Shown piece by piece: positions 1 to 45,365 of a stretch of DNA of 45,365 nucleotides. Position numbers and translations under genes: made by a program. This stretch comes from Bacillota bacterium. GTDB taxonomy: Bacteria; Bacillota; Desulfotomaculia; Desulfotomaculales; Ammonificaceae. The DNA is taken from the NCBI GenBank assembly GCA_020063185.1, contig JAGUUY010000141.1:1-45365 (forward strand). Direction: 5' to 3'. Numbering within the stretch: the stretch's first letter is position 1; every line of letters starts with the position of its first letter. The notes beneath the pieces are model-generated. The model saw only the letters and a list, made by a program, of their open reading frames with translations, had not been told where the DNA came from and searched no databases.

Positions 1-2
1 CC

Positions 3-275
3 TCGATAACACAAGCTGTCGCTTTGAGTTCAACCTCCGTAAGAATAACCTGGACAGCTTCCAAAGACAACGTCGGCGTCACCCGTTACGATGTTTACCG
101 GAGCTACTATTATAACGGAACTTATAATAAAGTCGCTTCCGTTAGCGGGACAACCTTCACCAACACCGGTCTGGGGCAGAAAACCAGGTACTACTATTAC
201 GTGAAGGCCGCGGATGCCGCCGGAAACGTTTCGCCTGCAAGTAACAAGGTTGTGGTCAGGACCTTGCGGCAATAG
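3..275 (+). CDS. C-terminal fragment of a fibronectin type III domain protein (5' end outside window)
   Basis: Frame is open to the window edge (SITQAVALSSTSVRITWTAS...); FN3-like pattern VRITWTASKDNVGVTRYDVYRS...YYYYVKAADAAGNVSPASNKVVVRT. Confidence 0.75.
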   Translation, partial: SITQAVALSSTSVRITWTASKDNVGVTRYDVYRSYYYNGTYNKVASVSGTTFTNTGLGQKTRYYYYVKAADAAGNVSPASNKVVVRTLRQ

Positions 276-317
276 TTTTCTTTTTTCCCAGGCCCTCTTT
301 TTGACATAAGCACCCTC

Positions 318-355
318 GAGACCCATCCCGGAACAGACCCTTCCGGGTGGGTCTC
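318..355 (+). terminator. Probable intrinsic terminator after the FN3 gene
   Basis: GAGACCCATCCCGGAA-cagaccc-TTCCGGGTGGGTCTC inverted repeat with one bulge, followed by tgtattatt. Confidence 0.65.
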
Positions 356-506
356 TGTATTATTAATGTTCTAAAGCGAAGGCCGTAGGTTCTTTGACAA
401 GCACCATCAAAGACGTACCGCATACATTGTGGCGAAGAGTCGACTTATGATATACCGGTAAAGGCGCAATGTGTTCGAAACTCCAGAGGCGGAAATGATT
501 TAAGCC

Positions 507-1514
507 ATGCTTAACAGCAGGTCCTTCGGACTCAAAAACAAGACGGTTAAAATTGTCCTCGTGCTCCTGGTCGCTCTGGCAATGTTTGTTACTATTTTTA
601 TTGCGAAGCCGGGCACCTTGAACAAGGTAATGGACCACCAGGATGTCACCACGGCACAGCAGATTGAAGACATGAAACAATTCGATTTGGCCATTGTCGA
701 ACCCTATACTCTTAGTGACGCCCAGTTAACGAAACTACATGCGGCTGATGTGCTGGTAATAGCTTATGTTCCCACCACTTCTATCGACCAACAGTGGACG
801 CCTTTTACGGGCATTGGAGAATCCGATTACCTTTTTTTAAACGGGAAAAGAATAGCGAATAACAACGACGACCCGCCCGACTGGATAATGGACCCCCGTA
901 GCGCCCATTACCGACGGATTATCACTGATTATACGAGGTCCATTTACGCGCGGGGATTTGACGGCGTCTTTCTAGACACCCTGGCTGAAGCGACTGATTT
1001 TTCCGGGAACAAGGAGGTGCTCGATGCCACTGTTGAACTCGTAAACGAAATCCGAAACATCGATACGGATAAGTTGATCTGTCAGAACGGCGGCTGGTGG
1101 AAAGACCCCCCGCTTAGTCTCATCGATTACACGGCGCCATTAATTGATTTCATGATGTGGGAACACTACCCCTATGAAAAGGGGACCGTGGATCCCTGGA
1201 TCAACGCGAAGCGAGATTATGTGATCGGTCTGAGCAACCGGCACAGCTTTAAGGTGCTTACCGCCAGATTTATCAAGTGGCATGATTATAGAGGGGTACG
1301 GCGTTATTACGACGCCGCCCGGGCATACGGTTTTATCCCCTACGCTCCATGGACTTCCGGTGCGCCGATCTACAACACGGTAAATACTTATTACCTCCCG
1401 CCGCGAACCTATACTAAAACCCTGCCGTCATCCTTATCTGCACCCCCTGAATATCGGTCCACCCATGATATCAACAGCTTTGTTATTCACTGGGGAATCA
1501 CGCACCACCATTAA
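507..1514 (+). CDS. Membrane-anchored TIM-barrel glycoside hydrolase, GH114 / endo-alpha-1,4-polygalactosaminidase-like
   Basis: N-terminal TM segment, then DLAIVEPYTLSDAQL, VLVIAYVP, GFDGVFLDTL, ICQNGGWW; in a polysaccharide locus. Confidence 0.6.
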   Translation: MLNSRSFGLKNKTVKIVLVLLVALAMFVTIFIAKPGTLNKVMDHQDVTTAQQIEDMKQFDLAIVEPYTLSDAQLTKLHAADVLVIAYVPTTSIDQQWTPFTGIGESDYLFLNGKRIANNNDDPPDWIMDPRSAHYRRIITDYTRSIYARGFDGVFLDTLAEATDFSGNKEVLDATVELVNEIRNIDTDKLICQNGGWWKDPPLSLIDYTAPLIDFMMWEHYPYEKGTVDPWINAKRDYVIGLSNRHSFKVLTARFIKWHDYRGVRRYYDAARAYGFIPYAPWTSGAPIYNTVNTYYLPPRTYTKTLPSSLSAPPEYRSTHDINSFVIHWGITHHH

Positions 1515-1684
1515 CGGTCGGTGGACGGTTTCTGCGAACTCGATTTTGTCTTGCGCAACAGATTTTCTGCCCAAGCACCTTTAGGGACGCACGGCATAAA
1601 TTGGCGAAGGGTCGACCGTTAAAGTCCCAATAACACCTCAAAAAGCTGCGTTAAATCCTCCAGCAGCGGGAAAGCAAGTTAAAC

Positions 1685-3220
1685 ATGCCCGAAAGTAATC
1701 GCTTGACAAGAATCGCAGTCGGACTGATGGTTCTTATCCTTTTAAGCAAAGCATTCGGTTTTCTGCGGGAAATAGTGCTTGCCGCCCACTTGGGCGCTAC
1801 TCAGGCCGGAGACGCCTTTAAAGTGGCCGTTTTTGTCCCCATGGCCCTCCTAACCGCGGTTTCACTTGCCGTTCCCAACACCCTCATTCCCCTGTTAACC
1901 GAACAGGACGGGAAAGCCGGGCGGAAAGCGCTGGATCCTTACGTTGCGAACGTAACCAACAGCATAACAGTTGTGCTTGTGGTTACGGCGGGGCTGGGAG
2001 TCTTGTGTACTCCCTGGATAGTAAAGCTGATCGCCCCCGGCTTTGAGCGGGAAACTTACCTTTTAACGGTGGAGTTGGCTTACTGGCTCATGCCGTGCAT
2101 CGCCATCACGGGCCTGTTCGGGATAACAACCGGATATCTGAATTTTCGCCGGGCCTTTACCTTACCTGCCGCAAGCGGTATCGTTTTTAATCTGGTGATG
2201 ATCTCTTCCCTGCTGATACTGGTCCCCAAAGCCGGACTTCACGGGGCGGCGGCGGGGATTATTCTGGCGTATCTGGGGCAATGCCTGTTTCTGCTGGGTA
2301 GTGCCTGGCGTTACGGCTACCGGTTTCGCCGTATCCTCGACTGGGGTGACCCATACCTGAAACGGATGGCGGCGCTTGCGCTGCCCATGCTCGCCGGCAG
2401 CGCGGTTGCGGCATTGGCCAATTTGTTTGACCGTATTTTCGCCAGCTACCTGGCCCCGGGGAGTATTGCGGCCCTCGATTACGCAGTGCTTCTTACCGAC
2501 TCCGCCTTCGGCATTTTCGTTTTGGCGGTCGGCAGCGTTTATCTCCCCGCCCTGTCGCGTTCGTGCACCAACCAGGACTGGGAGGCATACAGCCGTCAGT
2601 TATTGCGGGCCGCAACCCTGGTTATTTACATCATGTTCCCGGTAGCGGTAGGGCTCATGGTAACGGCCCAACCGGTAGTTTCCCTTTTTTTTGAACGCGG
2701 TGAGTTTGACACGCGCGCCACTTTTATGACAGCTACCGCTTTATTGTTTTACGCCCTGGGAATGGTGGGGCATGCCCTTCAGGACATTTTGAGCAAGGCC
2801 TTCTACGCCCTTCAAGATACCATTACGCCGGTTCGGATCGGAGTGGTGATGGTGATGGTAAATATTTGCCTCAACTACTTCTTAGTAAGGGTAATGGGAT
2901 TGGGAGGGATCGCTCTCTCCACCTCGATCGCCTTCACCTTGATGGCGTTCCTCCTTTCGTACTATCTTGGGCGAAAAATAAAAGGGCTTGAATTCCGACC
3001 GATTTGTGTAGCGATCGCTAAGAGCGGACTGGCGGTTCTTTTAATGGGGTCTGCGATCAAGTGCTGCGATTGCTTGCTTGCCGAGCATTTCAGCGGGAAG
3101 CCCGGGCTGTTGTGCCGCGTCCTCCTCGATTTTTTCTGTGGCGCGGTAGTTTATACGACCGCACTCTACCTGCTTAAAGTACCGATATGCCAAAAACTAA
3201 GGGAACGCGGTAGAACTTAA
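1685..3220 (+). CDS. murJ: MurJ/MviN-family lipid II flippase-like protein
   Basis: 511 aa polytopic protein; LSKAFGFLREIVLAAHLGATQAGDAFKVA and FYALQDTITPVRIGVVMVMVNICLNYFLV are typical of MurJ. Confidence 0.85.
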   Translation: MPESNRLTRIAVGLMVLILLSKAFGFLREIVLAAHLGATQAGDAFKVAVFVPMALLTAVSLAVPNTLIPLLTEQDGKAGRKALDPYVANVTNSITVVLVVTAGLGVLCTPWIVKLIAPGFERETYLLTVELAYWLMPCIAITGLFGITTGYLNFRRAFTLPAASGIVFNLVMISSLLILVPKAGLHGAAAGIILAYLGQCLFLLGSAWRYGYRFRRILDWGDPYLKRMAALALPMLAGSAVAALANLFDRIFASYLAPGSIAALDYAVLLTDSAFGIFVLAVGSVYLPALSRSCTNQDWEAYSRQLLRAATLVIYIMFPVAVGLMVTAQPVVSLFFERGEFDTRATFMTATALLFYALGMVGHALQDILSKAFYALQDTITPVRIGVVMVMVNICLNYFLVRVMGLGGIALSTSIAFTLMAFLLSYYLGRKIKGLEFRPICVAIAKSGLAVLLMGSAIKCCDCLLAEHFSGKPGLLCRVLLDFFCGAVVYTTALYLLKVPICQKLRERGRT

Positions 3221-3370
3221 TCGTATATTTCTTACACCTCCCCCCGCGGTTAAACGTAAACTACATAGGCAAGAAAACAGTACACGCCTTCTCGGTTTTG
3301 TTCAATTAGGCAAGCGCAGACCGCTTGCGAAAAATTGCCGAAACGTCCTGCGCTAAAAGGGTGATTTAAA

Positions 3371-4255
3371 CTGAGCAATAATTTTAAAGTCACAAAAGCC
3401 GTTATCCCGGCAGCGGGGTTAGGTACCCGCTTTCTGCCCGCCACCAAAGCACAGCCGAAAGAAATGCTCCCCCTGATTGACAAGCCGATCATCCAGTACA
3501 TTATTGAAGAGGTCGTGGACTCGGGAATCGAAGACATTCTTATCGTTACCGGTCGCGGTAAACGAGCTATTGAGGACCACTTCGACTGCTGCCTCGAGCT
3601 GGAAGCTTACCTGCGCGAGCGGAACAAAAACGAATGGCTCGAGGAAGTCCGTCGGATAGCCAACCTGGCAAATATCCATTACGTCAGGCAGTGTGAACCA
3701 CGTGGTTTGGGGCACGCGGTACTCTGCGCCAGAAGTTTTATTGGCAGCGAACCTTTCGCTGTCCTTTTAGGGGACGACGTTATTGTCGGAGAGGACCCGT
3801 GTCTGGCACAAATGTTGAAGGTCTTTAAGGAGTTGCAGGGTACATTGTTAGCGCTTGACTGGCTGCCTGTAGACCAGGTTTCCCGGTACGGAATCATCTC
3901 GGGCGCGGAAATCCAGCCCCGGGTGTTTCACATAGGAGATCTCATCGAGAAACCGGCGCCGGAGGAAGCTCCATCCCGCTGGGGTATCACCGGCCGTTAT
4001 ATCCTAAGCCCCCGAATATTTAACGTCCTGGAAACAACCCCCCCGGGGTGCGGGGGCGAAATCCAGCTCACAGACGCTATCAAGTTACTGGCCAAAGAGG
4101 AAAGAGTTTTTGGTTATGCCTTTGCCGGCAAACGTTACGACGCAGGGGACAAGTTCGGTTACTTGCAAGCAACGGTCGAACTGGCGCTCAGGCGTGAAGA
4201 CCTGGGGCCGGTCGTTTTAGAATATTTGAAGAATCTTGTTTCGGACTCCATGTAA
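3371..4255 (+). CDS. galU: UTP--glucose-1-phosphate uridylyltransferase, probable CTG start
   Basis: Reading upstream of the listed ORF in frame gives LSNNFKVTKAVIPAAGLGTRFLPATKAQPKEMLPLIDKPIIQYIIEE; in-frame TGA at 3362 and only CTG at 3371 before ATG 3464; SD-like aaaagggtg at 3356-3364. Confidence 0.85.
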   Translation: MSNNFKVTKAVIPAAGLGTRFLPATKAQPKEMLPLIDKPIIQYIIEEVVDSGIEDILIVTGRGKRAIEDHFDCCLELEAYLRERNKNEWLEEVRRIANLANIHYVRQCEPRGLGHAVLCARSFIGSEPFAVLLGDDVIVGEDPCLAQMLKVFKELQGTLLALDWLPVDQVSRYGIISGAEIQPRVFHIGDLIEKPAPEEAPSRWGITGRYILSPRIFNVLETTPPGCGGEIQLTDAIKLLAKEERVFGYAFAGKRYDAGDKFGYLQATVELALRREDLGPVVLEYLKNLVSDSM

Positions 4256-4396
4256 GACGTGTTTGATATATTGGAAGAATACGAATTCCGGTGAAGAACG
4301 CCTCTAGGTATTTTAAAATGCGAAAGCTGTAAACAAGCACCAATACCGGTGCGTTTCAAATAAACTGGCAAAGATTATAAATTCTTTCGTACTACG

Positions 4397-5545
4397 GTGG
4401 AAGCCATGATTAAACTACTGCACGTTGTCTACGGGGGTACCGGCGGCGCCGCCCGGATCGTCGTTGACATTGCTAAGAACCATGACCGCACCCGTTTTGA
4501 ACCCGCAGTCCTTTTGGTCGGCTATGAAGTGGACCCAATTTATGCGGCGGAATTAAAGAGCTGTGGCGTTCCATGTTATTCTCTGCTTAAGCGGGGGCAA
4601 TGGGATTGGGGGTTTCTTCGTACCTTCAGGCAGACTATTTTGAAAAACCGGCCGGACGCCGTTTTCTTACACACACCGGTGGCGTACTTCTGGGGAAGGA
4701 CTGCCGTTTTGGGCCTCGGGATCAAATGCGTTGTTTCCGTCGAACACCTGGCCACCGCAACCAACTACGGCTTGCGCGGCCGCCTTGTCAACCTTCTTCA
4801 ATCACACCTGTTATCTGATAAAGTTATCTGCGTCTCCAGCGACGTAAAAGAGATGGTAAAAAAAGCGCTTTGGCTGCCGGACGGAAAAATCAACGTTATC
4901 GAGAACGGTATTCCGGTTGACCGACAACCTCTCGCCGATCCTGAAGGACTGTTTAACGAACAGCCTGTGCGGATCAAGATGGTGTCCCGTCTTGACAGAC
5001 AAAAGGACCCAGCAACCCTGATAAAAGCCGTTAAACTGCTCAAAGAACAAGGCTTCAGGACGCGGCTTGATTTCGCGGGCGACGGGATCCTGCGCAAAGA
5101 AATGGAGCTACTGACCATAGAACTTAAGCTTTCCGACAATGTATCTTTCCTCGGCACGCGCACAGATATCCCTGAATTATTGCTGAACACCGACATATTT
5201 GTACTGTCTACCCACGCGGAAGGGTTATCCATAGCTTTACTGGAGGCCATGGCCGCCGGTCTTCCCTGTGTCGCAACTGCGGTACCGGGTAATCTTGACG
5301 TTATCGAGGACCAAGTATCGGGGCTCTTGGCAAAGGAAAACGACCCGGAATCCCTGTGCGCACGCATGGCTTTCTTAATCAAAAATCCCGGGGCAGCCCG
5401 GCGGATGGCGGCCGCCGCCAGAGAAAGGGTATCGGTGAAGTACAACATTACTCGGACCGTACGTGAATACGAAAAGGTTTGCGAAGAGAGCTTGACAGGG
5501 CGACTTAAATATCGTGATCCCGACTTCTACTTAAATAAAACGTGA
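4397..5545 (+). CDS. Glycosyltransferase family 4 (GT-B), start at GTG 4397 or ATG 4406
   Basis: VVYGGTGGAARIVVDIAKN N-terminus; HAEGLSIALLEAMAAGLPCVAT GT4 C-terminal motif. Confidence 0.85.
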   Translation: MEAMIKLLHVVYGGTGGAARIVVDIAKNHDRTRFEPAVLLVGYEVDPIYAAELKSCGVPCYSLLKRGQWDWGFLRTFRQTILKNRPDAVFLHTPVAYFWGRTAVLGLGIKCVVSVEHLATATNYGLRGRLVNLLQSHLLSDKVICVSSDVKEMVKKALWLPDGKINVIENGIPVDRQPLADPEGLFNEQPVRIKMVSRLDRQKDPATLIKAVKLLKEQGFRTRLDFAGDGILRKEMELLTIELKLSDNVSFLGTRTDIPELLLNTDIFVLSTHAEGLSIALLEAMAAGLPCVATAVPGNLDVIEDQVSGLLAKENDPESLCARMAFLIKNPGAARRMAAAARERVSVKYNITRTVREYEKVCEESLTGRLKYRDPDFYLNKT

Positions 5546-5558
5546 TGGTGCCGACAAC

Positions 5559-7394
5559 GTGTCCAAACGAATTGGTTCGGTCTTAATTATAGATATCGTG
5601 TTATTGGCTGTAGCCGTTTATTTAAGTTTAAATCTGCGCTGGAATGTCGTTCCGATCAGTCTTAGCAAAGATGTGGCGGCCTTTGGTATCCTCGCTGTAA
5701 TCGTTTTGCTCCTCTGCGCGTACCTTTGCGGTGTTTACCACCGAATCTGGCAATATGCCGGCGTCCACGACTTTCTGGTCATCGCCCTCGCCGTTACCGG
5801 TGGAACAGCGATTATCTACGTTGCCGCGTTGATGCTGAAGCTTCGCTTCGCCATGGCCGTGCCGACCGTTCTATGGCCGATGTCGCTCTTTTTCCTAGGA
5901 GGAACACGTTTCATACAGCGTCTTTTGTGGGGCGGCTACTTAAAAGAGAGCCGGCCCGAAAAAAGTAAAAGAGCCCTGATCATCGGCGCCGGCGAGGCGG
6001 GAGCACTGATCGCGAAGACGCTGAAATCAACGAGAACCAGTGTTGGACTAACGCCGGTGGGCTTCGTTGACGATAACCCGGAGAAAAAGGCTTTGCGGCT
6101 TTGCGGGTTAAAAATACTAGGCACCAGGTTTGACATCCCGGAAATTGTACGAAAGCGGCAGATAGAGGAAGCCATAATAACCATCCCTTCGGCGACAATG
6201 GACCAGATTAAAGCCATCGACACCATCTGCCGCCAAGCCGGTGTCAGCGTTAAAGTACTGCCGAGCGTATTGGACATAGTTCAGGGAAAACAACTGCTCG
6301 ATCAGGTACACGAACTGCAAATGGAAGACTTGCTGCACAGGAATGAAGTAGACATTAATCTTGAACAGGTCAGCGCCTACCTGAAGGACCAGGTTGTCCT
6401 GGTTACAGGCGCGGGCGGCTCTATCGGCGCGGAACTCTGCCGGCAAATATGCGCCTTTCAGCCGCGCCGGATGCTCCTCTTGGGGCGGGGCGAAAACAGC
6501 ATTTATGAAATCAGCATGGATTTGGCGCGCAAATGGCCTCAGGTGGAACACGTGCCGTTGATTGCCGACGTTCGGGACCGGGAAAGGCTTTTCGCTGTTT
6601 TCACGCGGTACCGTCCCGCGGTTGTTTTTCACGCGGCCGCCCACAAGCACGTTCCTTTAATGGAGCTTCAACCGCAAGAGGCTTTTAAAAACAATGTTTT
6701 CGGCACCTTGAATATCGCCGAAGCGGCGTACCGGCATAAAACCGAAAGGCTAATACTCATTTCTACCGATAAGGCTGTGAACCCGAGCAGCATAATGGGC
6801 CTGACGAAGCTGCTCGCGGAAATGATAATCCGTTATTACGCCCGCATCAGCCAAACGAAGTTCGCCGCAGTAAGGTTCGGCAACGTATTGGGCAGCAGGG
6901 GGAGCGTCGTTCAGCTTTTCCGAAAGCAAATCGCGATGGGAGGCCCCGTGACGGTTACCCACCCCGAAATGCGCCGGTTTTTCATGACGGTTAGGGAAGC
7001 TGTGCGCCTGGTGATTCAGTCCGGAGCCCTGACCAAGGGTGGGGAAGTGTTCATCTTGGACATGGGCGATCCGGTAAAAATATTAGACCTGGCGCACGAC
7101 ATGATCCGGCTCAAAGGGCTTTGCCCGGGAAAAGACATTGAAATTAAATACACATGCCTGAGGCCGGGTGAGAAGCTTTGCGAACAACTGATCGCCGAGA
7201 CGGAAAAAGCCGCACCGACAGAGCACCGGAAAATATATGTAGTAGAAAACGGCGCCGTTGATCAAGCGTTGGTGAACCTGATTTTTACTCATCAGGAACC
7301 TCCCGCGGCGCAAAAAATTACCTTTTTAATGGACCTGGCCCGGGCCAGATTTAATCTGCCCAAAAACGACCTGAATCTGGGGTTGTATGATTAA
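5559..7394 (+). CDS. Membrane-bound NDP-sugar 4,6-dehydratase (CapD/PglF family)
   Basis: N-terminal TM segments, ALIIGAGEAGALIAK, VLVTGAGGSIGAELCRQI, KHVPLMELQPQEAFKNNVFGT, FILDMGDPVKILDLA. Confidence 0.9.
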   Translation: MSKRIGSVLIIDIVLLAVAVYLSLNLRWNVVPISLSKDVAAFGILAVIVLLLCAYLCGVYHRIWQYAGVHDFLVIALAVTGGTAIIYVAALMLKLRFAMAVPTVLWPMSLFFLGGTRFIQRLLWGGYLKESRPEKSKRALIIGAGEAGALIAKTLKSTRTSVGLTPVGFVDDNPEKKALRLCGLKILGTRFDIPEIVRKRQIEEAIITIPSATMDQIKAIDTICRQAGVSVKVLPSVLDIVQGKQLLDQVHELQMEDLLHRNEVDINLEQVSAYLKDQVVLVTGAGGSIGAELCRQICAFQPRRMLLLGRGENSIYEISMDLARKWPQVEHVPLIADVRDRERLFAVFTRYRPAVVFHAAAHKHVPLMELQPQEAFKNNVFGTLNIAEAAYRHKTERLILISTDKAVNPSSIMGLTKLLAEMIIRYYARISQTKFAAVRFGNVLGSRGSVVQLFRKQIAMGGPVTVTHPEMRRFFMTVREAVRLVIQSGALTKGGEVFILDMGDPVKILDLAHDMIRLKGLCPGKDIEIKYTCLRPGEKLCEQLIAETEKAAPTEHRKIYVVENGAVDQALVNLIFTHQEPPAAQKITFLMDLARARFNLPKNDLNLGLYD

Positions 7395-8558
7395 GTGCTT
7401 CAAAGCAAAGGTTATCTGCCTTACGCCGCACCGTTAATCGGTGAGGAAGAACTGCTAGAGGTTATTGACACTTTGAATACCGGCTGGTTGAGCCGCGGGC
7501 CGAAGTGCGCGTTGTTCGAAGAACGGTTTGCCTCTTTTGTCGGCAGCAAATATGCGGTAGCGGTTAATTCCTGCACGGCAGCTATGTTTTTGGCGCTGAA
7601 AGCAATGGACATCGGACCCGGCGATGAGGTTTTAACCTCCCCGCTGACCTTTGCGGCGACGGCCAATGTAATCGTGCATACCGGGGCTCTACCGGTCTTT
7701 GCGGACATTAGTCCGAAAACCTTGAACATCGACCCCGATGAAATCGCGCAAAAAATTTCCCCCCGGACTAAAGTAATTTTACCCGTTCATTATGCAGGCC
7801 GGGCCTGTGATATGGACCGCATTCTCGAACTGGCCGCGGCGCATGGCTTAAAGGTCCTGGAAGATGCCGCGCATGCGGTTTACACGCGCTATAAAGGCCG
7901 CATGGTCGGCAGCATAGGCGACGCAACGGCCTTCAGCTTTTACGTCACCAAGAACTTGTCCACGGGCGAAGGGGGCATGCTTACCACGGACGATGTCGAA
8001 TTGGCGCATAAGGTGCGGCTCTTGAGCCTCCACGGCATGGATACGGACGCCTGGAAGCGATACACCGCCAAGGGTTCGTGGTACTACCGTGTCTTGCTGC
8101 CGGGTTACAAGTGCAACATGACCGATCTACAAGCCTCCCTTGGTCTAAGGCAGTTAGAGCGGCTCGCGGAGATGCAGCGAATACGCGAGGCATACGCCCG
8201 GGCGTATAACGAAGGCCTGAAAGGGTTAGAGGGTATCGTCCTGCCGCATGCCGATGAAGAAGGGCGCCACGCCTGGCACCTTTATGTAGTTCAGATCGAC
8301 GAAAAGCAAGCGGGTCTGTCCCGCCAAAGTTTCATCGAAGAACTTAAGCGCAGGGGCATCGGTACCAGTGTCCATTTCATCCCGGTTCACCTCCACCCGT
8401 ACTATGCAACAGCATACGGCTATAAGGAAGGAGACTTTCCGGCGGCCGAGAGCGCCTATCGGAAGCTGGTCTCTCTGCCCCTGTACCCCAAAATGACGGA
8501 AGACGATGTGGAAAAAGTCATCGGCGCCGTGAGAGGGATAATGTGCAAACGGTATTAA
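7395..8558 (+). CDS. DegT/DnrJ/EryC1/StrS family PLP-dependent sugar aminotransferase (GTG start)
   Basis: GDEVLTSPLTFAATANVIVHTGALPVFADI, EDAAHAVYTRYKGRMVGSIGDATAFSFYVTKNLSTGEGGMLTTDD. Confidence 0.92.
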   Translation: MLQSKGYLPYAAPLIGEEELLEVIDTLNTGWLSRGPKCALFEERFASFVGSKYAVAVNSCTAAMFLALKAMDIGPGDEVLTSPLTFAATANVIVHTGALPVFADISPKTLNIDPDEIAQKISPRTKVILPVHYAGRACDMDRILELAAAHGLKVLEDAAHAVYTRYKGRMVGSIGDATAFSFYVTKNLSTGEGGMLTTDDVELAHKVRLLSLHGMDTDAWKRYTAKGSWYYRVLLPGYKCNMTDLQASLGLRQLERLAEMQRIREAYARAYNEGLKGLEGIVLPHADEEGRHAWHLYVVQIDEKQAGLSRQSFIEELKRRGIGTSVHFIPVHLHPYYATAYGYKEGDFPAAESAYRKLVSLPLYPKMTEDDVEKVIGAVRGIMCKRY

Positions 8559-8579
8559 GATGGTTAGGAAGGTGCATTC

Positions 8580-9773
8580 ATGAACCGTTTTAGAGTCCTC
8601 CAGATCGGTTGCGGGTCGGAATATGGCGGCGGCTCCACATATCTGCTCACCCTCATGCAAGCTATCCGGGATCAGGGGAGTGAAACGCATTTTGCGGGAA
8701 CGCCGGGCTTAACCCTCGCCGCCGCCGAAGATTCCGGTTTCACGGTTTTTCCCGTACCCGCCATGCGGCGGGAAATAAGGCCGTGGAACGACTTCGTGGC
8801 CCTACTTCAGTTAATCAGGATCATACGCGCAGGCCGTTACGATCTTGTGCACACCCACACTTCAAAGGGAGGCTTCCTGGGCCGACTGGCCGCACGAGCA
8901 ACAGGCGTACCCGCGGTGCACACCATACACGGTTTTGCTTTTCATAACGAGAGTTCCCGCCTGGCGAGACTGTTTTACACCCGCCTCGAAAAAACGGCCG
9001 CCCGGTGGTCTGACCTGCTGATTTCGGTTAACAACGAAGACCGGTTGGAGGCCGTGAACACAGGCATCGTCCGCTCCGAAAAAATCATTACCATTTGTAA
9101 CGGCATTGACACCTCGCCTTTTAACCGGTCTTTTGACCGGTTCAAAAAGCGGAGAGAGTTAGGGATCGGAAATGAGGAACTTCTGGTGGGAACAGTCGCC
9201 AGGCTGGCGCCCCAAAAAGCGCCGCTGGATTTCGTGGCCGCCGCTCTCCACCTTCTCTCCCGCAGGCCCGATACGAAATTTATCATGGTCGGGGACGGCC
9301 CCCTCCGAAACCTTGTGGAAACGTTTATCCGAAAATCCCGGCAGGCGGACAGGATTTTGGTTTGCGGGCACCGCACCGACGTACCGGAACTCCTGGCCGC
9401 GATGGATATTTTCGTACTTACTTCCTTATGGGAAGGCATGCCCATTTCCATACTGGAGGCCATGGCGATGGCAAAACCGGTCGTAGCCACGGATATTAAG
9501 GGTTCGAGAGAGGTCGTGCGGGACGGAGAGACAGGGTACCTTGTACCCCCCAGAGACCCCGTCGCCGTGGGCGAAGCCGTCTTAAGGATGGCGGGCCGGG
9601 CGGAAGCGGCCAAAGTTATGGGGGGAAATGGGCGGCGCCTGGTTGAGGAGGTCTTCAACGCCCGGAGGATGACGGCGGAGACCATTAACGTCTATTTACA
9701 ACTGCTCACTCGTAGGTTACCACAACGGTCCATTCCGGAAGTGCGCGACCCGTACAGGAGGCCCCAAGTATGA
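8580..9773 (+). CDS. Glycosyltransferase family 4
   Basis: DLVHTHTSKGGFLGRLAARATGVPAVHTIHGFAFH; SLWEGMPISILEAMAMAKPVVATDIKGSREVV. Confidence 0.9.
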   Translation: MNRFRVLQIGCGSEYGGGSTYLLTLMQAIRDQGSETHFAGTPGLTLAAAEDSGFTVFPVPAMRREIRPWNDFVALLQLIRIIRAGRYDLVHTHTSKGGFLGRLAARATGVPAVHTIHGFAFHNESSRLARLFYTRLEKTAARWSDLLISVNNEDRLEAVNTGIVRSEKIITICNGIDTSPFNRSFDRFKKRRELGIGNEELLVGTVARLAPQKAPLDFVAAALHLLSRRPDTKFIMVGDGPLRNLVETFIRKSRQADRILVCGHRTDVPELLAAMDIFVLTSLWEGMPISILEAMAMAKPVVATDIKGSREVVRDGETGYLVPPRDPVAVGEAVLRMAGRAEAAKVMGGNGRRLVEEVFNARRMTAETINVYLQLLTRRLPQRSIPEVRDPYRRPQV

Positions 9774-10642
9774 ACCTGAAAGACAGAATACCATGGCAGA
9801 TTAAACTTATTGCCAAGATAATTTTAGCGCGTGTTCCCGTAAAATATAACTTCTGGAAACATTTGTCCTTGTTCAGTCATGGTCCGATGAATCATCCGGA
9901 ATACGCGTATGGTGTTTTTAAAAAACACTTCGACAGGGTCGGATTAAGCCGTAAGGATAACTTTGTTGCGCTTGAGCTCGGTCCCGGAGATTCCCTTTTC
10001 TCGGCCCTAATCGCGTACGCGTTTGGGGCGGCCGAAACTTACCTGGTTGACGCCGGTTCCTTCGCCGTTAGAGATTTGCGTGCTTATCGATTGATGGCAG
10101 AGTTCCTTACTGAGAAAGGACTCCCCACATTAGACGTCAGCACGTTTGATACCTTGGAGGGTCTTCTGGAAGCCTGTTCGGGGCATTATTTCACATCAGG
10201 GCTTTCATCTTTAAAAGCCATTCCGGACAGCAGCGTAGATTTTATCTGGTCCAATGCCGTTTTGGAACACGTCCGCAAACGTGAGTTTGCGCCCATGATG
10301 TGTGAACTCCGCAGAATCATCGCTGAAAACGGTGTATGTTCCCACACTATAGACCTGAGAGATCATCTTGGTTATGCGCTGAACAACCTGAGGTTTTCAC
10401 ATGCGCTTTGGGAGTCGGAGTTTATGGTCCGGTCAGGTATTTACACAAACAGAATCAGGTACTCCGAGATGTTAAACATTTTCAAGCAGGCAGGATTCGA
10501 TGCGCAAGTCGTAAACAAACAGAGTTGGGACACCCTGCCCACACCGGTTAACAAATTTAACAAAGAGTTCAGGCGCCTGCCCGAGGAAGAATTAAAAATA
10601 TGGGAATTTGATGTTGTGTTAAATCCCTCCGCACCCTTGTGA
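9770..10642 (+). CDS. SAM-dependent methyltransferase-like protein
   Basis: FVALELGPGDSLFSALIAYAFGAAETYLVDAG (motif I-like), DFIWSNAVLEHVRKREFAPMMCELRRII. Confidence 0.7.
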   Translation: MNLKDRIPWQIKLIAKIILARVPVKYNFWKHLSLFSHGPMNHPEYAYGVFKKHFDRVGLSRKDNFVALELGPGDSLFSALIAYAFGAAETYLVDAGSFAVRDLRAYRLMAEFLTEKGLPTLDVSTFDTLEGLLEACSGHYFTSGLSSLKAIPDSSVDFIWSNAVLEHVRKREFAPMMCELRRIIAENGVCSHTIDLRDHLGYALNNLRFSHALWESEFMVRSGIYTNRIRYSEMLNIFKQAGFDAQVVNKQSWDTLPTPVNKFNKEFRRLPEEELKIWEFDVVLNPSAPL

Positions 10643-11254
10643 AGGGCTTTCTCTGTTCGTTGATCCATCACGCACGCTTCTGCCGTCCAGGACCACAGAC
10701 AGAGTTTTCAGCAAGATTTTCAAGTCGAGCAGGAGGGAATAGTTTGCTACGTATTCCAGATCGTAAGAAACTCTTTGGTCGAGCGTAGGAGCGTTGCGCT
10801 CGTTGACCTGGGCCAGACCGGTAATCCCGGGTTTTAACGCGTACCGCCGTCTTTGCGCCGCGTCGTAGACCTCCCAGAAGTGCGGCAGATCCGGCCGCGG
10901 GCCCACCAGGCTCATCTGGCCCAAAATTACATTCCACAATTGGGGCAATTCGTCAAGATGAAACCGTCTCAGTAACCGTCCCACCCTCGTTACCCGGGGG
11001 TCGTTTTTAGACACCAACGTAGAGCCGTCAGCGTTGAAGAGCATGTCGGCGCCGGTTTTCATGGTTCTAAACTTATAACAGTTAAAAAGCCGTCCGTGCA
11101 AGCCGATTCTCTCCTGGACGAAAAGAATCGGCGTACCCGAGTCCAAAAGGACCGCGAGAGAAACAAGTATTAAGACGGGGAAGAGCGCAATCAGCCCCAC
11201 GAAAGCGCAGAGCAAATCCACTAAGCGTTTTATAACGGCTTGACCGGAAGTCAC
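10619..11254 (-). CDS. Undecaprenyl-phosphate sugar phosphotransferase (PglC/WcaJ-like)
   Basis: KRLVDLLCAFVGLIALFPVLILVSLAVLLDSGTPILFVQERIG...FRTMKTGAD...DELPQLWNVILGQMSLVGPRPDLP. Confidence 0.9.
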   Translation of the reverse strand: MTSGQAVIKRLVDLLCAFVGLIALFPVLILVSLAVLLDSGTPILFVQERIGLHGRLFNCYKFRTMKTGADMLFNADGSTLVSKNDPRVTRVGRLLRRFHLDELPQLWNVILGQMSLVGPRPDLPHFWEVYDAAQRRRYALKPGITGLAQVNERNAPTLDQRVSYDLEYVANYSLLLDLKILLKTLSVVLDGRSVRDGSTNRESPSQGCGGI

Positions 11255-11273
11255 ATCAATGTTTCCCTTCGGA

Positions 11274-11954
11274 TTAATTAACGAGAGACAGCCTTAGTTT
11301 CGCGAAGATCTCCCTGAAGGAACCGAACATATCGTGGGCGTCCTGCGCATCAGGCACCCGGGCAGCGCGGAACTGCCCGCGGACCAGGCGCAGGGTATAA
11401 AAACCGAGTTTTTTGGCTCCCGCAAAATCCCGGTACGGGTTGTCGCCTATATAAACCACCGATTTGGGAGTGGGGAAACCCAGCCTTTCCCACGCCATCA
11501 GGTAGGGAATAATGCTCGGTTTCCAGTTGTGCCTGCCGTATTCATCCGCATATACTATGGTGTCAAAGTAACGGCTTGCGCCCAAGGCCTCAATCTTGCG
11601 CTTCTGAACCCAGGCAAGCCCGTCGGTAATTACACCCAAAGCGGCTTTCCCCCGCATGGCGTCCAGAAACTCTTCGGCGTCCGGGTAAAGCCGGAGTTTA
11701 TCCTGGTTGCGGAAAGCCTCTACGAGGGATGGAACTGCGGTAAGAGGCAGTCCAAAGAAAGCCAGAACACTGTCAAAAATCCTGCCCGAGTTTCCCTGAA
11801 GTTGCCATTCCCGGCGGCAGGCGCAAAAAAAAGTTTTCTCTTCCACACCCAGGTGTTCGGCAGCGTAACGGGCCGCGTTCCAAAAACCGCCGAATATAAA
11901 TTGTTTATATGGGTATAGGGTATCGTCCAAGTCAAACAGGATTGCGCGGTACAT
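11274..11954 (-). CDS. HAD-superfamily hydrolase
   Basis: AILFDLDDTLYPYKQ motif I; GVITDG; KPSIIPY; VYIGDNPYRDFAGAKKLGF. Confidence 0.85.
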   Translation of the reverse strand: MYRAILFDLDDTLYPYKQFIFGGFWNAARYAAEHLGVEEKTFFCACRREWQLQGNSGRIFDSVLAFFGLPLTAVPSLVEAFRNQDKLRLYPDAEEFLDAMRGKAALGVITDGLAWVQKRKIEALGASRYFDTIVYADEYGRHNWKPSIIPYLMAWERLGFPTPKSVVYIGDNPYRDFAGAKKLGFYTLRLVRGQFRAARVPDAQDAHDMFGSFREIFAKLRLSLVN

Positions 11955-12945
11955 AGCCGTTCGGGCCTTCCTTTATAAAAACGCTTTCATCGTACCGCAG
12001 CATGATCAACCCTTCCTCAAACCGGCCGAGGGCCGGCGACAGGTCCTTCCCCCGGGCCAGGTCCACCATCATGCCCGCAAAATCGGCACCGGCGGCCAGA
12101 GATAGTGGAATGCCCCCGGAGAGCCTCGGGTTTATTTCTATGCACCGCGGCATGGCGCCGTCAACCATGAACTGGATGTTCGCCGGCCCAATGATTTTTA
12201 GCTTGGCGCTTATTTCAACAGCCAGTTCTTCGATATCGCGGTTTCTCTCCGTGCGGCCCTTTTGCGATACACCGGCAATAGTTGCTATTCTTTGTCTCGG
12301 CACTACGATAAGGGCCTGACTGGACTTGTTGCACATGACGTCCGCCGTATACTCCCTGCCCGGCGCAAATTCCTGAATGATCGCTTCGGGGACCACCCGT
12401 AGACAGTATTGCAGGTCGGAAAGGTTCCCGACCTTGAAACAATTGATGCTCCCCTTTCCGGTCCTGGGTTTGACCATCAGAGGAAAGTCGAGCTTTTCGT
12501 CGGGGGGAAGACTGCCGGCGGAGAAAGTCTGAGGCGTCGGGATGCTGTGCGCGCGCAGGAACTGATAAGTGGCAAATTTGTCTATGCAGGTTAGAACAGT
12601 TGCGTAAGAGGACACCATGACGAATATTCCGTGGTTACGGAATCTGTCTTGTTCCCTGGACAGAACCGTTAATTCCTCATCGGTCGTCGGGACCAAAAAC
12701 GATATTTCTTCCCGGCGGCAAATACGAAATAGCACAGGTACATATTCCGGGTCTCCGGCTCCCGGAACCACGTAATGATTATCACCGGAATACAGCCCGG
12801 CTGAAAGCGCGTCCATATCCACGCATATCACCCGGCCTTTGACCCCGTCACCGCTTAAGGCTTTTCTAAACGCCCTGATTATCGGTACCCTTCTTCCGGC
12901 TCCCGTTATTAATACGTTAATGTTTTTGCTCACGTCCCTTACCAC
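11932..12945 (-). CDS. ATP-grasp enzyme (CarB-like), paralog 1
   Basis: VLITGAGRRVPIIRAFRKAL; DFPLMVKPRTGKGSINCFKV; PANIQFMVDGAMPRCIEINPRLSGGIPLS. Confidence 0.85.
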   Translation of the reverse strand: MVRDVSKNINVLITGAGRRVPIIRAFRKALSGDGVKGRVICVDMDALSAGLYSGDNHYVVPGAGDPEYVPVLFRICRREEISFLVPTTDEELTVLSREQDRFRNHGIFVMVSSYATVLTCIDKFATYQFLRAHSIPTPQTFSAGSLPPDEKLDFPLMVKPRTGKGSINCFKVGNLSDLQYCLRVVPEAIIQEFAPGREYTADVMCNKSSQALIVVPRQRIATIAGVSQKGRTERNRDIEELAVEISAKLKIIGPANIQFMVDGAMPRCIEINPRLSGGIPLSLAAGADFAGMMVDLARGKDLSPALGRFEEGLIMLRYDESVFIKEGPNGYVPRNPV

Positions 12946-12948
12946 CCG

Positions 12949-13917
12949 TTATTGGATATAGATTTCCTGCCAGTAACGTAATGCGGCTCCTTGTAAGATC
13001 TGGGGTTTTACGATTTCTTTTTGCAAAACAAAATGTTCAACAGCCATTGCGGGTTGGTTATAACCGAAATAGGCTTGAATAGGGACAGTACTGGAAAACC
13101 GTGGGTTGATTTCCAGTATCTTTGGGCCCCGTTCACTTTTCCTTAACTGAATGTTACAGGGACCGATAACTCCGGAGCGTTCGGCAATTCGGCGGGACAA
13201 AACGGCTATATCCTCGTCTTGCGCTACTTCAGCGCGAAAGGTCAGCCCGGACGCCAACTCCCGGCGCAGTACAATCGCACCCCGGCTCTGGCCGGAACGG
13301 GTTACGAATACGCCGACGGTGTACTCCTGGTCGTCCGGCCCGACATACTCCTGAAGCACAACATCCTTGAGTGTACGGCCGTAAAAGTGCAACTCCTCAT
13401 CGTTTCGGATTACCAACAAACTCCGGGAGGCATACCCCCGCCTCGGTTTGATAATCAACGGAAAACCGTGCCGGGCGATGAAAGGACCCAGGTTGTCTTC
13501 AACAGGCAATATGGTTTCGGGAACCGGAAACCCTTCCCCCGACAAAAACCCGTATAGTTCCCATTTGTCGGTGGTACGCTTGATAACGCTGTCCGGACTC
13601 ACCATTACCTGGGTACCCGTTTCCCGGGTAAAATCTTCCGCTACGGGAGCGAAAACCAGCAGTTCCGGGTCCGACCCGATGAAAACTATATCCACCTTCT
13701 CCCGCCTGCAAACGACAGCCATCTCTCTTAAGTACTCCTTAATGTCCGAGGAGGCGTTCGGCACGACAAAGGCTCGGTCCACCATGTAAAGACCCGCCGA
13801 TTTGCGCTCGCAATCCGTGCCGAGAAGGCGGCAATTCAGCTGCGACATCCTTAGTGCTTTTAAGATGCCGATCCCTATTGTCTGACCCATCCCGGTTATC
13901 AAAACGTTAACGGTCAT
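12949..13917 (-). CDS. ATP-grasp enzyme (CarB-like), paralog 2
   Basis: VLITGMGQTIGIGILKALR; GFPLIIKPRRGYASRSLLVI; GPCNIQLRKSERGPKILEINPRFSSTVPIQ. Confidence 0.85.
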   Translation of the reverse strand: MTVNVLITGMGQTIGIGILKALRMSQLNCRLLGTDCERKSAGLYMVDRAFVVPNASSDIKEYLREMAVVCRREKVDIVFIGSDPELLVFAPVAEDFTRETGTQVMVSPDSVIKRTTDKWELYGFLSGEGFPVPETILPVEDNLGPFIARHGFPLIIKPRRGYASRSLLVIRNDEELHFYGRTLKDVVLQEYVGPDDQEYTVGVFVTRSGQSRGAIVLRRELASGLTFRAEVAQDEDIAVLSRRIAERSGVIGPCNIQLRKSERGPKILEINPRFSSTVPIQAYFGYNQPAMAVEHFVLQKEIVKPQILQGAALRYWQEIYIQ

Positions 13918-14620
13918 ATTCCATTCCTTTGGTACCCAGTAGTTCGCGAGTGCGGGCCCAACCGATGTTCATAGCCGCGTCCAGAACGGAAAGCTGGCTG
14001 ACAAACGGTCCGAAGAGCTGCGGGTATTGCGGGTGGGAGAAGCTGTGGTACTCAAGGACGATCCCGTGGTCTCCAAACCGGTTGTCCTGGTCTATGTAAA
14101 CCCTGGCTGTCCGGCCGGACAGGTAGTGGGTGGCGCCCACTTTTTCGCATAATTGAAGCAACAGGTCCACTTTTTTACCCTTCCCGCCTAACTCGGAGGA
14201 GAAATGAAATATGGGTGAGAGTCCAAGTTTACCGGCCAGCATTAAAATGATTGCAAGGTTCAGGTCGATCAGTTTTTCCCACCGCTTCTGGTAGATGTCC
14301 GCAAAAAGATCGATCACATCCCGGTAAAACGGAGCCTTAACGTACAGGTGTTTCATGGTCTTGAAGTGTTTCAGCGCCCAGCGTTCATCGGTGATTTCTA
14401 CATCCTTAATCAATTGATGACCGCGACCTTTCGTCAGCACGGGCACTGTCAGCCAAAAATCTCCGTTAGGGCCTTTAAGCCTGTTCCGCTGCTGCCAAGA
14501 CCTTTTTTCAAATTGCACATTATCCAGGAAAACAAAGGTATCGGCGCAGGCCATCTGGTGAAAATAACCCAGCCAGGGCAGGTAAGTGGGCTGCGTGATA
14601 ACAACCCGGTTACGCGTCAT
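13907..14620 (-). CDS. WbqC-like family protein (start trimmed from listed ORF)
   Basis: MTRNRVVITQPTYLPWLGYFHQMACADTFVFLDNVQFEKRSWQQRNRLKGPNG is the canonical WbqC-like N-terminus; the 97 preceding codons look nonhomologous. Confidence 0.85.
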   Translation of the reverse strand: MTRNRVVITQPTYLPWLGYFHQMACADTFVFLDNVQFEKRSWQQRNRLKGPNGDFWLTVPVLTKGRGHQLIKDVEITDERWALKHFKTMKHLYVKAPFYRDVIDLFADIYQKRWEKLIDLNLAIILMLAGKLGLSPIFHFSSELGGKGKKVDLLLQLCEKVGATHYLSGRTARVYIDQDNRFGDHGIVLEYHSFSHPQYPQLFGPFVSQLSVLDAAMNIGWARTRELLGTKGMEYDR

Positions 14621-14950
14621 TAATAAAAGACACCCCGCCTCAACGATGTTGGTTCGTGTCAATATATTCACTCGCGGACGTTTTTGCTTGAAGCGGCTTT
14701 TTAGGACCTTTCCTTTCCAGGTTGAAAGAGCAAATGAAGGCCGGCTATTAAACGTGTTTCTTAACCTGGCATCACAGTTTATCACCAAAAATATGACATT
14801 GGTCAAGGTTGATTCTAACTTGCGTAAACCTTCATTACACTTGGGGTCACGCCAAAGAGGCATGAAGACGCCTGCCTGCCGTGAGGTTTGGAACGGCCTG
14901 CCAGAAAACACTTTGCTTCATATAATGTAAAAAACGCCGGGAGTAGTGTT

Positions 14951-15910
14951 ATGCGAAAAGAAGCGTTCATCAGTCTCTGCCGCAGACTTTCGGGCCGCCG
15001 TGACCACACCCTGGTCAAAGAACTGTTACCCATAGTGACCGATTACTGCCGGCGCAACAAAAAGAAAAAGCTTCCGGTCGTCTGGATCGAGACGAACGAC
15101 AGCGGCGACAACAACATCTCTTTTTTAAACACCACTTACCCCTTCGCTGACAAGGTCTTTACCGATATGATCGACCTCCTGTACAGTAATACCTTCATGG
15201 CCGCGCAAGGGGGCGCCGCCCTGGAAATCCTTGACGCCGTAGCGAATAAAGAGCAATACACACTGGTGGTTGAAGGTGCTGTACCGTTGAAAGACAATGG
15301 CCTGTACACGATTATCGCGCGCACTGAGGACCGCAACATTACCGCTCTTGAAGCGGTTGCCCGCCTGGGAGCAAGTGCGGAATACGTGGTGGCCCTGGGC
15401 ACCTGCGCCAGTTTCGGCGGTCCGTCGGCGGCGCGTCCCAATATCTCGGGAAGCGCCGGCGTCAGGCAGGTGCTGGACAGGGAAGTGATCAACGTGAGCG
15501 GTTGTCCGGTTAACCCGGACTGGTTCGTGGGTACTCTGGCCCATCTAATTCTGTACGGCAGGCCGGAGCTGGACGGACTGGGCCGCCCTCTGCTTTTTTA
15601 CGGTTTTACCGTACACCGGCACTGCCAGCGCAGGTCGTATTTCGACAGGCAGGATTTCGCCGACAAACTTGGTGACATCGAATGCATGTTCTCTCTGGGT
15701 TGCGTCGGGCCCCGCACAAACGCCGACTGCCCATACAGGCAATGGACGAATTATGTAAACTGGCCGGTAAGGGCAAACACTCCCTGCATCGGCTGTACTA
15801 ATGAGGATTTTCCGGACGGTTCCACCCCGTTTTTCACCCCCCTGCCGCAAAAGCGAGCCCTGGGCAGGGGCCCTAAAGTCAGACTTGGCGCGAAAGGAAC
15901 TAAAAAATGA
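14951..15910 (+). CDS. [NiFe]-hydrogenase small subunit-like protein, no Tat signal, proximal-cluster CxxC missing
   Basis: PVVWIETNDSGDNNISFLNTTYPFADK, VVEGAVPLKDNG, VALGTCASFGGPSAA, VSGCPVNPDWFVGTL, HRHC...CMFSLGCVGPRTNADCPYRQW, NTPCIGCTNEDFPDG. Confidence 0.88.
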   Translation: MRKEAFISLCRRLSGRRDHTLVKELLPIVTDYCRRNKKKKLPVVWIETNDSGDNNISFLNTTYPFADKVFTDMIDLLYSNTFMAAQGGAALEILDAVANKEQYTLVVEGAVPLKDNGLYTIIARTEDRNITALEAVARLGASAEYVVALGTCASFGGPSAARPNISGSAGVRQVLDREVINVSGCPVNPDWFVGTLAHLILYGRPELDGLGRPLLFYGFTVHRHCQRRSYFDRQDFADKLGDIECMFSLGCVGPRTNADCPYRQWTNYVNWPVRANTPCIGCTNEDFPDGSTPFFTPLPQKRALGRGPKVRLGAKGTKK

Positions 15911-17355
15911 ATGGGAAACGAGTTGTATTCAGCCCTGTCACGCGCTTGAGCGGGCTTCTTTCCGTAGAAGTCTTTTTGGACAAAGGAAAGGTGGCGGAGG
16001 CCAACGTCAGCGGCACGATGTTCAGGGGTTACGAGTGGATAATGCGCGGTAGGCAGCTTACGGACGCCGTTTACATGACCCAGAGAATTTGCGGTATCTG
16101 TTCGCTTGCCCACGGCGCGGTTTCCAGCTATTTATTGGATAAAATCTTCGACAATGAGCTTACGGCAAATGCGCAATACCTTCGCAATATCATGTACGCC
16201 GCGGACTTTCTGCAAAATCATATCAGGCACTTCTACCTCTTCAGCCTCCCTGACTTCGTGCGGATGCCCCCCCGGCCGCCGTTTCACCGCCAGGATGTGG
16301 CCGATCTCCGGCTCAGCTCCCACGATAACCTGCGTTTAGCCGGGCATTACGCAAAGGCGGTGAAGGCGGCGCAGCAAAGCCACGAAATCTTGACCCTCTT
16401 CGGCGGGAAGGTTCCGCACCAGCACAGTTTCCTTCACGGCGGCGTCGCGACGGCCCCTACGGCAGACAAAGTAAACCGGGCTCTGGCTCTGTGCGGTGAA
16501 ATCAGTGCGTTTGTCAGAAATGCCATGATGCCGGATACGGAGCTTATCGCCGGGGTGTACAGCGACTACTTTAATATCGGCGTAACACCGCGCCGGCTGT
16601 TATCTTTCGGCCTTTTTAAATTCGGGGCTAAGAATGAAAGGCTGTGGTGGCCAAGCGGTGTGACCGACGACGGTCAAATATCCGTCCCCGACCTGCAGCA
16701 AATCAGCGAACACATCGGACGTTCATGGTTTGAGGATGCGGACAACAGTGTCGATGGACCCGGGCAAAAACCGGCGCCTCAAAAGCCGGGCGCCTATACC
16801 TGGGTGAAATCGGTAACTTACGCCGGGCGGCATTTTCAGGTCGGACCGCTGGCCCGCCTGATAATCACCGGTCAGTACCAGGGCGGTACGTCAACCATGG
16901 ACCGGATCTACGCCCGGTCTTTAGAAACGCTCTTTTTATCCGAATTATTATCCGAATGGCTCAAAAGGTTGGAACCCGGTCCCCCGCCCATTCACCAGAA
17001 ACACCAACCGGTCCTGAGCGAGGCGACCGCGGCGACGGACTCTATGCGCGGGGCACTCCTGCACAGCGCGCGGATCAGCGGGGACACCGTGACCGCATAC
17101 AACATTATCACGCCGACGGCCTGGAATTTCTCGCCCAAAAGCGCGAAAGGGGAGCGTGGCCCCGCGGAGAGCGCCCTGGTCGGCGCCGAAATTTCCAAAC
17201 CGGATATGCTGTTCACCGTACTGGGACGCATTGTCCGATCTTTTGACCCGTGCATACCCTGCGCCACTCACGTGCTCAGCCCAATGAAGCCGCCGTCGCC
17301 GGTGGATATGGAACAAAGAAACCGGCCAAGTCAGTCCTCCACCTTCTGCACGTAG
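15907..17355 (+). CDS. [NiFe]-hydrogenase large subunit, active-site Cys motifs intact
   Basis: TQRICGICSLAHG (L1), FDPCIPCATH (L2), RGALLHSARISGDTVTAYNIITPTAWNFSP; overlaps the small-subunit stop by 4 bp. Confidence 0.9.
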   Translation: MNGKRVVFSPVTRLSGLLSVEVFLDKGKVAEANVSGTMFRGYEWIMRGRQLTDAVYMTQRICGICSLAHGAVSSYLLDKIFDNELTANAQYLRNIMYAADFLQNHIRHFYLFSLPDFVRMPPRPPFHRQDVADLRLSSHDNLRLAGHYAKAVKAAQQSHEILTLFGGKVPHQHSFLHGGVATAPTADKVNRALALCGEISAFVRNAMMPDTELIAGVYSDYFNIGVTPRRLLSFGLFKFGAKNERLWWPSGVTDDGQISVPDLQQISEHIGRSWFEDADNSVDGPGQKPAPQKPGAYTWVKSVTYAGRHFQVGPLARLIITGQYQGGTSTMDRIYARSLETLFLSELLSEWLKRLEPGPPPIHQKHQPVLSEATAATDSMRGALLHSARISGDTVTAYNIITPTAWNFSPKSAKGERGPAESALVGAEISKPDMLFTVLGRIVRSFDPCIPCATHVLSPMKPPSPVDMEQRNRPSQSSTFCT

Positions 17356-18059
17356 TCCATCCGGTCGTCGTACCTGTCAATGTACAGCGTGCCGCCGGTA
17401 TTGAGGTTCGCGTAGAGCACTTCCCTGACATCCGCGATGTTGTTTCGGCGCAGTTCACGGTACAGCCAGTTAAAGTCCAGGTGGTTTTGCGCCAGGTTCT
17501 GTTCGAAAACCCTCCCGTCCTTGATGATCTCGGTAGCCAGACCCTCGTACTTTGTACCCGCCTTTACATCGCTGGGGGTAAGCGGCCGGTACTGGGATTT
17601 TTTCTGGACACTGAGTTGACCGTGCGGTTCCAGGACGGCGAATTCCACCTGGTTGAAATCAAAGATATCTCTCTCGCGTAACTGCATTTCCAGGTCGTCG
17701 AGATGATATCTCAGCTTCCTCATGTTATGCTCGAGAATTTTCCCGTTCTGGATGATGACCACCGGCTCGCCCTCGATGAGTTTTCGCAGCCGGATGCTGT
17801 TTAACGTCGCAAGTCCCGTAAGGATTACCGCAATGGTTAGAATCACAGGGCTCAGCAGTACCCAAAAGCCTGGTATCGCTATGGTGATAAAGGCGCCGGC
17901 GATCGTCCCCAGGGTAATGCCCACGACAAAATCGAAAAATGTCATCTGCGACAGGAGTTTCTTGCCGATTAACCGTGTCAAAACAATCAGCAAAAAGTAC
18001 ACGACCATGCTTTTCCAAAGAACTTCCCATACCTGGGGCAGAATGGACATGAACATCAC
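17331..18059 (-). CDS. DUF421 (YetF/YcaP-family) membrane protein
   Basis: VVYFLLIVLTRLIGKKLLSQMTFFDFVVGITLGTIAGA; EPVVIIQNGKILEHNMRKLRYHLDDLEMQLRERDIFDFNQVEFAVLEPHGQLSV. Confidence 0.88.
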   Translation of the reverse strand: MMFMSILPQVWEVLWKSMVVYFLLIVLTRLIGKKLLSQMTFFDFVVGITLGTIAGAFITIAIPGFWVLLSPVILTIAVILTGLATLNSIRLRKLIEGEPVVIIQNGKILEHNMRKLRYHLDDLEMQLRERDIFDFNQVEFAVLEPHGQLSVQKKSQYRPLTPSDVKAGTKYEGLATEIIKDGRVFEQNLAQNHLDFNWLYRELRRNNIADVREVLYANLNTGGTLYIDRYDDRMDYVQKVED

Positions 18060-18230
18060 CCCTGGCCTGAAGAATACCGGGCATCGGCTTATATTCTTCG
18101 CACAAAGCGTCTGTTTAAAACAGCGGTGGGGGAGGAACTCCGTGATTGGGAAGTTTTCACAATTTCGTTGACAGTATCTTGACGCGGTGTTAAGCTGATT
18201 TCAGAAAATTCCTGCAAAAGGGGTAACAAC

Positions 18231-19391
18231 GTGTCCCACGCCTCTGCCGTCACCACGGAAGGGACCCCTCCTCTGCGTAACCGCTACGACCGCTCCGAGT
18301 GGGCGGGCGCCTTCGGGGACCTCGGCACTTTGATTCCCTTCGTTATCGGCTACATTACCGTCATGAAACTCGACCCCCTGGGAATCCTTTTCATGTTCGG
18401 TATTCTGTTGATTGCCTGCGGCAGCTATTACAAGACTCCTATCCCGGTGCAGCCGATGAAGGCCATCGGCGCGGCGGCCATCACGTCCCAAGCCGTAACC
18501 CCCGCGATGGTTTATGGGGCCGGACTTTTCACGGGCCTCTTTTGGCTGATAATGGCGTTGACCAACACCATCAGCCTTGTGGCCAAAGTGACCACTAAGC
18601 CCATCGTCAGGGGCATTGTCCTGGGATTGGGTTTCCTATTTATCCGCGACGGCATCAGGATGATGACCACCGACTGGCTGGTAGCCGTCGCCGCCCTGGC
18701 TGTTACTTTTATAATGCTGGGAAACAAGAAGATACCCGCCATGTTTGCTTTGCTAATGATCGGTGTTTTTGTGGCCTTTGCGAAAGAGCCTGGTCTCTGG
18801 ACGCAACTGACCGCTGTTGAGGTTGGGCTCAGATTGCCGGAATTTACTTTGGGTCAAATTACCTGGCACGATTTTGTGATGGGCGCGGTGATCCTGGGCA
18901 TACCGCAGATACCGCTTACACTCGGCAACGCCGTTATCGCCATCACCGCCGAAAACAACCGCCTCTTTCCGCACCGGCCTACTACCGAGAAGAAAATTGC
19001 CATCTCCCAGGGGATTATGAACCTGTTTTCACCCCTCGCCGGCGGTGTCCCCATGTGCCACGGCGCGGGCGGCATGGCCGGACACGTGCGCTTCGGGGCG
19101 CACACGGGGGGCGCCACCGTGATCCTCGGGTGTCTCCTCCTGGTTGCCGCGCTGTTTTTAAGCGATTCTATCCTGTTCATATTTCAGATGTTCCCCGAAT
19201 GTGTTCTCGGGGTAATCCTGTTCTTTGCCGGCCTGGAACTTGCGGTTTCAGCGCGCGATGTCCCCCGTGAAAAGAATGACTTTTACGTCTTCCTTGTGAC
19301 GGCTGGTTTCGCGCTTTGGAACATGGGGGCCGGTTTCCTGGCCGGCGTGTTGCTTGACCAGTTAACGAAGCGTAACATCGTAAAACTATAA
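18231..19391 (+). CDS. Putative sulfate/molybdate transporter, MOT1-like family (GTG start)
   Basis: WAGAFGDLGTLIPFVIGYITV, PVQPMKAIGAAAI, PQIPLTLGNAVIAITAENNRLFP, PMCHGAGGMAGHVRFGA. Confidence 0.8.
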   Translation: MSHASAVTTEGTPPLRNRYDRSEWAGAFGDLGTLIPFVIGYITVMKLDPLGILFMFGILLIACGSYYKTPIPVQPMKAIGAAAITSQAVTPAMVYGAGLFTGLFWLIMALTNTISLVAKVTTKPIVRGIVLGLGFLFIRDGIRMMTTDWLVAVAALAVTFIMLGNKKIPAMFALLMIGVFVAFAKEPGLWTQLTAVEVGLRLPEFTLGQITWHDFVMGAVILGIPQIPLTLGNAVIAITAENNRLFPHRPTTEKKIAISQGIMNLFSPLAGGVPMCHGAGGMAGHVRFGAHTGGATVILGCLLLVAALFLSDSILFIFQMFPECVLGVILFFAGLELAVSARDVPREKNDFYVFLVTAGFALWNMGAGFLAGVLLDQLTKRNIVKL

Positions 19392-19480
19392 CAATATCGC
19401 GGTATAATACCTGCCTTATCATCCGCCGAACTAAAATTCCCGGGATCTTGCCGGTTACAGGTCCGTTAAATTTAAAATAA

Positions 19481-19507
19481 AGTCCACGTCCCGTGGGGAC
19501 GTGGACT
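19481..19507 (-). terminator. Intrinsic terminator downstream of the NosD-like gene
   Basis: Perfect 12-bp stem AGTCCACGTCCC-gtg-GGGACGTGGACT; minus-strand transcript continues TTTATTTTAAATTT. Confidence 0.85.
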
Positions 19508-19535
19508 AAGCCGTATGTGTCCCGGCTTGAACGTG

Positions 19536-21098
19536 TTATCTGCCGCGCAGGGTTATCATCACATACCGTGACGTCCCGTCGCCGATATCCGCCCTGAGAC
19601 GCCAGGTACCTTCGGAAAGGTCTCGGGTGACCAGGTTCAAAATGTACTGCTCGTCCTCGGCGGCGTACCTGAAAAAATTGTCCCCCGCCTTACCGTTTGA
19701 CACCGCTTCGGTCTCCTCCCCGACAACGCCGTCCGTAATTTTGCTTAGGTACAGACGGGTATTCGCGTCTGTGACGGGGTTCTGATCCGCGTCCACAAGT
19801 TGGAATTTAACCGGCACGGTACTGCCCAGTTTGAAGGTGCTGCCGCCGTCGTTATCGATCGGGGGCAGGAAACCGATGAACTCATAGCGGACAGCGGTGG
19901 AGGCCAGCCAACCGTTTTCCGTTGTCCACGGCAGGTTATCCTGTCCGTAGAAAAGACGGTTGGGCCGGTCAACGACGTAGGGGTTGTCCACAAAACCATC
20001 ACCGTCGGCATCGGGACCGGTCCAGCCGCTCCAGTAGTTGCCGCCGACCGGCTTGGGAAGGTCGAACACGTTGCCGCTGCCGATACCTGCCCTTGCCTGG
20101 ACAGTATTGTCGATGAAGTTATTGTTGAACACCTCGTTATTGCTGGAGTTCCAGAAATAGAGCCCACAGCCGTTGCCGGAGACGGTGTTCCCGCTGATCG
20201 TGCTCCCGCCGGCGTTCAAGAAATTTATCCCGTAAACCTTGTTCCCTTCCAAGGTGTTGCCGGAAATTACGTGTCCCCCGCAACCCTGGAGGTAGATCCC
20301 CGTACCGCTGTTAACCACCGTATTGTTGGTGAAATTGTTGTTCTGGGAACCCATGGCCCGGATACCGCCGGCGTTGTCGTTAACGGTGTTGCCGGTCAGC
20401 GTGTTACCGTTGCAGCCTTGGAGGTGCATGCCGAAAACAATATTCCCGTTGGCGGTGTTCTCCGCGAGGGTGTTGTTCGCGGACCCCATCAGCCAAAATC
20501 CGCAACCGCCGTTGCCGGACGCCGTGTTACCGGCAAGTGTGTTCTCACCGGAACCCGCCAGCCAGATGCCGAAAATGTTGCCGCAGGCGCTGTTACCCGT
20601 TACGCTGTTACCGGCGGCGCCCTGGACCAGGATGCCCTGGTACGAGTTATTGTCTGCCACATTATCGGCAACTGTGTTACCTGTGGAGTTAATAACACAG
20701 ATACCGATGTTGTTGTTTTCGGCGGTAATTCCGGTAAGGGTGTTGCCGCCCCCAAGGCGCACCTGGATACCGTTGGTGAATTTTTTAACCTTTAGATTTT
20801 TGATGGTTACGCCCGTTCTTCCCAGCAGGTATACGCCGTCACCGGCGCCGTTTCCCACGGTTTTGTATCCGTTGCCGTCGAGGGTGATGCCGTTGCCTGC
20901 GATCCGGATCGTCGCCTTTAAATCCTGCGTCAACACGGCCGTTCTTGTTGCCGGGTCCCAGGTACCGGCAGGCCAACTCCAACCGTTGTCACCCAGAGTT
21001 ATTGTGGAAGGCTGCGGCGCTTCCGCCTGGGCCGCGCCCGCAGTCAGCAGTCCTGCGATCAAACCCGCCAGCATAAGGACCAAAACGGTCTTTCGCAT
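19536..21098 (-). CDS. Secreted NosD-like right-handed parallel beta-helix protein with C-terminal PxKF-type domain
   Basis: Signal peptide MRKTVLVLMLAGLIAGLLTAGAAQA; at least 10 GNTxxGN/NTLxGNT rungs; C-terminal FLPPIDNDGGSTFKLGSTVPVKFQLVDADQNPV. Confidence 0.85.
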   Translation of the reverse strand: MRKTVLVLMLAGLIAGLLTAGAAQAEAPQPSTITLGDNGWSWPAGTWDPATRTAVLTQDLKATIRIAGNGITLDGNGYKTVGNGAGDGVYLLGRTGVTIKNLKVKKFTNGIQVRLGGGNTLTGITAENNNIGICVINSTGNTVADNVADNNSYQGILVQGAAGNSVTGNSACGNIFGIWLAGSGENTLAGNTASGNGGCGFWLMGSANNTLAENTANGNIVFGMHLQGCNGNTLTGNTVNDNAGGIRAMGSQNNNFTNNTVVNSGTGIYLQGCGGHVISGNTLEGNKVYGINFLNAGGSTISGNTVSGNGCGLYFWNSSNNEVFNNNFIDNTVQARAGIGSGNVFDLPKPVGGNYWSGWTGPDADGDGFVDNPYVVDRPNRLFYGQDNLPWTTENGWLASTAVRYEFIGFLPPIDNDGGSTFKLGSTVPVKFQLVDADQNPVTDANTRLYLSKITDGVVGEETEAVSNGKAGDNFFRYAAEDEQYILNLVTRDLSEGTWRLRADIGDGTSRYVMITLRGR

Positions 21099-21285
21099 TG
21101 TCTTACCTCCTTTCCGCCTCTTTTTCGCTACAGCGATTGACTACTCTTCGCCTCCCATCCTTCTAATACTCTTTTCCAAAAATAAATACCCCCTCAGGCC
21201 GGACGTTTGGGCACAAATACGTGGGACTGTTACCCCAATCTTGCAGGGACGTAAGACCTATTTTAAGCGGCCCGGACCACGGCAA

Positions 21286-21311
21286 AAGAGCAGCCGTACC
21301 TGGCTGCTCTT
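21286..21311 (-). terminator. Probable intrinsic terminator for the ferredoxin/hcp cluster
   Basis: AAGAGCAGCC-gtacct-GGCTGCTCTT, 10-bp perfect stem, 28 nt beyond the ferredoxin stop. Confidence 0.7.
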
Positions 21312-21338
21312 GTCCGCTTATTATCCTTTGCCCGTTGG

Positions 21339-22076
21339 TTATTCCGGCTTTACCTCGCCGTGGACTCCGATTACCACCGCTTCCAGCGGCACCTCCCGGC
21401 CGGACTTTGCCACCGCCTCCCGGGCTAGACACGCCAGTCCCGCGCAACAGGGGACTTCCATGTGCAGTATTCCCAAGCTCTTGAGCCCCGCCTGTTCAAG
21501 TATTTCGCCCAGTTTTTGCTCGTAGGCCGATACATCGCCCAGTTTCGGGCAGCCTGTGGCGATTGCTTTGCCGGCAAGGAAATGACCGTACATATCAGCG
21601 TAAGCAAAAGGGACGCAGTCGGCTACAAGCACCAGGTCGGCGCCCTTTAAAAACGGCGCCGCCGGCGGCACGAGGCGCAGCTTAATCGGCCACTGACGAA
21701 GCTGTCCGGAGCCGGTGTTCAAAGCGCGCGCTGAAGTGCACGGTGAGGGCGGGTTGGGAGCCGCAGGAGCCGGAACATCGATACCGTGCTCTCTCATGTG
21801 CTCAAGGTGTTTAGCCAAAAGCTCGGGAGACTTCTGCTCCAGGTGGGAAAGCACCTCGGTCAGGCGGTAGTCCTCCGCCTCCCTTTCCGCGATCCTCAAA
21901 GCGCCCCGGGGGCACTCTCCCATACAAGCGCCCAATCCGTCGCAAAAGCTTTCCTTAACAAGCCTTGCCTTACCGTCCACAACTTCCAGCGCCCCTTCCG
22001 GACACCCGGTCAGGCAAAGCCCGCAGCCGTCGCATTTTTCTTCATCGACGCTGATGATTTTTCGCCGTACCGTCAT
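21339..22076 (-). CDS. 2x[4Fe-4S] ferredoxin-domain protein (start trimmed to MTVRRK)
   Basis: CDGCGLCLTGCPEGAL and CDGLGACMGECPRGAL; SD GGGGGTGG before ATG at 22076; the 19 upstream codons lie in a heptamer repeat. Confidence 0.85.
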   Translation of the reverse strand: MTVRRKIISVDEEKCDGCGLCLTGCPEGALEVVDGKARLVKESFCDGLGACMGECPRGALRIAEREAEDYRLTEVLSHLEQKSPELLAKHLEHMREHGIDVPAPAAPNPPSPCTSARALNTGSGQLRQWPIKLRLVPPAAPFLKGADLVLVADCVPFAYADMYGHFLAGKAIATGCPKLGDVSAYEQKLGEILEQAGLKSLGILHMEVPCCAGLACLAREAVAKSGREVPLEAVVIGVHGEVKPE

Positions 22077-22095
22077 CACTCGCCACCCCCTAAAA

Positions 22096-22178
22096 AGTTC
22101 GACGTTCGACGTGCTAACTAATACTGGATGCATTACGGGTCCGTTCGAAGTTCAGAGTTCACGGTTCGAGGTTCAGCA
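22096..22178 (-). repeat. Heptamer-flanked interspersed repeat, copy 1
   Basis: GTTCGACGTTCGACGTGCTAACTAATAC...GGGTCCGTTCGAAGTTCAGAGTTCACGGTTCGAGGTTCAG. Confidence 0.75.
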
Positions 22179-22229
22179 GCCTCCCTAACATTAACCGTTG
22201 ATTGCTGACAGCTAATCTACTTCAGAGTC

Positions 22230-22478
22230 TTATTTCTTGGACTCACGTTCAAGCCTGGTCTTCATCCTCTGATACTCATCCTTGCCAAAACACATTTTTG
22301 CGAACTTGCACCACTGGATGCAGGACTGCAGGTTGTTGTATACGGGAGTGCCGCACCCGCCGCAGGCGACCTGAACTTCGTTGGAGAAAACCTCCACCTC
22401 AGAACCGCACCGCGGGCACTTCTTTACGGTCAGAGTAGGCGTACGGATGTCGCTGCCGCCCGGACACCGTTCGAGCAT
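22230..22478 (-). CDS. Small Cys-rich (zinc ribbon-like) protein
   Basis: KKCPRCGSEVEVFSNEVQVACGGCGTPVYNNLQSCIQWCKFAKMCFG: two CxxC pairs plus a CxxxC...C tail; codirectional with hcp. Confidence 0.7.
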   Translation of the reverse strand: MLERCPGGSDIRTPTLTVKKCPRCGSEVEVFSNEVQVACGGCGTPVYNNLQSCIQWCKFAKMCFGKDEYQRMKTRLERESKK

Positions 22479-22504
22479 CGCGGCTCACCCCCCTCCCGAA
22501 TTAG

Positions 22505-22570
22505 GCGTTCGACGTTCAAGCTAATGCTGTAGACCTTTGGGGTCTGTTCACGGTTCACAGTTCACGGCCC
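22505..22570 (-). repeat. Heptamer-flanked interspersed repeat, copy 2
   Basis: GCGTTCGACGTTCAAGCTAATGC...GGGGTCTGTTCACGGTTCACAGTTCACGG. Confidence 0.75.
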
Positions 22571-22678
22571 GGGTTACGCTTAGGACCAGCATCAAATTGC
22601 TTGCCGCCAACCGGGCTGCGCTCACTGTTTACTTTACCACAGCACGGGGGATTGGATGACCTGGCTTCCCGCCGCCCC

Positions 22679-23965
22679 TCACCGGCTGTTTAGCATGACT
22701 GCCATGTCCTCTGCGGGATTGCTTATCAGCCGCAGGTCATAATTTTCCTGTAAAACAGCCAGCACCCCTGGAGTGACGAAAGCCGGCGGGCGCGGGCCAA
22801 GATAAATTCTTTTTACGCCGAGGTGAAGCAGGCTGAGCAGTATGGCGACCGCTTTTTGTTCAAACCAGGTCAATACCAGGGAAAGAGGTAGTTCGTTGAC
22901 CGAAGCTCCGAAAGCATCGGCCAGGGCCCCGGCTATTTTCAGCGCGGAGTAAGAGTCGTTGCACTGGCCAAGATCAAGCAGGCGTGGAATGCCGTCGATT
23001 TCTCCCAGGTCAAGGTCGTTAAAGCGGTATTTCCCGCACCCGAGGGTTATGACAACACAATCTTCCGGAACCATTTTAACGAACTCACGATAGTACGGCA
23101 TTGCCTTGTGGGGGCCGTCACACCCGCCCACCAGGAAGAAGTGGCGGATTTTGCCCGTTTTGACGGCATCGATAATCTTGCCCGCAATCGCCAGTACCGC
23201 TTCATGGTGAAATCCTGTGGTCACCGAGCCCCCCTCCCCGGCGGTCAGTTCCGGCAGGGACAGCGCCTTTTGGATGAGCGGCGAGAAATCGCGGTTGTTT
23301 ATGTGCGCCGCGCCTTCCACGCCGGCGACGCCGCAGGTGAACAGGCGGTCCTTGTATGATGCGCGCGGAATCAACACGCAGTTGGTGGTTGCCAGGACGG
23401 CGCCCGGGAAGGAAGCGAACTCGTCTTTCTGCCTCCGCCACGAGCCTCCCAGGTTGCCTGTCAGGTGGCTGAAATTTTTCAGGGCAGGGTAGGCATGGGC
23501 GGGGAGCATTTCCCCGTGGGTATATACATTAACGCCCTTGCCTTCCGTTTGTTTAAGCAGTTCATAAAGGTCGAGCAGGTCGTGCCCCGTAACCAGAATG
23601 CCGCGGCCTTTTTTAGTACCAGTAACAACAGCGGTCGGCCCGGGTGTGCCGAACTTCTCGGTGTTGGCCTTGTTCAGTAGAGCCATGGCTTTTAAATTAA
23701 TTTCACCGCACCTGAGCACCATGTCAACCATCCGCGACAGGTCAAAATTAACGTTGGTCAGAGTTGAAAACAGGGCCTCATGGGTGAAGGCGTCCACCTC
23801 GGGGTCGGCGCAGCCGAGTTCCCTGGCATGGTAGGCATAAGCGCCTACTCCTTTCAAGCCGAAAAGCAGAATGTCCTGTAAGCTCGCAAGGTCCTCGTTC
23901 TTTCCGCAAACACCCACTTTGGTGCAGCCCGCCGGCGGGGTTTGGGAGCACTGGTAGCAAAACAT
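22679..23965 (-). CDS. hcp: Hybrid cluster protein (hydroxylamine reductase-type), short class III-like form
   Basis: N-term C-x2-C-x7-C-x5-C; hybrid-cluster ligand motifs TGHDLLDL, YTHGEMLP, TTNCVLIP, VGGCDGPHK, LGCGKYRF, GQCNDSYSA, WFEQKA; 428 aa. Confidence 0.95.
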   Translation of the reverse strand: MFCYQCSQTPPAGCTKVGVCGKNEDLASLQDILLFGLKGVGAYAYHARELGCADPEVDAFTHEALFSTLTNVNFDLSRMVDMVLRCGEINLKAMALLNKANTEKFGTPGPTAVVTGTKKGRGILVTGHDLLDLYELLKQTEGKGVNVYTHGEMLPAHAYPALKNFSHLTGNLGGSWRRQKDEFASFPGAVLATTNCVLIPRASYKDRLFTCGVAGVEGAAHINNRDFSPLIQKALSLPELTAGEGGSVTTGFHHEAVLAIAGKIIDAVKTGKIRHFFLVGGCDGPHKAMPYYREFVKMVPEDCVVITLGCGKYRFNDLDLGEIDGIPRLLDLGQCNDSYSALKIAGALADAFGASVNELPLSLVLTWFEQKAVAILLSLLHLGVKRIYLGPRPPAFVTPGVLAVLQENYDLRLISNPAEDMAVMLNSR

Positions 23966-24020
23966 TGTGATTACCTCCTTTTTTAGACGTCAGATCGGAA
24001 CCGTCCTGTTAGATTTAAAT

Positions 24021-24036
24021 TGCAAGAAACGTGCCA
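24021..24036 (-). promoter_or_regulatory. Sigma-54 (-24/-12) promoter for hcp
   Basis: Minus strand TGGCACGTTTCTTGCA, exact match to TGGCAC-N5-TTGCA with 10 nt between GG and GC; 55 bp upstream of the hcp ATG. Confidence 0.9.
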
Positions 24037-24110
24037 AAAGCGAAATGTTTCCGATAGTCACGTGACGGTGCGGATTATCGTTTTCTCTTAAACTTGACCG
24101 CGGTAAAAAA

Positions 24111-24183
24111 TTTGTGTCTCAATAGAAAAAATGATACAATTGTCCCATTAACAGCCGATACATTTGAGACAATTTGATACATC
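24111..24183. promoter_or_regulatory. Candidate activator binding region (UAS) and sigma-70-like promoter of the divergent regulator
   Basis: Inverted 7-mers GTCTCAA (24116-24122) and TTGAGAC (24164-24170); repeated GATACA; TTGTGT-N17-TACAAT (24112-24140). Confidence 0.5.
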
Positions 24184-24198
24184 AAAGAGGCGATCAAG

Positions 24199-26019
24199 AT
24201 GAGCAAGCTGCTATTTGTAGATGAGGATAACGCTTGCGCCAGCCAGATGGCCGAGGGGTTTGCGCGTCCACTGGCGCCTCCGGGGGTCGAGGTGATAAGC
24301 GCGGGCCTGGTCAGAGGTGAGATCGACCCCCTTGTTCGCGAGGTAATGGCCGAAGCGGGACAGGACATCTCCGCGCACAGGCCGAAAAGATTAACGGAAC
24401 TGGGCGTGCAACAGTTCGATATAGTCATCGTCCTCAGCGCGCGCGTCAAGGAGAAATATCCCGTCATACAGGGCATTCACGGGGTGGTTTTTTGGGATTT
24501 GTCAGACCGGCCGCAAATAAAAAGCGAGGCTGAACTGTACGGCTTCCTGCGCTCACTCCGGCGGGAAATACAGCGCCGGGTAACCGAACTTTTTACACAT
24601 GGTTATTTCGCCGCCTTGCTGACACTGAAAAATAATGCCGAGCGAATTCTTGACAACCTTAAAGAAGGCGTGGTGGCCCACGACGTGTACCGCCGGATCT
24701 TCTTCTTCAACCGGGCAGCCGAAAAGATTACCGGCTTCCGGCGGGAAGAAGTCTTCGGCCGGGACTGCCACAGGGTATTCCCTTACGGTTTTTGCGGGGG
24801 AAAGTGCAGCTTCCAGGAAACGGGCGCCTGTATCGTCGACAACCCGGCCGCCTACTCACTTGACATAACGACCAAAGACGGGGAGCAAAAGCGCCTGGAA
24901 ATGTCCGTTGTGGCGATGAAAGATAACGCAGGCGAGCCGATCGGCATCCTGGCGTCTTATCGCGACCAGACGCGTGTGCTCGAGCTCGAGCACCGCTTGG
25001 GCGAGTTGCAGCAGTTCTCCGGAATCATCGGCCACGACCACAAGATGCTCGAGGTTTTCGAGACTATCCGCGAAGTGGCGGCCACCAATGTGACCGTTTT
25101 GATTCAGGGCGAGACAGGCACGGGGAAAGAACTGGTGGCCGCAGCCATCCACAACGAGAGTCTGCGCAGGGTGAAACCTTTTGTTGTGGTAAATTGCGGC
25201 GCATTGCCCGAAGGCACCCTTGAAAGCGAACTGTTCGGACATGTGAAAGGCGCCTTCACGGGGGCGATCCGGGACAAAAAGGGACGTTTCGAAATCGCGG
25301 ACGGCGGGACGATCTTCCTGGACGAAGTAGGGGAGTTATCGCCCGCAACACAGGTAAAACTGCTGCGCGTGTTACAGGAAGGCACATTCGAACGTGTAGG
25401 CGGCGAAAAGACCGTTAAGACAGACATTCGCGTTATAAGCGCCACCAACCGGGACCTCCGTGAAATGGCCGCGCAGGGGAAGTTTCGTGAAGACCTTTAC
25501 TACCGGCTCTGTGTGATGCCCGTAACGCTGCCGCCGCTGCGGGAGAGACGGAACGATATTCCTTTGCTGGCCCGGCATTTCCTGAAGCTGCACGCTCCCC
25601 GGTCTGATGGACGAGACGTCTTTCTGTCCCATAGGGCCTTGTCCGCGCTGATGGACTACGATTGGCCCGGCAACATCCGCCAGTTACAAAACGCCGTCCA
25701 GTTCGCGTTGGTTAAGTGCCGGCAAGGGCCGATAGACCTGGAACACCTGCCCCCGGAAATTACGGCCGCACACCGCGGGCGTCACCAAAGCCGCTCCTTT
25801 TCCCGGCCGGAAACGTACGGGCGGATGTCCACGAAACTTCGGGCGGAGCATGTGTCCAGAGCGCTGGAGGAAACCGGTGGGAATAAGGTGCAGGCTGCCA
25901 GACTACTCGGCGTGGGAAGAGCTACCCTGTACCGGTTTCTGGCGCGCCATAACCTTGAGCCCGGAAAGACATCCACCACAGAGGCACAGAGAACACAGAG
26001 ATGGAACGCAACAGAATAA
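24199..26019 (+). CDS. Sigma-54 interaction transcriptional activator: degenerate LMW-phosphatase/ArsC-like domain + PAS + AAA+ + Fis-type HTH
   Basis: LLFVDEDNACASQMAEGFARPLAPPGVEVISAGL; PAS with DCHRVFPYGFCGGKCSFQETGAC; GETGTGKELVA, GAFTGA, GGTIFLDEVGEL; GGNKVQAARLLGVGRATLYRFL. Confidence 0.92.
   Translation: MSKLLFVDEDNACASQMAEGFARPLAPPGVEVISAGLVRGEIDPLVREVMAEAGQDISAHRPKRLTELGVQQFDIVIVLSARVKEKYPVIQGIHGVVFWDLSDRPQIKSEAELYGFLRSLRREIQRRVTELFTHGYFAALLTLKNNAERILDNLKEGVVAHDVYRRIFFFNRAAEKITGFRREEVFGRDCHRVFPYGFCGGKCSFQETGACIVDNPAAYSLDITTKDGEQKRLEMSVVAMKDNAGEPIGILASYRDQTRVLELEHRLGELQQFSGIIGHDHKMLEVFETIREVAATNVTVLIQGETGTGKELVAAAIHNESLRRVKPFVVVNCGALPEGTLESELFGHVKGAFTGAIRDKKGRFEIADGGTIFLDEVGELSPATQVKLLRVLQEGTFERVGGEKTVKTDIRVISATNRDLREMAAQGKFREDLYYRLCVMPVTLPPLRERRNDIPLLARHFLKLHAPRSDGRDVFLSHRALSALMDYDWPGNIRQLQNAVQFALVKCRQGPIDLEHLPPEITAAHRGRHQSRSFSRPETYGRMSTKLRAEHVSRALEETGGNKVQAARLLGVGRATLYRFLARHNLEPGKTSTTEAQRTQRWNATE
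25973..26000 (+). repeat. CACAGAG-type short repeat, left copy
   Basis: CCACCACAGAGGCACAGAGAACACAGAG; forms the 3' end of the regulator ORF. Confidence 0.75.
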
Positions 26020-26207
26020 CTGAAGAGTTCGCCATGCGGCCGGGGGGCCGCTCCGGCTGAAGAATAAAAACCGTCTTGTTACGGTTAGACCGCATCGGTA
26101 TGTATCTCGCCTTTTAACTTCGAACCGACCTTAAAGTCAGTCCCTTTAAGCCTAACTTTGAACTATTGCAAAGATAGCAAAGAAGAAGGCTTGAAGCTAT
26201 TTTACTT

Positions 26208-26234
26208 CCTCAGTGTACTCTGAGTCTCTGTGGT
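26208..26234 (-). repeat. CACAGAG-type short repeat, inverted copy
   Basis: Reverse complement ACCACAGAGACTCAGAGTACACTGAGG resembles 25973-26000. Confidence 0.7.
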
Positions 26235-26235
26235 A

Positions 26236-26332
26236 ACCCAGCACTCAACTTGCTGATCTTAAGACGCGGTGTTCCAAGTCGCATTGTGTGCAACGATGGA
26301 AAGCAGTTTAAACGTACCGTTGAGTGCTGGGT
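26236..26332. mobile_element. 97-bp MITE-like element with 14-bp perfect terminal inverted repeats
   Basis: ACCCAGCACTCAAC (26236-26249) and GTTGAGTGCTGGGT (26319-26332), 69 bp interior, no ORF. Confidence 0.5.
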
Positions 26333-26347
26333 GGCTCCGGCTTGTGT

Positions 26348-27601
26348 CTAACGGATCTTGACCAGTTTTTCGGCCGCAGCCAGGACCGTATCCCTGCCGT
26401 CCGCGATGATTTCCACGGTCGCGTTGCCCTTATTCACAAACAACCGGTAGAAGGGCCTTAATTCGTCGCCCGCTTCGTTAAGTACGGCTTTCTCACCGTC
26501 GATTTCTACGAGGCTCCTTCTCCCGACCGGCGCCAGGGCCGACTCGATAACCGCCCGCCCGACGGCGGGCCGAATCGTAAGCAACACCCCGCCACCCGCC
26601 GGCCCGGCATCCCGATAATCGACCATGACCCTGCTGCCCGGCACACCGGGTAACCTTTCTTGTTCCGCCTGCCTGGCGTAAACGAAAGACCCCAGCTCCC
26701 TGCCCTCAAAAGAACGCCCCAGGTAAAACAGGTCGAATTCTTTAAAACCCCGTATCGCGGCGGGTGAATACGCCCGGGCGAGGTTACGGCCGGCGGCTTT
26801 TTGATATTGAGGACCGAAAAACTGTTCGCCTAGTTCCGCGGGGTCGAGTAACCCGACTTCGCGGAACGTGATTGTTTCCGACCTGAGCCGTACATTTGTC
26901 CTATCGTCGCCGTCCCGCCGGACTTCGTGAAACACCCTTACGGGTAGGTGGTTATCGGCCCCCACGTTGATAGTCCCTACATCGGTGACCCCCGCCCGCT
27001 CCAGCACGGTCATCAATTTGAACGTCGGCCGGCCTTCGACCGTTTCCCGGCCTAATAGCTGAAGATTTCCCCTCCTCAGCATCTCCCGGTAGAGGGTAAC
27101 GCCGTCCCTCGGCTGATCGCCGAAGGGAAGCGGCGCGTTGCCCGCGAGTTCGCTCTCGTACGCCCTGGGCAGGCGGCCCGCCTCGTCTGTCGTAAGGGGT
27201 TTTCCCCCTTTAACCAGCGCCGTAGCGACAAGTTCCTCTTCGACGCCGGTAAAGCGGCGGGTGGTTTTGGTCAAACCCCTGCCGTAATCAATCCAGTATT
27301 CGACCTGCCACGTGGAAGCTACGGTGGGTGAGACATCGCCGAGGCGGCCGGAAACCCTGTAATAAGTGATTTTGCCGGGCTGTTCCACAGCGGCGAGCGC
27401 CCGGCGGGCGATCCTTTCCCCCGGGTGGGACTGCTGGTACAGCAGTCCGGCGGCCAGGGAAACCAGAACCAGGACGGCCGTGACCATCATTCTGCGGCCG
27501 AGCGGGAGAGACCGCAATACCTCCGCCGGCGGCGGCAGTCCGCGCAGGTTGCCGATTGCCCGCAGCAGATACGCCGCGGTACTTTTTAAAAAAGCCGTCA
27601 C
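26348..27601 (-). CDS. Hypothetical membrane-anchored protein
   Basis: Long ORF with a single N-terminal TM (MMVTAVLVLVSLAAGLLY); no family recognised. Confidence 0.7.
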   Translation of the reverse strand: MTAFLKSTAAYLLRAIGNLRGLPPPAEVLRSLPLGRRMMVTAVLVLVSLAAGLLYQQSHPGERIARRALAAVEQPGKITYYRVSGRLGDVSPTVASTWQVEYWIDYGRGLTKTTRRFTGVEEELVATALVKGGKPLTTDEAGRLPRAYESELAGNAPLPFGDQPRDGVTLYREMLRRGNLQLLGRETVEGRPTFKLMTVLERAGVTDVGTINVGADNHLPVRVFHEVRRDGDDRTNVRLRSETITFREVGLLDPAELGEQFFGPQYQKAAGRNLARAYSPAAIRGFKEFDLFYLGRSFEGRELGSFVYARQAEQERLPGVPGSRVMVDYRDAGPAGGGVLLTIRPAVGRAVIESALAPVGRRSLVEIDGEKAVLNEAGDELRPFYRLFVNKGNATVEIIADGRDTVLAAAEKLVKIR

Positions 27602-27880
27602 ATCCTCCCTCCCAGTCCGATAACAACAGCAGCAGTCGCCATACCGAATTCAAGCCGCTTCTTGACATTATTCCATTTCTCGCGGTTAAGACGTTCAATC
27701 ACTGCATTGCCCTCCTGCGAAAAAGTTCTAAGTTATGCTTAGACGGGTAAACTTTTGGGGTCAGTATATAGTCAGTATATAGAATAAAGAATTTAGAATA
27801 TTTGAAGCCGCGAATACAACAAACAATTAAAAGATTTGATGCCCCAACAACCTCCCGTTTCCTCTCCTGCTTTTTCTGGC

Positions 27881-27999
27881 TATTGACTACTGAATTCTGA
27901 ATTCTGACTTCTGACTTCAGACGTCTGTATTCCGACTTTCGACTGTGGACATAGGACTTAACTTGTGACTTTTGACTCGTAACTCGCGACCCGCGACTA
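27881..27999. repeat. Degenerate heptanucleotide tandem array (TTCTGAC type)
   Basis: tactgaa ttctgaa ttctgac ttctgac ttcagac gtctgta ttccgac tttcgac tgtggac ataggac ... ttgtgac ttttgac tcgtaac tcgcgac ccgcgac. Confidence 0.85.
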
Positions 28000-28411
28000 T
28001 TATTTGTTGATTATTCTTCCCCGGTTATGCCGCTGAACGTCATAAAAGAACAATCGGCGGTGTTAAATATGTAATTCAACTTTCGCACTTACTTGCGGCT
28101 CAGGGCGTAAGTTTTAAGATGACGCTCACCACAACTGTAAAAGTTGACTATATTACTAAAGCAAAAGGATTAAAGACCCGCCCGTGGAAAAGAAAGGAGT
28201 AGATGCCGTTGCGGTTTTACTTGCGATTTTACAAATACCACGCTCCGAAAGTCGACTCACCTGCCGCGCGCCCCCGGGTGAAAAGCCAAGGATACGGCTT
28301 GCGGCCCACTCAGCTTGTTGTCCGGCGCCCGGCCGCCGGTACCCGGTTTCCGAAACGGACGTTGTTGTTTACCCCCGGGTCAACGTGGCATTAATAAGGG
28401 TGCAGCCAGTA

Positions 28412-29884
28412 ATGTATATTTTAAGGACATTGTTAATTCTAACGATACTGGTTCTCACGCCGGCGATAGCCGGTTGCTCCGGAAGCGCCCCCGAAGATGT
28501 CGTCTCGGAAACAGGGACCGTGGTATTTGTGGACCTGGAAGGCGGCTTTTTCGGGATCATGGGCGACACCGGGGTAAAGTATGAGGTAACCAACCTGAGC
28601 CCGGAATTTCAAAAAGACGGCCTTAGGGTGATATTTACCGCAAAGAGGCGCGGTGATCTGGTGGGCATCCACCAGTGGGGAGTGATTGTCGAGTTGGTCA
28701 AAATAAAAAAAGCGCCTTCGCGTGCCGCCGAACCCGCGAACAACGGCTCAGCGTACCCGCTGGACCGCAAGCTTATCGCCGCCAACACCGAATTCGGCTT
28801 GAAATTATTCACGGAAATTTTCCGTCAGGGTGCGGGTAAGAACATTTTTATCTCGCCGCAAAGCGTGAACACCGCGCTGGCCATGACTTTTAACGGTGCT
28901 TCCGGGCAGACCCGGACGTCAATGGCCAAAACCCTGGGACTTGAAGGGTTGACCCTTCAGCAGGTGAACCAGGGTAACGCCGCGCTCCTAAAGGCGCTGG
29001 CGAATTCTGACCCCAAGGTCCGTCTCGATATCGCCAACTCGCTGTGGGCGCGGAAAGGTTTACCCTTCCAGCCGGAATTCATCGATCGCAACCGGGACTT
29101 TTTCGGCGCTAAAGTCGCTAACCTGGAGTTCAGCGACCCTGCCGCCCCGGCGCTCATTAACGCGTGGGCCGCCCAAAACACGCAGCAAAAGATAAAGGAA
29201 ATTGTTCGGGACATCGATGCCGACACGATTATGTTTTTGATTAACGCCGTCTATTTCAAGGGGCAGTGGGCGAAGGAGTTTGACAGGAAAAATACCGCCG
29301 ACGGCTACTTCCACTTCCCGGACGGTTCCAGGAAAAAGCACCCGCTGATGTCGCAGTCGGGTGACTACCGTTACCTTGAAGGCGAAAAATTCCAGGCGGT
29401 GAGCCTTCCTTACGGCGCCGGCAGGGTCAGCATGTACATCTTTCTCCCGGGCGCGGATTCAAGCCTCGCGGAGTTTTGTTCCGTGCTGAACGCCGCAAAC
29501 TGGGAAAAGTGGCTCAGGAAGTTTTCTGAAAAGAAGGGGAATGTTGTTCTGCCGCGCCTCAAGTTGGAGTACGAAACGAAACTCAACGACGCGCTCATAG
29601 CCCTCGGCATGGGGGTCGCTTTCGACCGGGACCGGGCGGAATTCCGGGAACTGATCGACCTCGGCCCGGAAAGGGCGTTTATCAAAGAGGTACGACACAA
29701 AACTTTTGTGGAGGTAAATGAAGAAGGTACCGAAGCGGCCGCCGCCACGTCCGTTGAGTTCGGCGTAACGTGCGTGCAGGAGGAGTTCAATATGCTCGTC
29801 GACAGGCCGTTCTTTTTTGCCATCCGCGACAACCAAACGGGCGCCCTGCTGTTCGCGGGGGCGGTGGCGGACCCCGAAGTCTAG
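28412..29884 (+). CDS. Serpin-family lipoprotein (start trimmed to MYILRT)
   Basis: Signal peptide with lipobox LTPAIAGC; NTEFGLKLFTEIF...NIFISPQSVNTALAMTFNGASGQTR; FLINAVYFKGQWAKEF; hinge EVNEEGTEAAAATS; RPFFFAIRDNQTGALLFAGAV. Confidence 0.92.
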   Translation: MYILRTLLILTILVLTPAIAGCSGSAPEDVVSETGTVVFVDLEGGFFGIMGDTGVKYEVTNLSPEFQKDGLRVIFTAKRRGDLVGIHQWGVIVELVKIKKAPSRAAEPANNGSAYPLDRKLIAANTEFGLKLFTEIFRQGAGKNIFISPQSVNTALAMTFNGASGQTRTSMAKTLGLEGLTLQQVNQGNAALLKALANSDPKVRLDIANSLWARKGLPFQPEFIDRNRDFFGAKVANLEFSDPAAPALINAWAAQNTQQKIKEIVRDIDADTIMFLINAVYFKGQWAKEFDRKNTADGYFHFPDGSRKKHPLMSQSGDYRYLEGEKFQAVSLPYGAGRVSMYIFLPGADSSLAEFCSVLNAANWEKWLRKFSEKKGNVVLPRLKLEYETKLNDALIALGMGVAFDRDRAEFRELIDLGPERAFIKEVRHKTFVEVNEEGTEAAAATSVEFGVTCVQEEFNMLVDRPFFFAIRDNQTGALLFAGAVADPEV

Positions 29885-29953
29885 GAGGCCGCTGTAAAAC
29901 TCCGCCCGGCTAATTTGGAGGTGAGAGGTAGGAAGTTAAAGGTTAAATTTTCA

Positions 29954-29973
29954 GGAATTCGTTCGCGAATTCC
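29954..29973. other. 8-bp perfect hairpin with TTCG tetraloop
   Basis: GGAATTCG-TTCG-CGAATTCC; about 70 bp after the serpin stop; no T-run. Confidence 0.6.
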
Positions 29974-30380
29974 TTCCGTTCTCTGACTTTCGATCTCCGG
30001 CCTCCAACTTCCAATATAGTACGCTCGCGCCGGCAGCTTGTTTTCCCCTGTTCCGGGACTCTTCCAAAAATTCACCGAAAGCCGTTCGGTTCTTTTGCTG
30101 CCGGTCAACCTGCTTTGGCGACTCTCGCCTCGCCTGAAAACCGATAACCCGAGCTTGCCAACAGCAGTACACCCGGCCGCGCACATGGACCCGCTACAAT
30201 CGCGCGGCTGAATTCTCCCCGCCTCGGTCCCCTGCCAAAAACTTCCGCTGCTTTAGCCCGCTCAACCATATCGCCTGAGAAAGCTCTATGCGACTTTTTA
30301 CATAACCGCGAAACGCTAGGGAGATAATGTCAAAGTAAACTGTCGGCTGCCAAACCCCGCCGAATGGAGGTCAGCCAGCA

Positions 30381-31148
30381 TTGGTGCCTGAAGCCGGGCG
30401 CACGCCCGAGGTTCCCGTCATCGACAGCGTCCAGCAGACGCTCAATGTATGGCATATCCCCGAGCAGCCATGGCGTCTCGGCGAAATTTTCGGTTACCCT
30501 ATCGACCTCAACCCTCGTACCATCATCCTGACGTGGGTCGCCATGGGCATTGTAATGATCCTCGCGCTTGCGGCCGTAAGGAGCGCGGATGTATTGCGGC
30601 CGGGCCGACTGGCGGCGCTGTTCGAGATGGTGATCGACTTCACCCGCGGCTTGATCAAAGATTCCATGAACCCCGCCCGGAGCGAAGGCGTCCTGACGCT
30701 GGCCCTCACCTTTTTGCTCTTCATTACCGTAGGTAATTTGATGGGCGTGGTGCCGACCCTCTCCGCACCAACCGCGGACCATCAGACCACCTTCGCGCTG
30801 GCCGGCGTAACTTTCGTGACCCTGCACACCCTCGGGCTGCGCTACCGCCGCGGCGGCTACTTGAAAGATTTTTTGGAGCCTTACCCTTTTTTCCTGCCTG
30901 TGAGACTCATCGAAGAAGCCGCCAAGCCGCTGACGCTGGCCTTCCGTCTGTTCGGGAACATGAAAGGCAAGGAGATAATGATCCTTGTTTTACTCGGTCT
31001 GATCACCGGTGTCGCCGAGTGGGCCGGAGGTTTCGCCGCTTCCGTGCTGTGGCTCGGTTTTTCTGTCTTTTTGTCTCTAATTCAGGCTTTTATTTTTACC
31101 ATTTTAAGCATCGCCTATATCGCTATGGCGACCTTTGGGGAAGGATGA
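30381..31148 (+). CDS. atpB: F-type ATP synthase subunit a (TTG start)
   Basis: Polytopic; RLIEEAAKPLTLAFRLFGNMKGKEIM; GFSVFLSLIQAFIFTILSIAYIAMA. Confidence 0.95.
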   Translation: MVPEAGRTPEVPVIDSVQQTLNVWHIPEQPWRLGEIFGYPIDLNPRTIILTWVAMGIVMILALAAVRSADVLRPGRLAALFEMVIDFTRGLIKDSMNPARSEGVLTLALTFLLFITVGNLMGVVPTLSAPTADHQTTFALAGVTFVTLHTLGLRYRRGGYLKDFLEPYPFFLPVRLIEEAAKPLTLAFRLFGNMKGKEIMILVLLGLITGVAEWAGGFAASVLWLGFSVFLSLIQAFIFTILSIAYIAMATFGEG

Positions 31149-31152
31149 TCTT

Positions 31153-31386
31153 GTGGAATTGAATGCGGCCGCCGCACTTGGCATGGCTATCGTGGCCGGG
31201 CTGGCGGCGGTGGGCGCCGCCATCGGCAACGGTATCGCCACCGGCAAGGCCATTGAAGGCTTTGCCCGCCAGCCTGAACTGCGCGCGGGGATGTTAACGT
31301 TCATGCTGATTTCGGTAGGCCTGATCGAAACGGTGCCGCTGATTGCCGTAATCATCGCCTTTTTACTGCTGGGTAACATCCGATAG
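31153..31386 (+). CDS. atpE: F-type ATP synthase subunit c (GTG start; TTG 31150 or ATG 31135 possible)
   Basis: GAAIGNGIATGKAIEGFARQPEL...ISVGLIETVPLIAVIIAFLLLG with the conserved carboxylate Glu. Confidence 0.95.
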   Translation: MELNAAAALGMAIVAGLAAVGAAIGNGIATGKAIEGFARQPELRAGMLTFMLISVGLIETVPLIAVIIAFLLLGNIR

Positions 31387-31420
31387 CGCTTATGAACAGG
31401 AGCCTCGCGAACGCCTTTTG

Positions 31421-31645
31421 GTGCGTAGGCTTAGTAGGCAGTCATCGATGCCGTGTTGTGGCCTAACGAAGAATGAAAGTGGGACGACCTGTAAGCATGT
31501 TGCATAGCTGCATTAGTGTAACAAAACCCGAAACGCCGTAAGAAGCGAGCAGGGCAAGGAAGATTGGCAAGGACGGGCCGGAGCGTATACCGAAATACGT
31601 GAGATCCCGGCTTGCCAGGCTGACGTAGCTATGCGAAGCTTATCG
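31421..31645. ncRNA. Structured noncoding element between atpE and atpF (possible group II intron-derived fragment; class unproven)
   Basis: Nested helices: GCATAGCT (31502-31509)/AGCTATGC (31627-31634); TGGCAAG (31565-31571)/CTTGCCA (31611-31617); CGGG/CCCG; GCGTAT (31583-31588)/ATACGT (31595-31600). Starts with GTGCG at 31421. Confidence 0.4.
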
Positions 31646-31682
31646 CGGCGCCCCGGCAAAAGAAGTACTGTTTTCAAGGAAG

Positions 31683-32192
31683 GTGACGGGTTTGGACCTG
31701 GGTGTCAACGCCACCCTAGCGGCACAAGTTTTTCATTTCCTTCTCCTGCTCCTGCTGTTGCGGATTTTTGCCTACCGGCCGCTGCTTAGAATCCTGGACG
31801 AGCGGCGGCGGCTGGTGGCGGAACATCTCGCGGCAGCGGAGAGAGACAGGGAAGAAGCTCGCGGCTTACTCCGGCGGCAACAGGAAATGTTCGCGGCAGC
31901 GCGCCGACAGGCCGGCGCCGTCGTGGCACAGGCTGAGAGCGAAGCAGAGCGCCGGACACGGGAAATGCTTGCGCAGGCACGCGTAGAAACCGAGGCTTTA
32001 AAGGCCGGGGCCGCCGCGGCCGTCAACCGTGATAGGGATGAAGCGCATACTGCGATGCGGAAAGAACTGGCCGGACTGGCGCTGGCGGTGACGCGCAAAG
32101 TTATAGGGCAGACGGTCGACCGGAAACAACACCTCCGGCTGGTCACAGAAGCGGTGCGGGAGGTCGACAGGCAGTGGCGGACCCGGAAATAA
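31683..32192 (+). CDS. atpF: F-type ATP synthase subunit b
   Basis: Short TM then long charged coiled coil (FAYRPLLRILDERRRLVAEHLAAAERDREEARGLL); gene order. Confidence 0.92.
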   Translation: MTGLDLGVNATLAAQVFHFLLLLLLLRIFAYRPLLRILDERRRLVAEHLAAAERDREEARGLLRRQQEMFAAARRQAGAVVAQAESEAERRTREMLAQARVETEALKAGAAAAVNRDRDEAHTAMRKELAGLALAVTRKVIGQTVDRKQHLRLVTEAVREVDRQWRTRK

Positions 32193-32719
32193 CTTTGTGC
32201 TACAGCCGGGCGATTTTCGCGGCTGCCCGGCAGCTGGGCTTACTGGAAGCCACGGTTGCGGAGTTAACCGCATTCACCGCGGCGCTCGCGGTACATCCCG
32301 AACTTGGTTCCTTCTGGTACGCCCGCCTTCCGGCGGCGAAAAAGGCCGCAGTCGCGACAGCCGCTCTGCAAGACCGGTTATCCGCGCTGACGTTCAACTT
32401 TTTACAGGTGCTCATACGGCGCCGGCGCGAAAGATACCTCCCGTCCGTCACCCGGTCGCTCACAGCCCTGGCGCAGAAAGCCGGCGAGCGCCGGGCCGTC
32501 CTTGTCGTCTCAGCCGTATCCCTGCCGGACGATCTGCGCGGGGAGTTGCGGCGTTTATGCGCCGTGATAACCGGGGCTCAGCCTGAAGTCGAGTTCGCGG
32601 TGGATGCCGATATACTCGGCGGCATCGTCATCCGGACCGGCGGCCTGGTCATCGACGCCAGTGTCAGGGGACGGCTGGACGCCGTCGCCGGGCTTCTTTC
32701 CGGGAAAGTAACGCGGTGA
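32174..32719 (+). CDS. atpH: F-type ATP synthase subunit delta
   Basis: CYSRAIFAAARQLGLL...LSALTFNFLQVLIRRRRERYLPSVTRSLTAL...VDADILGGIVIRTGGLVIDASVRGRLDAV. Confidence 0.93.
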   Translation: MADPEITLCYSRAIFAAARQLGLLEATVAELTAFTAALAVHPELGSFWYARLPAAKKAAVATAALQDRLSALTFNFLQVLIRRRRERYLPSVTRSLTALAQKAGERRAVLVVSAVSLPDDLRGELRRLCAVITGAQPEVEFAVDADILGGIVIRTGGLVIDASVRGRLDAVAGLLSGKVTR

Positions 32720-32720
32720 A

Positions 32721-32769
32721 CGTTCAACGTGCAACGTTCGAGGTTCAACGTTCAAGGTTCAACGTTAGA
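32721..32769 (+). repeat. Seven tandem heptamers (CGTTCAA type) in the atpH-atpA spacer
   Basis: cgttcaa cgtgcaa cgttcga ggttcaa cgttcaa ggttcaa cgttaga, starting 2 nt after the atpH stop. Confidence 0.9.
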
Positions 32770-32854
32770 AAGAAACCAACAAGGGAATACATCAAGATCA
32801 GGATTCACGGTTGTATTCAAAATGTAAACGCACCAGAAAGACACCAGTCTGATC

Positions 32855-32961
32855 TGAACGTCGAACGGACCGGTCTCTACACCGTATCAGCTTGTACGTC
32901 GAACGTCGAACGTCGAACGGACCCCGGATTTCATGCCGCATTAGCTTGCACGTCGAACGTA
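32855..32961 (+). repeat. Heptamer-flanked interspersed repeat, two tandem copies (3 and 4)
   Basis: GAACGTCGAACGGACC...CGTATCAGCTTGTACGTCGAACGTCGAACGTCGAACGGACC...CGCATTAGCTTGCACGTCGAACG. Confidence 0.8.
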
Positions 32962-32975
32962 AAAGGAGTCACGCC

Positions 32976-34527
32976 ATGGCCTTAAGGCTGGACGAAATCA
33001 GTTCCATTATCCGGCGGGAGCTAGAGCATTACGAAGCAGGCATAGAGCTAAGCGAGATAGGGACCGTGGTCCGTGTAGGCGACGGGGTGGCTCTGGTTCA
33101 CGGCATGTTAGGCGCAAAGTTCGCCGAACTTGTGGAATTCCCCGGGGGGGTGCTGGGCATCGCGCTTAACCTGGACGACGAAGTTACAGGGTGCGTGATT
33201 CTTGGACCTTTTCACCACATCCAGGAAGGAGATACGGTCAAGCGTACGGGAAGAGCGGTCTCCGTCCCGGTCGGCAGGCGGTTGGCCGGCAGGGTGTTGA
33301 GCCCTGTCGGAACCCCCCTGGACGGGGAGGGCAGCCTTGACGCCGAGTCCTACCGGACGGTGGAACGGTTCGCGCCCAGGGTTACCGCCCGCGCCCCGGT
33401 CGGACGGCCGCTGCAAACCGGGATCAAAGCCGTCGACGCCCTGGTGCCCATCGGCCGCGGGCAAAGGCAGTTGATACTGGGAGACCGCCAGACCGGGAAA
33501 ACGGCTCTCGCCGTCGACGCCATCATCAACCAGAAAACGCACGGCGTGTTGTGCGTTTATGCGGCGGTCGGTCAAAAGGCTTCCGCCGTGGCCCGGGTGG
33601 TAGACAAACTGCGTGCGGAAAAGGCCCTTGAGTATACGGTGGTGGTGGCCGCCACCGCCGCCGACCCGGCGCCGCTGCTGTTCGTAGCCCCTTATGCCGC
33701 CACTGCGATCGCCGAAGCGTTTATGGACGAGGGTAAGGACGTCTTGATTGTTTACGATGATCTGTCCCGCCACGCCACGGCCTACCGTGAAATGTCCCTC
33801 TTGCTGCGGCGGCCGCCGGGGCGCGAAGCTTTTCCCGGCGATATCTTCTACCTGCACTCACGCCTCCTTGAGCGGGCGGCGCAGTTGGACCACACCCGCG
33901 GCGGCGGTTCAATTACCGCGCTGCCCATCATCGAGACCCAGCAGGGAGATATCTCCGCTTACATCCCGACTAATCTGATTTCTATTACGGACGGCCAGGT
34001 ATACCTGGAGGCCGACCTTTTCTACGCGGGCGTACGGCCGGCGGTCAACGTGGGACTGTCTGTCTCTCGTGTCGGCGGCGCGGCGCAGTCAAAGGCCATG
34101 CGTCAGGTTGCCGGGGAGTTGCGCCTCGACCTTGCCAGATATCAGGAGCTTAAGACCTTTGCTCATTTCGGCGCCGAACTCGACCAGGGTACCCGCGCCC
34201 GCCTGGCGCGCGGCGCCCGCCTGGTTGAACTGCTGAAACAAAAGCAGTACCGGCCCTATCCCCTGGAAGAAATGGTCGTCTCGTTGTTTGCGGGCGTCAA
34301 CGGGTATCTGGACGAAATCCCGGTCGCCCTGGCAGGACAATTTGAAGCAGAGCTGCTGACTTTACTGCGGCGGGAGCACAGGGCGCTGGGAGAACGCATC
34401 AGGCGCAGCGCCGAACTGGATGAGGAAGACGAACAACTGCTGCGGCAAATAGTGGCCCAATTGCGCCAGCGTTTTAAAGCCGAACGTGGCATCGACACCG
34501 GTGCGGAAAAGGACGGGGGTCAGGCAG

Positions 34528-34544
<17 letters not shown>
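32976..34544 (+). CDS. atpA: F-type ATP synthase subunit alpha (start trimmed; upstream codons are repeat-derived)
   Basis: [16 protein letters not shown]; Walker [30 protein letters not shown] before ATG 32976. Confidence 0.97.
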
Positions 34545-37231
<2,687 letters not shown>

Positions 37232-37373
37232 TCATCTATCATAACCGCTGGGCCGGTCCCACGTCACGAAAGAATTGCTCCCAAAAACGTGCAAGAGCCC
37301 GGCACCGGGGAAAAACTAAAAAATAAGTTGTTTCTGATCCCAATTCCATCACTGGTCCAGAATTTAAGTTACT

Positions 37374-37443
37374 TAATTCTGACTTCTGGCTTCTGTATTC
37401 TGTATTTTACTTTCTATTCTGGCTTCTGACTCCTGACTTCTGG
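37374..37443. repeat. Heptanucleotide array (TTCTGAC type)
   Basis: attctga cttctgg cttctgt attctgt ... cttctga ctcctga cttctgg. Confidence 0.8.
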
Positions 37444-37449
37444 ATGCTT

Positions 37450-37508
37450 AACGTCGAACGCTGAACGGACCTCGAAGGTCCATCCGTATGAGCTTGAACG
37501 TTGAACAT
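37450..37508 (+). repeat. Heptamer-flanked interspersed repeat, copy 5
   Basis: AACGTCGAACGCTGAACGGACCTCGAAGGTCCATCCGTATGAGCTTGAACGTTGAACAT; core GGACC-TCGAA-GGTCC is a hairpin. Confidence 0.8.
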
Positions 37509-37529
37509 CTAAACGAAAGAAGGATGCTC

Positions 37530-38678
37530 ATGCACCAGGTCATCATCGTCGGCGCGGGGCCCGCCGGGGCTCACCTTGCGTATCTGTTGTCCCGCGAAGG
37601 AATCAGCGTACTTATTCTGGAAAAAGAGCGTCTCCCGCGCTACAAATCGTGCGCCGGGGGGGTGGCGGTTAAGGCGTGCAGGCTCCTCGACTACAGTATT
37701 GACCCTGTGGTTGAGGACACAATCCGCACGGTTGTTTTAACCCACCACCCGGGCCGGTCTGTTACGATTACCCGCGACCGCCCTATCGTGCATACGGTAA
37801 GCAGAAAACGGTTCGATTCGTTACTGGTGGAAAAAGCGAAGGCGGCGGGAGTGGAAGTCCGGGAAGGAGTCCGGGTGAGCAGGGTTCAAGTTAACGACAC
37901 AAGCGTGTCCGTCCATGCCGATAACATCATCTGGCCCGGACAGATACTTGTCGGCGCCGATGGTGCGCTCAGTGTAGTGGCGCGGACCCTCGGCCTGGCG
38001 CGAAGGAAGAAGGCCGCCGTTACCCTCGCGAAAGAAGTAGAAGTATCGGTAGAAAGGCTGACGCAAAACAGGGGTATTGCAAAGGTCCAGTATGGATCGG
38101 CCCCCGGGGTTTTCACATGGGTCTTCCCCAAAGCCGACCGCCTGTCGCTTGGCGCCGGTACGCTGGCGCCTCAATTCAAGGGACTGCATAATTTCCTGGA
38201 GGACGTAATCCGGGCGGAGGGCGTCGCGGAGCAGGCTGCCGCGTCGAGAACGCATGGATGGACGATCCCTTATAACCCGAGACCGGACCTCCTGAACTGC
38301 AACCGGGCCCTGGTGGTCGGCGACGCCGCCGGACTTGCCGACCCCCTCACCGGCGAAGGCATTCACGCCGCCCTGGTCAGCGCGCGCCTGGCGGCGGAAG
38401 TAATTGTTGAACAGATAAAAAAATCCGCCCCGAACCTGCGGCATTATACCGGCCTGGTGCGCGAGCGAATGGGGCCGGAAATGCTCACCGCCTATCGTAT
38501 CGCCCGCCTGGTTTACTCCGCTCCGGGCCTGTTTCACCGCCTGATGCAACACTACTCCGAACTGGCCACCGGCTTCGTCGAACTGGTTGCGGGGGACATA
38601 ACCTATCATCAGTTTTTCAGATGCTGTATGTACCGGTTGCCGTTAACTTTTTTACGCGCGGTCCTCGACAGGGCCTAA
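37530..38678 (+). CDS. Geranylgeranyl reductase-like FAD-dependent oxidoreductase (start ATG 37530 or 37524)
   Basis: QVIIVGAGPAGAHLAYLLSREGISVLILEKERLPRYKSCAGG; ALVVGDAAGLADPLTGEGIHAALVSARLAAEVI. Confidence 0.9.
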   Translation: MHQVIIVGAGPAGAHLAYLLSREGISVLILEKERLPRYKSCAGGVAVKACRLLDYSIDPVVEDTIRTVVLTHHPGRSVTITRDRPIVHTVSRKRFDSLLVEKAKAAGVEVREGVRVSRVQVNDTSVSVHADNIIWPGQILVGADGALSVVARTLGLARRKKAAVTLAKEVEVSVERLTQNRGIAKVQYGSAPGVFTWVFPKADRLSLGAGTLAPQFKGLHNFLEDVIRAEGVAEQAAASRTHGWTIPYNPRPDLLNCNRALVVGDAAGLADPLTGEGIHAALVSARLAAEVIVEQIKKSAPNLRHYTGLVRERMGPEMLTAYRIARLVYSAPGLFHRLMQHYSELATGFVELVAGDITYHQFFRCCMYRLPLTFLRAVLDRA

Positions 38679-38838
38679 AAAACACCCCCCTTCTAAAAGA
38701 AATGCAGCGTTTTTGTGAGGCCTGTGAGGTATAAGTTCACCAGTGCCAGTATAGGATTCAAATTGAAATCATATGTTCGGGAAAGCTGAACCGGTCAGCA
38801 GTCAGCAGTTCCTGAAAATAAGTTCTGGGTTAAGAAAG

Positions 38839-39058
38839 GCCGCTGCCGATTGTCCCCAAGGAGCGCTCTGTGGAAGGCCGGTAACGCGGACACGGCGCAG
38901 GCGCGGCTAAGCGAACAGGCTTCGTGGATGGGCCGGAAAGCACCACAATTAAAACTAAGCAATCTTACAAATGTACCACCTGCAACGTAGGGTTATCATA
39001 GCAAGCCCTTAGGAGCGAAGCCGCTGTTCGCTCCGAGCCAAGCCGATGTCGCGTCGGC
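38839..39058 (-). repeat. Two-block noncoding element, copy A
   Basis: Block 1 39020-39058 and block 2 38839-38920 match 44009-44047 and 44150-44232 in the same order and similar spacing on the opposite strand. Confidence 0.75.
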
Positions 39059-39137
39059 CTGGAGCACAGCGATCCGGGGGACAACGGCAGTAAAAGCCAT
39101 TTTCATTTTTCTGATGGTGCCGCGTAGCGGCATGTAC

Positions 39138-39171
39138 GTCTGGATTCTGGATTCTGACTTCTGACTTCTTA
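39138..39171. repeat. Heptanucleotide array (TTCTGAC type)
   Basis: gtctgga ttctgga ttctgac ttctgac ttctta. Confidence 0.8.
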
Positions 39172-39218
39172 ACCTTAACCCGTGTCCTACGATTGAGGTT
39201 AAAGGGAGTGCTTAGGTC

Positions 39219-39545
39219 TTGGACGGACTCGGCCAGCGCCTGGTTGTCATCTTCTTTACCGCCGGCGGCGTGCTTATCGGCGCGGCCCTGGCCGGGGCGC
39301 TTGGCGCCGCGCTGACCGGACAGCCGTGCATAAGCACCATGATGCGGCTTGCCCGGGAGGTTAAAATTTGGGCGATCGTCGCGGCAATCGGCGGCTCTTT
39401 CTCTACTTTTGAGATTTTCGAGTCCGGCCTGTTCCGCGGCGAAGTGTCCGCTGTCGTCAAACAGCTTCTCTACGTCCTGGCCAGTCTGGCCGGCGCACAA
39501 GCGGCCTATTACCTCATTCTGACGTTGGGCGGCGGGTACGAGTGA
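39219..39545 (+). CDS. ytrH: YtrH-family sporulation membrane protein
   Basis: VIFFTAGGVLIGAALAGALGAALTGQPCISTMMRLAREVKIWAIVAAIGGSFSTFEIFESGLFRGEVSAVVKQLLYVLASLAGAQAAYYLI. Confidence 0.85.
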   Translation: MDGLGQRLVVIFFTAGGVLIGAALAGALGAALTGQPCISTMMRLAREVKIWAIVAAIGGSFSTFEIFESGLFRGEVSAVVKQLLYVLASLAGAQAAYYLILTLGGGYE

Positions 39546-40027
39546 AGCGCAATCTGCTACGTTATTGCGCCTTTTTTACCTTGGGAATTCTCGCCGGGTC
39601 GATAGCGATGACCTGGCTCCTGGGCCGGGACATCGAACGCCTTACATACAAAACCCGCACCCAGCAGGAAGAGCTCACCGAAACAAGACAACAACTCAGT
39701 GAGCTGAAGGCGAGCCTGGAAGCGGCCAGGCAAAAACCCTATGTTCGAGGAATCGATGCCCGGATCAGACTGGCGGGGGAGCTAACCGATATCGAAGAGC
39801 AAGGGGTTCGCATAGAGCTTGAAAAAGAGGTCAAAGAACGCTTGCAACCAATCATGGACCAGGAGCTTGCCACGCTGAACTACTGGCTGATACCGGGCAT
39901 GGTCAACGGACGCGTGGCGGAAGTTGAAGGCAAGCAGTTCGAGCTGCACGTGGAGACGATCGTCGTCGCCGAAATCCTGGGCCTGACTGTACGGGCCAGG
40001 TTCAAACCGCCGAAACCTGTCCTGTAA
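39542..40027 (+). CDS. YtrI-like sporulation membrane protein
   Basis: N-terminal TM plus coiled coil, translationally coupled to ytrH. Confidence 0.6.
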   Translation: MKRNLLRYCAFFTLGILAGSIAMTWLLGRDIERLTYKTRTQQEELTETRQQLSELKASLEAARQKPYVRGIDARIRLAGELTDIEEQGVRIELEKEVKERLQPIMDQELATLNYWLIPGMVNGRVAEVEGKQFELHVETIVVAEILGLTVRARFKPPKPVL

Positions 40028-40147
40028 ACGCACTGCTACCGTTTCCCGGCCCAGGAAGGCGCTGTTTGGGTCCGCAAGAAAAAGCATCAGCGACCCGGTG
40101 TTTAAAAACCCCTTCTTCCTTACCGTGCAGTTGTTACAAACGCACTA

Positions 40148-41722
40148 TTATTTAGTGCCGCCTCTTATCGGGCGGCGGCGGTTGGAGGGCTTGTCAGTCC
40201 GGTTATGGCGGCGGCCGCGCCCGGTCTTGAACAAACCGGCGGCTTGATCGGCCAGCTCGGCGGGTACCTCGACGTAAGTATGGTCCTCCAAGATTTTGAT
40301 GTTGCCGATGTCCCTGCGGGCGATCCCCACCGCTTCCAAGCGGTGGAGAAGATCCCTTACCTGAACACCGTCAACCCGACCGAGAGGCACCCTTACGGTT
40401 AATCTTTCAGGACGGGCTTCCTGGAGTTCTGTCCTTTCCAGGTTGCGGCCTTCCTGGTCCAGTGACCGCAGAAGAGTGGCGACAAGATCGGTCGAATCGT
40501 GCTCTTCCAGTAGTTCCGCGGCCAGGGAACGGTATTCTCCCGACGGCTCTTCCAGGGCCGAAACAACCCGACGGGCGAGTTGCTGCTGGCGCCTTTCAAT
40601 GGTTTCGCTGAGGGTAGGCAGCGCGCAGCGCCTGATGCGCTTGTTTATCATGCGTTCGATAAAGCGCAGTTGGCGCACCTCACGCGGCGTGACGAGTGTA
40701 ATGGCGGTCCCTTCACGGCCCGCGCGCCCGGTGCGCCCGATACGGTTCACGTAACTGTCCGGGTCTTGCGGGATATCGTAATTAATTACGTAGGATACGT
40801 GACTTATGTCCAGTCCCCGCGCAGCCACGTCGCTGGCCACCAGCAATTCGAAACTGCCGGCGCGGAAACGGGTCATAACGCTGTCGCGCTCCCGCTGTGA
40901 AAGGTCCCCGTGGATCGCTTCGGCCTCGTAACCGCGGACACGCAGGTTCTCCGCCAGATCGTCCGCGCCACGCTTGGTGCGGCAGAAAACCAGGGCGCTG
41001 GCGGGGTTTTCAACGTCCAGAATGCGGCAGAGAGACTCCACTTTCTGGTTAGGGTTCACCTCGTAATAGCGCTGCTCAATGAGCGGCGCGGTGACTTCCA
41101 GCCGACGAATCGCCACCTCTTCCGGTTCGTTTAAAAAGCTGCGCGCCAGATCGGCTATCGGCGGGGCCATGGTTGCCGAGAAGAGCATGGTCTGTCGTTC
41201 GCCCGGACAACGGGACAGGATACTGTCTATGTCCTCCCTGAAACCCATGTCCAGCATCTCGTCCGCCTCATCCAGGACCACAAACCGAAGATGTTCAAGG
41301 GAAAGGGTGCCGCGCTGCAGGTGGTCCAGCAGGCGGCCGGGAGTCCCAACCACCAATTCGGGCCTGTTGTACAAAGCCCGAATCTGCAGGTTGATCGATT
41401 GCCCGCCGTAAACGGGAAGGGCCCGGATTCTCAGGTAGCGCCCGAAGTTTGTGAGGTCCATAGCTACTTGAACCGCTAACTCCCGGGTGGGACAGATGAT
41501 GAGCGCCTGGAGGCCGCCGCGGGGAACTATCTTGTTAAGAATCGGCAAGCCGAAAGCGGCGGTTTTACCGGTGCCGGTCTGGGCCTGCCCGAGAATATCA
41601 CACCCGCTGAGGGCCACCGGAATGGCTTTCTCCTGGATCGGCGTCGGACTTTCGAAGCCCAGGTCATTGACCGCGCGCAACAGTTCCGGCTTTAATCCAA
41701 GTTCTTCAAATGAGCGTGTCAT
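40148..41722 (-). CDS. DEAD-box RNA helicase with DbpA-type C-terminal RNA-binding domain
   Basis: FEELGLKPELLRAVNDLGFESPTPIQ; AQTGTGKTAAFGLPI; VLDEADEMLDMGF; SATMAP; YVNRIGRTGRAGREG; C-terminal LGRVDGVQVRDLLHRLEAVGIARRDIGNIKILEDHTYVEVPAE. Confidence 0.95.
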   Translation of the reverse strand: MTRSFEELGLKPELLRAVNDLGFESPTPIQEKAIPVALSGCDILGQAQTGTGKTAAFGLPILNKIVPRGGLQALIICPTRELAVQVAMDLTNFGRYLRIRALPVYGGQSINLQIRALYNRPELVVGTPGRLLDHLQRGTLSLEHLRFVVLDEADEMLDMGFREDIDSILSRCPGERQTMLFSATMAPPIADLARSFLNEPEEVAIRRLEVTAPLIEQRYYEVNPNQKVESLCRILDVENPASALVFCRTKRGADDLAENLRVRGYEAEAIHGDLSQRERDSVMTRFRAGSFELLVASDVAARGLDISHVSYVINYDIPQDPDSYVNRIGRTGRAGREGTAITLVTPREVRQLRFIERMINKRIRRCALPTLSETIERRQQQLARRVVSALEEPSGEYRSLAAELLEEHDSTDLVATLLRSLDQEGRNLERTELQEARPERLTVRVPLGRVDGVQVRDLLHRLEAVGIARRDIGNIKILEDHTYVEVPAELADQAAGLFKTGRGRRHNRTDKPSNRRRPIRGGTK

Positions 41723-41878
41723 CTTTCTCCTTGTCCATATTTAATAGTTTTAAATGATATTATCATATTTTGCGTCAGTCTTACAGGTTGTAGTGGAGAA
41801 TTTAGGTTTTTGGGACGTAGGTATGCAAAGGAATCAAGCGTGAAATCTTGGCCCACTGCTTTTCATCCGGCAGAATTG

Positions 41879-42337
41879 TTAATCTGAGTGCAGGGGCTGC
41901 CGGCGCTGCTCCGGCAGGTACTGCAGGATAAGGCCGGTAATCAACCCCCAAAGAAGCGATAAAACCAGGGACGCCACTACCATCGACGGGGGTAGGGTGC
42001 TAAAGACCCTGGGAACAACGGCAGGAATGAAGCTAACGTGCACTATCCATAATACTCCCCCTGTACCCAACCCCTTCAGCCAGGCGTGGTCCCGGCCTGT
42101 CCAACTGAGGACAAAGGCTATAATGACTGCCGCAAACCAACCTGTAGCAATATCCGCGAATGCGCCCATAGTCAGCGCGAGAGCAGTCACCGGCGTCCCC
42201 GGCGGCATTACCAATACCGCTGAATAATGCGTCAGCGTGGATGGTACGACGCCCGTTAAGAAAAGCGCCAAGTTGATAATTGTGTAAACAGCGGCTGCGG
42301 TTACCCCGGCAATCAGACCGCGGAGGATTATGTCCAT
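41879..42337 (-). CDS. Small polytopic membrane protein, family shared with 42534..42980
   Basis: Four-TM pattern; HAWLKGLGTGGVLWIVHVSFIPAVVPRVFSTLPPSMVVASLVLSLLWGLITGLIL. Confidence 0.7.
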   Translation of the reverse strand: MDIILRGLIAGVTAAAVYTIINLALFLTGVVPSTLTHYSAVLVMPPGTPVTALALTMGAFADIATGWFAAVIIAFVLSWTGRDHAWLKGLGTGGVLWIVHVSFIPAVVPRVFSTLPPSMVVASLVLSLLWGLITGLILQYLPEQRRQPLHSD

Positions 42338-42533
42338 GAAACCGGCCGGATTCCCAAATTCAGGATTATTGCGGCCGCGCGGAAATCCGACTGCTCACCT
42401 CTCATGTAGTTTGGCCGGGTGGAGTTAATGAAATGCAGTTCCAGAGCACAATATGGATACCGCCTTTGCGGCATAAAACGTTTTCCGTTTCCGCAAGCTA
42501 AATCTAACAGCAAACAAAGGGGTTAATTCTTGC

Positions 42534-42980
42534 ATGCAGGACAGAATGGTCGCCGGCGGTACGGCAGGAGCAATAGGGGCTTCGGTTCAATTTGTCTTTA
42601 GTTTGGGAGTAAAAGCACTTGGGCTCGCACAGACTATATATGTAGACTTTGCCCGTTCACTCATCATGTTCAAAGACTACAAGGGACCGTTGGCTTTCGT
42701 GATGGGGTTCGTCACGCACGTCAGTATAGGGCTGGTGTTTGGCATGGTATTCGCCTATTTTCTCTCCAAGTTTACCAGTAAGTATTATCTTTTGAAGGGT
42801 CTTTTTTTCGGCATAGCCCTGTGGGTATTTCTGATGGCTTTCGGCACCGCAAGCAGGTTGCCGGCATTTACCGCCGTTCCACCCAATTCGGCTCTTGAGA
42901 CTCTGGTGGGATCACTGATATACGGCCTGATTACCGCCTACGTTTTGAGCCTGTTCGACCGAAGAACCTCCTTGTTGTAG
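42534..42980 (+). CDS. Small polytopic membrane protein, paralog-like to 41879..42337
   Basis: YYLLKGLFFGIALWVFLMAFGTASRLPAFTAVPPNSALETLVGSLIYGLITAYVL parallels the divergent gene. Confidence 0.7.
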   Translation: MQDRMVAGGTAGAIGASVQFVFSLGVKALGLAQTIYVDFARSLIMFKDYKGPLAFVMGFVTHVSIGLVFGMVFAYFLSKFTSKYYLLKGLFFGIALWVFLMAFGTASRLPAFTAVPPNSALETLVGSLIYGLITAYVLSLFDRRTSLL

Positions 42981-43024
42981 GTTAGGGACACGCCGGTCAA
43001 ATCAGCCGATCCCCAAACCCATTC

Positions 43025-43066
43025 ACGGCCCTCCGTAGAGCGCGCCTTTGTGGACAAAACGCCGGC
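43025..43066 (+). repeat. Partial block-2 copy of the two-block element (copy C)
   Basis: ACGGCCCTCCGTAGAGCGCGCCTTTGTGGACAAAACGCCGGC vs GACGGCCCTTCATAGAGCGCACCTTACGGACAATCGCCGGC at 44188 onward. Confidence 0.65.
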
Positions 43067-43090
43067 AAACTAAAATATGTTAATAAGTTA

Positions 43091-43103
43091 GGTGCCAGGC
43101 ACC
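43091..43103. repeat. GGTGCCAGGCACC palindrome (REP-like)
   Basis: Perfect 6-bp arms around a central A. Confidence 0.55.
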
Positions 43104-43332
43104 CCCTGGTCTCTGGGGTATCTAAGCCCGGACGAGTTCGAAAGGAGGTGGCATTTGTAGAAACAGCTTGCTATAGCGTGAAATCAAAGCTGTGAAGAGT
43201 CCACTGAACCGGGGCAACTCCAACTTTGAAGGAAGCTTTCGCTTTGTACTTTCTAATTGTAGTGTATTTCCTCTTGGGATTCTACCAAAAATATAGATAA
43301 GTCAAATCCTAAATACTGAGGATGCGTTATTC

Positions 43333-43845
43333 TTGGTGCAAATCGGAGATATCCATATAGGAAGACCCGAAACAGCTAACCCAATTGTTGCTGATGTACT
43401 GGAAGTCTCCGCTTTATGGGACGAATTAGTTTCCAGGTATAACGCTATCGAATTCACACAAATCGTTCAAAACTTTGCTCACGATGTAGATTTGAAGCTG
43501 ATCCTGAGCAAAGGCTTGTTTAATACCCTTGAACGGCAGGTTGATAAGTTAGAGGCGGAAATGAATAAGCTGAAAATACCGTTACCGGAAAGACCTCCCA
43601 AGTCCGTTAACACCCCCTCCACAAGCGGTATATTGCAGGATCGGTTTATTTTCGGCTTGTTGTTCACGGGTATACAGAGTATGTTAAAGGCTCATATTGA
43701 GCATATTCAGGTAATAACCACGATGGACGGCCTGAGGAAAATGCTGATAGACTTTGTTCATGAAGAACTAAGCCTTTTTGACAAAATGATCCTATATGGC
43801 AAGCTTAAGGGTTGGCTCAGAAACCCGCCAAAATTCAGCCCATAA
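43333..43845 (+). CDS. Hypothetical protein (predicted helical, cytoplasmic)
   Basis: 170 aa ORF with consistent composition (VQIGDIHIGRPETANPIVADVLEVSALWDELVSRYNAIEF); no family recognised. Confidence 0.6.
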   Translation: MVQIGDIHIGRPETANPIVADVLEVSALWDELVSRYNAIEFTQIVQNFAHDVDLKLILSKGLFNTLERQVDKLEAEMNKLKIPLPERPPKSVNTPSTSGILQDRFIFGLLFTGIQSMLKAHIEHIQVITTMDGLRKMLIDFVHEELSLFDKMILYGKLKGWLRNPPKFSP

Positions 43846-44008
43846 TAATTTCGCCTCATCGTTAGCCTGTCACCTATTTCAATACTGGAAAACAAATTCG
43901 CGATTCCCCTCTGGTCGTAAAAGGCGGCGAGATATTAAAAGACTTGGTGTGGTATACCCGCTCCGGGGGAGCCTTCCGGCGTATGTCCACCGCCGCGCAG
44001 TATTCCAT

Positions 44009-44232
44009 GCCGACGCGACATCGGCTCGCCTCGGAGCGAACCACGGCGCGCTTATAGAGCCGATACTATTCTTCTATTCGACGCTTGGGATTATTGGAGG
44101 AACTATCCGTCTATCGAACCTTTGTCTTTAACGCGGGCACGATGCGCACGCCTGTTCGCTTAGCCGAGTCTTCGCCGTGTCGGCGTTGACGGCCCTTCAT
44201 AGAGCGCACCTTACGGACAATCGCCGGCGGCT
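44009..44232 (+). repeat. Two-block noncoding element, copy B
   Basis: GCCGACGCGACATCGGCTCGCCTCGGAGCGAAC...(102 nt)...GCCTGTTCGCTTAGCCGAGTCTTCGCCGTGTCGGCG...GGACAATCGCCGGCGGC. Confidence 0.75.
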
Positions 44233-44357
44233 ATAACAAGTTGACTTCCCGGGCATTCGGTTTCTCGATGGTATCGCATCCCCACCAAACCTTTAAAAAG
44301 TAGCCTGTCCCCTTTTTTCCTGTGGCACCGGATTTCCCCGACTGGGCAAAGTAAAAA

Positions 44358-44385
44358 CCCCTGGGAGGGGAGTTAATCCCAGGGG
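44358..44385 (-). terminator. Intrinsic terminator, downstream side of the collagen-like gene
   Basis: CCCCTGGGA-N10-TCCCAGGGG; minus-strand read continues TTTTTAC. Confidence 0.8.
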
Positions 44386-44519
44386 CTTGTAATACGCCCA
44401 TTTATGTCCGCTAATGTTGGCATCATTTTGTGTAGTAATCTGACCGTCCCGGCGCCTCCGTCCCAAACCACAGCAGGAACGAGGGTGGACGACAGTACGC
44501 GACGCTCATGCCAAGCTTA

Positions 44520-45365
44520 TCACGGGCTTGGTGGGTATATGCCGTATGACGTATCTACCGTTCTTTCATAACCGCCCAATATTGAAGAGGAATTTCCGCT
44601 GGCTGTGTTTTTAAAGCCGCCGGAGACTGTAGAAAGATATCCACTGGCCTTGTTAAAAGTGCCGCCTAAGACTGTAGAATACTGGGCTTCGGCCTTGTTG
44701 TCACTGCCGCCTAAGACCGAAGCCAAAGCCCCGCTGGCCGTGTTGTTCCAGCCGCCTAAGACCGAAGCGAAACCCCCGCTGGCCGTGTTGTTCCAGCCTG
44801 CCAATATTCCACCATAACTACTGTAATTTTGCGCTGCACCAACAATAACATAGTGTGAGCCCGATCTCACATCAGGACCGCTAATCCTGGATTCATTATA
44901 ACCGACAATAAGGTTGCCCAGTCCGTTCTCTGTATCCCATGTACGACCAGTACCGTTAACAATCTGCACATTCATCCCGCTGAAGCGTATGGTGGGGTAG
45001 CCTCCAAACTCTATTCGGGAAACGCCGGCCAACAGATTCTCCAGGGCACTGACTCTAGTAACCAGGTTAGCATTTGCCGTCTCCAGGTCATTTACTTTTG
45101 TTTCTAAAGCAGTAATTCTTGCGAGTATTGAGTTTAAAGTCTCAGCATCAACGGTTCCCGCTGGCCCCTGCTCACCTGTATCACCCTTGTCGCCCTTTTC
45201 ACCCTGCGGACCCTGGGGACCTGCTGGACCTTGTGGACCCTGCGGCCCTTGAGGCCCGGTTTTACCCTGGATACCCTGTAGCCCCTGCTCACCTGTATCA
45301 CCCTTATCGCCCTGCGGCCCTTGAGGCCCCATTGGCCCTGTATCACCTGTATCTCCCTTTTCACC
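44520..45365 (-). CDS. Collagen-like (Gly-X-Y) / coiled-coil / beta-roll repeat surface protein, N-terminus outside window
   Basis: [28 protein letters not shown]... repeats; coiled coil [37 protein letters not shown]-terminal repeats [21 protein letters not shown]. Confidence 0.88.

Follow-up and report, generated by a model that had tools for sequence, protein, structure and literature searches.

In [NiFe]-hydrogenases the proximal Fe-S cluster takes the first electron off the Ni-Fe centre, and in O2-tolerant enzymes the form of this cluster has been linked to that tolerance; its set of ligands is seen as almost fixed. Canonical group 1 and NiFeSe hydrogenases (PDB 1FRV, 1CC1) combine a four-Cys proximal cluster with Tat export and a proton-gate Glu, and this Glu of the canonical RIEGH motif belongs to the proton path solvent-Glu-Cys-Ni (PMC11212049). 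Single replacements of a proximal ligand are known: group 1h has Asp, and groups 1f and 2a have either Asn or Asp (PMC5364354). In the group 1h enzyme HofK/HofG of Ralstonia/Cupriavidus (PDB 5AA5) the second Cys of the proximal CxxC motif is Asp (CDGD) while the first is kept, giving a 3Cys/1Asp site; group 1h has no reported Tat signal (PMC5364354), and HofG reads RIVGSL, with Val at the proton gate. The group 2a enzyme Huc (PDB 7UUR, 7UTD) contains an altered Fe-S relay with three [3Fe-4S] clusters (PMC10017518), the fourth ligand rather than both CxxC cysteines being changed.

The gene pair described here (positions 14951-17355) lies on the plus strand of the window, i.e. the whole stretch of 45,365 nucleotides that was analysed. 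It has the fold and the Ni/Fe motifs of the canonical group 1 and NiFeSe enzymes, but differs from them in its proximal site, its N-terminus and its proton gate. The small subunit gene (14951..15910, +) is an intact frame of 319 aa. Its product matched TIGR00391 at 4e-65, which is above the model cut-off, carries the Pfam domains PF01058 and PF14720, and found its best solved-structure matches in 1FRV and 1CC1 (E about 1e-57). A fold search confirmed the small-subunit fold only. In a single-chain AF2 model of the small subunit, which is poor in the C-terminal half, residues 219-283 and 288-319 fall below pLDDT 50, and the geometry of the proximal site is not given. The adjoining large subunit gene (15907..17355, +; 482 aa) is likewise intact and encodes both Ni/Fe cysteine pairs, RICGIC (16084..16101, +) and DPCIPC (17245..17262, +). 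Judged by its sequence, the pair thus has the family matches, the Ni/Fe motifs and the medial and distal ligands of a [NiFe]-hydrogenase, with two proximal cysteines instead of four.

The source genome comes as a fragmented 1.94 Mb draft in 242 contigs, with a completeness of about 82%. It encodes several further Oxidored_q6 family proteins, and the next-best matches to the window small subunit within it share 47%, 45% and 40% identity. A large-subunit match with one in-frame TGA on its contig C55 (L009) is probably a selenocysteine NiFeSe hydrogenase. Near the pair, the window encodes a NosD-like beta-helix protein (19536-21098, -) and a WbqC-like protein (13907-14911, -) whose gene closes a block of polysaccharide type; neither is conserved at other loci. 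A plasmid search returned distant homologues only.

At the site of the canonical WIxGxxCTGCSxSLLN the window small subunit reads WIETNDSGDNNISFLN, and the CxxC of the proximal cluster is replaced by D50-S-G-D53-N-N (15098..15115, +). The first-pass annotation of a [NiFe]-hydrogenase small subunit devoid of both proximal CxxC cysteines is upheld. It had also proposed to examine whether homologues conserve DSGDNN. A scan of a species-genome collection yielded 53 loci, hosted by Desulfotomaculia, Thermacetogenium, Syntrophaceticus, Syntrophomonadaceae, Negativicutes (Sporomusa ovata, S. malonica, Pelosinus), Heliobacterium chlorum and Halanaerobacter jeridensis; about 50 orthologues with the motif share 64-76% identity with the window small subunit. 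In an alignment of 50 orthologues, window sequence included, DSGDNN was present in 47, a count biased towards the motif because one of the two search patterns contained it. The three variants, GSGDDN (L057), CSGDNN (L069) and CSCDNN (L090), were found via the other pattern. When an even sample of 398 Bacillota genomes was searched with the whole protein, 11 genomes (that of the window included) encoded a clade member with an identity of 66% or higher. Ten of these read DSGD and one reads CSGD, the latter apparently being the same genome as L069. D53 was invariant in the DxxD-clade sequences examined, and S51 and N54 were nearly so in the orthologues. As observations on single members, L057 (GSGDDN) has lost Asp at 50 and gained it at 54 in one lineage relative to its close relatives L048 and L049 (DSGDNN), and L109 reads ETCDSGDNN, with a Cys immediately ahead of D50.

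Homologues with an intact CxxC, together with signs of sequencing error or decay in the window, had been named as what would speak against the annotation. Instead, eight orthologues with 70-75% identity came from genomes that belong to the same genus or order, and all carry DSGDNN. Codons for D50, G52, D53, N54 and N55 vary synonymously across the orthologues, and dN/dS in the 14 closest pairs was 0.07-0.13 (median 0.115); the small-subunit gene is under strong purifying selection. In a few other clade members the large-subunit gene is interrupted, which would fit a sequencing error or a pseudogene, but with both window genes intact, the motif in about 50 species and dN/dS about 0.1 such an origin of the motif is ruled out. 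By sequence comparison, the substitution is a clade-wide DxxD and not peculiar to the source genome.

The origin of DxxD was traced in an alignment of 137 small subunits and a tree of 107 of these, computed with the motif columns removed and without bootstrap. A canonical CTGC-type group stood beside a broad CxGD/CxGN group, and DxxD was nested inside the latter (L124, labelled CxxC in the tree, reads CMTCTGN and is thus CxGN). SH-aLRT values were 95 for CxG[D/N] plus DxxD, 96 for the group joining DxxD to the CxGD sequences closest to it, and 92 for DxxD by itself. As read from this phylogeny, the order of substitution is CxxC to CxG[D/N] to DxxD, in two steps. The nearest relatives are the CxG[D/N] sisters from Bacillota (L111 at 62% identity, the others mostly at 45-54%), which share with the clade an Asp or Asn at the second position and identical other ligands, but keep the first Cys. 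Group 1h also has Asp at the position of D53 and keeps the first Cys, which is Asp in the DSGDNN orthologues, so that the claim that loss of both CxxC cysteines differs from the group 1h situation holds. HofK is distant from the window small subunit (E 1e-25, matching from residue 99 on), and in the tree it fell outside the CxG[D/N] clade, though the branch leading to it is very long (2.64). Huc is similarly remote (E 5e-25). The sister loci L025-L034 and L111-L154 make up a large, broad group in which every member sampled has the proton-gate Glu replaced, and of which no description was found in the literature searched. Many of these sisters have Asn at position 53, implying that a ligand at this position is not obligatory in them and pointing to a possible form with three ligands, perhaps [3Fe-4S].

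Which residues succeeded the two lost cysteines depends on the alignment register. The first-pass annotation had given a gap-free alignment, in which the CxxC cysteines pair with S51 and N54, and had mentioned Asp/Asp as the outcome of a shift; of these the second is favoured. L111 reads NACSGDSIALMN; within the clade L102 has NCSGDNNIAFMN, and NDSGDNNIAFMN is found in most others, from which we conclude that the CSGD/DSGD block moved by one residue. Cys occurs exactly at 50 in two lineages (L069, L090) and in none at 51 or 54, which favours D50 and D53 over S51 and N54 as ligand heirs. L069 and L090 were placed inside the DxxD clade, and so look like returns to Cys, support for their exact places being modest (83 and 92). 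A gap-free site would hold a [3Fe-4S] or [2Fe-2S] cluster bound by two Cys plus water or Ser. The near invariance of S51 and N54, both aligned to CxxC positions, is in keeping with it, but the block shifts between L111 and L102 together with its Cys, and a twofold change of D50 to Cys would be odd for a non-ligand; we consider this register quite unlikely. D50 and D53 are likely the heirs of the two CxxC positions.

The two other proximal ligands, C152 in GTCA (15404..15406, +) and C185 in GCPVNPD (15503..15505, +), are invariant in all 50 orthologues. All distal (H222, C225, C245, C251) and medial (C260, C279, C282) ligands (15614..15796, +) are retained as well and essentially invariant in the same set, in agreement with the earlier claim that the remainder of the relay is kept. 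This argues against a dead relay, which would not need these ligands. Altogether, two conserved aspartates stand in for two of the four proximal cysteines, and the site seems rebuilt rather than lost. A 2Cys/2Asp proximal site in a cytoplasmic hydrogenase is most likely what these sequences encode, and we found no precedent for it, the replacements known so far being single ones. No description of the double loss of the CxxC cysteines was found in the open literature, a search that left most subscription journals outside its coverage and is weak evidence.

The N-terminus of the small subunit, MRKEAFISLCRR, has neither an RRxF pair nor a following hydrophobic stretch, in line with the absence of a Tat signal noted in the first-pass annotation. 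An RRxF[LIV]-type motif was detected by pattern search in 2 of 51 DxxD rows, at doubtful position, and in 18 of 56 CxG[D/N] sister small subunits. The clade enzyme is most likely soluble and cytoplasmic. No electron-partner gene is encoded adjacent to the pair or conserved at the loci compared. The N-terminal extension contains C10 (14978..14980, +), which is Cys in 45 of 50 orthologues, F or V in four and absent in one. This Cys might fold back and replace one lost cysteine, yielding a 3Cys/1Asp site, and both its conservation and the helical structure that AF2 predicted for the extension with high confidence would suit such a role. However, four members with DSGD (L064, L071, L083, L086) have F or V instead, and the N-terminal ExFxxLC is similar to RREFIKLC, the Tat n-region seen in exported relatives, so that we give a ligand role of C10 little credence. 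The extension is probably a vestige of such a Tat n-region with C10 as its Cys, which accounts for C10 without a cluster role.

The large subunit of the window has S15 (15949..15951, +) where canonical enzymes carry the proton-gate Glu (E28 of E. coli HyaB, Hyd-1); Glu is also absent from this position in HofG. The position was Glu in 17 of 17 canonical CxxC rows and in none of 22 CxG[D/N] rows, one of which is L069 from inside the DxxD clade. Among 57 rows labelled DxxD, some of them one genome read twice, it was Ser in 53 and Glu in three, one of the latter being a separate paralogue in L076; close to its DxxD pair, this locus has another hydrogenase pair on the opposite strand (L076:12923-14700, -), which reads RLEGH and DPCLAC. 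The Glu and the second Cys are not always lost together: Sulfobacillus acidophilus has CDGN with RIEGH intact, and L019/L056 (one genome) have DSGD with the proton-gate Glu, so that a strict coupling was rejected. The association between the changes at the proton gate and at the proximal site may stem from common descent and not from a shared mechanism. Absence of the Glu could mean low or no turnover.

Some large-subunit frames of the clade are not continuous. Those at L090:11006-12397 and L047:10966-12366 contain a single in-frame TAG (residues 298 and 346, respectively) and are otherwise intact, for which pyrrolysine read-through, error or decay are possible explanations. Frames at L071, L075, L078, L079, L088 and L089 are broken by apparent frameshifts or an N run (L088), which may be draft errors or decay. 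Ten Sporomusa-type large subunits (L063, L065, L067, L070, L074, L076, L077, L081, L082, L095) have as last residue the His after DPCxxC. These ten and L072, L080 and L084 have an additional CxxC in the large subunit (positions 131/134), close to the part that faces the proximal cluster, and some also have Cys 158.

All four Ni/Fe cysteines are kept in the 40 complete large subunits of the clade, each pair being invariant. A divergent gene of the maturation endopeptidase type, identified by eye from GxGNxLMxDDGxG, lies upstream of the pair at 21 loci, and 13 loci include three or more hyp-type genes. The ten complete large subunits ending at His would not need cleavage, and the protease gene was found at none of their loci, compared to 17 of 30 loci encoding a large subunit with extension (Fisher p = 0.002, uncorrected for relatedness). 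Five of ten genomes checked contain no other PF00374 protein (G024, G033, G083, G299, G351). In four of these (G024, G033, G083, G351) HypD is encoded 1-5 kb from the pair, and the maturation system there has no other PF00374 client; in the fragmented draft G299 no HypD was seen. In the source genome HypD is located on another contig, and the protease has two remote homologues there, at 31% and 23%, in the genome as a whole. With HypD near the sole PF00374 hydrogenase in four genomes and the protease at 21 loci, the gene content suggests that the [NiFe] centre is probably assembled in the clade enzyme.

These findings bear on whether the proximal site is occupied at all. It could hold no cluster or a non-redox metal, the enzyme then being an H2 sensor or one that lost its Ni-Fe electron output. 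Half of the proximal cysteines are gone, the proton-gate Glu is absent, no redox partner gene is conserved nearby, and the ten Negativicutes large subunits end at His as does regulatory HoxC. On the other hand, the medial and distal ligands, needless without electron output, are fully kept, many members retain the C-terminal extension and the protease, no sensor kinase or regulator was conserved at the clade loci compared, and regulatory HoxB (group 2b) retains CxxC as CGGC, which the window small subunit does not. An empty or redox-silent site therefore appears unlikely. If the proximal cluster were missing, the distance between Ni-Fe and the medial cluster would be too long for fast tunnelling, and an Asp-bound cluster is preferred to an empty site for this reason.

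On balance, we think it probable that the pair encodes an H2-active cytoplasmic [NiFe]-hydrogenase heterodimer of a Bacillota-wide clade with a rebuilt, Asp-bound proximal cluster. We infer the presence, type and ligands of this cluster, as well as catalysis, location and partner, from sequence. The [NiFe] centre would be assembled by the ordinary Hyp/endopeptidase route and act on H2, and the proximal site, rebuilt in two steps, would offer C152, C185, D50 and D53 as ligands. Electrons would pass from Ni-Fe to the Asp-bound proximal cluster, on to the 3-Cys medial and the His/Cys distal cluster, and finally to a soluble partner. The proximal cluster would be [4Fe-4S], less likely [3Fe-4S], with one or two Asp ligands. 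In combination with the missing proton-gate Glu, such a cluster would retune the first electron step in both its potential and its proton coupling. Only tentatively do we propose the most specific form of this scheme, a functional hydrogenase with a 2Cys/2Asp proximal [4Fe-4S] cluster of two-step origin, in which the proton-gate Glu is lost and one of the new carboxylates may take on part of the proton path. To our knowledge no [4Fe-4S] cluster with two Asp ligands has been described, and we know of no other electron-transfer cluster with a 2Cys/2Asp ligand set.

The proximal site of these enzymes would form a natural graded series, from four Cys through three Cys plus Asp or Asn to two Cys plus two Asp. 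The last step occurs in culturable anaerobes such as Sporomusa ovata, and the change of the proton-gate Glu is found in the same lineage as the DxxD step. This series would make it testable how far a relay cluster may leave cysteine ligation and still work.
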